This document shows positions 1-64,000 of a DNA stretch of 64,000 nt, piece by piece. Each line of letters opens with the position of its first letter. Position 1 is the stretch's first letter. The stretch is from Nakamurella sp. A5-74. Lineage in GTDB: Bacteria > Actinomycetota > Actinomycetes > Mycobacteriales > Nakamurellaceae. The translations under genes and the position numbers were made by a program. The DNA is taken from the NCBI RefSeq assembly GCF_040438885.1, contig NZ_CP159218.1:1860001-1924000 (forward strand), in the 5' to 3' direction. The notes below the pieces were generated by a model, which saw only the letters and a program-made list of their open reading frames with translations, was not told where the DNA came from and did no database searches.

Positions 1-2107
<2,107 letters not shown>

Positions 2108-2159
2108 CGCGGGTCCGGTGGACGGGTGGTCCGACGGGCCTTCTTGACCGATATAGTGG

Positions 2160-2352
2160 ATCTCGACTCACTGCGCTCGCTCGATCACCGCAAGACCGCT
2201 GCGTGCGCTCGATCACCGCAAGACCGTTGTGTTCGTTCGATCACCGTAAGACCGCTGTACGTTCGATCACCGTAAGACCGCTGCGTTCGCTCGATCACCG
2301 TGAGGGCGCGTTCGCGCGATCGTCGTCGAAGCAGACGGTTCGCTCGATCACC
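2160..2352. repeat. Cluster of short direct repeats (CGATCACCG(C/T)AAGACCG)
   Basis: Between serB and the MFS gene, units of about 27-33 bp recur. Each contains GATCACCG(C/T)AAGACCG followed by CGTTCG or CGCTCG. At least five copies are visible and decay towards 2350. The core (TCGCTCGATCACCG) is the complement of repeats seen at 48.07-48.27 and 49.79-49.95 kb, so this is a dispersed intergenic family. The units are contiguous and variable in length without unique spacers, so it is not a CRISPR array. Function unknown. Confidence 0.7.
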
Positions 2353-2380
2353 GCACAAGCACCACCGTGAGGGGATGTTC

Positions 2381-3640
2381 ATGACCACCACCCGGACCGC
2401 ACCGTCCACCGACCCCGGCGTGCGTCGCTGGACCCTCGGCGTGTTCGCCATCTTCTTCGTGTGCGGGATCACCGTTGCCAGCTGGATGGCCAGGCTGCCC
2501 AGGGTGCGCGACCTGTTGGGAGCGACCACGCTGCAGATGGGGTTGCTGATCGGCGGGCTGTCCATCGGCTCCATCGCCGGCCTGCTGCTGTCCAGCCACG
2601 TGATCGCGGCGCTCGGCGCCCGGCGGACGATGGCGACCGGTGGCACGGTGATGCTGCTCGGCATGCTGGTCGCCGGTCTCGGGACACTGGTGCCCGCCTA
2701 CTGGCTGATCCTGTTGGGACTCATCGTCTTCGGGGTCGGCATGAGCAGCAGCGACGTGGCGATGAACCTCTCCGGAGCGGCGAACGAGCGTCGTGCCGGC
2801 CGGACGATCATGCCGTTGTTCCATGCGTTCTTCTCCTTCGGGACCATGGCAGGCGCCGGCATCGGCGCGCTGATGGAACGCATCCATCTGCCGGTCGCGT
2901 GGCATCTGGGATTGATCGTGCTGGTCGGGTTCGGCGCGCTGGTGTGGGCGCTGCCGAGGATCCTGGACGAGCGGGGCACGCTGGATGCGACCGAGGGTGC
3001 CGAGCCGGAGCAGGGCTGGCGTGAGCGGCTGTCGGTGTGGAAGCAGCCCACCACCCTGCTGATCGGGCTGATCGTGCTCGGGATGGCATTCGCCGAGGGC
3101 AGCGCCGGCGACTGGCTGGCGCTGGCGATGGTCGACGAGCGCGGGACCACCAACGCCACCGGCGCCGTGGTGTTCGGCATCTTCGTGACGGCGATGACCG
3201 TCGGCCGGATCGCCGGGGTCAAGGTCCTGGATCGGTTCGGCCGGGTCCCGGTGCTCCGGGTCTCGGCCCTGATGGGCGTCATCGGACTCAGCATGGTGAT
3301 CTTCATCGACAGCGTCCCGGTCGCGATCGTCGGTACCATGCTCTGGGGACTCGGCGCCTCGCTCGGCTTCCCGGTCGGCATGTCGGCGGCCGCGGACGAT
3401 CCGCGACAGGCCGCGGCCAGGGTGAGCGCCGTTGCCACCATCGGCTACCTCGCCTTCCTGGTCGGGCCGCCCGGGATCGGGCTGCTCGGCGAACACGTCG
3501 GGCTGCTCGGTGCGCTCGTGCTCGTGCTCGTGCTGATCGCTGTTGCCGCAGTGGTCGCACCCGCCGCACGGGAGCGGACCGCCCTCGATGCCGCCCCGGA
3601 TCCCACGGACTCGCCGGTCATGCCGGTGCAGCGGCCGTGA
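2381..3640 (+). CDS. MFS transporter
   Basis: 419 aa, about 12 hydrophobic segments covering nearly the whole chain, with a soluble central loop (around LDATEGAEPEQGW) separating two six-helix halves. This is typical of the major facilitator superfamily. The FAIFFVCGITVASWMARLP start and repeated G-rich helices resemble fucose-permease or YbjJ-type MFS proteins. ATG 2381 is preceded by GAGGG at 2369-2373 at good spacing; ATG 2375 is possible. The substrate cannot be read from sequence. The stop overlaps the next gene's GTG by 4 nt. Confidence 0.85.
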   Translation: MTTTRTAPSTDPGVRRWTLGVFAIFFVCGITVASWMARLPRVRDLLGATTLQMGLLIGGLSIGSIAGLLLSSHVIAALGARRTMATGGTVMLLGMLVAGLGTLVPAYWLILLGLIVFGVGMSSSDVAMNLSGAANERRAGRTIMPLFHAFFSFGTMAGAGIGALMERIHLPVAWHLGLIVLVGFGALVWALPRILDERGTLDATEGAEPEQGWRERLSVWKQPTTLLIGLIVLGMAFAEGSAGDWLALAMVDERGTTNATGAVVFGIFVTAMTVGRIAGVKVLDRFGRVPVLRVSALMGVIGLSMVIFIDSVPVAIVGTMLWGLGASLGFPVGMSAAADDPRQAAARVSAVATIGYLAFLVGPPGIGLLGEHVGLLGALVLVLVLIAVAAVVAPAARERTALDAAPDPTDSPVMPVQRP

Positions 3641-4461
3641 CGCCACCCGCCGAGCCGACTGCTGAGGCTCTGCGGCCGGTCGCCGCGCGGTACGCGGCGT
3701 GGTGGGGGATGTCGGAGCAGGAAGTTCTCGTCGACCGCGACGAGGCCGCTCACGACATCAGGGCCCTCCAGCTGGTCCTGCGCTTGGAACGCGACGCAAC
3801 CGTGAGCCGGCACCGGGCTCTCGAGTTGGCGGCCGCCGGTGCCGCCCTGCTCTGTCTGGACGAGCGCAGCGAACCCGGCGGTGAGTGGTTCGAACCGGTC
3901 CGGCAGTACTGCGTCGCCCACATCCGCAAGGTCACCCGTCGAGCCCGCGGCGCGCAGTGGGAGGCGACCGCCGCGTTGCCAGGGCTGACGCTGTCGGACC
4001 AGGGAGCGGAGGATGCGGGCTGCGTGACCGAGGTGCGGGTACTGCTGCCCGGACCGGCCTCCGAGCTCGACAAGCGGGTCTCGAAGTTGCAGGTCGGAGG
4101 AACGGATCTGCCGTGGGATCCACCTCCTGCCCGGTCCGGGAACGAGCCTGTCCTGCGGCTGTGGGTGCCCGAGCAACCGCCGATGACCGCCGGCAAACAG
4201 ATGGCGCAGACGGGCCACGCCGGCATGATCGAGGCCGCGCTGATGGCCGCGGACGATGACGCAACGCTCGCCGACTGGGCGGCAGCCGGGTGCCCCAGCG
4301 CGGTGACGTCGGCGACTCCCGCCGAGTGGGCGACACTGTCTGCGGCACTGGACGACCCGGCCGCGGCGTGGCGCACGGAGCGGCTGCTGGGAGTGCGGGA
4401 TGCCGGGTTCACCGAGATCCCGGCCGGTACCGTCACCGTGATCGCCCGCGCCCCGCGCTGA
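3637..4461 (+). CDS. Peptidyl-tRNA hydrolase 2 (Pth2)-like protein with N-terminal extension
   Basis: 274 aa. The C-terminal ~125 residues contain MTAGKQMAQTGHA, the signature of the Pth2 family, which cleaves peptidyl-tRNA in archaea and eukaryotes and occurs sporadically in actinobacteria. The N-terminal ~150 residues are hydrophilic and not recognised. GTG 3637 overlaps the upstream MFS stop (GTGA), implying translational coupling. A housekeeping Pth1 is probably encoded elsewhere, so whether this enzyme acts on peptidyl-tRNA is an inference. Confidence 0.75.
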   Translation: MTPPAEPTAEALRPVAARYAAWWGMSEQEVLVDRDEAAHDIRALQLVLRLERDATVSRHRALELAAAGAALLCLDERSEPGGEWFEPVRQYCVAHIRKVTRRARGAQWEATAALPGLTLSDQGAEDAGCVTEVRVLLPGPASELDKRVSKLQVGGTDLPWDPPPARSGNEPVLRLWVPEQPPMTAGKQMAQTGHAGMIEAALMAADDDATLADWAAAGCPSAVTSATPAEWATLSAALDDPAAAWRTERLLGVRDAGFTEIPAGTVTVIARAPR

Positions 4462-4538
4462 TCGTTCCTTTCCCGATGGTCCTGCTGGGCGGGCACCGCG
4501 GTCGCGGTCGTCGTGCGATCCCTGGCACCATCGCTGGT

Positions 4539-6683
4539 GTGAGCGAACCGCACCCCAGCGTCCAGGAGTCCCTGTCCTTCCCTCGTCAGTACGCCAGGAC
4601 CCGGAGGTTCACCCTCGGTGAGCCGCGGACGATCAGTGTGACCGCCGACGGCTCGAGCGTGCTGTTCGTCCGCACCGACGGGCCCTACGACGGCCTCGGC
4701 AAGCTGCACCGGTTCGACGTGGCCGCCCGGACCGAGAGCGTGCTGGTGGATCCCGCCCAGCTGGCCGACGGTCCGGAGGAGCTCTCCGCGGAGGAACGCG
4801 CCCGTCGCGAACGATCCCGGGAGACCGGCGGCGGCATCACCGCGTACACGGTCGACGAGCTCGGGGCCCAGGTGGTGTTCGGACTGTCCGGGGCGATCTG
4901 GGCGTGCGACCTGGCCACCGGGATCACGCGGGAGCTGCCGCGACCGGAGCAGGTCGGCGCGGCGATCGATCCCAGGATCGACCCCACCGGACGGTTCGTC
5001 GCCTACGCGGCCGGCGGTGCGCTGCGCGTCGTCGGCGTCGACGGCGCCGGCGACCGCGCGCTGGCCGAGCCCGACGGCGAACATCCAGAGGACACCGTCT
5101 GGGGTCAGGCAGAGTTCGTGGCCGCCGAGGAGATGGACCGCAGCCGCGGATTCTGGTGGGCGCCGGACGGCACCGGCCTGCTGGTGGAACGGTACGACGA
5201 GTCGCCGGTCCCCGTCTGGCAACTGGCCGACCCAGCAGATCCCGCGGCGGCGCCGCGTCCGCACCGCTACCCGGTGGCCGGCAGCGACGACGCGCTGGTC
5301 ACCCTCTGGTATCTGGGGCTGGACGGCGAGAAGTGGGAGATCCCCTGGGACACAACGCTTCTGCCGTACCTCACCACGGTGTCCTGGGCGTCTGCGGGTG
5401 CAGTGCTGCAGGTGATGAGCCGCGACCAACGCAGCGCCAGGATCCTGGCGGTGGACCTCCCCTCCCGCACCGTCCGGGTAGTGGCCGAACCGGCGGACGG
5501 CCGGTGGATCGAGCTGGTGGGCGGAGTGCCGACCGCCACTGCCCGCGGACTACTGACGGTGAGCGACGACGCGGAGACCGACACCCGCACCCTTGCGCTG
5601 GACGGCGTCGGTTTCGGCCCCGCGGGGATACAGGTGCGTGCGGTGCTCGACGTCGCGGACAGCGGCGTGCTGGTCGCAGCGAGCGGCGCCGATCCGTCGG
5701 CGGTCGAGGTGCTGGAGATCGGGTGGGACGGCAGCGTCACGGCCTTCTCCGAAGGCACTGCGGCGTCAGGTGTTCGGGGCGGGAACACCGTGGTGGTGGC
5801 CGGCGGATCGTTGGAGGCCGACGGGGTGACCGCCACCGTGCTGGACGACGGTGTGCAGGTCGGTGCCCTGGCGCGTCGAGGGGCGAGTGTCGACGTCCTG
5901 CCGAACCCGCACTGGCTGCGGACCGGCGAGCGGGAGATCGTCACCGCAGTGCTGTTCCCGACCGGTCACCAGGCCGGATCGGAACCGCTGCCGGTGCTGA
6001 TGGCGCCCTACGGCGGCCCACACGGTCAGCTCGCGGTCCGCTCGCGCCGCGGGTTCCTGCAGGCGCAGTACCTGGCCGATCAGGGGTTCTGTGTGGTGGT
6101 GGCGGACGGTCGGGGGACTCCCGGTCGCGGGCCTCGCTGGGAGAAGGCGGTGCGGGACGAGTTCGCTGCCGTCACGCTGCAGGACCAGGTCGATGCCCTG
6201 GACGGGGTGATCGAGCATTTCCCGGACGACGTCGACCCGGCCCGGGTGGGGATCCTCGGATGGTCGTACGGCGGGTACCTGTCGGCGCTGGCGGTGCTGA
6301 AGCGACCGGACCGGTTCCGGGCGGCGGTCGCCGGTGCGCCGGTCACCGACTGGGAGCTCTACGACACCTTCTACACGGAGCGCTACCTGGGACACCCGGC
6401 GCAGCAACCGGAGGTCTACCGGCGGAACTCCCTGCTGGAGTTGGCCTCCCGGCCGCCGGCAGCGGGGGAGCGACCCCCCGCGCTGCTGATCCTGCACGGC
6501 ATGGTGGACGACAACGTCGTGGTGGCGCACACGCTTCGGCTCTCCAGCGCGCTGCTCGCCGCCGGCCGCCCGCATGCGGTGTTGCCGCTGACCGGCGTGA
6601 CCCACATGACGCCGCAGGAGATCGTCGCGGAGAACCTGCTGCGGCTGCAGATCGACTTCCTGCGGCGCGAGCTGGCGCGCTGA
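4539..6683 (+). CDS. S9 family serine peptidase (dipeptidyl/prolyl oligopeptidase type)
   Basis: 714 aa. Residues 1 to about 470 form a DPP-IV-like beta-propeller region (repeated short beta segments such as VRVVAEPADGRW). The remainder is the alpha/beta hydrolase domain with nucleophile GWSYGGY near residue 575, Asp in HGMVDDNV and His in GVTHMTPQ. These enzymes cleave after proline or alanine in oligopeptides. No signal peptide is seen, so it is probably cytoplasmic. GTG 4539 (VSEPHPSVQESL) was chosen over farther upstream in-frame starts, which add a low-complexity leader. Confidence 0.9.
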   Translation: MSEPHPSVQESLSFPRQYARTRRFTLGEPRTISVTADGSSVLFVRTDGPYDGLGKLHRFDVAARTESVLVDPAQLADGPEELSAEERARRERSRETGGGITAYTVDELGAQVVFGLSGAIWACDLATGITRELPRPEQVGAAIDPRIDPTGRFVAYAAGGALRVVGVDGAGDRALAEPDGEHPEDTVWGQAEFVAAEEMDRSRGFWWAPDGTGLLVERYDESPVPVWQLADPADPAAAPRPHRYPVAGSDDALVTLWYLGLDGEKWEIPWDTTLLPYLTTVSWASAGAVLQVMSRDQRSARILAVDLPSRTVRVVAEPADGRWIELVGGVPTATARGLLTVSDDAETDTRTLALDGVGFGPAGIQVRAVLDVADSGVLVAASGADPSAVEVLEIGWDGSVTAFSEGTAASGVRGGNTVVVAGGSLEADGVTATVLDDGVQVGALARRGASVDVLPNPHWLRTGEREIVTAVLFPTGHQAGSEPLPVLMAPYGGPHGQLAVRSRRGFLQAQYLADQGFCVVVADGRGTPGRGPRWEKAVRDEFAAVTLQDQVDALDGVIEHFPDDVDPARVGILGWSYGGYLSALAVLKRPDRFRAAVAGAPVTDWELYDTFYTERYLGHPAQQPEVYRRNSLLELASRPPAAGERPPALLILHGMVDDNVVVAHTLRLSSALLAAGRPHAVLPLTGVTHMTPQEIVAENLLRLQIDFLRRELAR

Positions 6684-6695
6684 CGCGGATCGCGG

Positions 6696-7325
6696 TCAGG
6701 CGCGGACCGCGTCGCCCACCAGGGTGACGCCGGCCGTCCGCATCCGCTCGATCGCGGCGTCGGTGTCGCCGTTCTCGAGTTCCACGAATCGGGTCAGCAC
6801 CAGCGGGACCGTCACCGAGTAGCCGAGCCGGACGCCGTCGACGGCGGTCGCCGCCACACACCAGTCGCCGGCCAGTCCGACGACCACGACGTCCATGATG
6901 CCGTTCTCGTCCAGCATCACCGACAGCTCGGTGCCCCTGGTCTGCTGGGTATCGAGATCGATCACTGAGAACGCCGAGTAGCCGTCCTCGGAGCCGGACC
7001 CCTTGCGCACCAGCGTTTCCGGATGATCGGTCGGTTCGGTGCCATCTGGGAGCAGGCCTCCTACCAGCTCGGCGCCCCGAGTGTCGTGGACGCAGTGCAC
7101 CGGCCAGATCCCGCCGTCCTGCTCGAAGTGTGGGGTGTGCTCGGGATGCCAGTCCTGGGTGAAGACGACGAGCGCGCCGGCCTCCTGGGCGGCGGCGATC
7201 TCCTGGGCGATCGGCGCTGCAAGTTCGGCACCGCCGCGGACGTACAGCGATCCGGACGGGTCGGCGAAATCGCGCTGCAGGTCGACGACGATCAGGGCGG
7301 TGGACGGCTGGTACTGATCGGTCAC
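6696..7325 (-). CDS. pncA: Nicotinamidase (isochorismatase-fold cysteine hydrolase)
   Basis: 209 aa. It deamidates nicotinamide to nicotinate for NAD salvage. The catalytic triad is visible: D15 (ALIVVDLQRDF), Lys in VRKGSGSEDGYSAF and Cys in GLAGDWCVAATA. Metal-binding histidines lie in QDWHPEHTPHF. It sits next to and co-directional with pncB, the following pathway step. The neighbour supports nicotinamidase over other isochorismatase-fold activities. Confidence 0.9.
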   Translation of the reverse strand: MTDQYQPSTALIVVDLQRDFADPSGSLYVRGGAELAAPIAQEIAAAQEAGALVVFTQDWHPEHTPHFEQDGGIWPVHCVHDTRGAELVGGLLPDGTEPTDHPETLVRKGSGSEDGYSAFSVIDLDTQQTRGTELSVMLDENGIMDVVVVGLAGDWCVAATAVDGVRLGYSVTVPLVLTRFVELENGDTDAAIERMRTAGVTLVGDAVRA

Positions 7326-7367
7326 CTCAAGGCCTTCCGGGTCGGTGGCGGGTACGCACGGCTGTCG

Positions 7368-8669
7368 TCAGCTCGACAGCAGCAGGGTCGTCGGGATGGC
7401 CGGCTCGCCGATCGAGAGCTTCAGGCCCTCCCACGGCAGGCTGACCCGACGGGCGAGCAGATCGGCGCGGGACGCGGCCAGCTCGGGCAGCCCCGGCACC
7501 CGTTCGCCGCCCCTGACCAGCGGAACGGGGAGCACGCGATCGTGGTCGCCCAGTTCCTGGGCGTCGACCGCGAGGTGGACGACCTCCTCGGTCGCGGTGC
7601 CGGTGGAGCGATGCCGTCGGAACGCCGACTTGCGCCCGCCGTGCGATGCCTTGTTCTCGCTGCGCTTCTCCACCGGGCGCCCGTCGACCTCGACCAGCTT
7701 GTAGACCATCCCGGCGGTGGGCGCACCGGAGCCGGTCACGAGGGACGTCCCCACCCCGTAGGTGTCCACCGGTTCGGCCCGGAGCGCCGCGATGGCGTAC
7801 TCGTCGAGATCCCCGGACAGCACGATCCTGGTCTGCGTTGCGCCGAGCGCATCGAGCTGGTCGCGGGCTGCGCGCGCCAGCACGCCGAGATCGCCGGAGT
7901 CGATGCGGACGGCGCCCAACGAGGTGCCGGCCACCTCGATGGCTGTCTCGATCCCGCGGGTGATGTCGTAGGTGTCGACCAACAACGTGGTGCCGACACC
8001 CAGCGCGGCCACCTGCGAGGCGAACGCCTGGGCCTCGGTGTCGTGCAGGAGGGTGAAGGCGTGCGCAGCCGTACCGCCGGTGGGGATGCCGTGTCGGCGG
8101 CCGGCTTCCAGGTTGGAGCTGGCGTGGAACCCGGCAAGGTAGGCAGCCCGGGCGGCAGCCACCGCCGATTCCTCGTGCGTACGACGGGATCCCATCTCGA
8201 TGAGCGTGCGGTCGCCTGCGGCGGAGGACATCCGGGCGGCCGCCGAGGCGATCGCGCTGTCGTGGTTGAGGATCGACAGGGCCAACGTCTCCAGGATCAC
8301 TGCGGACGCGAACGACCCGGTGACGCTGAGGATCGGACTGGCCGGGAAGTAGAACTCGCCCTCGGGGTAGCCGTCGATGTCGCCGTCGAAGGAGTAGTCG
8401 GCCAGGAACTGCACCGTCGCCTCGTCCAGGATCGGCACCAGTCGCTCGAGTTCGATGTCGTTGAACCGGAAGTGCTCGATCGCGTCGAGCAACCGTCCGG
8501 TGCCGGCGACGATCCCGTACCGGCGGCCCTGGGGGAGCCGCCGGGCGAACACCTCGAAGGTGCAGTGCCTCGTCGCGGTGCCGTCGGCGATCGCCGCCTG
8601 CAGCATCGTCAGCTCGTAGTGATCGGTGAACAACGCCGTCGAGCCGGAGGATCCCGGGAACTGAGTCAT
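7368..8669 (-). CDS. pncB: Nicotinate phosphoribosyltransferase
   Basis: 433 aa, full length. It converts nicotinate plus PRPP to nicotinate mononucleotide. The TDHYELTML start and GSRRTHEESAVAAARAAYL, GIPTGGTAAHAF and TYGVGTSLVTG segments are typical of bacterial NAPRTase. It is transcribed with pncA, 42 bp downstream. Location beside clpS repeats the mycobacterial pncB1-clpS order. Confidence 0.95.
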   Translation of the reverse strand: MTQFPGSSGSTALFTDHYELTMLQAAIADGTATRHCTFEVFARRLPQGRRYGIVAGTGRLLDAIEHFRFNDIELERLVPILDEATVQFLADYSFDGDIDGYPEGEFYFPASPILSVTGSFASAVILETLALSILNHDSAIASAAARMSSAAGDRTLIEMGSRRTHEESAVAAARAAYLAGFHASSNLEAGRRHGIPTGGTAAHAFTLLHDTEAQAFASQVAALGVGTTLLVDTYDITRGIETAIEVAGTSLGAVRIDSGDLGVLARAARDQLDALGATQTRIVLSGDLDEYAIAALRAEPVDTYGVGTSLVTGSGAPTAGMVYKLVEVDGRPVEKRSENKASHGGRKSAFRRHRSTGTATEEVVHLAVDAQELGDHDRVLPVPLVRGGERVPGLPELAASRADLLARRVSLPWEGLKLSIGEPAIPTTLLLSS

Positions 8670-8717
8670 CCGTTCACGATAGGGGGCCGCCAGATCAGGC
8701 CGAGGACTGCGGTCACT

Positions 8718-8985
8718 GACGACAGACTGGAATGCGCCGAGCCGGTCCAGGTCCCGCTGACGGCAACCGGTTCAGGCCACCTCTCAGCCGCATTCCAGAG
8801 TGTCGCCGAAACGCCCGAATCGGGCACCGGACGACAGACTGGAATGCGCCGAGCTGGATCGGGCCCCGCTGACGGCAACTGGTGCAGGCCACCCCCAGCC
8901 GCATTCCGGATTGTCGCCGAAACGCCCGAATCGGGCACCGGACGACAGACTGGAATGCGCCGAGCTGGATCGGGTCCCGCTGGCG
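8718..8985. repeat. 112-bp tandem repeat, about 2.4 copies, with internal inverted repeat
   Basis: Copies begin at 8718, 8830 and 8941 (period 111-112 bp), each opening with GACGACAGACTGGAATGCG. The third copy breaks off near 8985. Within a unit the opening is inversely repeated about 80 bp later (CGCATTCC-AG-GTGTCG), so each unit could fold or present opposed sites. It fills the 345-bp gap between the divergent pncB and clpS starts, where their promoters should lie. No gene is evident here; short ORFs in several frames are products of the repeat. Confidence 0.85.
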
Positions 8986-9014
8986 GCCACCCGAGCTCAT
9001 GAGAGACTGGACGG

Positions 9015-9302
9015 GTGTCCAGCGCGAGCCCGATCCTCGAGCGCGACCAGCAAGAGGCGGTCGACGCCGACCATCCCTGGGTCACGATCGTGTGGAACGA
9101 CCCGGTCAACCTGATGTCCTACGTGACCTTGGTCTTCATGCGCGACCTCGGTCATCCCCGAGCGGTCGCGGAGAAGCTGATGATGGACGTGCACACCGTC
9201 GGGCGTGCCTCCGTCTCCACCGGAACCCGCGAGAAGATGGAGACCACCGTGGCAACGCTGCAGGCCGCCGGCCTGTGGGCGACGATGCAACAGGACGTCT
9301 GA
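9015..9302 (+). CDS. clpS: ATP-dependent Clp protease adaptor ClpS
   Basis: 95 aa. It delivers N-degron substrates to ClpC/Clp[16 protein letters not shown] and the M-x-VHTVGRA segment with a trailing G-T-R-E-K-M-E are the ClpS core. The GTG start at 9015 gives the expected length. It starts a cluster with the DUF2017 gene 3 bp downstream, an order conserved in actinobacteria. Confidence 0.95.
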
Positions 9303-9305
9303 CGC

Positions 9306-9845
9306 GTGCACCGGTTCAGGAAGAGGTTCGGTCGCCTCACCGGCCAGCTGAGCTCGGTGGAGGCGTCGGTGCTCGGCGATCTCGTCGACCAGGTGCGCTC
9401 ACTGCTGGCCGAACGCCGCGCGGAGCACTCCGTCGATCCGCTGGCCGATCTGACCGGAATGGCCATGGGCACCGCAGAGGCACCCCAGGATGCCGCGGTC
9501 CGACGGCTGCTGCCCGATTTCCACGCCTCCGACGCCGAGCTGGCCGCGGGTCTCCGGCAGCTGCACGAGCCGGCGCTGATCGCCGCCAAGGACTCCGCGG
9601 CGGTGACGCTGCTGGATTCGCTCCCTCGCGGGGGCGGAACCGTTCGGCTGGACGAGCAACAGACGGTGGCCTGGATGACCGCGCTCAACGACGTGAGGCT
9701 GGCGATCGCCGAGCGGATCGGGCTGAACGACGACGAGGAACCCGCGGCGCTGGCTGACGGGGACGATGCGATCCACACGATGTGGAACACCTACCAGTGG
9801 CTCACCATGGTGCTCGACTCGCTGGTCGTCGCCTCGATGGAATGA
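9306..9845 (+). CDS. DUF2017 protein (AosR-like)
   Basis: 179 aa, helical and soluble. It has the conserved actinobacterial DUF2017 layout: an RLTGQLSSVEASVLGDLVDQ start and a C-terminal NDVRLAIAERIGL plus TMWNTYQWLTMVLDSLV. The mycobacterial member next to clpS (AosR) has been described as an oxidative-stress regulator of cysteine biosynthesis. That role is not shown here. GTG start 3 bp after clpS, so probably co-translated. Neighbouring mec-cysO-cysM genes found in mycobacteria are absent. Confidence 0.85.
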   Translation: MHRFRKRFGRLTGQLSSVEASVLGDLVDQVRSLLAERRAEHSVDPLADLTGMAMGTAEAPQDAAVRRLLPDFHASDAELAAGLRQLHEPALIAAKDSAAVTLLDSLPRGGGTVRLDEQQTVAWMTALNDVRLAIAERIGLNDDEEPAALADGDDAIHTMWNTYQWLTMVLDSLVVASME

Positions 9846-9879
9846 CCTGCGCCGCAGCGACTCCCGCGAATACACGTGG

Positions 9880-10746
9880 ATGAGCACCGACCACCTGAAC
9901 ACCGACGAGCTCGACGAGGTGACCCGGTCCCTGCTTCACGACTGGGAGTTGAGCCCTCGCAGCCGCATCGCCCACGACGGGAGTGCGGTGGCGCTGCGGG
10001 TCCAACGCCGCGGGGTGACGGGTCAGGCCGGCGCCGCAGTGCTGCGGCACGCAGACCCATCGGCTGCTGCCCCCGACTCCACCGAGCACATCGTGCTGCG
10101 TCGCTGGGCCGGCGCCGGAGCTGTGCGGTTGCTCGCCGCCGACCCGGCCAGGGTCGCTGTGCTGGTGGAGGACCCCGTCCCCGGCACCGACCTGAGCTCG
10201 GTGGATCTGATCGAGGGCTGCGAGGTGCTCGGCGGGTTGCTCTGCAGGCTCGCGGTGCCGGCGCCCGCCCAGCTCCGGACCGTCGCGTCGCTGCTGGAAC
10301 CGATGCAGGCAGAGCTGCACCGAGCCTCCGACGTGCTGCCGCGGCGACTCCTCGAGGAGGCGGTCGCCCACGCCCGTTCGTTGGCCGATGACGACACCCC
10401 GGACCGGGTGGTACCCACTGCGCTCGACTTCCGTACGGTGGTCGCAGCCCACCGTGAGCCGCACCTCGCCACCTCCGGCCTCGCTCTTGCCGGCGATCCG
10501 GCTTACGCAGTCGCCGCCGCAGTCTGGGACCGCGACGCAGAAGCGGCCAGGGCGTACCGGCTCCGGGCACACCTGCGACTGCGGATCGAGGTGATCTGCG
10601 ACGTCGCCGGGCTCGACGCAGCGCGGGCTCGCGCCTTCACCGTGGTCCGCACCAGCGCCCGGATTGCCGCGGCCGCCGCCCGCGGAGCGGCGTCCACCGA
10701 CGAGGTGACCACCGCGATCGGCATCGTCAAGGCGATGCAGGGCTGA
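9880..10746 (+). CDS. Aminoglycoside/hydroxyurea antibiotic-resistance kinase family protein
   Basis: 288 aa. The layout matches the APH(6)/hydroxyurea kinase family: HIVLRRWAGAGAVRLLAADPARVAVLVE followed by a GCEVLGGLLCRL segment, then a kinase C-lobe region (VVPTALDFRTVVAA, GLALAGDPAYAVAAAVWDR). The usual catalytic H-x-D-x-x-x-x-N loop is poorly preserved; the segment reads ALDFRTVV in place of LHGDLHHGN-like text. Enzymatic activity is therefore doubtful. ATG 9880 is 34 bp after the DUF2017 stop. It may be a divergent kinase or pseudo-kinase. Confidence 0.55.
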   Translation: MSTDHLNTDELDEVTRSLLHDWELSPRSRIAHDGSAVALRVQRRGVTGQAGAAVLRHADPSAAAPDSTEHIVLRRWAGAGAVRLLAADPARVAVLVEDPVPGTDLSSVDLIEGCEVLGGLLCRLAVPAPAQLRTVASLLEPMQAELHRASDVLPRRLLEEAVAHARSLADDDTPDRVVPTALDFRTVVAAHREPHLATSGLALAGDPAYAVAAAVWDRDAEAARAYRLRAHLRLRIEVICDVAGLDAARARAFTVVRTSARIAAAAARGAASTDEVTTAIGIVKAMQG

Positions 10747-10831
10747 CGGTCCGGCGCCGCACCCTCGCAATCAGGGTCGAATCAGGGTGCGAAACGGTCG
10801 CCGACAGCCCTCTGCTCCGTACTCTGGGGTC

Positions 10832-11584
10832 ATGACAGAGCCCACTGGCCCGTCCACCGCCGGCCGTGACGTCCCGGCGGACTACGGCATCCCGCAGCTC
10901 GCCGTCCCGAACATCCCCGGCATCACCGACGGCGGCCGCGGCACCTCGAACGCCCCGGCGAAGAAGCGGTCGCTCGCACCCGTCAAGCTGCGGCCCGCGC
11001 TCGTCACGATCGGGGTGCTGCTCGGGCTGATGATCGTGGTGCAGATCTTCAACTCGCTCGCCGCCGGCTGGCACCTCAACGACAAGTTCGGCATCATCCC
11101 GCGCTCCGTCGGCGGGCTGGACGGCATCCTGTTCGCTCCGCTGTTGCACGCCAACTGGGCGCACCTGTTGGGCAACGCCGTTCCGCTGGTCATCTTCGGT
11201 CTGCTGCTGTTCGCCGGCGGGGTGCGGCAGTTCGTCGTCGTCACGGTGCTGGTCTGGCTGGTCTCCGGGATCGGTGTCTGGGTCATCGGGGCGACGAACT
11301 CGCTGACGATCGGCGCCTCCGGGGTCGTCTTCGGCTGGCTCGCGTACCTGGTGGCCCGCGGCATCTTCACCCGCAACATCGGTCAGATCCTGGTCGGTCT
11401 GGTGCTGCTGGTGCTCTGGGGCGGCACGCTGTGGAGCGGCATCATCGGCGCCGGCGTCAAGGACTTCCTGGGCTACTCCGGGATCTCCTGGCAGGCACAC
11501 CTGTTCGGGGCGATCGGCGGCGTGCTCGCCGCCTTCCTGGTGGCCAGGGCGGACGGCCCGCGCCGCGCCGCCGTCAGCGCCTGA
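10832..11584 (+). CDS. Rhomboid family intramembrane serine protease
   Basis: 250 aa. After a hydrophilic ~60-residue N-terminus come about six membrane helices. [14 protein letters not shown], the catalytic-serine motif GASGVVFG and the catalytic-histidine helix [11 protein letters not shown] are all present, so it should be active in cleaving substrates within the membrane. ATG 10832 is preferred; an upstream in-frame start at 10787 adds non-conserved residues. murI begins at the next base after the stop. The same neighbour order occurs in Mycobacterium. Confidence 0.93.
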
Positions 11585-12409
11585 GTGGACGCCTCGCAGC
11601 GACCAGACCGGCGTGCGCCGATCGGCATCCTCGACTCCGGGGTGGGTGGCCTGACGGTGGTGCGTGCGGTGATGGATCTTTTGCCGCAGGAGAGCATCCG
11701 GTACGTCGGCGACACCGCGAACGCCCCCTACGGTCCGTTGCCGGACGAGCAGATCCGCCGGCTCACCGGCTCCGTGATCGAGTCGTTGGTGCTGGCGGGA
11801 TGCAAGGCGATCGTGATCGCCTGCAACACCGCGGCTGCTGCCGGCGCCCACGCCCAGGCGGTGGCGCAGTATCGGGTTCCGGTGCTCGAGGTGATCACAC
11901 CGGCCGCCCGCACCGCTGCCCGGGTCACCCGCTCGGGACGGATCGGGGTGATCGCCACCGTCGCCACCGTCGACTCCGGTGCCTATCCGCGTACGGTCGC
12001 CGCCCTCCCCGGCGGCGACGAGCTGCACGTCGTCCAGCAGGCCTGCCCCAGCTTCGTCGACTTCGTCGAGCGCGGGTTGACCAGCGGCCGGCAGGTCACC
12101 GGGCTTGCGCAGGCCTACCTCGACCCGTTGCAACGGGCGGAGATCGACACCCTGATCCTGGGCTGCACCCACTATCCGTTGCTCGTCGACGTCCTGCAGC
12201 AGGTGCTCGGGCCGCAGGTCACCCTGGTCTCCAGCGCGCTGGAGACGGCGATCGACCTCGCGGCAGCGTTGAGCGATCTCGACCTGCTGTCGCCGCCGGA
12301 CGCCGTCCCGGAGCACGAGTTCCTGGCGACCGGCGCACCGGGACCGTTCACGGCACTGGCCCGCCGATTCCTCGGGTCCGACGTGGTGCCCATAGGCTCC
12401 CAGCCATGA
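11585..12409 (+). CDS. murI: Glutamate racemase
   Basis: 274 aa. It interconverts L- and D-glutamate for peptidoglycan. The sequence shows [15 protein letters not shown], the two catalytic cysteines in ACNTAAAA (~79) and LGCTHYPLL (~191), and a TANAPYG segment. GTG at 11585 directly abuts the rhomboid stop, and the gene's own stop overlaps the rph ATG by 4 nt. Cytoplasmic, essential cell-wall enzyme. Confidence 0.95.
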
Positions 12410-13206
12410 CGACCCAGCATCCAGCAGACACCGCGCCGATCGCCTCCCGCGCCGACGGCCGCGCCGACGACGAGTTGCGCCCGATCCGGTTCACCCGAGG
12501 ATTCCAGCAGCACCCGGCCGGTTCGGTGTTGGTCGAGTTCGGCGGGACCAAGGTGCTCTGCGCCGCATCGGTCACCCAGGGGGTGCCGCGCTGGCGCAAG
12601 GGTTCCGGCCAGGGCTGGCTGACTGCCGAGTACGCGATGCTGCCGTCCGCCACCCACGACCGCAATGACCGCGAATCGGTGAAGGGCAGGGTCGGGGGCC
12701 GGACCCACGAGATCTCCCGGCTGATCGGCCGCTCACTGCGCGCCTGCGTCGATCTGTCGGCGCTGGGAGAGAACACCATCGCCCTCGACTGCGACGTGCT
12801 GCAGGCGGACGGCGGCACCCGCACTGCGGCGATCACCGGCGCGTATGTCGCGCTGGCCGATGCCGTCGAGTTCCTGCGAAGTCGCAACGCGTTGTCGGAT
12901 CCGCGGCCGCTCTCCTGTCAGATCGCCGCCGTGAGCGTCGGCGTCGTCGGCGGGAAGGTGCGCCTCGATCTGCCGTACGAGGAGGATTCGCGCGCCGAGG
13001 TCGACATGAACATCGTTGCCACCGAGACCGGCACGCTCGTCGAGGTCCAGGGCACCGCCGAGAACGCGACCTTCTCCCGCCGCACCCTGGATGCGATGCT
13101 GGACTCGGCGCTGGCGGGGATCGATCGCCTGACGCGCTGGCAGACGCGGGCGCTGGCCACCCCGGTCGGTGAGACCGTCGAGTTCGCCGGGCCGGACGCG
13201 CTCTGA
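12406..13206 (+). CDS. rph: Ribonuclease PH
   Basis: 266 aa. A phosphorolytic 3'-5' exoribonuclease that trims tRNA 3' ends. Conserved RNase PH text is present: [31 protein letters not shown] and [18 protein letters not shown]. The ~25-residue N-terminus before [11 protein letters not shown] is variable. It overlaps murI (ATGA) and its stop shares a base with the rdgB ATG (TGATG), so the trio is translationally coupled. Confidence 0.95.
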
Positions 13207-13817
13207 TGGGCCGCCGCCCGCGCCGGGTCGTGCTGGCCACTCGCAACACCAAGAAACTCGCTGAGCTGCAGCGCATCCTGGGCGACCGGGCCACCGTTGT
13301 CGGTCTCGCCGACGTCCCCGCGTTCCCGGAGGAGCCGGAGACCGGTGCGACGTTCGCCGAGAACGCCGTCGCCAAGGCCGAGCAGGCTGCGCGGGAGACC
13401 GGGGAGATGTCCCTCGCCGATGATTCCGGGCTCGCGGTCGACGCGCTGAGCGGGATGCCAGGGGTGCTCTCGGCTCGCTGGGCCGGCACCCACGGCGACG
13501 ACGAGGCCAACAACGCACTGCTGCTCGCGCAGCTCCGGGACACACCCGACGAGCGCCGCGGCGCGGAGTTCGTGTGTGCGCTCGCGCTGGCCGTACCGGG
13601 CGGGTCGACCATCGTCGAGCTCGGTCGCTGGCGCGGGGTGATTCTGCGGGAACAGTTGGGCGACAACGGGTTCGGTTACGACCCGCTGTTCCGCCCGGAC
13701 GATGCCGACGGCCGCAGCAGCGCGCAGCTCGCCGCCTCGGAGAAGGATGCACTGTCCCATCGCGGGCTGGCCACCGCTGCGATCCTGCCCGCGCTGCTGG
13801 AGCTGCTCAGCAGCTGA
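13206..13817 (+). CDS. rdgB: XTP/dITP diphosphatase (non-canonical purine NTP pyrophosphatase)
   Basis: 203 aa. It removes ITP, dITP and XTP from the nucleotide pool. Hallmarks are VLATRNTKKLAELQ at the start, FAENAVAKAEQAA, the metal-site LADDSGLAVDAL and LGDNGFGYDPLF, with SHRGLA near the end. Last gene of the clpS-to-rdgB cluster; the convergent lacZ ends 54 bp downstream. Confidence 0.95.
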   Translation: MGRRPRRVVLATRNTKKLAELQRILGDRATVVGLADVPAFPEEPETGATFAENAVAKAEQAARETGEMSLADDSGLAVDALSGMPGVLSARWAGTHGDDEANNALLLAQLRDTPDERRGAEFVCALALAVPGGSTIVELGRWRGVILREQLGDNGFGYDPLFRPDDADGRSSAQLAASEKDALSHRGLATAAILPALLELLSS

Positions 13818-13871
13818 CCTGCGCCACCCGCTCGCTGTGCAGGTCCCCGACGCGGCGGCCGGCGCACCACG

Positions 13872-17009
<3,138 letters not shown>

Positions 17010-17062
17010 TCACTCCCGCACCCCGGCCCGGAGGTGTGCGTCGGACCGGGGGACGGCTCAGC

Positions 17063-18340
17063 TCAACCGCGGGTGGGGATGCGCCTGATCATCGAGTCCG
17101 CGCCGGAGCTCCGCGCCCAGGCAGCGCCGAGCCCGGCGAACAGCAGGACCAGCCCGATCACGACGGCGTACTGGGCCAGGAAGGAGCCGGCCACCTCCGT
17201 GTCGAGCAGGCTCTTCGACCAGCTGCGCAACCGGACGGTGAAGGAGTTGCTCAGGAATGCGATCGCTCCGACGACGGCAAGGATCCCGCCGGGCAGCCAG
17301 GCGGTCGCCGGCGCCCAGCCGGCCAGCAGGGCCGGGACAGCGGCCACCGCGATGATTCCGAGCAGCAGGAAACGGCGCGCGACGGCCGCGTCGAACAACG
17401 AGTCCGGAGTCCCGGCCAGCAGCGCGAATCCGACGATCGGACCGAGCACCAGCACCAGGCCGATCAGCGCCCCGAGCAGGTTCTGCCAGACCCGACGCTT
17501 CTCCGGCAGCAGATCGGGCTCGTCGGGCCGGGCAGGCTGCCCGATGAACGTGTCCCGTTCGTCCGGGGCCGCGGGCTGGGGCGGTGGTGGGATGTATTCG
17601 GGCTGCGCCAGCGGTTCCGCGGCGGGCGGGTAGGGCCGAGCGAACGGGTCCTTTCCGAGGTCGCTCTTCGGGAGGGCTCTGGTCGCGTCGTCCGCTGCGC
17701 TGTCGGCTGTGGGGGCCGGGAACGGCGCCACCGCCGGTTGTGCAGTCGACTGGAACGGCTGGTACGCGGCGGTGGCTTCCGGGCCCCCCGTGGAGGCTGG
17801 CTCCTGGGCGCTCGAATGCTGTGCGGGACCGGAAGAGGGGAGGAGGTCCTGGTGCTGATCGTCGTCGGCCGCGGGCGTGGCCGACGTCTGGTCGTCGGGG
17901 GCCGACGGGGCCTGCGGTGCGGCCGGGGGGACGGCCGGGATGGCTGCTGTGGACCTGGCGTCGTACGGCGAGGAACCGCGCTCGCCGGCGGACTCCGGAG
18001 CAGAGGCCCCGCCGAAGGTGCCCGGGGTGTCATCGAGCGGCGCGTCGGTGGGATCGTCCTCGTCGACCTGGCGATACGCGCGGGGATACGGGGTCGCGGT
18101 GGTCGGCACGCTCTCGTCGGCAGAGCTGGACCACGCCTGTGGGACGTCGCCGGCAGGCGGCTGACCGGACTCGTCGGCGCCCAACGACCGCGCGTCGACG
18201 ACGGTGGTCTCCGACTCGTCGGCTTCCACGCCGTCCTGCTGGCGGTTGGGCTGGTGCGGCTGTGCTGGCTGGTGCGGCTGTGCTGGTTGGTGCGGCTGTG
18301 CTGGTTGGTACGGCGGTGCTGGTTGGTCGGGTCCGGACAT
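17063..18340 (-). CDS. Membrane protein with long Pro/Gln/Ala-rich N-terminus
   Basis: 425 aa, function not recognised. The N-terminus has QPAQPH-type hexapeptide repeats (18-bp DNA repeats at about 18249-18314). A ~270-residue acidic, low-complexity region follows, and the last ~150 residues hold four predicted membrane helices (LIGLVLVLGPIVGFALLAG, FLLLGIIAVAAVPALLAGW and others) with a basic tail. The cytoplasmic disordered arm plus membrane anchor resembles actinobacterial envelope or division proteins, but nothing diagnostic is present. It stands alone between lacZ and a tRNA. Confidence 0.75.
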   Translation of the reverse strand: MSGPDQPAPPYQPAQPHQPAQPHQPAQPHQPNRQQDGVEADESETTVVDARSLGADESGQPPAGDVPQAWSSSADESVPTTATPYPRAYRQVDEDDPTDAPLDDTPGTFGGASAPESAGERGSSPYDARSTAAIPAVPPAAPQAPSAPDDQTSATPAADDDQHQDLLPSSGPAQHSSAQEPASTGGPEATAAYQPFQSTAQPAVAPFPAPTADSAADDATRALPKSDLGKDPFARPYPPAAEPLAQPEYIPPPPQPAAPDERDTFIGQPARPDEPDLLPEKRRVWQNLLGALIGLVLVLGPIVGFALLAGTPDSLFDAAVARRFLLLGIIAVAAVPALLAGWAPATAWLPGGILAVVGAIAFLSNSFTVRLRSWSKSLLDTEVAGSFLAQYAVVIGLVLLFAGLGAAWARSSGADSMIRRIPTRG

Positions 18341-18533
18341 CTGGTCACCTCGGGCGGTCGTGGGTCTGGGGCGGGCACGGTCTGCGGTGTTCGAAGGCCA
18401 ACTGGCCGGGATCCACTGATGGGGATGCAGCGCATGATCAGGCTAACGAGGAGCGGAGGGCCCTGACCCTCCATTCGGGCCCTTCGGGACGGCGTGTTGT
18501 CCCGGATCTGCGGCGACCGGCGCCAGATGGCGG

Positions 18534-18610
18534 TGGTGGGGCCGACGGGAGTCGAACCCGCGCTGGCACGGACCTAAACCGTGTGCCTCTGCCAATTGGG
18601 CTACGGCCCC
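18534..18610 (-). tRNA. tRNA-Leu (anticodon UAG), short variable arm, CCA encoded
   Basis: Reading the minus strand, a complete cloverleaf folds: acceptor GGGGCCG/CGGCCCC, anticodon stem CACGG/CCGTG with loop TTTAGGT (anticodon TAG, reading CUA), T-arm GCGGG-TTCGACT-CCCGT, discriminator A and encoded CCA. The variable region is only about 5 nt (CCAGC), whereas bacterial tRNA-Leu normally has a long class II variable arm. The anticodon assigns it to Leu, but the architecture is class I. It lies 37 bp beyond the bcp stop on the same strand. Confidence 0.9.
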
Positions 18611-18647
18611 GCAGCGATCCTACTGGCCGGGCACTGCCAGGGGAGGA

Positions 18648-19139
18648 TCAGCCGAGGCCGAGGCCGGCGAGCACCCTGGCGACGTGACCGGTGGCCTTGA
18701 CGTTGCGCAGGGCCTGTTCGATCCGGCCGTCCGGGCCGATGACGAAGGTCGAGCGAATGACGCCCTGGACGAGTTTCCCGTAGTTCTTCTTCTCGCCGTA
18801 GGCGCCGAAGGAGCGCAGCACCGCCTTGTCCGGGTCGGACAGCAGGATCAGGTCGAGCGACGAGTCCGCAGCGAAACCGGCGAGCTTCGCGGGCGAGTCG
18901 GGGGAGATGCCGATCACCGTGTACCCGGCGGTGTCCAGGGTCGGGCCGGCGGCGGAGAACTCGCAGGCCTCGGTCGTACAACCAGGGGTTCCGGCCGCCG
19001 GGTAGCAGAACACGATCACGGACCGACCGGCGAAATCGGCGAGCGACACCTGCTCGCCGAGGCTGTTCGTCAGCGAGAAGGCGGGTGCGAGATCGCCGAC
19101 AGCGGGTACCTGACCGGCGGCGGGGGAGTCTGCGGACAT
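18648..19139 (-). CDS. bcp: Peroxiredoxin, BCP/PrxQ type
   Basis: 163 aa. A thiol peroxidase that reduces H2O2 and organic hydroperoxides. Peroxidatic Cys lies in YPAAGTPGCTTEACEF (the first Cys), with the second Cys five residues later as in resolving-Cys PrxQ proteins. LLSDPDKAVLRSFGAYGEKK is also typical. It is divergent from the DUF3618 gene, the mycobacterial bcp neighbourhood. Confidence 0.93.
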   Translation of the reverse strand: MSADSPAAGQVPAVGDLAPAFSLTNSLGEQVSLADFAGRSVIVFCYPAAGTPGCTTEACEFSAAGPTLDTAGYTVIGISPDSPAKLAGFAADSSLDLILLSDPDKAVLRSFGAYGEKKNYGKLVQGVIRSTFVIGPDGRIEQALRNVKATGHVARVLAGLGLG

Positions 19140-19200
19140 GCGTCTAGGCTAGCGAGCGGAACGCCGGTGAGGTGCGGACCACGATGACTGAGGAGAGCGA

Positions 19201-19422
19201 ATGGCACGCGACGTCAAGACGATCCAGGCAGAGATCGAGCGCGCCCGTGATGCTCTGGGCGTGGCCGTCGACGAGATCACCGATCGCACGAACCCGAAGA
19301 ACGTCGCCGAGCGCACCAAGCAGACCCTGCGGGCCACGTTGGCCGATCCGAAGGTCAAGTTCCCGCTGATCGGGGTCGGTGTGCTGGTCGTCGCACTCGT
19401 CGTGCGGCGCATCTTCCGCTGA
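19201..19422 (+). CDS. DUF3618 small membrane protein
   Basis: 73 aa. It opens with a charged helix (KTIQAEIERARDALGVAVDEI) typical of DUF3618 and ends with one membrane helix (FPLIGVGVLVVALVV) and a basic RRIFR tail. Small actinobacterial proteins of this kind have no assigned function. Divergently placed 61 bp from bcp, as in mycobacteria. A GGAG-like site (GAGGAGAG, 19190-19197) precedes ATG 19201. Confidence 0.88.
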   Translation: MARDVKTIQAEIERARDALGVAVDEITDRTNPKNVAERTKQTLRATLADPKVKFPLIGVGVLVVALVVRRIFR

Positions 19423-19534
19423 GCTGCGTACCCTCGCAGGAAGAGGTCTCCGTGCGAGGCCACTGTCCGAGCGCCGTGAAGCTTTTGCCGGCGCGTGACT
19501 GACTGCCCCCGACGGGGCCGAGGGAGTTCGCTGC

Positions 19535-20971
19535 ATGAGTCGCCGTCTTCGACGTGTCCTGATCCCGCTGGCCGGGGTGCTGATCGTGCTGTCCGGATGC
19601 ACTTCGGTGACCGGAGCAGCCGAGAGCGGAAGTACCGCCGGACCGACGGGTGGCTCGACCGCCACCACCGCTGCGCAGACGACCGCCGGACCGACGGGTG
19701 GCTCGACCGCCACCACCACTGCGCAGACGACCGCCGGACCGACGGGTGGCTCGACCGCCACCACCGCTGCGCAGACGACCGCCGCCGGCTCGGGTGTCCC
19801 GGATCCCTCGGGGCCGGCAGCGTCCTCCGACGCCCCCTCCTCGTCGCAGCCCCAGCAGTCTTCCTCTGCCGTGCCGACCACTCCCACGACGCCGACCGCC
19901 ACCCCACCGGTCGCCGAGGTGACGTCGTCCCCGGCAGTCGGGTCCAAGAGCATCTCACCGTCCGACCCGATCATGGTGTCCGTCGACAAGGGCACCCTGA
20001 CGACGTTGTCCCTGAAGAACGCGCAGACCGGTTACGAGGTCAAGGCAACGTTCTCGACGGACCGGATCACCTGGAAGACCGACGAGGTGCTGGGCTACGG
20101 CGAGTCGTACACGCTCACCGGCGAGGCGACCGGTACCGACGGCAAGGCCGTGGAGGTCAACTCCACCTACACCGTCGTCACCCCGAAGACGGAGGTGCGC
20201 ACCACGATCTCGCCGACCGACGGGGCTGAGGTCGGCGTTGCCATGCCGGTGGTGGTGAAGTTCGCGGTCGAACCCGAAGACCGGGCACTGGTCGAGAAGA
20301 ACATCAAGATCACCACCACGCCCGAGGTGGACGGACGGTGGGGCTGGATCCAGCACGACGGCGGTACCTGGGGCCTGGACTACCGGCCGGAGGGGTATTG
20401 GCCGGAGGGGACGAAGGTGCACGTCGAGGCGAACGTCTACGGCCTGGAGTTCGCCGACGGGTCGTACGGCAAGTCCGACCTCACGAGTGATTTCACCATC
20501 GGCCGCAACCAGGTCGTGAAGGCCGACGTCGGCTCGCACCAGATGATCGTGCAGCAGGACGGCAAGACGGTCGCGACCTACCCGGCTTCCTACGGCCAGG
20601 GCAACGGCAATCCCGACCTGACGACCCGCTCCGGAATCCACGTCATCAACGACATGAAGGCATCCGTGCGGATGTCGAACCCGAAGTACGGCTACGTGAA
20701 CCTGCTCGAGCGCTGGGCGGTGCGGATCTCCAACAACGGGGAGTTCATCCACGCGAACCCGGACAGCACCTCGGCGCAGGGAAACACGAACGTCACCCAC
20801 GGCTGCATCAATCTGTCGCTGGCGAATGCCGGGGCGTACTACCGGACGGCAATGCTGGGCGATCCGGTGGAGATCACCGGTACCGCCATCAAACTCGGTC
20901 CCAGTGACGGAGACATCTTCGACTATGCGATCTCCTGGGAGACCTGGAAGACGTTGTCAGCGCTCGACTGA
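19535..20971 (+). CDS. L,D-transpeptidase lipoprotein (YkuD) with Ig-like domains
   Basis: 478 aa. It makes 3-3 peptidoglycan cross-links. A signal peptide with lipobox VLSGC (C22) indicates lipidation. Residues 34-81 are three copies of a 16-residue Thr/Gly/Ala repeat, followed by a Ser/Pro/Thr-rich linker. Two Ig-like Ldt domains follow (~residues 130-320), and the catalytic YkuD domain carries the HGCINLS active-site motif near residue 423. The layout is that of mycobacterial LdtMt2-type proteins, with a longer linker. ATG 19535. Confidence 0.93.
   Translation: MSRRLRRVLIPLAGVLIVLSGCTSVTGAAESGSTAGPTGGSTATTAAQTTAGPTGGSTATTTAQTTAGPTGGSTATTAAQTTAAGSGVPDPSGPAASSDAPSSSQPQQSSSAVPTTPTTPTATPPVAEVTSSPAVGSKSISPSDPIMVSVDKGTLTTLSLKNAQTGYEVKATFSTDRITWKTDEVLGYGESYTLTGEATGTDGKAVEVNSTYTVVTPKTEVRTTISPTDGAEVGVAMPVVVKFAVEPEDRALVEKNIKITTTPEVDGRWGWIQHDGGTWGLDYRPEGYWPEGTKVHVEANVYGLEFADGSYGKSDLTSDFTIGRNQVVKADVGSHQMIVQQDGKTVATYPASYGQGNGNPDLTTRSGIHVINDMKASVRMSNPKYGYVNLLERWAVRISNNGEFIHANPDSTSAQGNTNVTHGCINLSLANAGAYYRTAMLGDPVEITGTAIKLGPSDGDIFDYAISWETWKTLSALD
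19634..19777 (+). repeat. 48-bp in-frame tandem repeat, 3 copies, in the L,D-transpeptidase linker
   Basis: Three near-identical 48-bp units start at 19634, 19682 and 19730 with ACCGCCGGACCGACGGGTGG. They encode 16-residue Thr/Ala-rich repeats after the lipidated cysteine. Copy number probably varies and would change how far the catalytic domain extends from the membrane. Confidence 0.9.
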
Positions 20972-20991
20972 CCGGTCCGCCCAGGAGCTCT

Positions 20992-21723
20992 TCAGCGCGG
21001 CCCGGCTCCACCCACGGTCAACGGTTCCCGAGGGACCGTGGTCGGCAGCGCGCCGGTGCCTTTCCGAGTCAGGCCGAAGGGATCGGACGGGAGCATCCGT
21101 TCGGGGGCGCGCACGGACCTGACCGCCCGCGGCAGGTACATCAGCGTCAGTGCCATCAACAGCATCGCCCACCAACGGGTCGTGCTCTCCGGGTCGGGCG
21201 AGCGATATCCCTGCCGCCAGGAGTTCATCCGGACACCCAGGGCGAACCCGGACGCGTAGGTGTTGCACATGATCTTGCTCCAGCCGGTGACGCCCAGCTC
21301 GTCGCAGCGCGCGTGCAGATCGCGGTCGAACATGTCGTCCGCCGCCTGCCGCCCGTTCGCAGGCAGCGGGTTGCCGACCCGCGCTGCATAGCGGACCACG
21401 TCGTAGGCGAGGTCGTGCTCCTTGCAGACCGGGGTGAAGTCGTAGCCGGTCTGGCCGGTGAAGGAGGAGCAGTCGCCGGTCGGTTTGGCCAGCATCGTCT
21501 CGCCCCGCGGACCCGGCAGCAGGATCGGCCGGTACCCCATCGTGGCGGACCAGGCGGTCGGGACCACCGTGGCCGGGCGGGCACGGTCGAAATCACCGGT
21601 GGTGATCGCGGTCAGCATGACCGTCGCCCCGACATCACCCGGCGCACTATCGACGGAGCTGTCCATGCCGCACCACCAGAAGGCGGCCAGCAACGCCAAC
21701 AGACCGACCCCGACTCGCCTCAC
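20992..21723 (-). CDS. Prokaryotic phospholipase A2-like secreted/membrane protein
   Basis: 243 aa. Begins with a hydrophobic signal/anchor (VGVGLLALLAAFWWCG). The core FTPVCKEHDLAYDVVRYA carries the Cys and the catalytic His-Asp pair of bacterial PLA2 enzymes. The preceding DCSS and later FDRDLHARCDELG supply more cysteines for disulfides. A second hydrophobic segment (TTRWWAMLLMALTLMYLP) lies near residue 190 before a basic tail, unusual for a freely secreted PLA2 and suggesting membrane attachment. Activity inferred from motif only. Confidence 0.75.
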   Translation of the reverse strand: MRRVGVGLLALLAAFWWCGMDSSVDSAPGDVGATVMLTAITTGDFDRARPATVVPTAWSATMGYRPILLPGPRGETMLAKPTGDCSSFTGQTGYDFTPVCKEHDLAYDVVRYAARVGNPLPANGRQAADDMFDRDLHARCDELGVTGWSKIMCNTYASGFALGVRMNSWRQGYRSPDPESTTRWWAMLLMALTLMYLPRAVRSVRAPERMLPSDPFGLTRKGTGALPTTVPREPLTVGGAGPR

Positions 21724-21757
21724 TGCTCCAGATTGCCAGACGAGAGGCCGATCCCGG

Positions 21758-21848
21758 GGTTCGCGGTCCTGACGGTCGCCTCAGTCGAGGGTTCGCGGTC
21801 CTGACGGTCGCCTCAGCCGAGGGTTCGCGGTCCCGGCGGTCGTCATGG
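21758..21848. repeat. 32-bp tandem repeat, 3 copies
   Basis: Units beginning GGTTCGCGGTCCTGACGGTC start at 21758, 21790 and 21822, the last one degenerate. They occupy the 184-bp gap between the phospholipase start and the end of the MBL-fold hydrolase gene. No ORF is supported. Role unknown. Confidence 0.8.
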
Positions 21849-21907
21849 CCGGAGGATCGCGGTCTGGATGTGGGTCAGGACCCTCTCGCCAGAGGCGCAA
21901 CGACCGT

Positions 21908-23170
21908 TCAGCGTCCGGGTCGTGCGGTGTCGTCAGCCGGATCAGCGATCGTGGACGGCCGGGAGTGCGCTCCGCCGGCCGGAGCGACGGCACGCCACCA
22001 GTCGTCCCGGGGCACGTCGTCGGTCAGGTCCCAACGTTGACCTGGACGCGGGGTGCCGATCACCACCGGTCCACGGCCTGTCGCCTCGGGAGACTCTGCC
22101 GCGCCCCGGAGGAGACGCTCGATCGGCTCGTCCCAGGAGTGCAGCGCCAGGTCGAACGTCGCCCAGTGGATCGGCAGCAGAGCAGTGCCTCCGAGGTCAC
22201 CGTGGGCGCGGAGCGCCTCTTCCGGGTTCATGTGGATGTCCTGCCAGGCGGGGTGGTACGCGCCGATCGGCAGGATGGTCAGGTCGAACGGGCCGAACAG
22301 GGCCCCGGTCCGACCGAACGACGGCGTGTAGCCGGTGTCGCCTCCGAAGAACACCCGGTGCCGGGGACCGGCGACTGCCCACGACGACCACAGGGTGGCA
22401 TCGCGGCGCACGAAGCGGCCCGAGAAATGCCTGGCCTCGGTGCAGGTGAGCGTCACCCCGCCGACGCGGACTGCTGCATCCCAGTCCAACTCGTCGATCC
22501 GGTCGGCGGGAACGCCCCACCGGCGGAGGTGGGAGCCGATTCCCAGCGGGACGATGAACCGGCACGCGGTCCGCTGGGCCAGGTCACGGATCGTGCTGCT
22601 CTCCAGGTGGTCGTAGTGATCGTGCGAAATGACGACGGCGTCGACGGCTGGGAGCTCGGCCGCGGTGAGCGGCGCGCGATGCAGTCGCCGTGGACCGATC
22701 TGCGCTGAGGGCGAGACCCGTGATTCCACCACCGGGTCGAACAGGATCCTGGTCCCGTCGATCTCCACCAGCGCACTCGCGTGGCCGAGCCAGGTGACGG
22801 CAAGACCTTGGGTGCGGTCGCGGATCTCGGGGGTGACGACCTGGACCGGACCGATCGGCGACCCGACGGGCCCACGCCCACGGAACGATCGCAGGAGCCG
22901 CGGGACGTCGGCAGGGGTCAGCGTGTGGCTGCGCTGCCGGTTGTGGAAGCTGCGACCGCTGTGGTGATCGGACTCGTAGCGTCGTTCGTCAGCCGGGGCG
23001 GCGCTGTCGGACGGAAGAGAACTCAGCACGGCCCGGGTGGATGCGCCGAGCGCCTGCGGCAGCCCTCTGAAGGCGGCCCTGGCACGGGGGAGCAGGACGG
23101 CGACGGGGACCGCCACGACGGAGGCGAGGGCGACAGCCAGGACCTGCCGGGATCGGGGGGAGGAGCTCAT
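21908..23170 (-). CDS. MBL-fold metallo-hydrolase (NAPE-PLD/UlaG-like)
   Basis: 420 aa. The N-terminal hydrophobic stretch (LAVALASVVAVPVAVLLP) suggests membrane anchoring or export. The metallo-beta-lactamase fold shows VTWLGHASALVEIDGTRILFDP, zinc motif ISHDHYDHLE, then HFSGRF, FFGGDTGYTPSF and a terminal LLPIHWATF. This layout matches N-acyl-phosphatidylethanolamine phospholipase D-like bacterial proteins, so a lipid or phosphodiester substrate is plausible. The start at 23170 (MSSSPRSRQ) is preferred over the in-frame GTG or ATG 13 codons upstream. Confidence 0.85.
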   Translation of the reverse strand: MSSSPRSRQVLAVALASVVAVPVAVLLPRARAAFRGLPQALGASTRAVLSSLPSDSAAPADERRYESDHHSGRSFHNRQRSHTLTPADVPRLLRSFRGRGPVGSPIGPVQVVTPEIRDRTQGLAVTWLGHASALVEIDGTRILFDPVVESRVSPSAQIGPRRLHRAPLTAAELPAVDAVVISHDHYDHLESSTIRDLAQRTACRFIVPLGIGSHLRRWGVPADRIDELDWDAAVRVGGVTLTCTEARHFSGRFVRRDATLWSSWAVAGPRHRVFFGGDTGYTPSFGRTGALFGPFDLTILPIGAYHPAWQDIHMNPEEALRAHGDLGGTALLPIHWATFDLALHSWDEPIERLLRGAAESPEATGRGPVVIGTPRPGQRWDLTDDVPRDDWWRAVAPAGGAHSRPSTIADPADDTARPGR

Positions 23171-23263
23171 CCATCCAGTGTGCCTTCGCGGGAAAGTGGC
23201 GTGCGCCACTGTGTCGATGGTGCCGATCTGCTTGCCCCCCAGGGCCGTGTGTCCTAGTCTTCG

Positions 23264-23349
23264 GTCAGGTCATGAGTTCCAGCGATCAGCTCCGGCTAGC
23301 TGGACGGCAACCCTCCTCCGCGGTGGGGTGCTCCGGATGAAGACCTGGC
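23264..23349 (+). promoter_or_regulatory. SAM-IV-type S-adenosylmethionine riboswitch
   Basis: The plus strand here matches the SAM-I/IV core. P1 is CAGGTC (23266-23271) with GACCTG (23342-23347), followed by ATGAGT. A CCAGC/GCTGG stem has a CTCCGG-containing loop able to form a pseudoknot with the later CCGGATGA. Then come the conserved GGCAACCCTCC and the CCGCGGTGGGGTG element characteristic of the actinobacterial SAM-IV class. SAM-IV elements control sulfur and methionine genes, normally shutting them off when SAM is plentiful. The next gene on this strand is the ABC permease at 23733. Confidence 0.88.
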
Positions 23350-23732
23350 GGCACCCGATCAAGGTTTCCGCAAGCGCGAGCGGCCTTTCCGGCTGCTTCT
23401 GACGATGGGTCAGCAATGAGTGGAGTGAACCGCGAGACACGTGTGTGCTCGGTACAGCCGCGCACCCCGATGGTCTCGCGTCGACACGTCGATCTCGGTC
23501 GTCTGTCCAGCGCACTGTGTCGCAGCACCTTCGCCGCCCGCTGACGTTTCCCCCGACCGAACAGGGGCCATCAGCCGGTAGAGGCTCCGCCCTCTGATCT
23601 CCATCACCGCAGCGCCGCACCGACCGTCGGATGGACCTGTCCTTCCAGGCAAATCGAGATGCGCTGCGCGCCAGAACGATTGACCCGCATCGAGCGGAGA
23701 TCGTCCTTTAGACAACACTTCCGAGGATCCTC
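23350..23732 (+). other. 383-nt leader between riboswitch and first gene; no gene seen
   Basis: No convincing coding region on either strand. The stretch would be the expression-platform and 5' UTR of the sulfur operon. A GC hairpin near 23370-23400 (GAGCGGCC...) may act in switching, but I cannot assign a clear intrinsic terminator. GAGGA (23723-23727) lies just upstream of the GTG start of the permease. Confidence 0.5.
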
Positions 23733-24809
23733 GTGACCACTTCTCCCACCCTGCCACCCGCGCTCCGGCCGGGCGCCGAGTCCGCTCCACCTGCTCCACC
23801 CCCCGCTCCACCAGCAGTGTCCTTGAGCAAGGCGGTGGTCCCCCCGACAGCGAGCACGTCGCTGGACGAGCCTCGAGTCGTGCCGGTCCGTCATCCCTGG
23901 CGGTGGGTGGGGGTGGCCGTCGTGCTGGTGCTGCTCGCCCAGTTCGTGCACGGCCTGGCCACGAATCCCGGCTGGGACTGGGAGACCTTCGCCAAGTACT
24001 TCGCTGCCGAATCCATCCTGGCCGCGCTGTGGACCACCATCAAGCTGACCGTCTACGGCACGCTCCTCGGATTCGGGCTCGGCGTGGTGATCGCTGCCAT
24101 GCGACTGTCGAAATCACCCTTCCTGCAGGTCATCTCGTGGGGGTACGTCTGGGCGTTCCGGTCGATCCCACTGATCGTGCAGCTGCTGTTCTGGTTCAAC
24201 ATCGCGTACCTGTACCAGACCCTGCAGTTCGGAGTGCCCTTCGGGCCGGGCTTCTTCAGTGTGAACACCAACGACCTGTTCGGCCCGCTCGGTGCTGCGG
24301 TCCTCGGATTGGCGCTGCACCAGGCCGCGTACGCGGCGGAGATCATCCGCGGCGGGATCGTGTCTGTCGATGCCGGACAGTTGGAAGCCGCTGCAGCACT
24401 GGGTATCCCGCGTCTACGGCAGTTCCGCCGCATCGTACTGCCGCAGGCGATGCGCTCGATCCTGCCGAACGCCGCCAACGAGGTGATCTCGTTGTTCAAG
24501 GGCACCTCCATCGTGTCGGTGATGGCGATCCCCGAGCTGTTCTACCAGGCCCAGGTGATCTACGGCCGCAACGGTCGTGTCGTCCCGCTGTTGATGGTGG
24601 CCACGGTCTGGTACATCATCCTGACGACCATCCTGTCGGTGGTGCAGTACTACGTCGAGCGGCACTATGCCAAGGGTGCAAGTCGCACCCTGCCGCCCAC
24701 ACCGTTGCAGCGGATCACCCGCGGTTGGGCTCGGGTACGGCGAGCAGCCGCCCATCCGCCGAGTCGCACCGGTACCCGTCCGGTCGCACCCGCGGGCGAT
24801 GCCCGATGA
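23733..24809 (+). CDS. Polar amino-acid-type ABC transporter permease
   Basis: 358 aa. A Pro-rich cytoplasmic N-terminus (~50 residues) precedes five or so membrane helices. The HisM/GlnP family signature is present: ESILAALWTTIKLTVYGTLLG and the EAA loop EAAAALGIPRLRQFRRIVLPQA. It forms the membrane channel of the importer with the ATPase that overlaps it by 4 nt. First gene after the SAM-IV riboswitch, so a sulfur-containing amino-acid substrate is inferred. GTG start with GAGGA six bases upstream. Confidence 0.92.
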   Translation: MTTSPTLPPALRPGAESAPPAPPPAPPAVSLSKAVVPPTASTSLDEPRVVPVRHPWRWVGVAVVLVLLAQFVHGLATNPGWDWETFAKYFAAESILAALWTTIKLTVYGTLLGFGLGVVIAAMRLSKSPFLQVISWGYVWAFRSIPLIVQLLFWFNIAYLYQTLQFGVPFGPGFFSVNTNDLFGPLGAAVLGLALHQAAYAAEIIRGGIVSVDAGQLEAAAALGIPRLRQFRRIVLPQAMRSILPNAANEVISLFKGTSIVSVMAIPELFYQAQVIYGRNGRVVPLLMVATVWYIILTTILSVVQYYVERHYAKGASRTLPPTPLQRITRGWARVRRAAAHPPSRTGTRPVAPAGDAR

Positions 24810-25591
24810 CCGCCGCCGTCGACTCGTCGACCAGGCCCATGGTCGAGATTCGCAGCGTGCACAAGGCTTTCGGCGATCTGGAAGTGTTGCGCGGCATCGA
24901 CCTGGACATCCCCGCCGGGTCCGTGACGGTCATCCTCGGGCCGTCGGGGTCGGGCAAGTCGACCCTGCTGCGTTCGATCAACCATCTCGAGAAGCTCGAC
25001 TCGGGATCGATCAGCGTCGACGGTTCGCTCATCGGGTACAAACCACGCCGTGGCCGGCTGTACGAGCTGCGGGAGAAGGAGATTCTCGAGCAGCGTTCGG
25101 AGATCGGGTTCGTCTTCCAGAACTTCAATCTCTTCGGGCATCTGACGGTCCTGGAGAACGTGGTAGAAGCGCCGATCTCCGCCCAAAGGCGCAAACGTTC
25201 CGAGGTGGAGGCACTGGCGCTCGAGCTGCTCGAGCGGGTCGGTGTGCGCGAGAAGGCGCACGACTATCCGCGCCGCCTGTCCGGTGGTCAGCAGCAGCGG
25301 GTGGCGATCGCCAGAGCACTGGCGCTGCAACCGAAGTTGATCCTCTTCGACGAGCCGACGAGTGCACTCGACCCGGAGCTGGTCGGCGAGGTGCTCGACG
25401 TGATCGTCGATCTCGCCAGGAGCGGTACGACCCTCGTGGTGGTCACCCACGAGATCGGATTCGCCCGCCAGGTGGCCGACACCGTCGTGTTCATCGACGA
25501 GGGCCGGATCATCGAGTCCGGCACTCCGTCCGCCGTGATCGACAACCCGCAGCACGAGCGCACCCGGGCCTTCATCTCCAAGGTGCTGTGA
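24806..25591 (+). CDS. Polar amino-acid-type ABC transporter ATP-binding protein
   Basis: 261 aa. Walker A GPSGSGKST, Q-loop FQNFNLF, signature LSGGQQQRVAIARA, Walker B LILFDEPTSALDPE and H-loop VTHEI are all intact. It belongs to the GlnQ/HisP group that energises amino-acid import. ATG 24806 overlaps the permease stop. The stop at 25589-25591 shares its last base with an ATG that opens the repeat-bearing stretch before the first binding protein. Confidence 0.95.
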   Translation: MTAAVDSSTRPMVEIRSVHKAFGDLEVLRGIDLDIPAGSVTVILGPSGSGKSTLLRSINHLEKLDSGSISVDGSLIGYKPRRGRLYELREKEILEQRSEIGFVFQNFNLFGHLTVLENVVEAPISAQRRKRSEVEALALELLERVGVREKAHDYPRRLSGGQQQRVAIARALALQPKLILFDEPTSALDPELVGEVLDVIVDLARSGTTLVVVTHEIGFARQVADTVVFIDEGRIIESGTPSAVIDNPQHERTRAFISKVL

Positions 25592-25630
25592 TGCGTTCCC
25601 CCCTCACCTCCCGAATCCCCTTCCATCCCT

Positions 25631-25705
25631 TGACTTCTCGACCAGTGACTTCTCGACCACAGACTTCTCGACCACAGACTTCCGGAACTCAGACATCCCG
25701 ACCCC
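25631..25705 (+). repeat. 15-bp tandem repeat before the first substrate-binding protein
   Basis: Five contiguous 15-bp units beginning (T/A)GACTTCTCGACCA fill 25631-25705 between the ATPase and the binding-protein gene; the last two are degenerate. The period keeps an open frame from ATG 25591 into the lipoprotein, so an N-terminally extended form is theoretically possible. It would bury the signal peptide, so ATG 25726 is the probable start. Similar 15-bp arrays occur at 31383 and 35060 in the same operon. Confidence 0.8.
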
Positions 25706-25725
25706 CGACATTCCAAGGACACCCC

Positions 25726-26793
25726 ATGTTCCGGCTCACCCGCCACCGCAAGAGTTTCGCCGCCGCCCTCGCGCTGACCGCGTTCACCCTCGGCGCCTGC
25801 GGCACCTCGACCGCCGTCGAACCCGCCGCCCAGCCGGAGCCGGCCGCCGCCGGATCGTCCGCCCCCGTATCCTCGATCGGCACCTCGGCAGCAGGATCGT
25901 CCTCTGCCGGAGCCTCGACGGGTGCGGAAGGCGCGGCGCCGTCCATCAACCTGGGCCCTGACCAGAACCGGATCACCACTCCCGAGGTTGCGGCGATCGC
26001 CGCACTCGTCCCCGCGTCGATCCGCGAGAAAGGCACCATCGTCATCACCGGATTCGCCGGCAGCACGCCGCCGTTGCGGTTCTATGCCGACGACGACGCC
26101 ACGGTGATCGGTTCCGAGGTGGATCTCGCTTACCTGTTCGCGGACGTGCTCGGCCTCGAGGTGGAGCTCAAGTCGGCCGATTGGGCCCAGAACTTCGTGG
26201 CCATCGACGCCGGCAACGCCGACGCGTTCATCGGCAACGTGACCGTGACGCAGGAGCGCAAGGAGAAGTACGACTTCGCCACCTATCGCAACGACAACCT
26301 GGCTGTCGAGGTGAAGGCCGGATCCGGCCTGAAGGTCACCGGCGCCAAGGATCTCGCCGGTAAGTCGGTGGGTGTGGGCTCGGGCACGAACCAGGAGAAG
26401 ATCCTGGTCGACTGGAGCGCAGAGAACACAGCTGCGGGGCTCGAGCCGATCGCGATCAAGTACTACCAGAACGCCTCCGACTACTACCTGGCCATCGCCT
26501 CCGGTCGGCTGGACGCCTACTTCGGTCCCAACCCGAGCGCAGCGTTCCACGTCGCCTCGACCGGTGAGACCGAGATCGCCGGGACCTTCTCCGGCGCCGG
26601 CGCGGGCCTGCAGGGCGAGATCGCCGTGCTCACCAAGGAGGGCAACGGTCTGGCCGCGGCCTTTGCTGCTGCCATCAATGAGACGATCAAGAACGGTAGC
26701 TACGGCGAAGTTCTCGCGCGCTGGAACCTCACCAACGAATCCGTGGCGAAGTCCGAGATCAACCCGCCGGGCCTGCCCAAGACGGAGTCCTGA
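25726..26793 (+). CDS. ABC transporter substrate-binding lipoprotein (amino-acid family), copy 1
   Basis: 355 aa. Basic N-region, hydrophobic core and lipobox LGAC (C25) mark a lipoprotein. A Ser/Ala-rich linker precedes the periplasmic-binding-protein type 2 fold (IREKGTIVITGFAGSTPPLRFY through VTVTQERKEKYDFATYR, typical of family 3 binding proteins). It captures the substrate for the adjacent permease and ATPase. It ends NPPGLPKTES, almost identical to copy 2, and shares a TGATG junction with it. Confidence 0.92.
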   Translation: MFRLTRHRKSFAAALALTAFTLGACGTSTAVEPAAQPEPAAAGSSAPVSSIGTSAAGSSSAGASTGAEGAAPSINLGPDQNRITTPEVAAIAALVPASIREKGTIVITGFAGSTPPLRFYADDDATVIGSEVDLAYLFADVLGLEVELKSADWAQNFVAIDAGNADAFIGNVTVTQERKEKYDFATYRNDNLAVEVKAGSGLKVTGAKDLAGKSVGVGSGTNQEKILVDWSAENTAAGLEPIAIKYYQNASDYYLAIASGRLDAYFGPNPSAAFHVASTGETEIAGTFSGAGAGLQGEIAVLTKEGNGLAAAFAAAINETIKNGSYGEVLARWNLTNESVAKSEINPPGLPKTES

Positions 26794-27878
26794 TGAGTCG
26801 CCACGCCCTGTCCAGGCCTGCCCGCGGGAGCACTCTCTCCCACAGCGTTTTCGGTGGCGTCGCTCGTCGACGCCGTACGCTGATCGCCGGCGCAGTCGCG
26901 TCGGCCGTCATCCTGACCGGGTGCGCCGATCCGAGCGGGAACTCCGCCGTCTCGCCGGTCGCGGCTGCGGTGTCGCAGCCGTCCCGCAGCGGCGTTGCGG
27001 CGGTCAGCATTCCGGCGAGCTTCAACACCTCACCGGACCAACACCGGGTCAGCGCGGCGGCCGACCCGGCTGCCGTCGCACTGCTGCCGGAAGACGTTCG
27101 CAAGAGCGGGAAGCTCGTCGTCGCAGGCGGTTTCGCAGGAGGTGGCCTGCCGCCGCTGGGTTTCACCGCCGACGACAACACGACCCCGATCGGGGTCGAG
27201 GTGGACATCGCTCACCTGATCGGTGACAAGCTCGGTCTGACAACGGATCTGCAGGTCACCTCGTGGGAGAACATCTTGCTCGGCACCGACTCCGGCGAGT
27301 ATCAGGTCGCGGTGTCCAACGTCGGGGTGTCGCAGGAGCGCAAGGAGAAGTATGACTTCGACACCTACCGCCTGGGACTGCACGCGTTCGAGGCGAAGAA
27401 GGGATCGGGGCTGACGGTCAACGGTGCCGCCGACATCGCCGGCAAGAAGGTGGCCGTCGGCTCCGGAACGTTGCAGGAGGGCATCGTCCTGAACTGGGAC
27501 GAAGAGAATCGCAAGGCAGGGCTGGCGCCGGTCGAGATCAAGTACTACCAATCGGCCACCGACTACTACCTGGCACTGTCCTCCGGGCGGATCGACCTGT
27601 ACCTCGGACCCAACCCGACCGCGACCTACCACGTCGCCACGGTCGGACAGACCGAGATCGTCGGCACCGTCTCGTCCTCGTTCCCGATCGACGGCAAGGT
27701 CGCGGTGATGACGAAGAAGGACAACGGTCTGGTGAAAGCCCTTGCCGCGGCGATCGATTCGGCGATCGCCGATGGCTCCTACACCGAGGTGCTGAACCGC
27801 TGGGGACTCGGTGCCGAGGCTGTGAGCAAGGCCGAGATCAACCCGCCAGGGCTTCCCAAGCCGAAGACGACCGGGTGA
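26793..27878 (+). CDS. ABC transporter substrate-binding lipoprotein (amino-acid family), copy 2
   Basis: 361 aa, clear paralogue of the upstream binding protein, sharing QERKEKYDF, the ADIAGKKVAVGSGT-type segment, IKYYQ, DYYLAL-SGR-D, GPNP and the C-terminal INPPGLPK. Lipobox LTGC (C44) after a long basic N-terminus (VARRRRTL). Two binding proteins per importer suggest two related substrates or affinities. It starts on the last base of the previous stop (TGATG), and the flavoprotein gene follows after 6 bp. Confidence 0.92.
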   Translation: MSRHALSRPARGSTLSHSVFGGVARRRRTLIAGAVASAVILTGCADPSGNSAVSPVAAAVSQPSRSGVAAVSIPASFNTSPDQHRVSAAADPAAVALLPEDVRKSGKLVVAGGFAGGGLPPLGFTADDNTTPIGVEVDIAHLIGDKLGLTTDLQVTSWENILLGTDSGEYQVAVSNVGVSQERKEKYDFDTYRLGLHAFEAKKGSGLTVNGAADIAGKKVAVGSGTLQEGIVLNWDEENRKAGLAPVEIKYYQSATDYYLALSSGRIDLYLGPNPTATYHVATVGQTEIVGTVSSSFPIDGKVAVMTKKDNGLVKALAAAIDSAIADGSYTEVLNRWGLGAEAVSKAEINPPGLPKPKTTG

Positions 27879-27884
27879 GCTGAG

Positions 27885-29006
27885 ATGAGGACGCGGGTAG
27901 TGGTGGTCGGAGCCGGCGTGGCCGGTTCGGCTGCCGCCTGGCGGCTGGCCGAACGGGGCGCGGAGGTCGTGCTCGTCGATCGGTTCGGCGCGGGCCATGA
28001 CAAGGGTGCGTCGCACGGTTCCTCGCGCATCTACCGTCATGCCTACTCAAATGTGCACTACGTGCGCCTGGCGGCCCAGGCCCTGCGGGGGTGGGAGACC
28101 CTGCAGGATCTGGGCGGCGAGCGCGTGTTGGAGTTGACCGGGGCTGTCGACCACGGTGATCCGGATGCGCTGCAGCCGCTGGCAGATGCGCTGGATTCCG
28201 AGTCCGTTCCGTCCCACTTCCTCGATCCGGCCGAGGCCGGTAAGCGCTGGCCGGGGCTGCGGTTCGACACCCAGGTGCTGTGGCACGCCGCGGCCGGTCG
28301 GGTGCACGCCGACCGTGCGGTCGCCACCCTGCAGGCCGCCGCCACCAACCGCGGCGCGCAGGTGCAGCGTGAGCGCCGGGTGCTGTCGATCGAGACGGAT
28401 CCGACCGGGGTGCGGGTCCGGACGGATGGCGGCCTGCTGGAGGCCGACCAGGTGGTGGTCGCAGCAGGGGCCTGGACGAGCGCGCTCGTCGGTCCCCATC
28501 TCGACTATCCGCCGATCCGGACCACCCAGGAACAACCGGCGCATTTCGCCAGGGTGGACCGCGGACGGGGCACCGAGTGGCCCAGTTTCATCCACCACCC
28601 GGGCGCCGGCTACAGGGGTCCGGGGATCTACGGTCTTGATTCACCGGACGGTGTCAAGGTGGGCGAGCACGGCACAGGTCCTGAGATCGACCCGGATGTC
28701 AGGACCGCTGCCGACCCGGCGCTGCTCGACCGGCTGGTCGACCATGTGCGGCATTGGATCCCGGGTGTCGATTCCAGAACAGCCAGACCCGTCAGCTGTT
28801 TGTACTCGACGACTCCCGACCACGATTTCGTGATCGACCGGGTCGGGCAGGTCACGGTCGCGGGCGGGTTCTCCGGTCACGGGTTCAAGTTCGGGCCTGC
28901 TCTGGGTGACCTGGTCGCCGAGCTCGTGCTCGATTCGAAACCCGCAAACCCGCTGTTCGCGCTGAACCGGTTCCGGGTCCCCGCCCGGGGAACAACACGC
29001 CGATGA
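27885..29006 (+). CDS. FAD-dependent oxidoreductase, monomeric sarcosine oxidase / N-methyl amino-acid oxidase type
   Basis: 373 aa. Rossmann motif VVVGAGVAGSAAAWRLAERG binds FAD. ASHGSSRIYRHAY and the C-terminal SCLYSTTPDHDFVIDRV match the monomeric sarcosine oxidase/MTOX family, where the Cys carries covalent flavin. GGFSGHGFKFGPALG is also typical. Such enzymes oxidise secondary amines or amino acids to imines with H2O2 release. In a SAM-controlled operon the substrate may be a sulfur amino-acid derivative; that is inference. It overlaps the next open frame by 4 nt. Confidence 0.85.
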   Translation: MRTRVVVVGAGVAGSAAAWRLAERGAEVVLVDRFGAGHDKGASHGSSRIYRHAYSNVHYVRLAAQALRGWETLQDLGGERVLELTGAVDHGDPDALQPLADALDSESVPSHFLDPAEAGKRWPGLRFDTQVLWHAAAGRVHADRAVATLQAAATNRGAQVQRERRVLSIETDPTGVRVRTDGGLLEADQVVVAAGAWTSALVGPHLDYPPIRTTQEQPAHFARVDRGRGTEWPSFIHHPGAGYRGPGIYGLDSPDGVKVGEHGTGPEIDPDVRTAADPALLDRLVDHVRHWIPGVDSRTARPVSCLYSTTPDHDFVIDRVGQVTVAGGFSGHGFKFGPALGDLVAELVLDSKPANPLFALNRFRVPARGTTRR

Positions 29007-29131
29007 CCGTTGCTGACCCGGAGGACGTCCCTCACCCGCCGCACCGTCGCGGCCAGGCGCTCAGCCCCGCGATGCGCCATGCAAGCCCGAGCACCAATCC
29101 CGCACACCCTGCAAGGACAGTGATCAAGAAC

Positions 29132-30250
29132 ATGAGTCGAATCCTGGTGATCTCCGGAAGCCCGTCGGCCGTCTCCCGCACCGATGGCGTGTTGAGCCAT
29201 CTGGTGCGCCGCTTCCAGGTCGGTGGGCACGAGGTGCAGCAGGTCCGGCTACGGGATCTGCCGGCCGGTCCGCTGCTCGCGGCCGACGTCACCCGACCCG
29301 AGATCGCCGCAGCTGTCCGCGCGGTGGACGCCGCCGATGCGATCGTCATCGGCTCGCCGGTGTTCAAGGCGGCCTACAGCGGATTGCTCAAGTCGTTCCT
29401 CGACCTGTTGCCGCAGTTCGCCTTCCGCGGTAAGAGTGTGCTGCCGATCGTCACCGGCGGGTCCCCGGCGCACGTGCTGGCGGTCGATTACGCGTTGCGT
29501 CCGGTGCTGGCCAGCATGGGGCCGGAGCACATCGGGCAGGGCTGGTTCGTACTGAGTGAGCACGTCCAACTGTTCCCGGGCGGGGGAGTGCTGTTGGACG
29601 CCAAGGCATCCGCCCCACTGTTCGAGGTGACCGATGCATTCCTCGGTCACCTGGCGCGGTCGACGGGGGTACCGGCGCCGGTCGCTCCGACTGTCATCGA
29701 TCACGACCGGCTGGAGGTGAGCAGGGTCTCGCACCCCGATCCGCTGCTGGACCCGCTGCTGGCCGACCTCAAGGTGGAGTACGGCACCCGGTACGGCATG
29801 GACAACCCCAACACCCTGCTCGTCGAAGTCCCGCAGAGCGACTTCGACCCGGCGAACCGGGGTGGCTTCGTGGTCCTGACGATCGACGGTCAGCCGGTCG
29901 CCGGCGGCGCCATCCGGCGCAAGGACGACGAGACCGCAGAAGTGAAGCGGGTCTGGACCTCGAACCGGCATCGCCGTCAGGGTCTGGCCCGCCGGGTGAT
30001 GGCCGAGCTCGAACTGCTGGCCGTGGACCTCGGATACGGCCGGATCTACCTCACCACGGGCCCACGCCAGCCGGAGGCTCGTGACCTGTACCTGGCGTCC
30101 GGCTACGCACCCCAGTTCGACGTACAGGCCGACCCAGAGAGCATCGGACCGTTGCCGTTCGTGAAGGCCCTTCAGATCGGCGGAACCCTGCCGAACCCTG
30201 TCCCAGCAGTCGATTCCGTCGACACCGTCCTGACCGGAGTCGTGCGATGA
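29132..30250 (+). CDS. Fusion protein: NAD(P)H-dependent FMN reductase (SsuE-like) + GNAT N-acetyltransferase
   Basis: 372 aa, two domains. Residues 1-185 are a flavodoxin-like FMN reductase (RILVISGSPSAVSRTDGVL, IVIGSPVFKAAYSGLLKSFLDLLP, GGSPAHVLAVDYALRPVL). Residues ~210-350 are a GNAT domain with the acetyl-CoA loop HRRQGLARRVMAELE and LTTGPRQPEARDLYLASGY. The reductase would supply FMNH2 to the two monooxygenases downstream, and the acetyltransferase would N-acetylate a substrate. ATG 29132 gives the natural reductase start; an in-frame ATG at 29003 overlaps the previous stop but adds an unconserved 43-residue leader. Confidence 0.85.
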   Translation: MSRILVISGSPSAVSRTDGVLSHLVRRFQVGGHEVQQVRLRDLPAGPLLAADVTRPEIAAAVRAVDAADAIVIGSPVFKAAYSGLLKSFLDLLPQFAFRGKSVLPIVTGGSPAHVLAVDYALRPVLASMGPEHIGQGWFVLSEHVQLFPGGGVLLDAKASAPLFEVTDAFLGHLARSTGVPAPVAPTVIDHDRLEVSRVSHPDPLLDPLLADLKVEYGTRYGMDNPNTLLVEVPQSDFDPANRGGFVVLTIDGQPVAGGAIRRKDDETAEVKRVWTSNRHRRQGLARRVMAELELLAVDLGYGRIYLTTGPRQPEARDLYLASGYAPQFDVQADPESIGPLPFVKALQIGGTLPNPVPAVDSVDTVLTGVVR

Positions 30251-31386
30251 GTACCTTGATCACCGCCGTCGCGCTCGATCGCGCGGGGGACCACCCTGCG
30301 GCGTGGCGGGAGAGCGCCGTCGACCCCCGGTCGCTGCTGGATCCGCAGCGGCTCCGTCTCGAGGTGCAGACCGTCGAAGCCGCCGGTGTCGACTTCGTGA
30401 CGGTGCCGGACTCGCTGGCAGTCGACGCCTCCGGGTCGTCGGTGCCGCTGCTGGACGCCGTCACCCAGCTCGCGGCCGTCGCTCCGGTCACCGACCGGAT
30501 CGGGCTGGTCCCGACCGTCACCACCACCCACACCGAGCCGTTCCACCTCCAGGCTGCCGTCGCGAGCGTCGACTTCGCCTCGCTCGGTCGGGCCGGGTGG
30601 CAACCCACCGTGTCCCTCGGCGCGGGGGAGGCCGCTGCCATCGGACGGCGCGGCACTGCCGCGCCCGAGGCGCTGTGGCAGGAAGCGGGCGAGGTGATCG
30701 ACGTCGCCCGCCTGCTGTGGGACTCCTGGGAGGACGACGCCGAGATCCGGGACGTCGCCACCGGCCGGTTCATCGACCGCGACAAGCTGCACTACGTCGA
30801 CCACGTCGGCAGCACCTTCTCGGTCAAGGGTCCGTCGATCGTTCCCCGTTCACCGCAAGGACATCCGGTCACCGTGGTGTCCTTGTCCGACACCGTCTTG
30901 ACCGACCCCGTCGTGCTCCGCGTTGCCGCCCGGGCAGACGTGGTGCTCGTCCCGGCGGGCGCAGATTTTGCCGCCCGCCGGGTCGCGCTGGCTGCCGCCG
31001 TTGCGGAACTCGGTCGCGACTTCGACCAGGTGCGGGTGCTCATCGACGCGAGCGTGGTGTTCGACCTGCCCGAGGAGACCGCTGCCACCCGGATCGACCG
31101 ACTGCAGGGTCGCACGCGGTCGGGCCCACCCGACCTAGTGGGCTCGCTCGAGGCGATCACCGAGCGCATCGCCGGGTGGGCCGGCGGCGTCGACGGGATC
31201 CACCTGCGACCGTGGGTGATCGCCGCGGACCTGCCGCAGATCACCGCCCAGCTCATCCCAGCACTCCGCGCCGGCGGTCTCCTGCCGCCGGCGCCGACCG
31301 GCCCGACCACCTTCCGCGACCGTCTGGGTCTGACGCGACCCGTCAATGTCTTCGCCGCCGGGCGAGAAGGAGCACTGTCCCTGTGA
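30247..31386 (+). CDS. LLM class flavin-dependent monooxygenase, first of pair
   Basis: 379 aa, luciferase-like TIM barrel. The start LDPQRLRLEVQTVEAAGVDFVTVPDSLA and the GLVPTVTTTHTEPFHLQAAVASVDFAS segment are family features. LWDSWEDDAEIRDVATGRFID resembles the NtaA/SnaA/DszA branch. It needs FMNH2, probably from the upstream reductase domain, and inserts oxygen at a C-S or C-N position. ATG 30247 overlaps the previous stop by 4 nt and its own stop overlaps the next gene's GTG. Confidence 0.85.
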   Translation: MSTLITAVALDRAGDHPAAWRESAVDPRSLLDPQRLRLEVQTVEAAGVDFVTVPDSLAVDASGSSVPLLDAVTQLAAVAPVTDRIGLVPTVTTTHTEPFHLQAAVASVDFASLGRAGWQPTVSLGAGEAAAIGRRGTAAPEALWQEAGEVIDVARLLWDSWEDDAEIRDVATGRFIDRDKLHYVDHVGSTFSVKGPSIVPRSPQGHPVTVVSLSDTVLTDPVVLRVAARADVVLVPAGADFAARRVALAAAVAELGRDFDQVRVLIDASVVFDLPEETAATRIDRLQGRTRSGPPDLVGSLEAITERIAGWAGGVDGIHLRPWVIAADLPQITAQLIPALRAGGLLPPAPTGPTTFRDRLGLTRPVNVFAAGREGALSL

Positions 31387-31457
31387 GCACTGTCCCTGTG
31401 AGCACTGTCCATGTGAGCACTGTCCCTGTGAGCACTCTCCCTGTGAGCACACATGGC
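31383..31457 (+). repeat. 15-bp tandem repeat containing a GTG start codon in every unit
   Basis: GTGAGCACTGTCCCT is repeated from 31383 in five units (GTG at 31383, 31398, 31413, 31428, 31443) with single-base variation. The first unit contains the stop of the first monooxygenase (TGA 31384-31386). All units are in frame with the second monooxygenase, giving a VST(V/L)(P/H) repeat at its N-terminus and five possible starts. Confidence 0.93.
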
Positions 31458-32804
31458 AAGCCGCGCAAGCAGATCCACCTCGCTGCGCACTTCCCCGGTG
31501 TCAACAACACCACCGTCTGGGCCGACCCGCGGTCGGCGTCGCAGATCGACTTCGCCTCGTTCCGGGCGCTCGCCGAGACCGCCGAGCGGGGCACCTTCGA
31601 CTTCTTCTTCCTGGCCGAGGGTCTGCGGCTGCGCGAGGTGAAGGGGCTCATCCACGACCTGGACGTCGTCGGTCGACCCGAGTCGATCACGGTCCTCAGC
31701 GCGCTGGCCGGGGTCACCACCCATCTCGGGCTGGCGGCGACCGTCAATGCCACCTTCAACGAGCCCTACGAGCTGGCCAGGCGGTTCGCCAGCCTCGATC
31801 ACCTCTCGGGTGGTCGGGCTGCCTGGAACGTCGTCACCTCCTCCGATGCGTTCACCGGCGAGAACTTCCGACGGGGCGGATATCTCGACCACGCCGACCG
31901 CTACCGGCGAGCGCAGGAGTTCGTGTCCACCAGCCGAGAACTGTGGGACTCCTGGACCGACGGGGACGTCATCGCGGACCAGCGGACGGGACACTTCTCC
32001 CGAGCCGGCGCCGGATCATTCGCCCACCACGGACCGCAGTTCGACATCACCGGGGCTTTCGGGATCCCGCGCTCGCCGCAGGGCCAACCCGTCGTCATCC
32101 AGGCAGGCGATTCTGCCGAGGGGCGCGACTTCGCGGCCGCAGCAGCAGATGTCATCTTCACCCGGCACGGCACCCTGGAAGCGGGCCAGGCCTTCTACGC
32201 GGACGTCAAGGGACGGCTCGCCGCTCACGGCCGCACCCCCGACTCGCTGAAGATCATGCCGGGCGTGACCGTGGTGGTCGCCGACACAGATGCGGAGGCG
32301 GAGGAGAAGGCGGCCTTCATCCGATCACAGCAGGTCTCCGGAGCCACCGCCATCGCGTTGTCGGAGTTGCTGTGGGGAATCGACCTGACCGATCGCGACC
32401 CGGACGGACCGCTGCCGGACGAGGATCCGGTGGTCGGCAGTGGCGTGGTGCGCGGTCGGGTCGGTTTCACCGATCCTGTTGCCACCGCGGCACAGTGGCG
32501 TGCTGCTGCCGCTGAGAACGGCTGGAGCCTGCGTGAGACGGTCGTCGCCCAGCAAGGACGGCAGTCGTTCATCGGCTCGCCCGAGACGGTTGCGACGCAG
32601 CTCGACGAGTTCGTCCAGGCCGATGCAGCTGACGGCTACATCCTCGTCCCCCACCTGACTCCGGGCGGTCTGGACGACGTCGTCGATCGCGTCGTACCGA
32701 TCCTGCGCGAGCGGGGGGTGTTCCGCACCGAGTACCCCGGGACCACCCTGCGGGACCACCTGGGTCTCGACCGGCCGTCGGTCTCGGCCAGCGGTGCGGC
32801 CTGA
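31383..32804 (+). CDS. LLM class flavin-dependent monooxygenase, NtaA/SnaA/DszA (CmoJ/YxeK) type
   Basis: 473 aa from the first GTG. After the 25-residue repeat, HGKPRKQIHLAAHFPGVNNTTVW opens a full NtaA/SnaA/DszA-family enzyme. SLDHLSGGRAAWNVVTSSDAF, GSFAHHGPQFDITGAFGIPRSPQGQPVVIQAGDS and ADVIFTRHGTLE are characteristic. Family members cleave chelators or organosulfur compounds with FMNH2 and O2. Bacillus CmoJ and YxeK open S-alkylcysteine derivatives. Any of five in-frame GTGs could initiate; the first overlaps the upstream stop. Confidence 0.9.
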   Translation: MSTVPVSTVHVSTVPVSTLPVSTHGKPRKQIHLAAHFPGVNNTTVWADPRSASQIDFASFRALAETAERGTFDFFFLAEGLRLREVKGLIHDLDVVGRPESITVLSALAGVTTHLGLAATVNATFNEPYELARRFASLDHLSGGRAAWNVVTSSDAFTGENFRRGGYLDHADRYRRAQEFVSTSRELWDSWTDGDVIADQRTGHFSRAGAGSFAHHGPQFDITGAFGIPRSPQGQPVVIQAGDSAEGRDFAAAAADVIFTRHGTLEAGQAFYADVKGRLAAHGRTPDSLKIMPGVTVVVADTDAEAEEKAAFIRSQQVSGATAIALSELLWGIDLTDRDPDGPLPDEDPVVGSGVVRGRVGFTDPVATAAQWRAAAAENGWSLRETVVAQQGRQSFIGSPETVATQLDEFVQADAADGYILVPHLTPGGLDDVVDRVVPILRERGVFRTEYPGTTLRDHLGLDRPSVSASGAA

Positions 32805-32870
32805 CCCGCCGTGGCCGTCCGCCGGGCAGCGGTGACCGAGCCCGAATCCAGTTCCCCGGAGGGAGATCCG

Positions 32871-34793
32871 ATGACGCAGCGGCTGCCCGCTGACCTGGTG
32901 TTCGTCGGTGGAGGGCCGCGCACCACGTCGCTGTTGGAACGGATCGCCGCGAATGCCGACGAACTCGTGCCGGAGGGCAGCTCGCTGAGCATCCATGTGG
33001 TGGACCCGCATCCGCCGGGCGGCGGTCGCATCTGGCGAACGGCGCAATCGGCTCTGCTGTGGATGAACTCGACCGCCGCGGACGTCACCATCTTCACCGA
33101 CGCGTCCGTCGAGTGCGTCGGCCCGATCGTGCCGGGACCTGCGCTGGACGCCTGGCTGAGAGGTCCGGGGCGGGCCGCGCTTCGCGAGAGCGGGCTGGGG
33201 CATCACGTGGATCGTTTCGGACCGCAGGATTTCGTGCCGCGGGAGATCCAGGGCTGCTACCTCGGTTGGGTCTTCGATGAGGTGCTCGCCTCGCTGCCGT
33301 CCAGGGTGCAGGTCGTCGTCCATGCGGCACAGGCGATCTCGATCACCGAGCCAGGTGCTCGCCAGGTGGTGATCCTGGATGACGGATCGGCCATCGCCGC
33401 GCGGAGCGTCGTGCTGGCACAGGGCTACTTCGACCGCCGGCCCGGTCCCACGGAGGCGACGACCATCGTCGCGGCCGAGGCCGCCGGACTGCAGTACCAC
33501 CCGCCCGCCTACACCGCGGATCTGGATCTCAGTGGTGTCAAACCCGGTGCGGCCGTGCTGGTCAGGGGAATGGGCCTGGCATTCATCGACCTGATGGCCC
33601 TGCTCGGTGAAGGGCGTGGTGGGGTGTTCACCGAGCGGCCGGACGGCGCCCTGGCGTACCTCCCGTCGGGGCGGGAACCGGTGCTGCACATCGGATCCCG
33701 AAGAGGCGTCCCCTATCACTCCAAGCTCGGCTACTCGATCGCCGACGCAGTACCCACCCCACCGGTGTACTTCACGGTCCGGCTGTTGACGGAACTCGGC
33801 GACGGTCCTTTCGACTTCCGCACCGTGCTGCGCCCGCTGATCGTGAAGGAGCTCACCGGTGCCCACTACCGGCGGCTGTTCGCGGCGCATCCAGACCGGG
33901 TGACGCTGCCCTGGGACGTTTTCGAGCGCGTGCTGGACGGTGCGGACGTGCTCACTGACGACTTCATCGCGCTTGCCCGCCGTGCGGTGCCCGCACCGGC
34001 CGACCGGTTCGAGATCGACCGGGTCGATCGTCCGTTGGCCGGGCTGCACCTCCGGTCTCCGGACGAGCTGACGGGGGTGATCGATGCGTACATCGCTGAC
34101 GATCTGGCCCGGCGGGCCGACCCGCAGTTCTCTGCTGATCGCGCTGTCTTCGATGCGCTGCTGGGGGTGTACGGCGTGCTCGCCTGGGCCATCACGAGTG
34201 GCCGGGTCTCGGCCGTGGACCGGATCACGGCGATCGAAGGTGAGTTCCACGGCCTGTTCTCGTTCCTGGCCAGCGGGCCACCGCCCCGCCGGCTTCGTGA
34301 GCTGCGCGCGTTGATGGCTGCCGGGATCGTCCGGCCGGCCGGTCCCGACTGGACCGTCGAGATACGTGACGGCGCGTTCGTGGGGCGCGGCAGCGCGTCG
34401 GAGGCGGAGGTCCGCGGATCGGTCCTCATCGATGCGTGGGTGCCGAAGCCCGACATCAGGGCCGCCACCGATCCGGTGATCGTCGGACTGCTGGCCGACG
34501 GCGAGCTCGCCGCGGAGGATCTGGTGTCCGACGACGGTGCTGCACTCGGTGGCGGCCAATTGTTGGCGGACACACGTTCCCGTGCCATCCGCGCGGACGG
34601 GTCCGTGCACTCCCGGCGGTTCCTGCTCGGTCCGTCGGTTTCCGGCTCAGCCGGTTCGTCCGGCTTCTCCCGGCCCCACTTCAACGCACCGGGCCTCCGG
34701 CAGAACGACGCCGTCGCTCGGACCATCCTCACCGATCTGTGCGCGGCCGAAGGTCGGCAGCGCACCGCCACCGACCTCAGGAGAACAGCATGA
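32871..34793 (+). CDS. Large FAD/NAD(P)-binding protein (FAD_NAD family)
   Basis: 640 aa. LVFVGGGPRTTSLLERIA near the N-terminus is the nucleotide-binding loop of the FAD-NAD(P)-binding family (PF13454-like), with VLAQGYFDRRPG and LVRGMGLAFIDLMALLGEGRGG as later segments. Related proteins are annotated only as FAD/NAD(P)-binding or hydroxyacylglutathione-hydrolase-linked oxidoreductases; the substrate is unknown. A strong GGAGGGA (32858-32864) precedes ATG 32871. The stop overlaps the DUF1684 start, tying it to the operon. It may handle an oxidised sulfur intermediate (inference). Confidence 0.8.
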   Translation: MTQRLPADLVFVGGGPRTTSLLERIAANADELVPEGSSLSIHVVDPHPPGGGRIWRTAQSALLWMNSTAADVTIFTDASVECVGPIVPGPALDAWLRGPGRAALRESGLGHHVDRFGPQDFVPREIQGCYLGWVFDEVLASLPSRVQVVVHAAQAISITEPGARQVVILDDGSAIAARSVVLAQGYFDRRPGPTEATTIVAAEAAGLQYHPPAYTADLDLSGVKPGAAVLVRGMGLAFIDLMALLGEGRGGVFTERPDGALAYLPSGREPVLHIGSRRGVPYHSKLGYSIADAVPTPPVYFTVRLLTELGDGPFDFRTVLRPLIVKELTGAHYRRLFAAHPDRVTLPWDVFERVLDGADVLTDDFIALARRAVPAPADRFEIDRVDRPLAGLHLRSPDELTGVIDAYIADDLARRADPQFSADRAVFDALLGVYGVLAWAITSGRVSAVDRITAIEGEFHGLFSFLASGPPPRRLRELRALMAAGIVRPAGPDWTVEIRDGAFVGRGSASEAEVRGSVLIDAWVPKPDIRAATDPVIVGLLADGELAAEDLVSDDGAALGGGQLLADTRSRAIRADGSVHSRRFLLGPSVSGSAGSSGFSRPHFNAPGLRQNDAVARTILTDLCAAEGRQRTATDLRRTA

Positions 34794-35677
34794 GCATCGA
34801 TTCCGACCTGCACCGCGGAACTGCCGCCGGTCCGGCCTACCCCGTGTCGGAGTGGGCCCAGTGGCACGCCGACCGGGAACGTGTCCTGCAGGAGCAGCAC
34901 GGTTGGCTCTCGCTCACCGGATTCCACTGGCTGCCCGCCACTCCCGCTGCGCTGGAGGGGCTTCCCGGTCGCTGGCAGGCCGACCCGACCGGTGCCCGGG
35001 GGAGCTTCGCCGCCGGGGACGGGCTACAGCTCTGGGAGGGCTCCGACAGCTCGTCGGACGGTATCCACGAGACGGGTGCTCACGAGTCAGGCGTCCACGA
35101 GGCAGGTGTTCACGAAGCGGTCGTCGACGAGCAGGGCTCGTTGCGCTGGCTGCGGTGGGGCGAGCGGCAGATCGAGCTGGCGCGCCGCGGCGGGCGGTAC
35201 GCGATCCGGATCCGCGACCCGCACGCGAGCGCCCGGACGGAGTTCCCCGGGGTCCCCACCTACCCGCTCGACCCGGTGTGGAGGCGACCGGCCACCGTCA
35301 AGCCCCGCAGCGAGCCCGAGGTGGTCGACGTCGACACCGCCAGGAGCGATCTGCGCCAACAGGCCCGGCTCGATGCCGATGTGATCGTCGAGCTGCCCGA
35401 CGGTTCCGACGTCCAGCTGGCGGCCACGGCCGGCGCGGATGGTGGCTGGTCGATCCTGTTCCACGACACGACCAACGGTGTCGACACGGCACGCTGGCGG
35501 GTGGTGTTCGCCTCCGCTCCGGACACGGCAGGGCAGGTCACCATCGACTTCAACCGCGCCCTCAACATGCCGTTCTCCTTCAGCGATTTCGGGACGTGTC
35601 CGGCGCCGGTCCCGGGAAATGTCATCCCGGTCGCCGTGACCGCCGGGGAGCTCGCACCGGTCAGGACATCCCGATGA
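34790..35677 (+). CDS. DUF1684 domain protein with His-Glu repeat
   Basis: 295 aa, cytoplasmic. EWAQWHADRERVLQEQHGWLSLTGFHWL and the C-terminal TIDFNRALNMPFSFSDFGTCPAPVPGN-type region identify DUF1684, a family with no established function. Residues ~90-115 are a 5-residue His-Glu repeat (GIHETGAHESGVHEAGVHEA) encoded by 15-bp DNA repeats, an insertion within the first third of the domain. ATG 34790 and the stop both sit in ATGA overlaps with neighbours. Confidence 0.85.
   Translation: MSIDSDLHRGTAAGPAYPVSEWAQWHADRERVLQEQHGWLSLTGFHWLPATPAALEGLPGRWQADPTGARGSFAAGDGLQLWEGSDSSSDGIHETGAHESGVHEAGVHEAVVDEQGSLRWLRWGERQIELARRGGRYAIRIRDPHASARTEFPGVPTYPLDPVWRRPATVKPRSEPEVVDVDTARSDLRQQARLDADVIVELPDGSDVQLAATAGADGGWSILFHDTTNGVDTARWRVVFASAPDTAGQVTIDFNRALNMPFSFSDFGTCPAPVPGNVIPVAVTAGELAPVRTSR
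35060..35134 (+). repeat. 15-bp in-frame tandem repeat inside the DUF1684 gene
   Basis: Five units beginning at 35060, 35075, 35090, 35105 and 35120, consensus GGTG(T/C)TCACGAG(N3), encode the His-Glu pentapeptide repeat. Sequence divergence between units is moderate. Confidence 0.85.
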
Positions 35678-36078
35678 CAGATCCGCGGACAACCGCCCCA
35701 GCGACAGACCTCGACCTGGCGGAGGCCGGCGCGCTCGCTCCGCTGGTCACCCCACAGGAGGCGGCGCGCCGGATCGAGCAGGGTGCGGCGGTGATCGATG
35801 TCCGCAGCGATGCCGGCCGGACGAAGGACGGCCTCCTGCCGGGCGCGTCGATCGTCGATCGCTACGCGCTCGACGGTTCCTTCGATCCCGCCTCCCCGGA
35901 TTCGTTGGTGACCGGTACCGATCATCCTGTCGTGGTGATCTGCGGTTCGGTGCGCGGCTCCGGACCTGTTGCCGCGGAACTGATCCGCCGCGGGTTCAGC
36001 AACGTGGTCCATGTCGATGGCGGCTTCCCCGGGTGGCGTGACGCCGGACTCCCGGTCATCGCGCCGGCCGCATCCTGA
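35674..36078 (+). CDS. Rhodanese-like sulfurtransferase
   Basis: 134 aa, single rhodanese domain. LVTPQEAARRIEQGAAVIDVRSDAGRTKDGLLPGA and the C-terminal VDGGFPGWRDAGLPV are typical. The active-site loop is CGSVRGSG, with the catalytic Cys present, so persulfide transfer is possible. It overlaps the DUF1684 stop (ATGA). A sulfurtransferase fits a sulfur-assimilation operon. Confidence 0.9.
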   Translation: MTDPRTTAPATDLDLAEAGALAPLVTPQEAARRIEQGAAVIDVRSDAGRTKDGLLPGASIVDRYALDGSFDPASPDSLVTGTDHPVVVICGSVRGSGPVAAELIRRGFSNVVHVDGGFPGWRDAGLPVIAPAAS

Positions 36079-36145
36079 CCAGAACAGCACCCGGTTCCTC
36101 CTCATCGGGCCGATCGGCCCGGTGTCCGCTCCAGAAAGGCGAGTC

Positions 36146-36640
36146 ATGACCATCACCGACGAGTACCTGGCGAACAACAGCACCTATGCCGAGAACTTCA
36201 GCGGACCGCTGCCGTTGCCGCCGTCCAAGGGCGTGGCCGTGGTGGCCTGCATGGATGCACGGTTGGACGTTGCGCGCGTCCTGGGCATCCAGGAGGGTGA
36301 GGCTCACGTGATCCGCAACGCGGGCGGGGTGATCACCGAGGACGAGATCCGCTCCTTGGCCATCAGCCAACGGCTGCTCGGCACCCGCGAGATCATCTTG
36401 GTGCACCACACCGACTGCGGGATGCTCACCTTCACCGACGACGCGTTCAAGGCAGGCATCGCGGACGAGGTCGGGGTCAAGCCGGCCTGGTCGGCCGAGG
36501 CCTTCAGCGATCTGGATGCCGATGTGCGCCAGTCGATCGCCCGGATCAAGAACAGCCCGTTCGTCCCGCACACCGATTCCATCCGCGGATTCGTCTTCGA
36601 CGTCGCCACCGGTCGGTTGGCCGAAGTCGACGCGGCCTGA
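36146..36640 (+). CDS. Beta-carbonic anhydrase family protein
   Basis: 164 aa. Zinc ligands C35, H88 and C91 (CMDARLD and HHTDCG) plus the D37-R39 dyad are intact, so it should be a functional beta-CA-fold enzyme. In this family some members hydrolyse CS2 or COS instead of hydrating CO2. Its place after a rhodanese in a SAM-riboswitch operon makes a sulfur substrate worth testing, but CO2 is the default. ATG 36146 follows GAAAGGCGAG. The gene lies 67 bp after the rhodanese. Confidence 0.9.
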   Translation: MTITDEYLANNSTYAENFSGPLPLPPSKGVAVVACMDARLDVARVLGIQEGEAHVIRNAGGVITEDEIRSLAISQRLLGTREIILVHHTDCGMLTFTDDAFKAGIADEVGVKPAWSAEAFSDLDADVRQSIARIKNSPFVPHTDSIRGFVFDVATGRLAEVDAA

Positions 36641-36670
36641 GCAGCACGGGCCGGGCGGCCCGATCAGCTC

Positions 36671-36968
36671 GTGGACTCGAACACGATCACGGCGTCGGCC
36701 GGCACCGGGAACCCGAGGTCGACCGCTCCCCGGACGGCCGGAGGGCGGGCGCAGGGCGGCACACGGGTCGGATGTCTGGTTGCCGGATTCGTCACGCTGG
36801 TCGACTCCGGCGTGGCCGGCGGTCCGGCCGGCGATGCCGCGGTACGGGACGGCGCACTCGGGCTGGCGCGCACAGCACTGGACTACCTGGTCGATCCGGA
36901 TCTACGGCAGGCAGTCCACGACGACTCGCTGCCCAGGGTGGGCCGCTCGAGGTGGAAGGCTACTTCGG
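36671..36968 (+). pseudogene. Possible remnant of an M20-type amidohydrolase/deacetylase C-terminus
   Basis: The 328-bp gap before the ATP-grasp gene contains an open frame whose end reads GDAAVRDGALGLARTALDYLVDPDLRQAV. This resembles the last helix of M20 amidohydrolases (...ALALTALDLLTDPALL). The upstream part is unlike any catalytic M20 core, so only a C-terminal scrap remains, if it is one. The family is the deacetylase partner in Bacillus S-alkylcysteine salvage. Low-confidence recognition from a short motif. Confidence 0.35.
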
Positions 36969-37985
36969 ATGACCACCTTCCCTCCTGACGAGCTGCCGGT
37001 GTCCGACCGGCCCGCGGTGTACGTGCTGCACGAGAACCCGGAGTGGATCCCGCCGTTTGCAGCTGCCTTCGCCGCTGCCGGTGTCCCCCTCATCGAATGG
37101 CGGCTTGCCGGCGGCGTCATCGACCTGGCGCAGGCCCCGCCGGAGGGAGTGTTCTGGTCCCGGTTCTCCGCGTCCAGCCACACCCGGGGCAACGCACTCG
37201 CGAAGGACCACACCCGGTCGGTGCTGTCGTGGCTGGAGGCGGCGGGTCGTCGCACCGTGAACGGTCGGGCGGTCATCGAGCTGGAGGTCAGCAAGATCGC
37301 CCAACTCGCTGCCCTCCAGGCGCACGGCATCGACACCCCGCGCACCGTTGCGGTGATCGGCAGCGATCGGCTGGCGGCCGCCGCCGAGCGGTTCATCAGT
37401 GCTGCCGACGACCCGGCGGCCCCGTTCCTGATCAAGCACAACCAGGGTGGGAAGGGGCTGGGGGTCAACCGGTTCGACGACCTCGACGGGTTACGCGACC
37501 ATCTGGCGTCCGCGGATTTCGAGGAACCGGTCGACGGCATCACGCTGATCCAGGAGTACGTACCGCCGGCGGACGGCACGATCACCCGGTGCGAGTTCGT
37601 CGGTGGGGAGTTCGTCTATGCGATCCGCGCCGATACTGTCGCCGGCGGTTTCCAGTTGTGTCCGGCGGACGCCTGCGCGATCGGACCCGACGGCCGCCCG
37701 GTGATACCGCCCGGGGCGCAGCGCGCTCCCGAGCCGGGGGAGCAGATCTTCCTGGCCCGGTCCGACATCGATGACCTGCCGCTAGCGGCCTACCGCTCGT
37801 TCCTGCGGGCCGCAAGCATCGAGATCGCCGGCATCGAATTGATCCAGGCGGCGGACGGTCGGATCGTCACCTACGACGTGAACACGAACACCAATTACAA
37901 CGCGGCGGTCGAGTCGACTATCCAGGCGTCCGGGCCGGCAGCGATCGCTCGGTACCTCGGCGGCCTGCTGGCCGATTCCCGCTGA
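36969..37985 (+). CDS. ATP-grasp ligase-like protein (RimK-type)
   Basis: 338 aa. ATP-grasp features are visible: a pre-grasp N-terminal domain (LHENPEWIPPFAAAFAAAGVPLIEWRL), FLIKHNQGGKGLGVNRFDDLDGLRDHL (ATP-binding lysine and Gly-rich loop), TLIQEYVPPADG, and the metal-binding end GIELIQAADGRIVTYDVNTNTNYN. Such enzymes ligate a carboxylate to an amine or thiol. The substrate is unknown. It is the last gene before a strong hairpin terminator at 38017. Confidence 0.85.
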   Translation: MTTFPPDELPVSDRPAVYVLHENPEWIPPFAAAFAAAGVPLIEWRLAGGVIDLAQAPPEGVFWSRFSASSHTRGNALAKDHTRSVLSWLEAAGRRTVNGRAVIELEVSKIAQLAALQAHGIDTPRTVAVIGSDRLAAAAERFISAADDPAAPFLIKHNQGGKGLGVNRFDDLDGLRDHLASADFEEPVDGITLIQEYVPPADGTITRCEFVGGEFVYAIRADTVAGGFQLCPADACAIGPDGRPVIPPGAQRAPEPGEQIFLARSDIDDLPLAAYRSFLRAASIEIAGIELIQAADGRIVTYDVNTNTNYNAAVESTIQASGPAAIARYLGGLLADSR

Positions 37986-38016
37986 GCCCGAGCCCAACTC
38001 CGACCGGGGACGAGAA

Positions 38017-38048
38017 ACGGCCCCTGATCCGTGAGGATCGGGGGCCGT
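38017..38048. terminator. Bidirectional intrinsic terminator hairpin
   Basis: ACGGCCCCTGATCC (38017-38030) pairs with GGATCGGGGGCCGT (38035-38048) around a GTGA loop, with one T-G mismatch. It ends the plus-strand sulfur operon and, read on the minus strand, is followed by TTTCTCG, so it also serves the tRNA-Lys gene. Confidence 0.85.
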
Positions 38049-38056
38049 TCTGTGCG

Positions 38057-38129
<73 letters not shown>

Positions 38130-38377
38130 GTACCGAACAAGACTACACGGCAGTGGGCCCGGGTTGAAAATCCTCAGCTCACCGCGGGTGTCGCTGAACA
38201 TCTCGCCACTGACGTCGCCGACGCGCCGACATCCTGGATGCGGCCTTCAGGGCACCTGGTCGGGTCGAGGGGGTCGCACTCCCCGGACACACCCCGGACG
38301 CACCTCGGCGGCGGCGTGAGCGGCTGGGTCCCCTGCCCCGGGGTCCAGTCTCCGGATGGGGCGCTAGGGTGATCGGC

Positions 38378-38481
38378 ATGCACACGACCGTCCAGCCGTG
38401 CTAGTGGTGGACCGCCTGACGGCGGTCCGTGCAGTCGTACCCCCACGACCCGGCCGCTCCTCGCGGCCGGGTTTCGTCGTT
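38378..38481 (+). promoter_or_regulatory. trp-type attenuator leader upstream of trpS, with in-frame TAG before tandem Trp codons
   Basis: ATG 38378 opens an 8-codon ORF (MHTTVQPC) ending at TAG 38402. It is followed in frame by TGG TGG ACC GCC TGA (38405-38419), which matches the WWTA core of actinobacterial trp leader peptides. Hairpin GGACCGCC/GGCGGTCC (38409-38428) overlaps the Trp codons. GGCGGTC (38421-38427) can alternatively pair with GGCCGCT (38452-38458), and the terminator CCCGGCCGC/GCGGCCGGG (38449-38471) is followed by TTTCGTCGTT. Region 1-2, 2-3 and 3-4 pairings thus exist. The TAG is unexplained. Confidence 0.75.
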
Positions 38482-38543
38482 CCTGCACACCGAGCGGGAT
38501 GACGATGGTCGTGAGGCAGCGGCTCCGAACCCAGGAGCCACCC

Positions 38544-39644
38544 ATGACCATTCCCTCCAGCATCACGCTCGACCACCGACCCTCCGCCGCCCAGCGGCGC
38601 CGCCCGGACGGAGGTGTCGGCCGTCCGCAGGCCGACGAACTCGACGCGGCGATCGCTTCCGTCCACGGCCGCGCTGCCCGGGTGCTCACCGGCGACCGGC
38701 CGACCGGCGAGCTGCACCTGGGCCACTACTTCGGCACGCTGCGCAACCGGGTCGCGCTGCAGGACGCCGGTGCGGAGCTGATCATCGTCATCGCCGACTA
38801 CCAGGTGATCACCGATCGGGACGGCGTCGGTCCGCTGCGCGAGCGAGTCCTCGGCCTGGTCGCCGACTATCTGGCGTGCGGGGTCGACCCGACGAAGTCC
38901 ACCATCTTCGCGCACAGTGCCGTCGCCGCCCTGCACCAGCTGATGCTGCCGTTCCTGTCGCTGGTGTCGGACGCCGAGCTGCGCCGGAACCCGACCGTCA
39001 AGGAGGAGCTGGCACAGTCGTCGCGGCCACTGTCCGGCCTGCTGCTGACGTATCCGGTGCACCAGGCGGCGGACATCCTGTTCTGCGGCACCGATCTGGT
39101 CCCGGTCGGGGGCGACCAGGTGCCCCACCTCGAGCTGGCCAGGACGATCGCCCGGCGCTTCAACGATCGCTACGGCGAGGTGTTCACCGAGCCGCGGGCG
39201 TTGCTGTCGCCCACCCCGCGGCTGCTGGGGACCGATGGCCACAAGATGTCCAAGTCGCGGGGCAACACGATCCCGCTCGGCGCGAGCGACGACGAGACCC
39301 TCGCGTCGGTGCGCCGTGCGGCGACCGATTCCGAGCGGTACATCACCTACGCACCACTGCGCAGACCCGGAGTGTCGTCGCTGCTGGACCTGGCCGCGGC
39401 CTGTGAGGGGTCTGATCCGCGGCTGATCGCAGAGGAGATCGGCAACGGGGGAGCGGCGGCGCTGAAGCAGCGCACCGCTGAGGGGATCAACGAGCTGCTC
39501 AGGCCGCTCCGCACGCGCCGTGCGGACCTCATCGCCGACCCCGGGCAGCTGAGCGCCGTGTTGCGCGTGGGTGCCGGCGCTGCCCGGCTGACGGCAGACG
39601 AGCGGCTGGCGACCGTGCGCACGGTGATGCAGATGGACTACTGA
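38544..39644 (+). CDS. trpS: Tryptophanyl-tRNA synthetase
   Basis: 366 aa. Class I synthetase that charges tRNA-Trp. HIGH motif variant LHLGHYFG near residue 59 and KMSKS (HKMSKSRGNT) near 234 are intact, as is LLTYPVHQAADILFCGTDLVPVG. The first ~40 residues are an extension before ARVLTGDRPTGE. ATG 38544 has AGGAG 6 bp upstream; ATG 38499 is an alternative. The Trp-codon attenuator upstream suggests tryptophan or charged-tRNA control. It may be one of two trpS genes. Confidence 0.95.
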   Translation: MTIPSSITLDHRPSAAQRRRPDGGVGRPQADELDAAIASVHGRAARVLTGDRPTGELHLGHYFGTLRNRVALQDAGAELIIVIADYQVITDRDGVGPLRERVLGLVADYLACGVDPTKSTIFAHSAVAALHQLMLPFLSLVSDAELRRNPTVKEELAQSSRPLSGLLLTYPVHQAADILFCGTDLVPVGGDQVPHLELARTIARRFNDRYGEVFTEPRALLSPTPRLLGTDGHKMSKSRGNTIPLGASDDETLASVRRAATDSERYITYAPLRRPGVSSLLDLAAACEGSDPRLIAEEIGNGGAAALKQRTAEGINELLRPLRTRRADLIADPGQLSAVLRVGAGAARLTADERLATVRTVMQMDY

Positions 39645-39716
39645 GGTGCAGCGCCCGCCGGATCCCGATGCCGGCGCAGGATCCCGGTATCCGGCGCGCC
39701 GGATAGGGTCACGAGC

Positions 39717-40352
39717 GTGAACAACCGACTGGTCTGGATCGACTGTGAGATGACTGGCCTCGACCTGCGGGCCGACGCCCTCATCGAGATCGCTGCGCTC
39801 GTCACCGACGAGGACCTCAATGTCCTCGGCGAGGGTGTCGATCTGGTGATCCATGCCGAGGAGGAACAGCTGGCGAACATGCCGCCGGTCGTCGTGGAGA
39901 TGCACGCCAAGTCCCGCCTCACCGACGCGGTGCGGGCATCGACGGTGACCATCGAGCAGGCTCAGCAGCAGGTGTTGGACTACATCAAAGAGTATGTGCC
40001 GCAACCGAAGTCTGCGCTGCTGGCCGGAAACTCGATCGCCACCGACCGTGGTTTCCTGACCCGGGACATGCCGGAACTCGACGAGTACCTGCACTACCGG
40101 ATGGTGGACGTGTCGACCATCAAGGAACTGTGCCGCCGCTGGTTCCCGGCGGTCTATGCCTCCCAGCCGCCCAAGGGGATGGCGCACCGGGCGTTGGCGG
40201 ACATCATCGAGTCGATCCGGGAGCTGGCCTACTACCGGGCGACCGCGTTCGCGGCTGCACCTGGCCCGTCCGTCGAACAGGCGACGCAGATCGCTGCGGG
40301 TGTGCAGGTGGTCGGTGCTCCGGACCTGCACGAGGAGCACCGTCCCGCGTGA
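39717..40352 (+). CDS. orn: Oligoribonuclease
   Basis: 211 aa. DEDDh 3'-5' exoribonuclease that degrades di- and short oligoribonucleotides. Motifs: [11 protein letters not shown], the [22 protein letters not shown] segment, and [11 protein letters not shown] with the catalytic His and Asp. GTG 39717 is the only sensible start. Followed by tRNA-His, the mycobacterial orn-hisT order. Confidence 0.95.
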
Positions 40353-40416
40353 CGTTCGGAGGCGGTGGATCGATCGGTTAGGATTGTCGGGTCCCGGAGA
40401 TCTGCAGACCGGGCAT

Positions 40417-40493
40417 GGTGGGTGTAGCTCAGTTGGTAGAGCCCCGGCTTGTGGTGCCGGTGGTCGCGGGTTCAAGTCCCGTCATCCACCCCA
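40417..40493 (+). tRNA. tRNA-His (anticodon GUG), G-1 and CCA encoded
   Basis: Acceptor GTGGGTG pairs with CATCCAC, with the extra G-1 at 40417 opposite discriminator C. The anticodon loop contains GTG, the T-loop is TTCAAGT and CCA is encoded at 40491-40493. Its 3' 27 bp are duplicated at 44713-44739, marking it as the integration site of the element that follows. The gene remains intact. Confidence 0.96.
40467..40493 (+). repeat. Left attachment site (attL), tRNA-His 3' end
   Basis: 27-bp direct repeat covering the T-arm, acceptor 3' strand and CCA of tRNA-His. It is identical to 44713-44739; flanking bases differ on both sides. Confidence 0.9.
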
Positions 40494-40500
40494 CGTAGTG

Positions 40501-40579
40501 GCTGGTCAGAGGTTATGACCAGCGGAAGTGTTGTCAGGAACGGCGATTCTATTGATACAAGTCGCCTTCCTGACAACAC
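40501..40579. promoter_or_regulatory. Two inverted repeats between attL and integrase (probable recombination or regulatory sites)
   Basis: GCTGGTCA/TGACCAGC (40501-40523) and a long one, GTGTTGTCAGGAA-GGCGA with its complement (40528-40546 and 40562-40579, one bulge), around a 15-nt AT-rich loop. GGTCAGAG occurs at 40504, 40589 and 44684, i.e. near both ends, suggesting integrase or excisionase arm sites. The long hairpin could also be a terminator or the integrase operator. Confidence 0.6.
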
Positions 40580-40638
40580 ATACAGGCAGGTCAGAGGGTG
40601 ATCCCAGACCCTCGACAGTAGCCGGATCCGGGGTCGAA

Positions 40639-41832
40639 ATGCCATCCATCCGAGAGCGAATCCGCACGCGCGACGGGGTCGCCGTTTACGCGGTCCTGTG
40701 GCGCGAGGACGGCAAGCAGACCTCGATGGCGTTCCCCGGTGACAAACAGGCAGCGCTGAACTTCAAGCGGATGCTCGAGGCCAACGACGGCGACGCCGCG
40801 GTGGCCGGCGAGATGCTCCGCGCGATCGACAAGCGGTCGCCCGCCGTGAGCACCGTCGTCGAGAAGCACATCGCTACGCTGCCCTCGGTGTCGGCTCGAA
40901 CGAAGGCGGACTGCCGCCGCGACGCGTTGAATCACATCACCCCGTACCTCGGGCATGTGCCGGTCTCGGCAATCACGAAGGACCGCGTCGGGGAGTGGCT
41001 GGCGAAGCTGGCCAGCAAGCGCGGCCCGGCGCCCGACGAGCGCAACGAGGGGCCGCTGTTGCTGTCTGTCAAGACGATCGCCAACGTCCACGGGCTGCTG
41101 TCGTCGGCGATCGCCGCAGCCGTCGACCGCAGGCACCTGGCCGCGAACCCCTGCAAGGGCGTCCGTCTGCCGCGCCGCTCCGAGCACGAGTCGCAGGAGA
41201 TGGTGTTCCTGACCCCGACGGAGTGGCAGATCATCGACGGCGAGCTCGGCGTCGGGGTGTATTCGTTCTACCGACCGCTGTTCCGGACGCTGATCAACAC
41301 CGGTATGCGATGGGGTGAGGTTGGGGCGATGCGGCCGCGTGACCTGAACCTCCGGTCGGACGACCCGTCGATCTCGATCATGCGAGCGCTCAAGCGGGAC
41401 GAGAACAGCCGCTCGTACATCGGCCCGACGAAGACCCGCCGGTTCCGGCGGACCATCAGCATCCCCGTCGACCTGGCCGAGCAGCTGCGTGAGCTCACCG
41501 TAGGGAAGGGTGCAGAGGATCTGCTGTTCACCACGCGTACGGGTTCGATGCTGAACCCCTCGCACGAGCGGACCCGCGTGTGGCTGCCGGCCGTGCGCCG
41601 CGCCCAGGACGTCGAGAAGTACGGCGACCGCGCCGTGCAGGTGACCCCGCGGATCCACGACCTCCGGCACTCCCATGCGTCATGGCTCATCGCCGCCGGC
41701 GTCGACCTGCTCACCGTGCAGCGCCGCCTCGGACACGAGAGCATCACCACCACCGCCGACCGTTACAGCCACCTGTTGCCCGGCCAGCAGCGCGCAGCAT
41801 CCGCAGCGATCGCAGCTGCTCTCTCCGGCTGA
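40639..41832 (+). CDS. int: Tyrosine recombinase / phage-type integrase
   Basis: 397 aa. N-terminal arm-binding region (IRERIRTRDGVAVYAVLWRED), a SAM-like core-binding domain (VSTVVEKHIATLPSVSARTKADC), and the catalytic domain. Catalytic residues: Arg in TGMRWGEVG (~224), Lys in GPTKTRRFRR, His-x-x-Arg in HDLRHSHASW (~341), His in LGHESITTT and Tyr in ADRYSHLL (~375). ATG 40639 lies after the hairpins; an upstream in-frame ATG at 40528 would run through the inverted repeat. It integrates the element at tRNA-His. Confidence 0.95.
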   Translation: MPSIRERIRTRDGVAVYAVLWREDGKQTSMAFPGDKQAALNFKRMLEANDGDAAVAGEMLRAIDKRSPAVSTVVEKHIATLPSVSARTKADCRRDALNHITPYLGHVPVSAITKDRVGEWLAKLASKRGPAPDERNEGPLLLSVKTIANVHGLLSSAIAAAVDRRHLAANPCKGVRLPRRSEHESQEMVFLTPTEWQIIDGELGVGVYSFYRPLFRTLINTGMRWGEVGAMRPRDLNLRSDDPSISIMRALKRDENSRSYIGPTKTRRFRRTISIPVDLAEQLRELTVGKGAEDLLFTTRTGSMLNPSHERTRVWLPAVRRAQDVEKYGDRAVQVTPRIHDLRHSHASWLIAAGVDLLTVQRRLGHESITTTADRYSHLLPGQQRAASAAIAAALSG

Positions 41833-41918
41833 TGTCGCGCCGCGCACACCAGGCGTTCGGCCCTCATTACGACTACAGTCCGGCACCACACGCAACGTCC
41901 CACCAGGAGGATCTCCAC

Positions 41919-41960
41919 ATGACCGACCCGACGATCGTCACGACGCCGAGGCAGCGATGA
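41919..41960 (+). CDS. 13-codon ORF coupled to the next gene
   Basis: ATG 41919 is preceded by a strong CAGGAGG (41903-41909). It encodes 13 residues (MTDPTIVTTPRQR), and its TGA overlaps the ATG of the 172-aa gene (ATGA at 41957-41960). It may be a leader that feeds ribosomes to the downstream gene, which has no strong Shine-Dalgarno of its own. No similarity recognised. Confidence 0.45.
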   Translation: MTDPTIVTTPRQR

Positions 41961-42475
41961 GTGAGGAAGATCGCGGTGCGTCGATCGCGACAGTCGGCTT
42001 CGCGATCACGAAACGGTTGCAAGGCACGGAAACTCGGTGGTGGGGCAGGGGGTTCGATGTTCCTCCGTGGGTTGACAGTTTGCTCTCCAACGTCTCCGTA
42101 GCGATCGCCGACGTCGGCGATATCGAGTACGTGGTGAACGGTCTGGACGTCTACACGGCTCCGCTGTCAGGTTTCGTCGCCGTGTTCACCAACACAGGTC
42201 TGCTGGTTCATGCCGGTGTGAGCCAAGGGGACGGTCGGCATCCCGAGGTCGGCGTCCAGGTGGTGTCGAGATCTTCTCTCGATCGAGTGGACATCGATGG
42301 CGGTATGGACCTCATTGATACGGCTCCGGAAGCTGCTCGAGTGACCGTTCGACTGCACTACGCAGGTACCCCGAGCATCGTGACAATCCCGGGTCGCCCT
42401 GGCGTCACGTCATCAGAGCACAGAGCACTGGCCAACTTCATACCGAGCCTGATGGCAGATGTAGCGCGCACGTAG
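41957..42475 (+). CDS. Hypothetical protein of the integrative element
   Basis: 172 aa, soluble, mildly acidic, not recognised. It has mixed alpha/beta character (IADVGDIEYVVNGLDVYTAPLSGFVAVFTNTGLLVHAGV) and no membrane segment. The VSQGDGRHPEVGVQVVSRSSLDRV stretch resembles no motif I know. Translationally coupled to the 13-codon ORF, downstream of the integrase. Cargo or a regulator of the element are both possible. Confidence 0.7.
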   Translation: MSEEDRGASIATVGFAITKRLQGTETRWWGRGFDVPPWVDSLLSNVSVAIADVGDIEYVVNGLDVYTAPLSGFVAVFTNTGLLVHAGVSQGDGRHPEVGVQVVSRSSLDRVDIDGGMDLIDTAPEAARVTVRLHYAGTPSIVTIPGRPGVTSSEHRALANFIPSLMADVART

Positions 42476-42511
42476 CGAGGCATTGTCGTTGTGCTTACCT
42501 ATGGTGCGTGA

Positions 42512-42739
42512 ATGGAGAACCGCCCGCCGAAGTTCGGCCAGAACGACGGGGCCTATGCGACCACGCCACCCGGGCACACCGGTGTGTGCTGGGCGGCCGC
42601 GCTCGGTGAAGCCTCCCGCGGTCAACACACCCATGACCCAGCGGATGCCATAGCTCGGCGTGCACTGGCCATGCTCGCCGACGGCACCGCGGAGTGCATC
42701 TGCAGCCGACGAAGAACAGGACGACGCCGGAACCACTGA
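42512..42739 (+). CDS. Small hypothetical protein
   Basis: 75 aa, basic C-terminus (RRRTGRRRNH) and two close Cys (ECICSRR) near the end. It starts at ATG 42512, just after GTGCGTGA, without a strong ribosome site. No family recognised. The reading frame is plausible because it is uninterrupted and co-directional with neighbours. Confidence 0.4.
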   Translation: MENRPPKFGQNDGAYATTPPGHTGVCWAAALGEASRGQHTHDPADAIARRALAMLADGTAECICSRRRTGRRRNH

Positions 42740-42755
42740 CGGGGGTCCGAGCGCG

Positions 42756-42893
42756 GTGTTAGCGTGCCGCCATGACAGATTCGATCAGCTTGCCGGGTTG
42801 AAGAAGACCGGGCGGTTCGCTTTCGAGAACGATCTGGACGCCCTCCTCGACGAGCTCTCGGGCGAGCCATTCGAGGCCCCCGCAGTCACCTGA
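42756..42893 (+). CDS. Doubtful 46-aa ORF before the ImmA-like gene
   Basis: A GTG-initiated frame ending LKKTGRFAFENDLDALLDELSGEPFEA, with an acidic amphipathic helix. Phage-type cassettes usually carry a small repressor before ImmA, but no helix-turn-helix is visible here. The opposite strand has a 60-aa frame over the same bases; neither is well supported. Confidence 0.25.
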   Translation: MLACRHDRFDQLAGLKKTGRFAFENDLDALLDELSGEPFEAPAVT

Positions 42894-42939
42894 CCTGGCC
42901 TGACGTTCGGTGTCGGTGGCCGCTGGCAGGGTGCGGGAC

Positions 42940-43395
42940 ATGCATCACCCATGGGGGGACCTACGCCGACGACCGCACATCATCCTGACCTGGACACCAC
43001 TGCCGGAGCAGCTGGCCGCGGTGACCGACGGTCGAGAACAGATCTGGATGGACACCACACTCAGCCAGGTGGAGCGACGGTGCGCGATCTGCCACGAGCT
43101 TGCACACATCGACCTCGGCCACGAGTGCGGCGACGACCCAATGCTCGAGCTCGCCGCGGCCAAGCTCGCGTCCCGCCGGCTCATCCGGATCACGGATCTG
43201 GAGTCAGTTTTCCGATGGTCCCAGCAGCCAGCCGAGCAGGCTGACATTCTGTGGGTCACCGAGCCGGTGCTGCAGGTGCGTCTGGAGCACCTGCACCCAG
43301 CCGAGCGAGGGTTGCTGCGCCGCGCGGTGGAGCGCCACCGGGAGTCGGAGCAGCAGTGGGACCGGTATTTCAACGACGAGATGGGGATTGCATGA
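42940..43395 (+). CDS. ImmA/IrrE family metallo-endopeptidase
   Basis: 151 aa. The zinc motif HELAH within CAICHELAHIDLGH, followed by a downstream acidic helix (ELAAAKLASRRLI), matches the ImmA/IrrE (DUF955) peptidases that cleave phage or ICE repressors. In Bacillus ICEBs1, ImmA induces excision by cutting ImmR. ATG 42940 has GGCAGGG about 9 bp upstream; GTG 42910 is an alternative. Its stop overlaps the lipoprotein ATG. The matching repressor is not evident in the element. Confidence 0.85.
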   Translation: MHHPWGDLRRRPHIILTWTPLPEQLAAVTDGREQIWMDTTLSQVERRCAICHELAHIDLGHECGDDPMLELAAAKLASRRLIRITDLESVFRWSQQPAEQADILWVTEPVLQVRLEHLHPAERGLLRRAVERHRESEQQWDRYFNDEMGIA

Positions 43396-43931
43396 AGCAC
43401 GTCAGGAAGTCTCTGGTCGGAATGGTGGCCGCTGCCCTGGCCCTGGTTGGCTGCGGTGGCAGCACCGAACCCACGGCATCGCAGCCGACGGCAAGCGCGA
43501 CCGCTGCAGCCAGCAACTACCAGATCACGTGCAAGGTGGATGGCGCAGACGTGACAACGACCGACTACCACGAGATCTGGACCAAGGGAACATCTGACGA
43601 GTGCTCATCAGGTGATGGAAAGTCGTTCGACTACGAGGTCTCGGAACCCTTCACCGATGATCAGATTGCGGCAATTGCCTTGGCCCGCACCGGCCAGAGC
43701 GGCGCCAACGAATCCGGCGGAAGCATCCTGGGATACACCTATCCGAGCTGCGGCGAGACCAAAGCTGGGTCGCGATCTGACCCCGCGAAGGACTGGGCGA
43801 CAACTCCAGAAGCTACCTGGGCGCAACACGTCGTCGACCTGCAGGTGACGATGAAACTGTGCCCTGATCACCCGTGGGTGCAGCAATGGAAGTCGCAGAT
43901 CGCGAACCGCGCGGTGGTGACCTCGGGATGA
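43392..43931 (+). CDS. Lipoprotein of the integrative element
   Basis: 179 aa. Signal peptide KSLVGMVAAALALVGCGG with lipobox Cys at 21, a Ser/Thr/Ala spacer, then a ~140-residue soluble domain with five Cys (ITCKVDG, SDECSSG, YPSCGE, KLCPDHPW), probably disulfide-linked. Superinfection-exclusion lipoproteins are common on such elements, but that is only an analogy. Overlaps ImmA and DUF3263 genes by 4 nt each. Confidence 0.8.
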   Translation: MKHVRKSLVGMVAAALALVGCGGSTEPTASQPTASATAAASNYQITCKVDGADVTTTDYHEIWTKGTSDECSSGDGKSFDYEVSEPFTDDQIAAIALARTGQSGANESGGSILGYTYPSCGETKAGSRSDPAKDWATTPEATWAQHVVDLQVTMKLCPDHPWVQQWKSQIANRAVVTSG

Positions 43932-44173
43932 CTGCGCCCGTCGAGGTCCTGGAGTTCGAGTCTCGGGCGTGGGTGCACGCAGGGGCGAAGGAGCAGCCGA
44001 TCGCGGACGAGCTGGGTCTGTCGGCGACGCGGTACTACCAGCTGCTCCGTGAGGCGCTGCTGGACCCGACAGCGGTGGCGTCACACCCGGCCACAGCGGC
44101 CCGGATGCGGCGGATCTTGGAGCAGCAGCGTAGCCGGTTGACTGAGCGTTCGGCGGTGTCGCGCCGTGGGTGA
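43928..44173 (+). CDS. DUF3263 family protein
   Basis: 81 aa. EVLEFESRAWVHAGAKEQPIADELGLSATRYYQLLREALLDPTAVASHP matches the actinobacterial DUF3263 family: a helix-turn-helix-like stretch (IADELGLSATRYYQLL) suggests DNA binding. Common in actinobacterial chromosomes and actinophages. Candidate regulator or excision factor of the element. ATGA overlap with the lipoprotein. Confidence 0.85.
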   Translation: MTAPVEVLEFESRAWVHAGAKEQPIADELGLSATRYYQLLREALLDPTAVASHPATAARMRRILEQQRSRLTERSAVSRRG

Positions 44174-44363
44174 AACGGGTTTCTGGATTCGTGTCCAGCA
44201 GGTGAGTCAGCTGGCTGGGGCGCTCTGCGGCCTCGCGTTCATCATCTTCGTCGGTGACACCCTCGGGATTGTTCTGGGTTCACTCCTCTTCGTGGTCAAC
44301 GTCGTCGGGCTGGTCGCGACCACGCGCCGTGCTGCAGCCACTCGAGCTGGTGAAAGCTCATGA
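44166..44363 (+). CDS. Small membrane protein
   Basis: 65 aa with two membrane helices (LAGALCGLAFIIFVGDTLGI and VLGSLLFVVNVVGLVA) and a short basic tail. GTG 44166 overlaps the DUF3263 stop. Not recognised. Confidence 0.6.
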   Translation: MGETGFWIRVQQVSQLAGALCGLAFIIFVGDTLGIVLGSLLFVVNVVGLVATTRRAAATRAGESS

Positions 44364-44581
44364 ACCGTGCGCCGTGGTGGCGTCGGCCGATTCCACTGCC
44401 GCGGTGGGCGTACATATTGCTGGCCTCGGCGAGCGCGGCCATGGTTGCTGTGTCGCCCGCCCTGTTCCCGGGGACGGGCGGCTGGGTCATTGCCGGGGTG
44501 TTCATGGTGCTCGTCATCGCGTCGATCGCTGGGATGGCCAACGACGCCCACGGTGAGCGGCAGCGCCGGAACCGGTTCTGA
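44360..44581 (+). CDS. Small membrane protein
   Basis: 73 aa with a basic N-terminus (MNRAPWWRRPIPLPRW), two helices (AYILLASASAAMVAVSPALF and WVIAGVFMVLVIASIAGM) and a charged tail. ATGA overlap with the previous gene, so part of the same coupled string. Last gene of the element; 44582-44712 before attR holds no gene. Confidence 0.6.
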   Translation: MNRAPWWRRPIPLPRWAYILLASASAAMVAVSPALFPGTGGWVIAGVFMVLVIASIAGMANDAHGERQRRNRF

Positions 44582-44712
44582 GGCCCGAGATGGGCGCGAG
44601 GGTCTGTTGATACTGTCAACAAGAACCCAGATCGAGCACGTTCGGAGACGTTCGAATCCGAGTGATCACGGACAATAACGCCTGGTCAGAGACCTAGACG
44701 CGCTCACTTGTA

Positions 44713-44739
44713 CGGGTTCAAGTCCCGTCATCCACCCCA
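44713..44739 (+). repeat. Right attachment site (attR)
   Basis: Perfect copy of the tRNA-His 3' 27 bp at the right end of the element. The upstream part of a tRNA is missing, so this is an att duplicate and not a gene. Confidence 0.9.
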
Positions 44740-44745
44740 GAAGGA

Positions 44746-44774
44746 GAGCCCCGACGCTGCGTGCGTCGGGGCTC
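44746..44774 (+). terminator. Intrinsic terminator, originally of tRNA-His
   Basis: Perfect 12-bp stem GAGCCCCGACGC/GCGTCGGGGCTC with a 5-nt loop, then TTCTCGTTCTG. It lies 6 bp past attR, where the tRNA-His terminator would have been before integration. Confidence 0.9.
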
Positions 44775-44789
44775 TTCTCGTTCTGGTCC

Positions 44790-45143
44790 TCAGCAGCCGA
44801 TGTTCTGACCCGGCAGGTGGGTTCGCGCCGTCACCGGCGCAGCGTCGGCGACCCGCTCGCGCCCGAGACGAAGCCGCTCGAGCTGCGCCTCCAGCTGTCC
44901 GAGTCGAAGGTGGGCATCCCGGATCTGGAGTTCGAGGAACTCACGGGACGGTCCCGCTGGACGTGTCGGGGCAGCGCCCGTCTCCCATTCTGAGCCGGCT
45001 GCCAACGCGTCGCTGACCCATCGGTGAACAGTGGAGACGCCAACGCTCATGTCGCGGGCGACCAGGGTGGCGGGCCGGTGATGGGTGAGTATCAGCTCGG
45101 TTGCTTGAGCGCGCTGCGAGGCCGAGTACTTGCGATTCGCCAT
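44790..45143 (-). CDS. Helix-turn-helix protein resembling IS3-type transposase OrfA
   Basis: 117 aa. RKYSASQRAQATELILTHHRPATLVARDMSVGVSTVHRWVSDAL is a homeodomain-like helix-turn-helix as in IS3/IS911 OrfA proteins, and LQIRDAHLRLGQLEAQLERLRLGRERV is a coiled coil that could dimerise. No OrfB or terminal inverted repeats are seen nearby, so it is either a solitary DNA-binding protein or an IS relic. Start at 45143 (MANRKYSA) preferred. Outside the integrative element. Confidence 0.65.
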   Translation of the reverse strand: MANRKYSASQRAQATELILTHHRPATLVARDMSVGVSTVHRWVSDALAAGSEWETGAAPTRPAGPSREFLELQIRDAHLRLGQLEAQLERLRLGRERVADAAPVTARTHLPGQNIGC

Positions 45144-45331
45144 GACGATGCTTGTGATGGGCCGGATCATGAATGATGCGGCTGCTGTCCCCGTGGGAAG
45201 AAAGTACCTGATACGTCACTTGACCGGCTGCACGCAACGCCGGGAAACATCGGAGGAATCGGTCCGGGCGGTGCGACGGGCTGCTCCGGACTCACCGCGA
45301 CCGCTCGGCGCGGGTTGACTACGCTGCAGGC

Positions 45332-47128
45332 ATGGTCGACGAGCAGCCCAGCACGTCCGCTGATCCGTCTGCCGGTGCCGCCGCAGCGCCGGTTGCTCGG
45401 GACGCCCCGGCAGCGCACCCCGCGGGTGCGGATGCGGGGGCTCCGCCGGCCCGCACGTCCGAGGCCACTCAGAGGATCGCCCACGGCTACGACACGACGT
45501 CGCCCTGCGTCACGCTCGGCTCGGTGGTTGTCGGTGAGGTGTGCGATCCGACGGCACTGGTGCGGATCCCACTGGCGATGTTCAATCGGCACGGCCTGGT
45601 GGCCGGCGCCACCGGGACCGGAAAGACCAAGAGCCTGCAGTTGATCGCCGAACAGCTCTCGGCCGCCGGAGTACCGGTGATGATGCCGGACATCAAGGGT
45701 GACCTGTCCGGCCTGGCGACCGCCGGCGCGCCCGATGACCGCATCGTCGCCCGGGCCCTGGACACCGGCGACACGTGGCAGGCGTCCAGCTTCCCGACGG
45801 AGTTCCTGACCCTGGCGGGTCAGGGGAACGGCGTGCCGGTGCGCGCCACGATCGATTCGTTCGGCCCCATCCTGCTGTCGAAGGTGTTGGACCTCAACGA
45901 CACCCAGGAATCCACCCTCGGTCTGATCTTCCACTGGGCCGACACGAAGGACCTGCCGCTGCTGGACATCAAGGATCTGCGCGCGGTCATCGCCCACCTC
46001 ACCAGCGCTGAGGGCAAGGCCGACCTCAAGGAACTCGGTGGCGTCTCGTCCGCCACCGCAGGCGTCATCCTGCGCGCCATCACCAACCTCGAGGCCCAGG
46101 GCGGCGACCAGTTCTTCGGCGAACCCGAGTTCGAGGTCGGCGACCTGTTGCGCACGGATCCGCAGGGTCGCGGCATCATCTCGCTGCTCGAGGTCACGGA
46201 GCTGCAGAGCAAGCCGGCGCTGTACTCGACGTTCATCATGTGGCTGCTGTCGGAGTTGTTCGAGCACCTCGACGAGGTCGGTGACATCGACCGTCCGAAG
46301 CTCGTCTTCATGTTCGACGAGTCGCACCTGTTGTTCGCCGATGCCTCCAAGGCTTTCCTGCAGGCGGTCGAGCAGACCGTCAAACTGATCCGGTCGAAGG
46401 GCGTCGGCGTCTTCTTCTGCAGCCAGCTACCGACCGACATCCCGGAGTCGGTGCTCTCGCAGTTGGGCGCACGGATCCAGCACGCGCTGCGGGCATTCAC
46501 CCCGAACGATCAGCAGGCACTGTCCAGGACGGTGCGGACCTACCCGCGCAGCGAGGACTACGACCTGGAGACTGCGCTCACCTCGCTGGGTACCGGTGAG
46601 GCCATCGTGACGGTCCTCAGCGAGAAGGGTGCGCCAACGCCCGTCGCCTGGACCCGGGTCCGGGCGCCGCGCTCCCTGATGGCGCCCTCTGCTGCGAACG
46701 TGGTTGCCGGCGTCATCAGCGCGTCGACGCTGCAACCGAAGTACGCCCAGGCCCTCGACCGCGAATCGGCGTACGAGAAACTCACCCAGCGGCTGTCGGA
46801 CAGCGCGCAGACGATGCCGGGATCGGGTACGCCGATCGCACCGCCCAACCCGGACTGGCCGACCCTGCCCAGCGATCCGTCCCAGTTCCAGCCGCAGGGG
46901 CCGGCATCCGAGTTCACGCCGACCAGCGCGCCGGTCCCGTCGGAGCCGGCTCCGACGCCACGTACGGTGCCGCGCGCAGAGCCGCAGTCGGAGGGCGGCG
47001 GTCTCGGCGGAATGCTGGGCGGATTGATCGGATCCACCGCTGGCAAGTCGTTCCTGCGGTCGTTGGGCACCGCCATCGGAGGAACGTTGGGCCGCAACGT
47101 GTTCGGAACGCGGAGACGCCGCCGCTGA
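45332..47128 (+). CDS. HerA-like ATPase (DUF853 helicase family)
   Basis: 598 aa. After a ~45-residue Ala/Pro-rich start, Walker A GATGTGKTKSLQ and Walker B LVFMFDESHLLF frame an RecA/FtsK-HerA-type motor (MPDIKGDLSGL, LISKVLDLND-like and SKGVGVFFCSQLPTDIPESVLSQLGARIQHALRAF). The C-terminus is Pro-rich then Gly-rich with a basic end (TRRRRR). Function unassigned; the mycobacterial orthologue also lies beside orn and tRNA-His, so the element inserted within this conserved pair. Confidence 0.9.
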   Translation: MVDEQPSTSADPSAGAAAAPVARDAPAAHPAGADAGAPPARTSEATQRIAHGYDTTSPCVTLGSVVVGEVCDPTALVRIPLAMFNRHGLVAGATGTGKTKSLQLIAEQLSAAGVPVMMPDIKGDLSGLATAGAPDDRIVARALDTGDTWQASSFPTEFLTLAGQGNGVPVRATIDSFGPILLSKVLDLNDTQESTLGLIFHWADTKDLPLLDIKDLRAVIAHLTSAEGKADLKELGGVSSATAGVILRAITNLEAQGGDQFFGEPEFEVGDLLRTDPQGRGIISLLEVTELQSKPALYSTFIMWLLSELFEHLDEVGDIDRPKLVFMFDESHLLFADASKAFLQAVEQTVKLIRSKGVGVFFCSQLPTDIPESVLSQLGARIQHALRAFTPNDQQALSRTVRTYPRSEDYDLETALTSLGTGEAIVTVLSEKGAPTPVAWTRVRAPRSLMAPSAANVVAGVISASTLQPKYAQALDRESAYEKLTQRLSDSAQTMPGSGTPIAPPNPDWPTLPSDPSQFQPQGPASEFTPTSAPVPSEPAPTPRTVPRAEPQSEGGGLGGMLGGLIGSTAGKSFLRSLGTAIGGTLGRNVFGTRRRRR

Positions 47129-47258
47129 GGTGGCGGGCGGGTGATCCTCCGGGCAGATCGGCACCGCCCTCACCCTTGTTGAACACGCGGTTTCCGGAAC
47201 ACCGCTCCAACGAAGTTCGTTGGGACGGACAAGAGCACGCAAGACCCTGGGAGGTCTG

Positions 47259-48059
47259 ATGGACACGCTGTTGATCGTGGCGCTGATCGCCGTACTGGTG
47301 ATCGTCGGGATCTATTTCTCGCGAACCGGTGGCAAGGCCAAGGCCGCATCGCTCGAGGACGCCAAGGCCGAGGCGCGTCGGTGGATCGATCGGCTGGGTG
47401 GGCAGGTGCTGAGCCTGGACGCCAAGGACAACGAGGCTGCGCGCCAGGCGCTGAGCGATGCCTCCGAGCGGTTCAACGCGGCCGGAGCACAGATCGAGCA
47501 GGCGAGCACCGCCCGTCAGGCGCAGCTCGCGCAGCAGACTGCCAACGAGGGTCTGTATTACGTCCGAGCGGCCCGTTCGACACTCGGTCTCGATCCCGGC
47601 CCCGAGATTCCGCCGATCCCCGGTCAGGCCCAGGCCGGTGCGGTCACCGAGGATCGCAGGGTCGACGTCGAGGGCCGCGACTTCGAGGCATCGCCCGCCG
47701 CGAGCGACCGGACCCGGCACTACTACCCGGGCGGCATGGTCGCCGGACGCCCGGTGCCTCGCGGCTGGTACTCCGAACCGTGGTGGAAGCCGGCCCTGGT
47801 CGCAGGGGCCTGGGGCGTCGGAACCTACCTGGTCGCGACCACGCTGTTCGCCGGCATGGCGGGAATCGGCGGCGGCTGGAGTGATGGCAGCTACGGCGAC
47901 GGGTATCAGGACGGGGTCGCAGCCGACGGCGGCGACGGCGGTGGTGAGTACGGCGATAGCGCCGGTGATGGTGGGGACGGCTGGGGCGACGGCGGTAGCG
48001 ACTTCGGCGATGGCGGCGGGAGCGCCGATTTCGGTGGCGATTTCGGCGGCGACTTCTGA
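47259..48059 (+). CDS. Membrane protein with Gly/Asp-rich C-terminus (DUF1542-like)
   Basis: 266 aa. N-terminal helix (LLIVALIAVLVIVGIYFS), a helical domain (KAEARRWIDRLGGQVLSLDAKDNEAARQALSDASERFNAAG), a central YYPGGMVAGRPVPRGWYSEPWWKPAL and second helix (LVAGAWGVGTYLVATTLFA), then ~60 residues of Gly/Asp repeats ending GGDFGGDF. Similar actinobacterial proteins are labelled DUF1542. Strong GGGAGG 5 bp before ATG 47259. Confidence 0.8.
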   Translation: MDTLLIVALIAVLVIVGIYFSRTGGKAKAASLEDAKAEARRWIDRLGGQVLSLDAKDNEAARQALSDASERFNAAGAQIEQASTARQAQLAQQTANEGLYYVRAARSTLGLDPGPEIPPIPGQAQAGAVTEDRRVDVEGRDFEASPAASDRTRHYYPGGMVAGRPVPRGWYSEPWWKPALVAGAWGVGTYLVATTLFAGMAGIGGGWSDGSYGDGYQDGVAADGGDGGGEYGDSAGDGGDGWGDGGSDFGDGGGSADFGGDFGGDF

Positions 48060-48062
48060 CGT

Positions 48063-48268
48063 TGAGGTGATCGAGCGAACGGAGTGAGTCGAGATCTCGA
48101 TCGGTTCATGACGGGGTCCTCGACGCGGTCGTTCCTCCCTTGCTCGACCGGTGTGTGCAGTGATCGAGCGACCAACGAGACGAGATCGCGCGCGTGCACG
48201 GGCGCGTACCCTCCGGCCGCTGATCGAGCGAGCGAGGAACGAGCGAGTCGAGATCCCGTCACCCGACG
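48063..48268. repeat. Dispersed GATCGAGCGA...GAGTCGAGATC repeats
   Basis: The 252-bp gap contains three versions of (T)GATCGAGCGA-(8-15 nt)-GAG(T)CGAGATC near 48067, 48160 and 48220. Same family as the clusters at 2.16-2.35 and 49.79-49.95 kb. No gene here. Confidence 0.75.
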
Positions 48269-48311
48269 GAGGGCTGTCGCATTCCCGCCGTCGACATCAT
48301 CGTTCCGGGAC

Positions 48312-49652
48312 TCACGTTCGTAGGGGCACGGGCGCTCCGCGTTGTCGTGATGGTCGCTCCGCGCTCGGGCCCGACCTGCGGGGTGGCTCGGATCGTCGGG
48401 TCGGTCGGTAGGAGCCTGGTCTGCGGTCCCAGACGACCTGTCCTGCAGTGACTTCGCCGTTCAGTTCGTCGCGGTGGACGATGGTGTGGTGGGCCGGGCA
48501 GAGCAGTGCACCGTTGTCGAGGTCGGTGGGCCCGCCGTCGACCCAGTGAACGAGGTGGTGGGCGTCGCACCACTGTGCGGGGATGTCGCAGCCGGGGAAG
48601 GTGCAGTGCCGATCACGGGCCCACAGCACCCGTTTCTGAGCGAGGGTGAACAGCCGCTGTTGGGTGCCGCAGTCCAGGATCGCTCCGTCGGCGCCGAGGA
48701 CTGTGGGGATGATCCCGGCGTCGCAGGCGAGTTTGCGGGCGGTGTCGGGGGCGAGGAGGGTGCCGTCAGCGATGGTTCCGGTGCAGGTGGCGGCGCCGGT
48801 GCGTTGCTGCAGATCATCCAAGTGCATCGTGACGTTGACGGTTGCGGTCGCCGCTGCGGTGACTCCTTGGCCTTGGGCGAGGACGGATCGGCGGAGGGCT
48901 TCGATGAGGGCTTCGCCGCGGCGTCGGTCGGTGGGCCGGCTGTCCCGCTCCCGGGTATCTCGGTCGGGTCGCGGCGCGGACAGGGTCTGGATGGCGGCTT
49001 CGAGAACACTGAGGCCTTCGTTGTCGACGACAAGTCGGTATTCGTGCAGCCCGGTCGACGTCTCGGTGGGCGATGACAGGGAGATGTGGCGGCGGCAGTG
49101 GTCCTGGAAGTCGGCGAACTCGTCGGGCTTCCCGTGGTGCGCGAGGATCCACTGCCGGAGTTCTCTGACGCCGCGGGGTCCGTACTCGGCGCCGTGGTTC
49201 ACGAGCTGCTTCAGCACGATGGGGTGGGCGCCGAGCAGCAGCTCGGGTGCAAGTTTGTCGTACTCGCCCTGCACGACGACGGCGGTCGACAGGTCGAGGT
49301 CGGCGGTGCGGATCGAGTCGGTGATTTCGGCGAGTTCGGGGCGGCGCAGGATGTGGGTGGCTTTGGCGATGGTGGTCGCCTCCCGGCGGGAGTGCCAGCC
49401 GTGTTCGGCAATCCAGCCGCGGGTCGAGGCCGACTGGGACGCTTCGATGACCCCGCGACCCTCGGCGTCTGCGGTGACGATCACACTGGCAGCGCCGGCC
49501 AGCGCGCGGAGTTTGGCGAGCTCACTCAGGAAGTCACCTAGTTCGCCGGTGGGGCATTGGAAGATGTTGGTGTGCAGTGTTTTCAGCCCGGCGCTCAGCG
49601 CAGCGGCGTGTTCGCGGATGTCCGCGACGCTCGCTCCACCAGTGCTGTTCAT
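48312..49652 (-). CDS. DUF222 and HNH endonuclease domain protein
   Basis: 446 aa. N-terminal ~300 residues are DUF222 (AGAASVIVTADAEGRGVIEASQSASTRGWIAEHGWHSRREAT). The C-terminal HNH nuclease is CTFPGCDIPAQWCDAHHLVHWVDGGPTDLDNGALLCPAHHTIVHR. Members are multicopy in actinobacteria and of unknown role; some are mobile. ATG 49652 (MNSTGGASVADIREHA) is preferred over an upstream start that would read through the flanking repeats. Confidence 0.9.
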   Translation of the reverse strand: MNSTGGASVADIREHAAALSAGLKTLHTNIFQCPTGELGDFLSELAKLRALAGAASVIVTADAEGRGVIEASQSASTRGWIAEHGWHSRREATTIAKATHILRRPELAEITDSIRTADLDLSTAVVVQGEYDKLAPELLLGAHPIVLKQLVNHGAEYGPRGVRELRQWILAHHGKPDEFADFQDHCRRHISLSSPTETSTGLHEYRLVVDNEGLSVLEAAIQTLSAPRPDRDTRERDSRPTDRRRGEALIEALRRSVLAQGQGVTAAATATVNVTMHLDDLQQRTGAATCTGTIADGTLLAPDTARKLACDAGIIPTVLGADGAILDCGTQQRLFTLAQKRVLWARDRHCTFPGCDIPAQWCDAHHLVHWVDGGPTDLDNGALLCPAHHTIVHRDELNGEVTAGQVVWDRRPGSYRPTRRSEPPRRSGPSAERPSRQRGAPVPLRT

Positions 49653-49785
49653 AGGGGATACGTTACTCAGGGGGTCCGACAGTCGAGGTTTCTGAAATGG
49701 TTGTGGGGCAACAGTTGTGGTCACGATCCGGTCACGATTTCGCCTGAACCGATAGCGGTCGCCGAGGTCGATGCCTACCCGGGCG

Positions 49786-49948
49786 TGGCGTGACGGGATC
49801 TCGTCGCGCTCCTTCGTCGCTTGTTCGATCACCGAAGGGTGCGGTGGTCGAGCGACGGACGAGTCGAGAACTTCGGTGCAGCAACGGGATCTCGTCGCGC
49901 TCCTTTGTCGCTTGCTCGATCACCGGCGGGATCCGTTGGTCGCGCGAC
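49786..49948. repeat. Dispersed GGGATCTCGTCGCGCTCC...TTCGATCACCG repeats
   Basis: Within the 362-bp gap before paaE, GGGATCTCGTCGCGCTCCTT plus (G/C)TTG(T/C)TCGATCACCG occurs at 49796 and 49888, with an inverted GGTCGAGCGACGGACGAGTCGAGA between. No other feature seen in 49653-50014. Confidence 0.75.
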
Positions 49949-50014
49949 GAGGGGCAGAAGGGACCGTCGTGAGGCCGGTCAGGCACCACCCCAGGGCGCG
50001 CCGACACTCGTACG

Positions 50015-51151
50015 TCAGCCGTCGTAGTCGACCGTCACGGCTGCGGACGTCGGCTCCGCCTGGCAGGTCAGGATGTATCCGGCTGCCAGCTCCTCCGGCT
50101 CCAGTGCGTAGTTGGTGGCCATCTCCACGGTGCCGCTGCGCAGCTTGGCGCGGCAGGTGCCGCACACTCCGCCGGCGCAGGCGAAGGGCACGTCCGAGCG
50201 AGAGCGCAGTGCGGCGTCCAGGATGCACTCCCCACCGCCCTGGGGGGTGGTGATGCTGGACGTCCGCCCATCGAGGGTCACGGTGATCTCCACCTGCGGC
50301 CCCGACGCCCTGGTCTCGATCGGCGTCCGCGGTCCGCGGACCTCGTCGCCGGTCGCGAACAGTTCCACGTGGATGAGCGACGGGTCCGTCCCGCGGGACA
50401 TCAGGGCAGCGCGGACCGCCTGCACCAGATCGACCGGCCCGCAGAGGAACCACTCGTCGACCGTCGAGGGCGGCAGCAGCCTGTCGAGCACGACGTCCAG
50501 CCGCTCAGCGTCCAGTCGACCGGAGTGGACGGGCGACTGCCGCAGCTCACGCGACAACACGTGGTGCACGACGAAGCGGGACGGATACCGGTCCTTCAGA
50601 TCAGCCAGGGCATCGACGAACATCACCTGCTCAGCGCTGCGACTGGAGTAGACGAGCGTGAACGTGCTCTGCGTCGATCCGGCCAGCACACCGGCCGCGA
50701 GCGCCATCACCGGTGTGATCCCCGATCCGGCGGCGACGGCGGCCACGTGGGCGTGCGACCCTGCGGCGAGTCGGGAGGTGAAGGAGCCCTGCGGCGTCAT
50801 CACCTCGACTACGTCACCCACCTTCAGAAGGCTGTTGGCGTACGTTGAGTAGACACCGCCGGGCTCGGTCTTGACAGCGATGTGTAGTTCGCCGTTTCCC
50901 GGTGCGGCGCACAGGGAGTAGCTCCGCCGGATCTCGACTCCGTCGTGCTGGTGGCGAACGGCGACGTGCTGCCCGGGAAGGAAGTCGTACTCGTCCGTCA
51001 GCTCCGCCGGAACCGAGAAGACGACCTCGACGGCCTCGGCGGTCAGCCGGTTGACCACACCCACGGTGAGGGGGTGGAAGCGCAGCCGGCGACGCGGCAC
51101 CTGCAACGTGGCGCCCTCGGCTCCGGCGTTCCCTCCGGTGCTGCTCGTCAT
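50015..51151 (-). CDS. paaE: 1,2-phenylacetyl-CoA epoxidase, reductase subunit
   Basis: 378 aa. It passes electrons from NADPH to the PaaA diiron centre. FAD domain with RRSYSLCAAPG, NAD domain (VAAGSGITPVMAL, FLCGPVDLV), and a C-terminal plant-type 2Fe-2S domain with Cys in FACAGGVCGTCRAKL and the last Cys in YILTCQAEP. Last gene of paaABCDE, 71 bp after paaD. Confidence 0.95.
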   Translation of the reverse strand: MTSSTGGNAGAEGATLQVPRRRLRFHPLTVGVVNRLTAEAVEVVFSVPAELTDEYDFLPGQHVAVRHQHDGVEIRRSYSLCAAPGNGELHIAVKTEPGGVYSTYANSLLKVGDVVEVMTPQGSFTSRLAAGSHAHVAAVAAGSGITPVMALAAGVLAGSTQSTFTLVYSSRSAEQVMFVDALADLKDRYPSRFVVHHVLSRELRQSPVHSGRLDAERLDVVLDRLLPPSTVDEWFLCGPVDLVQAVRAALMSRGTDPSLIHVELFATGDEVRGPRTPIETRASGPQVEITVTLDGRTSSITTPQGGGECILDAALRSRSDVPFACAGGVCGTCRAKLRSGTVEMATNYALEPEELAAGYILTCQAEPTSAAVTVDYDG

Positions 51152-51222
51152 GTGTTGTCTCTCGGTCGGTGCGGGCCCGCTCGGCAGGCGTTCGGTCGGG
51201 TTCGGTGTGGTGCAGCGTCAGA

Positions 51223-51873
51223 TCAGTGCAGGGTCTTGAAGTGGTCGAACGGCTCCCGGCACTCGGTGCAGGTCCACATCGACTTGCACGAGGTGGAGCC
51301 AAAACGGCCGCTCTCCGTGGTCCGGGTGGATCCGCAGTGCGGGCAGCGGACCGCCAGCGTGAGTCCGACAGGACCCGCATGCATCGCCGGTCCCGGAGGG
51401 GCGATCCCGAAGCGCTGCAGCATGTCCCGGGCGACATCGGTCATGTCGTCGGTGCTCCACGCCGGCGACAGGACGGTGTGCACGCGCACCACGGAATACC
51501 CGTGCACGACCAGCGCGCGCCTGATGTCGGTGGTCATCGCGGCCACCGCGGGGCAGCCGGAGTAGGTCGGGGTGATGTCGACGTCCACGCTGTTGTCGTC
51601 CTCGACCCGGACCCGGCGCAGCACCCCGAGATCGGCCACCGTCAGCACCGGGATCTCCGGATCCACGATCGACCCGGCGATCACGGCGGCGTCGCGGCTA
51701 CGCTCGTCCGAGGCCCGCACGATCCAGGGATGGTCGCGACCTACTGCCGGCGCATGTACGTCCGACAAACCGTGCAGCGCAGCAGATCCGATGCCGAGCT
51801 TTGCCAGTGCGGTGACATCGGGCAGCTCGGTGTCACGGTGTGGTTCGGATGATGTGGTGGGCACCGACATCAC
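51223..51873 (-). CDS. paaD: Phenylacetyl-CoA epoxidase maturation protein PaaD
   Basis: 216 aa. An N-terminal extension (~60 residues) precedes the MIP18/DUF59 domain (SIVDPEIPVLTVADLGVLRRVRV, YSGCPAVAAM). The C-terminal zinc-finger-like CPHCGSTRT...CKSMWTCTEC is normal for PaaD and probably aids iron-sulfur insertion. Starts GTGATG; GTG 51873 overlaps the paaC stop. A PaaD-style adaptor is required for an active epoxidase. Confidence 0.93.
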   Translation of the reverse strand: MMSVPTTSSEPHRDTELPDVTALAKLGIGSAALHGLSDVHAPAVGRDHPWIVRASDERSRDAAVIAGSIVDPEIPVLTVADLGVLRRVRVEDDNSVDVDITPTYSGCPAVAAMTTDIRRALVVHGYSVVRVHTVLSPAWSTDDMTDVARDMLQRFGIAPPGPAMHAGPVGLTLAVRCPHCGSTRTTESGRFGSTSCKSMWTCTECREPFDHFKTLH

Positions 51874-52667
51874 CAGGTCGCGCCGGGATGTTGTCGGGCG
51901 AGCACCTGCATCTCGGCGAGCAGGAACCCCAGGTGCTCGCTCGGGCGACCGAGCCGACCACCCCCACGCACCCGCGGGGCAGACGGCAGCTGTAGACCGG
52001 CCTCGGCGAGGATCGCGGTGATGCGCCCGACCGCCGGGTCTTGCAGGGTGGAGCTGTCGACGGCCACGCCGGCAGCGACGAGTTGCTGTTCGAGGTCGTC
52101 GGTGTCGAACAGTTCAGCGACGTACGGCCACAGCCGGTCGAGGGCTGCTGTCATCCGGATCCTGGACTCCTGGGTCCCGTCACCGAGTCGCACTGTCCAG
52201 CTGGCGCCGTGGTCGAGGTGGTAGCGGACTTCCTTGACCGCCTTGGCGGCGATCGCTGCGATGGTGGGCTCGGAGGACGACAGGAGTGCCGAGTACAGCT
52301 CGAGCTGGTAGGCCGCGAAGACGGTCAGCCGGGCGATGGCATCGGCGAAGTCGCCGCGGGCCAGGGCCACCAGATGACAGCATCGGAACTCCTGGTCGCT
52401 GCGGAAGTAGGCGAGCTCGTCCTCGGTCCGCCCCAGGATCGAACCGGCGAAGCTCAGGAGAGAACGAGCCTGGCCCAGTTCGTCCAACCCGATGTTGCCG
52501 AGGGCGACATCCTCTTCCAGCTCGGGTGCGCGGGAGATCCATTCACCCCACCGCTGCGCGGCGATCAGCGCGTCGTCACCGAGTCGGAGCGCATACTCCG
52601 CGACCGCGCCACGGTCGGCGGTGGCGACCGATGCGGCGTCGGTGTGGAATGCGGCGGTCCCGGTCAC
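51870..52667 (-). CDS. paaC: 1,2-phenylacetyl-CoA epoxidase, structural subunit PaaC
   Basis: 265 aa, ferritin-like fold partner of PaaA. ALRLGDDALIAAQRWGEWISRAPELEEDVALGNIGLDELGQARSLLS and VKEVRYHLDHGASWTVRLGDGTQESRIRM are family features. The diiron ligand set is incomplete, as is normal in this structural subunit. GTG start overlaps the paaB stop (GTGA). Confidence 0.94.
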   Translation of the reverse strand: MTGTAAFHTDAASVATADRGAVAEYALRLGDDALIAAQRWGEWISRAPELEEDVALGNIGLDELGQARSLLSFAGSILGRTEDELAYFRSDQEFRCCHLVALARGDFADAIARLTVFAAYQLELYSALLSSSEPTIAAIAAKAVKEVRYHLDHGASWTVRLGDGTQESRIRMTAALDRLWPYVAELFDTDDLEQQLVAAGVAVDSSTLQDPAVGRITAILAEAGLQLPSAPRVRGGGRLGRPSEHLGFLLAEMQVLARQHPGATW

Positions 52668-52984
52668 AGGTGCGGCACCCCGTCACTGGCGGTGTAGAAC
52701 GTCGGGTGCCGGTAGACCTTGTCGTTCGCCGGGGTGAACAGCGAGTCCTTCTCGTCCGGTGAGGAGGCGTGGATGTCGGTGGAGGCCACCACCCAGATCG
52801 AGACGCCCTCACCGCGTCGGGTGTAGAGGTCGCGCGCATTCTGCAGGGCGATCTCGGTGTCCGGCGCGTGCAACGATCCCGCGTGCACATGGGAGAGGCC
52901 GCGATTCGGCCTCACGAAGACCTCCCACAGCGGCCACTCGCGTTCGGTGCGGTTCGCACCGACGTCGGCGGCGGGCTCGCTCAC
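52664..52984 (-). CDS. paaB: 1,2-phenylacetyl-CoA epoxidase subunit PaaB
   Basis: 106 aa. [44 protein letters not shown] is the PaaB signature; it bridges the PaaAC heterodimers. GTG start overlaps the paaA stop; its stop overlaps paaC. Short but unmistakable. Confidence 0.95.
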
Positions 52985-53991
52985 GCGCTCGCCCGGAATG
53001 CCTCGGCCGTACGGCGTTGCGCGACAGTGGTTCCCGCAGCCTTCTTGGCCGCGTGCACGACAGCGGCCTCACGGACCCACGAGCCTTCCTCGTGGGCAGC
53101 CTTGCGGTGCTCGACCCGCTGGGCGTTGCACTGGCCCTCGCCGCGGAGCACCGCCTGGAACTCCGACCAGTCGAGATCACCGAAGTCGTGGTGACCCCGC
53201 TCTTCGTTCCAGCGCAGATCCGGATCGGGCAGCGTCAACCCGAGCGCTGCCACCTGTGGGACGAGCATGTCCACGAAGCGCTGCCGCAGGTCGTCGTTGG
53301 AGAAGCGCTTGATGTTCCACGCCATTGACTTCGCCGAGTTCGGCGAATCGGTGTCAGGCGGGCCGAACATCATCAACGAGGGGGCGTACCAGCGATCGAC
53401 GGCGTCCTGCGCCATCCGATGCTGCTCGGGGGTTCCCCGCGACAGCGTCAACAGGATCTCGAAACCCTGCCGCTGGTGGAACGATTCCTCCTTGCAGATG
53501 CGGATCATCGCGCGGGCATACGGCCCGTACGACGCGCGACACAGCGGGACCTGATTGCAGATCGCGGCACCGTCCACCAACCAGCCGATGGCGCCCATGT
53601 CGGCCCAGCTCACGGTGGGGTAGTTGAAGATCGAGGAGTAGCGCGCCCGGCCCGCAATCAGAGCTTCCGTCATCTCCTTGCGGGAAGCGCCGAGGGTCTC
53701 GGCGGCCGAGTACAGGTACAGCCCGTGGCCGGCCTCGTCCTGGACCTTGGCCATCAAGATCGCCTTGCGGGCCAGCGAGGGCGCCCTGGAGATCCAGTTG
53801 CCCTCCGGCTGCATGCCGATGATCTCCGAGTGCGCGTGCTGCGAGATCTGCCGGATCAGCGAGCGGCGGTAGTCCTCGGGCATCGCGTCGCGGGGCTCGA
53901 TGCGCCCGTCCTCGTCGAGGACGCGTTGGAACGTCGCCAGCGTGTCGTCCGGTGCGGGTGACGTGTTGTCGGGAGCCATGACCTGCGTCAT
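52981..53991 (-). CDS. paaA: 1,2-phenylacetyl-CoA epoxidase, catalytic subunit PaaA
   Basis: 336 aa. Diiron monooxygenase that epoxidises phenylacetyl-CoA. Metal-ligand motifs include [20 protein letters not shown] and the second E/EXXH pair in [13 protein letters not shown]. It also has [22 protein letters not shown]. The C-terminal ~40 residues ([24 protein letters not shown]) are an extension. First gene of the minus-strand paaABCDE operon; the PaaR-type palindrome at 54043 lies 52 bp upstream of its ATG. Confidence 0.95.
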
Positions 53992-54042
53992 CGATCCTCC
54001 TCGTCTGGTCGGTCCCGGCGTCGCCGGAGGCGACCTGCGGAA

Positions 54043-54064
54043 TTACCGACTATTTGTTCGGTAA
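54043..54064. promoter_or_regulatory. Probable PaaR operator 1, upstream of paaA
   Basis: 22-bp palindrome TTACCGA-N8-TCGGTAA, extended by A/T on each side (ATTACCGA...TCGGTAAT). Located between the paaA start and the divergent paaI start, closer to paaA. The same palindrome occurs at 54143 and 63298. Confidence 0.85.
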
Positions 54065-54142
54065 TGTACCGGGGGTGGTCCAGCCCGGTCAAGCAATCGG
54101 GGGTTGACCTGGGTCGGTTCGACTGGTCCGATGGGGCCTCGA

Positions 54143-54164
54143 TTACCGATCGAACCGTCGGTAA
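54143..54164. promoter_or_regulatory. Probable PaaR operator 2, upstream of paaI-paaK-paaR
   Basis: TTACCGA-N8-TCGGTAA with identical half-sites to the other two, 58 bp before the paaI GTG. It would let PaaR autoregulate its own transcription unit. Confidence 0.85.
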
Positions 54165-54221
54165 TCCCATGCCGACCCGGTCGAGGTGGCCCGGTGGGTC
54201 CAGGACGAAGGGTGTGAGCAG

Positions 54222-54695
54222 GTGAGCTCCGTCGAGCAGCAGCCCCAGGTGGTTCCCGGGACCGCCGGCCCGGCTCCGAGCAGTGGGTCCGACCACACCG
54301 TCGCCGCCGCGATGATGGATCGTGATCTGGCGAGCGCATCGGCAGGGGTCCGGGTGACCGCGATCGGCGACGGCACCGCGGAAGTCACCATGACCGTGCG
54401 CGACGACATGGCCAACGGCCACGGGATCACCCACGGCGGCTTCGTCTTCCTGCTCGCCGACACCGCATTCGCCTGTGCCTGCAACGATTCTTGCGGCGTC
54501 ACGGTGGCTGCCGGTGCCGACATCACCTTCCTGGCCGCGAACCGGCCGGGGGACGTACTCATCGCCCGGGCGACCCGGCGCTCCGAACGCGGTAGATCGG
54601 GCATCTACGACGTGACCGTCACCCGCCGCGATCCCGACGGCGAGCAGGTGGTCGCCGAGTTCCGCGGCCGCTCGCGCACGCTGCCGTCCCGATGA
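54222..54695 (+). CDS. paaI: Hydroxyphenylacetyl-CoA thioesterase PaaI
   Basis: 157 aa hotdog-fold thioesterase that releases CoA from stalled phenylacetate intermediates. Signature GHGITHGGFVFLLADTAFACACND with the catalytic-Asp region, then AADITFLAANRPGDV-like and a C-terminal VAEFRGRSRTL. GTG 54222 chosen with GAAGGG upstream; the in-frame ATG 54186 gives a non-conserved leader. First gene of paaI-paaK-paaR. Confidence 0.92.
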   Translation: MSSVEQQPQVVPGTAGPAPSSGSDHTVAAAMMDRDLASASAGVRVTAIGDGTAEVTMTVRDDMANGHGITHGGFVFLLADTAFACACNDSCGVTVAAGADITFLAANRPGDVLIARATRRSERGRSGIYDVTVTRRDPDGEQVVAEFRGRSRTLPSR

Positions 54696-54778
54696 CCCCT
54701 GCAGTCCCGATGACCCCTACAGTCCCGATGACCGTGCCGCCCCGATGACCGTGCCGCCCCGATGACCGTGCCGACCCG
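54686..54778 (+). repeat. ~17-18-bp tandem repeat spanning the end of paaI
   Basis: Five copies of TCCCGATGACC(C/G)-(5-7 nt) start at the paaI stop (GTCCCGATGA) and continue to 54778. Each contains a potential ATGACC start and TGA stop. It looks like a stepwise duplication of the gene junction. paaK begins shortly after, at 54800. Confidence 0.85.
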
Positions 54779-54799
54779 CCTCCTCAGACAAGGACGTCC

Positions 54800-56143
54800 A
54801 TGAGCACCGACGCGCAGAGCGCCCCGGCCGCACGTACACCGGTGGTCGACCCCACCCTGGCACCCGATCCGGCAACCCTGGACGCGGCCGAGCGGATGAG
54901 TCGGGACGAGCTGACCGCGCTGCAGACGGAGCGGCTCGCGCAGACCGTTCGTCACGCCTACACCGGGGTGGCGCACTACCGCGCAGCCTTCGACGATGCC
55001 GGGATCGATCCGTCGGATGTCACGGAGCTCGCGGATCTCGCCGGGCTGCCGATGACGAGCAAAGAGGACCTGCGGCAGAACTATCCGTTCGGGATGTTCG
55101 CCGTGCCCCGGGAGCAGGTTTCCAGGATCCACGCCTCCTCAGGGACGACCGGACGGCCCACCGTGGTCGGGTACACCCGGCAGGATCTGGAGATGTGGGC
55201 CGCCGTCGGTGCCAGGTCGTTGCGGGCCGCGGGCGTGCGTCCGGCAGACCTGGTGCACAACGCCTACGGCTACGGGCTGTTCACCGGGGGACTGGGCGCG
55301 CACGCGGCGGCAGAGACCCTGGGCTGCACCGTCATCCCGATCTCCGGCGGGATGACCGCCCGGCAGGTGCAGCTGATCGGTGACTTCCGTCCCGACGTGA
55401 TCCTTTGCACCCCGACCTACATGCTCACGATCATCGACGCGATGCGGGACGCCGGGCTCGACCCGCGGGAGAGCTCGATGCGGATCGGTGTCTTCGGCGC
55501 CGAACCGTGGACGGAGGCGATGCGTCAGGAGCTGGAGACCAGCGCCGGTATCCATGCCCTGGACATCTACGGGCTGTCGGAGGTGATCGGGCCGGGGGTG
55601 GGCTGCGAATGCATCGAGACCAAGGACGGCCCGACGATCTGGGAGGACCACTTCTATCCGGAGATCCTCGATCCGATCACCGGAGTTCCGCTGCCCGACG
55701 GGGAGCTGGGGGAGTTGGTGTTCACCTCGCTCACCAAGCAGGCGATGCCGGTGATCCGCTACCGCACCAAGGATCTGACCAGATTGCTGCCGGGTGTCGC
55801 GCGACCGATGCGCAGGATCGACCGGATCAGCGGGCGTACTGACGACATGATCATCCTGCGGGGCGTGAACGTGTTCCCGACGCAGATCGAGGAGATCGTG
55901 CTCGCTCAGCCCGGGCTGAGCCCGCACTTCCAGCTCGAGCTCAGCCGGAGCGGCCGGATGGACGAGATGACGGTCAAGGTGGAGGCGGAGGCGGGCCACA
56001 CCGACCGGGACAGCGCGGCCCGCGCGGTGGCGCACGAGATCAAGGAGCGGATCGGGGTGACCGCCGCGGTGCAGGTGGTCGACCACGCCAGCCTGGAACG
56101 CTCGGCCGGGAAGCTGCGCCGCATCTACGATCTGCGAAGCTGA
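54800..56143 (+). CDS. paaK: Phenylacetate-CoA ligase
   Basis: 447 aa. It activates phenylacetate with ATP and CoA, the entry step of the pathway. ANL-family motifs: P-loop SSGTTGRPTVVGYT, IYGLSEVIGPGVGCEC, and the C-terminal hinge/lysine region SGRTDDMIILRGVNVFPTQIEE and GKLRRIYDLR. About 20 residues longer than usual at the N-terminus. Placed between paaI and the TetR regulator, 5 bp before the latter. Confidence 0.95.
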   Translation: MSTDAQSAPAARTPVVDPTLAPDPATLDAAERMSRDELTALQTERLAQTVRHAYTGVAHYRAAFDDAGIDPSDVTELADLAGLPMTSKEDLRQNYPFGMFAVPREQVSRIHASSGTTGRPTVVGYTRQDLEMWAAVGARSLRAAGVRPADLVHNAYGYGLFTGGLGAHAAAETLGCTVIPISGGMTARQVQLIGDFRPDVILCTPTYMLTIIDAMRDAGLDPRESSMRIGVFGAEPWTEAMRQELETSAGIHALDIYGLSEVIGPGVGCECIETKDGPTIWEDHFYPEILDPITGVPLPDGELGELVFTSLTKQAMPVIRYRTKDLTRLLPGVARPMRRIDRISGRTDDMIILRGVNVFPTQIEEIVLAQPGLSPHFQLELSRSGRMDEMTVKVEAEAGHTDRDSAARAVAHEIKERIGVTAAVQVVDHASLERSAGKLRRIYDLRS

Positions 56144-56148
56144 ATCCC

Positions 56149-56814
56149 GTGACTCCTTCGGCATCCTCCGCAGCATCGTCGCCCCCTGCTGCGCCGGGTG
56201 GGGCGCGACGCCGGGGACGGCCCGGGTACGACGCCGAACAACTGCTGGCGGTGGCGGTCACCGTGTTCACCCAGCGCGGGTACGAGGGCACCACCATGGA
56301 CGACCTGGCCGGCGCGCTCGGACTGTCCAAGAGCTCGATCTACCACCACGTCTCGGGGAAGAAGCAACTGCTCGGGCGAGCCCTGGACCGGGCGCTCGAG
56401 AAGTTGGAGTCGGTGGTCGAGGATGCTGCCCTGAGCAAGGAGCAGGCGCCGATCGACCGGCTCGAGAGTGCGGTGCGGCGGTCGGTGGAAGTTCTGGTCG
56501 AAGACCTCCCGTTCGTCACCCTGCTGCTACGGGTGCGCGGGAACTCCGACGTCGAGCGGTCGGCGCTGCTGCGCCGCCGGCGGATCGACACCCGGTTCTC
56601 CGAGATCGTGCACGCCGCCCAGGACGACGGGCAGCTCGATGCGGACCTGGATCCGCAGGTGCTCACCCGGCTGATCTTCGGCGCCGTCAACTCGCTGACC
56701 GAATGGTACCGGCCAGGTCGCGGCATCAGTCCCGAGCAGGTCGCAGACACGCTGTCGCACTTGGTGTTCGACGGCATCCGCGCGCAACATCATCAACCAG
56801 GGGACGAACGATGA
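56149..56814 (+). CDS. paaR: TetR-family regulator, probable PaaR
   Basis: 221 aa. HTH at residues ~28-75: RGRPGYDAEQLLAVAVTVFTQRGYEGTTMDDLAGALGLSKSSIYHHVSGKKQLL, typical of TetR. The C-terminal ligand domain has ALDRALEKLESVVEDAA and LLLRVRGNSDVERSALLRRRR. By position it matches the actinobacterial PaaR repressors, whose inducer is phenylacetyl-CoA. Three palindromes TTACCGA-N8-TCGGTAA in front of the paa units are its likely sites. GTG start 5 bp after paaK. Confidence 0.88.
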   Translation: MTPSASSAASSPPAAPGGARRRGRPGYDAEQLLAVAVTVFTQRGYEGTTMDDLAGALGLSKSSIYHHVSGKKQLLGRALDRALEKLESVVEDAALSKEQAPIDRLESAVRRSVEVLVEDLPFVTLLLRVRGNSDVERSALLRRRRIDTRFSEIVHAAQDDGQLDADLDPQVLTRLIFGAVNSLTEWYRPGRGISPEQVADTLSHLVFDGIRAQHHQPGDER

Positions 56815-56823
56815 GCTCCGAAA

Positions 56824-57465
56824 TCAACCAACTGTTTCTGAGGAACCTGGCGAACCCACCCGGATTTCATAAACGTTGAAGGTGCCCGCCGCTGTGTGAC
56901 ATCCAGGTGGCGTCGGCGCCTCCACACCCCCAGTAGCGAAGACGTAATTGCCGGTCCTAGCCACTTCGTACCCGTAGCGCAGCACCCGTACCACTCCTGA
57001 TCCGTCGGTGATCGCTGAATTGCCTGCCAGCCAGACCGCGACCGGCCCCTCACGCCCAATTCGCAGACACCCATCGGACCCCTTGGTGAGAACACCGGTT
57101 GCCAGCGCCTGCAAGGTCAATCCCTCAGATCTGCGAACGAAAGTCGGGAGGATTACGGTGGTCGCGGTGGTCGCGGTGGTCGCGGTGGTCGCGGTGGTCG
57201 CGGTGGTCGCGGTGGTCGCGGTGGTCGCGGTGGTCGCGGTGGTCGCGGTGGTCGCGGTGGTCGCGGTGGTCTGAGCCGACGTCATGGTTGCAGCTACAGG
57301 TAATGACTGCGTCGGAGGTGGTGTGCTGGCTGCCTTCGGTCGTGCGGGCTCATCGCAACCGGTCAGCGTCGCACAGACCACGAGAATTGCGGCGACGTAC
57401 AGAACCCGAATGCTCGTGCGGTCGCCCTTTGAATAATACCGATATCGTCCGCTGAACTTGTTCAT
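56824..57465 (-). CDS. Putative lipoprotein with (Ala-Thr-Thr) repeat
   Basis: 213 aa. Signal peptide with lipobox LTGC (C37); then a Pro/Thr-rich stretch and about 13 Ala-Thr-Thr units encoded by a 9-bp DNA repeat. A ~90-residue globular end follows (GVLTKGSDGCLRIGREGPVAVWLAGNSAITDGSGVVRVL) with two Cys. Not recognised. It overlaps the upstream protease stop (ATGA), so the two are co-translated. Base composition is more AT-rich than the paa genes around it. Confidence 0.7.
   Translation of the reverse strand: MNKFSGRYRYYSKGDRTSIRVLYVAAILVVCATLTGCDEPARPKAASTPPPTQSLPVAATMTSAQTTATTATTATTATTATTATTATTATTATTATTATTATTVILPTFVRRSEGLTLQALATGVLTKGSDGCLRIGREGPVAVWLAGNSAITDGSGVVRVLRYGYEVARTGNYVFATGGVEAPTPPGCHTAAGTFNVYEIRVGSPGSSETVG
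57156..57270. repeat. 9-bp microsatellite (CGGTGGTCG) x ~13
   Basis: A perfect 9-bp repeat of about 12.8 units inside the lipoprotein gene, encoding Thr-Thr-Ala on the minus strand. The triplet-preserving period allows length change without frameshift. Confidence 0.95.
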
Positions 57466-58823
57466 TGAGTAAGGACGTACAGGCCGAGTCCGTTCAATGT
57501 GCTAATTCGTGCGAAGAAGCTTCGGTACGCACCCGAGTAGATGGTTTCTCCGTTATGAACTCCTTTGGCCTCCGTACCGAAATACCATGGCCCGCCGCTA
57601 TCACCCTCCTTCGTGACCTTCTCCCTCGCAATGATCGCGTAGCATTGCGACGCGGTGCAAGAATCGACAACCTCCACAGTGCTACAGAGGCCCGATGGGC
57701 TGCCGGTGTCTGCTGTGCCAAAGCCGAAGACGCAAGCAGTCTGACCCTTGACCGGATTTATTGCAGCTGTTACGTCGCGATAAAGATTCCTCCGATACTG
57801 GAACTTGCTGGTCGCCGTGCCGCTGTTGAACTTGTACCAAGCAACGTCGGCGCCGGGGCTTGCGCTTTGCTGGAAGGTGATCGGCCGGCTGTCGTACGTG
57901 GACGCCTGTGTTCCGCAGTGCGCCGCTGTTGAAATCCCATAAACGGACACCTTTCTCACGCTGAATGCTCCGGTGCAACCGCCGATCCTGAGTCCCCCGC
58001 GCTGTAGAATGGCGACTGGTTGATTGACAATCACAACATGCACTGTGAATGCATTCAGTCCGTTTGTCGCCAACGCCTTTGTCAGCGAGATTTCTAACGC
58101 CTCAGAACGCTGTAGACTGATTGAGGAAGTGGTCAACGTCAGAACCCCAGTGGCAGAATCTGCCGTTGTGGAGATGTCGGTCGTGCCCAACTGCGACGTT
58201 GCCTCGAAGTGAACCAGTGCCGTCGCTCGCAGCCGCTCCAGTCGACTGGGAACACCCAGGACCTGGAGGTCTACCGGGATACCAGTAGCGGCAATTTCTG
58301 CAATGAGAGCAGACGGAGGGGCGGACGTGAAAGAGATCCAGGCTTTTGATTCGTTCAGCTCAGGCTTCGGCACCCACGCTGCGTCCACATAAATTCCCGG
58401 ATACCTGTCCTGGAGCGAGCTGGACAAGGCCGCAAATTGGTTCATTCCGCGCGCCCTCAGTGTCTCACCGATGGGATCCAGCTGGTGCTGCTCAGCAAAG
58501 CGAACTGCATCTTCAGCTTCCGCGGACGTGAGTTCGGGCAGATCGACGCTTCCGGTCACACGAATAATTAGGGCAACCGAAGGCGCAGAATGTGCAGCGT
58601 TCGCAGGTTGGAGGGGCGGGCATCGTAAGATCGAGCCGTCCCTACAAGTAACGCCCGCGGTGGTCGGAGTTCGTTGAGCGAGAACAACTGGGGCGCGCAC
58701 GTCGGTCGAAACCCCGAATCGTTGTCCGCCAGCGGAAGCGAGCCCGGCCGGGAGGGTGAGGAGGATCGCGACCAGCGACGTACGGATGACTCGAACCGCG
58801 GACAGTGATCGTCTGTCGACCAT
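57462..58823 (-). CDS. Secreted chymotrypsin-like serine protease with pro-region
   Basis: 453 aa. Signal sequence (VIRTSLVAILLTLPAGLASA), a ~230-residue pro-like region, then an S1 domain with catalytic His in STAAHCG, Asp in GADVAWYKF and Ser in GDSGGPWYFG. The arrangement resembles actinobacterial alpha-lytic/streptogrisin-type proteases, although the pro-region is not a clear match. Start at 58823 (MVDRRSLSAVR) gives a proper signal peptide; an upstream in-frame start adds 23 residues. Lower GC than neighbours. Coupled to the lipoprotein gene. Confidence 0.85.
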   Translation of the reverse strand: MVDRRSLSAVRVIRTSLVAILLTLPAGLASAGGQRFGVSTDVRAPVVLAQRTPTTAGVTCRDGSILRCPPLQPANAAHSAPSVALIIRVTGSVDLPELTSAEAEDAVRFAEQHQLDPIGETLRARGMNQFAALSSSLQDRYPGIYVDAAWVPKPELNESKAWISFTSAPPSALIAEIAATGIPVDLQVLGVPSRLERLRATALVHFEATSQLGTTDISTTADSATGVLTLTTSSISLQRSEALEISLTKALATNGLNAFTVHVVIVNQPVAILQRGGLRIGGCTGAFSVRKVSVYGISTAAHCGTQASTYDSRPITFQQSASPGADVAWYKFNSGTATSKFQYRRNLYRDVTAAINPVKGQTACVFGFGTADTGSPSGLCSTVEVVDSCTASQCYAIIAREKVTKEGDSGGPWYFGTEAKGVHNGETIYSGAYRSFFARISTLNGLGLYVLTQ

Positions 58824-58965
58824 GTGTGCTCCCAGAGCGGTGTGAAGTGCTGGCCGTCCAGTGTGTGCCTTGTCACCATTTGGTGTCAACACGCCGTCAG
58901 CTTGAGAGCGCGCCGTTCGTCGTTGATGAGTCCGGGGCCGACGGTCGTCAGCCTGATCCCGGCGA

Positions 58966-61029
58966 TCAGTCCTTCTCGACCATCGTCAGCACCGTGTAGG
59001 TGGCGACGATCTCGTCCCGCTGGTTGGTGATGGTGGTGTTCCAGCGGACCTCGCCGTAGCTGTCGGTCTCCCGCGGGGTGATCTGGCCGGCGGTGAGCGT
59101 CACGGTGATCGAATCGTCCGCCTTCACCGGAGTGCGGAAGCGGAGGTCCTCCAGACCGGTGTTGGCCAGCACCGGACCGGGATCCGGCTGGACGAACAAC
59201 CCGGCGGCCCAGCTGAGCAACAGATAGCCGTGCGCCACCCGACCACCGAAGAACGGGTTGGCGGCCGCTGCGTCCTCGTCCATGTGGGCGTAGAACAGAT
59301 CACCCGTCGAGTGTGCGAACGCCTCGATGTCGGCCAGGGTCACCGTCCGTGGACCGCCGACGACTGTGTCGCCGATCCGCAGGCGCGACAACGGCTTGCG
59401 GAACGGATGCTCCCACCCCTCGGTATCCGCATCCAAGCGCGGCGCTCCGACGACGAACCGATCGGTGACGGCTGTCAACAGGGCGGGGGAGCCCTGCAGG
59501 GCGGAGCGCTGCATGTGGTGGAGCACCCCGCGGATGCCGCCCATCTCCTCACCGCCGCCGGCCCTGCCTGGCCCGCCGTGCACCAACATCGGCAGCGGTG
59601 AACCGTGGCCGGTGGACTCCTTCGCGTCGTCGCGGTCCAGCAGAAGGATGCGGCCGTGCCACGGTGCGAGCCCCCGTACCAGCTGCCGGGCGGTGTCCGG
59701 ATCGTGCGTGATCACCGAAGCGACCAAGGATCCACGACCCCGCGAGGCGAGCTCGATCGCCTCGTCCAGATCGTCGTACGCCATCAAGGTCGAGACCGGA
59801 CCGAAGGCCTCGACGTCGTGCGGGGCCCGCGCAGAGGCGTTGGCGTGCAACAGCATGGGCGGCAGAAATGCCCCGGCTCCCGGGTCGGCTCCCAGGACGT
59901 CGAAGGAGTGCGGATCGCCCACCACCAGCTCGGCGCCGTCCGCGCGCAGTTCTTCGATCCGCGCCAGCACCTCGCTGCGCTGCGCGCGGGAGACGAGTGC
60001 GCCCATCGTCACGCCCTCGGCGCCCGGCGCACCGATCCGCACCTTGGCCGCGATCCGCTCACGGACCCCGTCGATCACTGGCGCCACCAACGCCTGCGGG
60101 ACGAGCGCGCGCCGGATGGCGGTGCATTTCTGACCGGCCTTCGACGTCATCTCGGCAACCAGAGCCTTGACGTACAGCTCGAACTCGGGGGTGTCGGGGC
60201 CGGCGTCCGGGGCCAGGATAGAGCAGTTCAGCGAGTCGGCCTCGGAGGTCAACCGGGTGCCGCGTTGCAGGACCGCGGGATCCGAACGCAACGTCCGTGC
60301 TGTGCCCGCGGAACCGGTGAAGGCCACCAGGTCCCGTTCGTCGAGGTGGTCCATGATGCCGCGGGCGCCGCCGGTGAGCAGCTGCAATGTGCCGGGCGGC
60401 AGGATCTTCGAGGCAATGATCGCTCGGACGGTCGCTTCTGCCAGGTACGCGGTCGGGCTGGCCGGTTTCACGATCGTCGGTACTCCGGCCAGGAACGCCG
60501 GAGCGAACTTCTCGAGCATCCCCCAGACCGGGAAGTTGAATGCGTTGATCTGCACGGCCACGCCGGGCAACGAGGAATACACGTGCTGTCCTACGAAGGA
60601 TCCGTGCTTCGACAACGGTTCGGCGGGGCCGTCGAGGTAGAGCGTGTCGTTGGGCATGTCCCGCCGCCCGCGGGAGCCGTAGGCGAACAGCACGCCGATC
60701 CCGCCGTCCACGTCGACCCATGAATCGGCGTGGGTGGCGCCCGTCCGGTACGACAAGGGATACAAGTTGTCCTTGATCGATTGCAGGTGCAGCGCGAGTT
60801 CCTTCAGCACCAGGGCGCGCTGGTGGAACGTCATCCGAGCCAACGCGCGGTGGCCGACGAGGCGTGCGTGGTCGACCATCAGCGCGGTGTCGAGTTCACC
60901 GGCAGCGATCGAGGTGACGACATCGCCGGTCACGGCATCGAGGATCGGGGTGCGGTCGCCGCCGGCGATCACCCAGCTGTCGGCGACGAAACTGCCGAGT
61001 GCTGTTTCCGCGGTGTCGGTGGTGATCAT
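58966..61029 (-). CDS. paaZ: Bifunctional ring-opening enzyme PaaZ (oxepin-CoA hydrolase / aldehyde dehydrogenase)
   Basis: 687 aa. The N-terminal ALDH domain (~520 residues) has FTGSAGTARTL and the catalytic Cys in KAGQKCTAIRRAL. The C-terminal MaoC-like hydratase domain holds FAHSTGDLFYAHMDEDAAAANPFFGGRVAHGYLLLS. It opens the oxepin ring and oxidises the aldehyde. ATG 61029 has AGGAGG 8 bp upstream; the open frame extends further but without conserved sequence. Last gene of paaJ-paaH-paaZ. Confidence 0.95.
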   Translation of the reverse strand: MITTDTAETALGSFVADSWVIAGGDRTPILDAVTGDVVTSIAAGELDTALMVDHARLVGHRALARMTFHQRALVLKELALHLQSIKDNLYPLSYRTGATHADSWVDVDGGIGVLFAYGSRGRRDMPNDTLYLDGPAEPLSKHGSFVGQHVYSSLPGVAVQINAFNFPVWGMLEKFAPAFLAGVPTIVKPASPTAYLAEATVRAIIASKILPPGTLQLLTGGARGIMDHLDERDLVAFTGSAGTARTLRSDPAVLQRGTRLTSEADSLNCSILAPDAGPDTPEFELYVKALVAEMTSKAGQKCTAIRRALVPQALVAPVIDGVRERIAAKVRIGAPGAEGVTMGALVSRAQRSEVLARIEELRADGAELVVGDPHSFDVLGADPGAGAFLPPMLLHANASARAPHDVEAFGPVSTLMAYDDLDEAIELASRGRGSLVASVITHDPDTARQLVRGLAPWHGRILLLDRDDAKESTGHGSPLPMLVHGGPGRAGGGEEMGGIRGVLHHMQRSALQGSPALLTAVTDRFVVGAPRLDADTEGWEHPFRKPLSRLRIGDTVVGGPRTVTLADIEAFAHSTGDLFYAHMDEDAAAANPFFGGRVAHGYLLLSWAAGLFVQPDPGPVLANTGLEDLRFRTPVKADDSITVTLTAGQITPRETDSYGEVRWNTTITNQRDEIVATYTVLTMVEKD

Positions 61030-61088
61030 CGGTGATCCTCCTGAAGTTGCTGGTGTCCGTGAACGAGGGTGGCGCGGAGTGCTGGCGG

Positions 61089-62021
61089 TCAGTCGTCCCA
61101 GCGGTAGAAACCCTGGCCGGTCTTGCGGCCGAGTTCGCCGCGTTCCACCTTGTCCCGCAACAACTGTGGTGGAGTAAAACGCTCTCCGAGCATGCGGTGC
61201 AGATACTCGGCGATCCCGAGCCGGACGTCGAGGCCGACCAGGTCGGTCAGCTTCAACGGGCCCATCGGGTGCCCGTAGCCGAGCGTCATCGCTGTGTCGA
61301 TGTCCTGCGCCGAGCCGACGCCGTCCTGCAGCATCCTGATCGCTTCCAGGCCGATCGCCACGCCCAGGCGGGAGGAGGCGAAGCCGGGGGAGTCGGTGAC
61401 GGTGACCGCCGTCTTGCCCAGGCCTGCCACCCACTTCTGGGCCTGCTCGAGGACAGCCGGATCCGTCTGCTGCCCGACGACCACCTCGATCAGCTTCGAG
61501 GCGGGCACCGGATTGAAGAAGTGCATTCCCAGGAAGCGCTCAGGGCCGGTGATCGCTGTGGCCAGATCGGTGACGGACAGCGAAGAGGTGTTGGTGGCCA
61601 CCACAGCATCCGGCCGGACCGCAGCCGAGATCGCTGTCAGCACAGCATGTTTGATCTCCGGCTCCTCCGGCACGGCCTCGACGACGAGGTCGGCGGCTCT
61701 GAGATCTGCCGGCGTGCGGACGATCTGGAGGCGTCCGATTGCCTCCTTCGCCCCCGCGACCAAGTTTCCCCGCTCAGCACTGGCGCGCACTGCCTTCTCG
61801 ACCGCGGCGCGTGCCCGATCCCCGGCAGCCGCGTCGGCCTCGACGATCCGGACCAGCGATCCACCGATCAGGAACGCGTGCGCGATCCCGCTGCCCATCC
61901 GGCCGCCGCCGACAACACCCACCGCCAGGGGCAGGCCCCGTTCACTACGCGCGGCCTCCACCAGCTCGTAGGCCTGGGCCTCGGGGTCGAGTGCGTCCGG
62001 GTCGATCGGTGTGTCGTTCAC
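61089..62021 (-). CDS. paaH: 3-hydroxyacyl-CoA dehydrogenase (PaaH/FadB-type)
   Basis: 310 aa. NAD-binding VGVVGGGRMGSGIAHAFLIGG, catalytic region FLGMHFFNPVPASKLIEVV and C-terminal HPMGPLKLTDLVGLDVRLGIAEYL are standard. It oxidises 3-hydroxyadipyl-CoA in the phenylacetate pathway. GTG 62021 overlaps the thiolase stop (GTGA). Length ~290-310 is that of the single-function dehydrogenases. Confidence 0.92.
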   Translation of the reverse strand: MNDTPIDPDALDPEAQAYELVEAARSERGLPLAVGVVGGGRMGSGIAHAFLIGGSLVRIVEADAAAGDRARAAVEKAVRASAERGNLVAGAKEAIGRLQIVRTPADLRAADLVVEAVPEEPEIKHAVLTAISAAVRPDAVVATNTSSLSVTDLATAITGPERFLGMHFFNPVPASKLIEVVVGQQTDPAVLEQAQKWVAGLGKTAVTVTDSPGFASSRLGVAIGLEAIRMLQDGVGSAQDIDTAMTLGYGHPMGPLKLTDLVGLDVRLGIAEYLHRMLGERFTPPQLLRDKVERGELGRKTGQGFYRWDD

Positions 62022-63220
62022 AGCGCCTCCACCAGCATCGCGGCACCCTGGCCGACGCCGACACACAGCGTGGCCAACCCGCGACGGGTCTGCTCGCGCT
62101 CCATCCGGCCCAGCAGGGTGACGAGGATGCGCGTACCGGAGCAGCCCAGTGGATGCCCCAACGCGATCGCCCCACCGTCGTTGTTCACGACCTCCGGGTC
62201 GAGACCCAGACCGCGGACGCAGGCCAGCGCCTGGGGCGCGAACGCCTCGTTCAACTCGATCGATCCGAGCTCGTCCACGCTCCATCCGACCCGGTCCAAC
62301 ACCTTGCGGGTGGCGGGGATCGGTCCCATGCCCATCACCGATGGGGCGACCCCGACGGCTGCCGATGCGGCAACCCTGGCTCGCGGCATCAGCCCGAAGC
62401 GCTCGATCGCCCGCTCGCTGGCGACCAGGACTGCCGCGGCACCGTCGTTGAGCGAGGAAGCATTGCCGGCAGTCACCACCGAGCCGCCGGTGACCACCGG
62501 TCGCAACCCGGCCAGCACCTCCACGGTGGATCCGGGGCGCGGCCCCTCATCGGTGTCGAAGACTGTCTCTCCCTTGCGGGTGCGGATGGTCAGCGGGGCG
62601 ATCTCGTCGGCGAACCGGCCGCCGGCGATCGCCGCGAGCGCGCGATCGTGGGAGCGGGCAGCAAAGGCGTCCGAGTCGGCCCGGGAGATCCCCTCGACGC
62701 GGGCCACCTTCTCCGCGGTCTCCGGCATGGAGGCCGTTGCCTCACCACCGTCGAGTGGAACGAGCGCCGGGTTGGTGAAACGCCAGCCGATCGAGGTGTC
62801 GACGATCTCGCCGGGCCGGGCGAACGCGGTCTCGGGCTTGGCGAGCACCCACGGCGCCCGGGTCATCGATTCCACCCCACCGGCGATCACCACGTCGGCC
62901 TGCTCGGAGGCGACCATCGCGGCGGCGGTGGAGACAGCAGTGAGTCCGGAAGCGCACAGCCGGTTGACGGTGAAGCCGGGGACGGTGTCCGGGAGCCCGG
63001 CCAGCAGGGTGGCCATCCGGGCGACGTTGCGGTTGTCCTCGCCCGCCTGGTTGGCCGCACCCCAGACGACCTCGTCGATGCACGACGGGTCGATCCCCGT
63101 GCGCTGCACGAGCGCCCGCAGGACGTGCGCGGAGAGGTCGTCGGGGCGGACGGTCGACAGCATTCCGCCGTACCGACCGATCGGCGTGCGGACCCCGCCC
63201 ACCAGGAATGCCTGCGCCAC
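62018..63220 (-). CDS. paaJ: Thiolase (beta-ketoadipyl-CoA thiolase type)
   Basis: 400 aa. Nucleophilic Cys in VNRLCASGLTAV, NEAFAPQALAC, and His/Cys in ALGHPLGCSGTRIL...CVGVGQGAAML are intact. It yields acetyl-CoA and succinyl-CoA at the end of phenylacetate degradation, or splits the 2,3-didehydroadipyl intermediate. First gene of a minus-strand operon; the operator-like palindrome at 63298 is 78 bp upstream of the start. paaF and paaG are not in this window. Confidence 0.92.
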   Translation of the reverse strand: MAQAFLVGGVRTPIGRYGGMLSTVRPDDLSAHVLRALVQRTGIDPSCIDEVVWGAANQAGEDNRNVARMATLLAGLPDTVPGFTVNRLCASGLTAVSTAAAMVASEQADVVIAGGVESMTRAPWVLAKPETAFARPGEIVDTSIGWRFTNPALVPLDGGEATASMPETAEKVARVEGISRADSDAFAARSHDRALAAIAGGRFADEIAPLTIRTRKGETVFDTDEGPRPGSTVEVLAGLRPVVTGGSVVTAGNASSLNDGAAAVLVASERAIERFGLMPRARVAASAAVGVAPSVMGMGPIPATRKVLDRVGWSVDELGSIELNEAFAPQALACVRGLGLDPEVVNNDGGAIALGHPLGCSGTRILVTLLGRMEREQTRRGLATLCVGVGQGAAMLVEAL

Positions 63221-63297
63221 GCGAGCTCCTCTGCTCCATCGGCGCCCGGCTCGTCGACCTGTTCCAGGCGGTGCGCAGGGGCCTCGGTCACCGCTAT

Positions 63298-63319
63298 TTA
63301 CCGACCATGTGGTCGGTAA
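63298..63319. promoter_or_regulatory. Probable PaaR operator 3, upstream of paaJ-paaH-paaZ
   Basis: TTACCGA-N8-TCGGTAA; here the spacer (CCATGTGG) is itself near-palindromic. Half-sites identical to the two sites at 54 kb. Also upstream of the divergent MFS gene (246 bp), which it might control. Confidence 0.88.
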
Positions 63320-63564
63320 TTCAATCTGTCATCCACTGATCAGTGTGTCAACGCGCGGAAGGCGGTGGTGCCGCATCGGTGACCGGGAGTGCGGTGTTCG
63401 GGTCGGCGGGAAGTCCGGGGTTGGGTACTCTGGGGGGGGGTCGACGCAGCCGTCAGCGTGCTTTCCAGTGGAACGGCCGGCATCGACGACCAGCCCCGAT
63501 ACCTCGGACCACCGAGCCTGCCGGGGCACATGCTCCCGTTCGGGAGCCGATCGAAGGCTTCAGC

Positions 63565-64000
63565 GTGACCCTGGAACGTCCCCCCTCCACCCCTGCCTCC
63601 ACAGGCGAATCCCTCCCGGGACCGCCGCGTTCCCTGCTCGGCATCCCCGCCATGCGATCCATCGTGATTCTGGCGGCGCTCGGCTTCCTGAGCTTCTTCG
63701 TGACGCTCTCCTCGCTCCCGGTCTATGCCGTGGGTCGGGGTGCGTCCGAAGCCCTCGCCGGACTCGCGACCTCGGTCATGCTCGTGTCCACCGTGGTGTG
63801 TCAACTGACGGTGCCGATGCTGTTGCGACGCTTCGGGACCGGCCCGGTGATGTGCGTCGGTCTCATCGCTCTGGGCGCGCCCACCCCGGCTCTTTTGTTG
63901 GGTACCGGGATCACCCCGTTGCTCGCGGTGTCGGTCGTTCGCGGACTCGGTTTCGCGATCCTGACGGTGACGCTGCCGCTGGTGGCGACCGAGGTCTCCC
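63565..64000 (+). CDS. MFS transporter, N-terminal part (truncated by window edge)
   Basis: About 145 residues from GTG 63565, open to the window end. After a Ser/Pro-rich start come MRSIVILAALGFLSFFVTLSSLPVYAVGRG, then helix TSVMLVSTVVCQLTVPMLLRRFGTGPVMCVGLIALG, the helix-loop pattern of an MFS protein, including an R-R-F-G-type loop between helices 2 and 3. Upstream 63320-63564 contains no gene and only a G-run near 63431. Confidence 0.75.
   Translation, partial: MTLERPPSTPASTGESLPGPPRSLLGIPAMRSIVILAALGFLSFFVTLSSLPVYAVGRGASEALAGLATSVMLVSTVVCQLTVPMLLRRFGTGPVMCVGLIALGAPTPALLLGTGITPLLAVSVVRGLGFAILTVTLPLVATEVS

Follow-up and report, generated by a model that had tools for sequence, protein, structure and literature searches.

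An unusually compact element in the tRNA-His gene of Nakamurella sp. A5-74 is probably a prophage remnant reduced to lysogeny genes

Introduction

A short insert in the tRNA-His gene of Nakamurella sp. A5-74 raises the question of what kind of element couples an integrase with an overlapping run of genes around an ImmA-like protease, where it came from, and what that run of genes is kept for. All positions refer to the window, the whole stretch of 64,000 nucleotides that was analysed. A preliminary description had proposed that the insert was a mobile element, perhaps a satellite dependent on helper functions or an exclusion island. Profile scans, genome searches, an integrase tree and comparison with phage lysogeny cassettes lead us to regard it as an element of a known kind that is unusually compact.

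Results

Borders and integration site

The two repeats that bound the locus (Table 1) are exactly 27 bp long and, as the preliminary description had claimed, identical (27 of 27 positions); the left copy forms the 3′ end of a complete tRNA-His gene. The insert between them measures 4,219 bp, and the element proper, with one att copy counted in, extends over 40494-44739. A pattern of the tRNA-His end allowing up to one mismatch gave two matches in the host genome, both at the element, while the whole block gave one full-length match there. The hairpin just inside attL, a probable replacement terminator for tRNA-His, folds to about 20 pairs with one bulge; folded jointly with a smaller hairpin that precedes it, it reaches -46.3 kcal/mol. 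The strong hairpin 3′ of attR resembles the one that follows tRNA-His in 9 of 15 congeners (a proxy only for the native junction in these genomes); the insert therefore seems to have displaced the native terminator, which this outer hairpin probably is.

Table 1. Features of the element and its borders, in window positions
Feature	Position	Strand	Size	Remarks
tRNA-His (GTG anticodon), intact	40418..40493	+		ARAGORN; last 27 nt are attL
attL, direct repeat	40467..40493	+	27 bp
Hairpin just inside attL	40528..40579			13-bp perfect inverted repeat
Tyrosine integrase	40639..41832	+	397 aa	PF00589 3.3e-17; phrog_1 8.6e-59
orfB, orphan	41957..42475	+	172 aa
orfC, DUF6197-like	42512..42739	+	75 aa	E 0.032, under cut-off
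ImmA/IrrE-like metalloprotease	42940..43395	+	151 aa	phrog_87 6.1e-15
Lipoprotein	43392..43931	+	179 aa	signal segment, LVGC lipobox
DUF3263 protein	43928..44173	+	81 aa	PF11662 1.3e-19
Small membrane protein	44166..44363	+	65 aa	two predicted TM segments (hydropathy only)
Small membrane protein	44360..44581	+	73 aa	two predicted TM segments (hydropathy only)
attR, direct repeat	44713..44739	+	27 bp
Hairpin two bases 3′ of attR, outside element	44742..44778		16 bp

The genomes compared were one per species. Among 16 congeners the site pattern was matched once in 13 and not at all in three. The loci of 15 were read (genome G009 was left out of this comparison, its contig ending within the tRNA), and each has one tRNA-His with no integrase match nearby, the sole match at these loci lying about 7 kb from the tRNA (locus L048). 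Since gene order 3′ of tRNA-His is not conserved across the genus, no exact empty-site junction was obtained. Three observations support an inserted element: the repeats, the terminator-like hairpin that has been displaced, and the fact that none of the 16 congeners shows the site twice. Nor was the block found as ancestral chromosome without att repeats in relatives: orfB, searched with at most 8 candidates scored per genome, had no match at E 0.001 in the 396 other genomes of the order, finding only itself among the 397. In another family, cargo islets lie between tRNA-His repeats without an integrase.

Gene content

The integrase at the left border and the immA-like protease gene were both correctly recognised in the preliminary description, as was the overlapping order of the lipoprotein, DUF3263 and membrane genes; from ImmA through the last membrane gene the overlaps are 4, 4, 8 and 4 bp. 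Its account of the remainder named only these lipoprotein, DUF3263 and small membrane proteins, all of which are present, and left out orfB, orfC and both hairpins.

The ImmA-like protein carries a HELAH motif, read by eye, scores 18.8 bits against Pfam M78 (below the 22-bit cut-off) and has relatives in 281 phage records (E 0.01). The DUF3263 protein has relatives in 99 phage records (E 0.01), where such proteins carry an HTH DNA-binding annotation, and scores 55.4 bits against the NapA model NF053843, whose cut-off is 160. The lipoprotein and the two small membrane genes found no relative among phages. Eleven weak matches to the lipoprotein occur in other genomes; when eight of them were re-fetched, only two stayed below E 0.01. 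The integrase, ImmA and DUF3263 queries matched in none of these eight regions, and the searches gave the lipoprotein no relative whose function is known. For orfB there was no family in Pfam, PHROGs, NCBIfam or PADLOC and no match in phage records. Structure models made without an alignment were uninformative for both (mean pLDDT 38.8 for the lipoprotein and 34.3 for orfB). In viral contigs no relative of the lipoprotein, ImmA or orfB was confirmed by scans that find close relatives only.

Scans with Pfam, PHROGs and NCBIfam gave no match in the element to a relaxase, replication, packaging, structural or repressor family, in accordance with the earlier claim that relaxase, replicase and structural genes are missing. 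No XRE or HTH_3 family was present, the only hit of this sort being HTH_10 on the DUF3263 protein at E 0.087, and a 77-aa frame before ImmA (42660-42893), searched as a broken repressor, gave a best phage match of E 5. No remnant of a terminase, capsid or repressor was recognised in the element, and no gene is visibly broken. An excisionase family was likewise absent from it; phrog_478 (recombination directionality) matched the signal region of the lipoprotein only, at E 0.052. PADLOC returned two unconvincing hits (E 0.0011 and 0.018).

Integrase relationships

In the tree the integrase falls in a 100/100 clade of six that includes Gordonia phage Lton and a tRNA-His prophage of genome G045, from another family of the same order. 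Its two nearest neighbours, from genomes G009 and G002, both lie at tRNA-Leu, with no ImmA or DUF3263 match beside them within the stretches read. GMA4 and prophiGD43A-1 have integrases that fall elsewhere in the tree. A scan of the genome contigs with the integrase gave three remote matches of 26-27% identity.

Comparison with phage lysogeny cassettes

Temperate phages of actinobacteria have a lysogeny cassette formed by integrase, ImmA and DUF3263 together. In 12 phages read, drawn from 24 spread entries, a regulator lies 5′ of ImmA and the integrase after it in every case; DUF3263 lies 3′ of ImmA in 10 (nine by Pfam, one by eye), and in 10 of the 12 the integrase and the ImmA operon run toward each other. 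In GMA4 all three genes point in one direction, as they would on the circular map of the element, and genes 34-37 of Lton are int, DUF3263, an IrrE-like gene and a repressor gene. Lton, GMA4 and the M. abscessus prophage prophiGD43A-1 share with the element an integrase and an ImmA relative that is followed immediately by DUF3263. The element differs from these cassettes in having no repressor and no rest of a phage, in the lipoprotein gene placed between ImmA and DUF3263, and in the membrane genes after DUF3263.

The G045 prophage, with 37.6 kb between its repeats, uses the same tRNA, starts its integrase 95 bp after it and has DUF3263 and ImmA next to that integrase. Unlike the element it is full-length and encodes proteins that, read by eye, resemble primase, terminase and capsid, and its ImmA and DUF3263 genes are convergent with the integrase. 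Among 32 bacterial ImmA loci, DUF3263 was present in nine, always downstream and on the same strand, and was not seen in 23, several of which stop at a contig end. A prophage-like region of the same genus (genome G005, locus L122) has ImmA, DUF3263 and then a lipoprotein-like gene; its DUF3263 protein is 61% identical to that of the element, and its lipoprotein-like protein has no detectable homology to the element lipoprotein.

Discussion

Origin of the element

We consider that the element very probably derives from a phage lysogeny module, and that it is a cryptic prophage stub with a probability of roughly 60%. The latter name is drawn from the lysogeny module alone and speaks of origin, which we infer, and not of full membership in that class. 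In favour of the stub are the integrase clade with Lton and the G045 prophage, the cassettes of the 12 phages including the gene directions of GMA4, the nine bacterial loci with DUF3263 after ImmA, the region in L122, the hairpin 3′ of attR and the gene order of phage TP-J34 described below. Against it count the convergent integrase in most of the phages read, the two nearest integrases that lack ImmA and DUF3263 matches, the 23 bacterial loci where DUF3263 was not seen, the missing traces of broken phage genes, the lipoprotein and membrane genes that found no phage relatives, and the small share of membrane proteins among phage cassette cargo. Under this reading, a temperate phage of actinobacteria akin to Lton and the G045 prophage would have used its tyrosine integrase to enter the 3′ end of tRNA-His, restoring the tRNA and shifting the native terminator past the opposite border. 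On the circular map derived from the sequence, the run from ImmA through the lipoprotein and DUF3263 genes to the small membrane genes is followed by attP and then by the integrase, so that integration leaves the integrase at the left border and the ImmA operon at the right one. The interior, including replication genes, structural genes and the repressor, may then have been lost, and the two ends that remain would be of a type expressed by phages during lysogeny. That a G045-type prophage simply suffered an inward deletion is disfavoured because ImmA-DUF3263 is convergent with int there; an ancestor with attP between DUF3263 and int is needed, and we found no intact phage with attP so placed and the integrase pointing away.

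The lysogeny module might instead now move alone as a minimal exclusion cassette, with the ImmA-lipoprotein-DUF3263-membrane operon as cargo, integrating by its own integrase and reaching new cells either packed in phage particles or through uptake. The clean ends, the perfect repeat, open overlapping genes, hairpins of its own after attL, three other att-flanked compact elements in the same genome and the position of the lipoprotein, Ltp-like in the part of the literature available, speak for such a cassette. We nevertheless hold it improbable: Pfam and PHROGs gave no excisionase, replication or packaging family, orfB had no match in the 396 other genomes of the order, and the best other full-length integrase match among 60 relatives is 44% identical. 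Also unlikely, and slightly more so, is a module turned independent, non-replicating mobile exclusion element that phages using the tRNA-His site would move in trans and whose repressor-less ImmA could target the repressor of a phage that enters the cell or already resides there.

PICIs and other satellites are marked by a primase or replication initiator, a small terminase or a capsid interference gene. Like them the element is small, att-flanked and set in a tRNA gene, and its ImmA without a repressor of its own could, as an orphan, cleave the repressor of a helper prophage, the replication genes having been lost or never present. In addition, orfC has a 62% identical relative (L061:877-1089) within an element of the host genome that resembles a satellite, and actinobacterial elements below 15 kb are suspected satellites according to the available part of one report (PMC10023795). 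This reading, quite improbable in our judgement, was rejected for its missing hallmark genes and for the tree, which places the integrase outside the clade of satellite-like integrases of the same genome. Pfam and PHROGs gave no primase, small terminase or capsid-interference family, and there was no other ImmA match in the host genome. The suggestion of a satellite using helper functions was thus not supported, the element lacking the satellite gene families of the satellite-like elements elsewhere in this genome (8 to 11 kb, genes read by eye). That the insert is what is left of an integrative and conjugative, or mobilizable, element of actinomycetes is very unlikely, and this reading was rejected: the tRNA site and tyrosine integrase are common to such elements, but their markers are a relaxase or FtsK-like Tra and Rep, no such family was found (FtsK-like Tra and Rep searched in Pfam and PHROGs), and the integrase groups with that of Lton.

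Function of the operon

For the stub as we favour it, we tentatively suggest that the operon is kept for a benefit to the host, most likely that it would exclude arriving phages, or abort their infection, at the envelope. Exclusion mediated by the lipoprotein is plausible from its position, which is like that of ltp in streptococcal phages. In S. thermophilus phage TP-J34, according to the available part of its description, the order is repressor, metalloproteinase, ltp, int, and Ltp, which confers superinfection exclusion, is likewise a lipoprotein encoded in the lysogeny module beside the metalloproteinase gene, toward int (PMC3952083). The element differs in belonging to another host phylum and in showing no sequence relation, PHROGs and NCBIfam profile scans, made with no direct alignment to Ltp, having given no Ltp-like family for the lipoprotein; the Cor exclusion family phrog_1119 reached E 0.081 over residues 6-52, in the signal region. 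In the Sbash prophage, as far as the accessible text goes, the repressor, integrase and IrrE-like genes adjoin attL; the proteins of its defence genes 30/31 are other than those of the element, and the prophage is whole (PMC6426596).

A doubtful alternative is that the operon does nothing, or that its role is confined to lysogeny, with ImmA and DUF3263 acting as regulators and the lipoprotein gene contributing to host fitness in another way. It would agree with the lack of a convincing PADLOC family, the uninformative structure models and the cargo of the phage cassettes, most of which is not membrane-bound (20 of 24 cargo genes checked have no predicted TM segment and four have one), but open frames and tight overlaps would not be expected after long inert decay.

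The locus thus offers a tidy example of an apparent prophage pared to its dormancy genes and, in one lipoprotein and two small membrane proteins, candidate phage-exclusion genes in an actinobacterium; a stub still capable of excision would be a mobile unit of very small size. Near ImmA and DUF3263 in Gordonia and Mycobacterium phages the cargo includes a HicAB-like pair, membrane proteins and many unknowns, and cargo so varied makes this region a place to seek new defence genes.

Insertion at the tRNA-His gene

The 4.2-kb element is a real, clean insertion in the single 4,748,569-bp contig of Nakamurella sp. A5-74, of which the window covers nt 1,860,001-1,924,000. The perfect 27-bp direct repeats of the preliminary description were confirmed as identical, and the left copy forms the 3' end of an intact tRNA-His gene (see table). 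Among the matches listed for the tRNA-His end pattern in 17 genomes of the genus, two copies were found in this strain only, one in 13 genomes and none in three. The element has a G+C content of 65.1%, compared with 68.5% across the window. Since the gene order 3' of tRNA-His is not conserved across the genus, no exact empty junction could be read in congeners.

A 16-bp hairpin lies two bases 3' of the right repeat. Using a criterion of at least 12 stem positions with one mismatch permitted, a stem directly 3' of tRNA-His was found in 9/15 congener loci versus 23/600 segments of 60 bases drawn at random from these loci; a sixteenth congener (G009) was excluded, its contig ending inside the tRNA. 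No stem passed this strict count in G012, G010, G002, G003 and G011, and a bulged hairpin of -25.5 kcal/mol in G007 was missed by it. Based on these stems, the stretch 3' of attR looks like the native tRNA-His terminator, now separated from its tRNA by 4.2 kb. The element carries its own hairpins just 3' of attL, the one listed in the table and a smaller one before it (total -46.3 kcal/mol), which are likely to serve as a replacement terminator, although the promoter scan showed no T run 3' of them. Directly outside attR, a 126-aa frame showed a transposase-type helix-turn-helix match (HTH_Tnp_1, 23.8 bits, just below the cut-off of 24.1).

Features of the element and of related loci (plain coordinates, window; otherwise genome:contig:position)
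Feature	Location	Remark
tRNA-His	40418-40493	
attL	40467-40493	
Hairpin 3' of attL	40528-40579	
Integrase	40639-41832	
13-codon frame	41919-41960 (+)	
orfB	41957-42475	
orfC	42512-42739	
ImmA-like	42940-43395	PHROGs 87 (metallo-protease), 6.1e-15
Lipoprotein	43392-43931	
DUF3263	43928-44173	
Membrane protein, first	44166-44363	
Membrane protein, second	44360-44581	
attR	44713-44739	
16-bp hairpin	44742-44778	
126-aa frame	44790-45170 (-)	
Chromosomal DUF3263	G000:C1:4024250-4024468 (-)	
tRNA-Ser element L067	G000:C1:843568-851596	8.0 kb, 23-bp repeats
tRNA-Val element L060	G000:C1:3004261-3015404	11.1 kb, 25-bp repeats
tRNA-Val element L061	G000:C1:3016579-3026412	9.8 kb, 25-bp repeats
f16 stretch L161	G157:C12:53430-61581	
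f16 stretch L163	G287:C1:3617350-3625005	
f16 stretch L165	G169:C1:3717-9032	
f16 stretch L164	G347:C10:52319-54237	
f16 stretch L168-L169	G092:C8:39898-63140	
f16 stretch	G351:C14:406021-412319	repeats with mismatches
f16 stretch	G319:C32:3389-14481	repeats with mismatches

Gene content

The last five genes, from the ImmA-like gene to the second membrane protein, overlap successively by 4, 4, 8 and 4 bp. Family profile scans bore out the reported absence of relaxase, replication and structural families from the element, and packaging and repressor families gave no match either. The sole recombination-directionality match (phrog_478, E 0.052) covered residues 1-59 of the lipoprotein and was taken as its signal sequence. 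PADLOC returned two weak matches, to ImmA (E 0.0011) and to the last membrane protein (E 0.018), and the promoter scan showed no sigma-70-like site. The 13-codon frame with an AGGAGG site, which overlaps the start of orfB as ATGA, is a candidate leader peptide or stump of a lost gene.

The Pfam match of the ImmA-like protein was below the family cut-off, its PHROGs 87 match being clear; 281 phage records hold a relative (E 0.01), and so do 30/397 genomes of the order, this strain included. For DUF3263, 99 phage records hold a relative (E 0.01), and the element's copy shows similarity to the NapA (nucleoid-associated protein) model, at 55.4 bits, below the cut-off of 160. The chromosome carries a second DUF3263 gene, scoring 129 bits versus 69 for the element's copy. 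The lipoprotein had no phage match; its 11 matches in other genomes were weak and for the most part partial. No phage match was found for orfC or either membrane protein, orfC having relatives in tRNA-Val element L061 of the same strain (62%) and in G015 (39%). OrfB matched nothing in phages, nor, with up to eight candidates scored per genome at E 0.001, in the 396 other genomes of the order.

The ImmA-DUF3263 pair in phages and bacterial genomes

In Gordonia phage Lton the gene order is repressor, IrrE-like protein, DUF3263 (PF11662, 6.3e-25) and integrase. Of 24 phages taken at regular intervals from the ImmA ranking, 12 were read. All 12 showed a regulator upstream of ImmA, named immunity repressor in nine, and an integrase downstream, in the same direction in two and convergent in ten. 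DUF3263 followed ImmA in 10/12 (nine by Pfam, CheeseTouch by eye); it was not seen in Donkeykong or Spooky, the protein of the latter nonetheless being a true ImmA relative. GMA4 and prophiGD43A-1, located via DUF3263, both have an ImmA relative upstream of it, and in GMA4 ImmA, DUF3263 and integrase all run in the same direction. Additional genes lie between regulator and ImmA in 7/12 phages, including a HicA/HicB-like pair in LitninMcQueen (L184:1092-2445), and between ImmA and DUF3263 in one, Ohgeesy. In Donkeykong the gene immediately 3' of ImmA encodes a protein whose N-terminus holds a membrane segment. For 24 cargo genes from eight of the phages, prophiGD43A-1 and GMA4 (not counting very short genes or those on the opposite strand), a transmembrane segment was predicted in four and a lipobox behind a signal segment in none, which counts against envelope proteins as a rule in phage cassettes.

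The 32 bacterial loci read represent 33 of the 34 ImmA places listed outside the window (G325 was left out), several stopping at a contig end. DUF3263 was present in nine, always on the same strand and downstream of ImmA. Among the eight loci whose gene content was viewed, transmembrane segments between ImmA and DUF3263 numbered four in L143, one in L142 and three in L125, and L124 has a two-segment protein 3' of ImmA. In L122, a prophage-like region of a congener, the protein 3' of DUF3263 combines a signal segment with a near-lipobox, the latter failing a strict pattern, and shows no detectable homology to the element's lipoprotein. L151 (G016:C4, 202001-222000) holds a 16-kb stretch between tRNA-Tyr repeats, with an integrase and, by eye, tape-measure-like and endolysin-like genes and two adjoining protease genes of the ImmA/SprT kind.

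Origin of the element

We propose that the element is most likely a prophage stub composed of lysogeny genes. Cryptic prophages are reported to be prevalent in actinobacteria (PMC10023795). In a tree of 20 integrases, that of the element fell into a clade of six (support 100/100) with those of Lton, G082 (near tRNA-Ala), G045 of another family (tRNA-His) and the congeners G009 and G002 (tRNA-Leu). ImmA and DUF3263 adjoin the integrase in Lton, G045 and G082; neither was matched in the stretches read of G009 and G002, the closest by path. G045 carries 37.6 kb between two copies of the tRNA-His end; the left end of this stretch holds integrase, DUF3263 and ImmA, and its interior, by eye, primase-, terminase- and capsid-like proteins. 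In G002 (L066, G002:C1, 3024000-3042000; 6800-9350) the integrase adjoins tRNA-Leu, with an excisionase-like gene and a lipoprotein-like frame (by eye) ahead of pilus genes of the ordinary kind. The 18 kb read contained no second att copy.

The circular map of the element reads ImmA, lipoprotein, DUF3263, membrane protein, membrane protein, attP, integrase. Integration of a phage with such a map would place its integrase on the left and the ImmA operon on the right, and deletion of everything between the two ends would leave the observed content, without a repressor. No intact phage with this map was found. A satellite had also been suggested, and actinobacterial elements below 15 kb are described as possible satellites (PMC10023795), but no replication or packaging family was matched in the element and its integrase groups apart from those of the satellite-like tRNA-Ser and tRNA-Val elements of the same strain.

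Possible function

The operon from ImmA on is a possible exclusion operon. Streptococcus thermophilus phage TP-J34 is reported to have the order repressor, metalloproteinase, ltp, integrase, Ltp being a membrane-tethered lipoprotein that blocks DNA injection (PMC3952083), and phage immunity has been reported from a non-inducible prophage carrying ltp and immA (PMC6356513). Both TP-J34 and the element place the lipoprotein gene beside the metalloprotease gene, and on this analogy our best guess is that the element's lipoprotein may act in exclusion. No account of the element or of an ImmA-lipoprotein-DUF3263 operon was recognised among the literature titles listed, subscription papers being largely outside the search.

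Other tRNA-borne elements

Besides its integrase, the tRNA-Ser element carries, by eye, XRE regulators and excisionase-like and helicase/primase-like genes, and looks satellite-like. By eye, the two tRNA-Val elements carry genes resembling those for primase and small terminase. The second, which has a lipoprotein gene and the orfC relative, partially repeats itself about 9.8 kb further on, as if in tandem insertion.

In family f16 of the same order, the matches listed included pairs of tRNA-His end repeats enclosing 1.9 to 23 kb, with 22-32 exact bp in G157, G287, G169, G347 and G092. No PF00589 integrase lies inside the enclosed stretches, the PF00589 matches of those genomes being elsewhere. 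From their sequences, the stretches look like integrase-free (by PF00589) islets mobilised in trans, with tRNA-His as their hot spot, and by eye their genes in G157, G287, G169, G351 and G319 resemble ordinary cargo.
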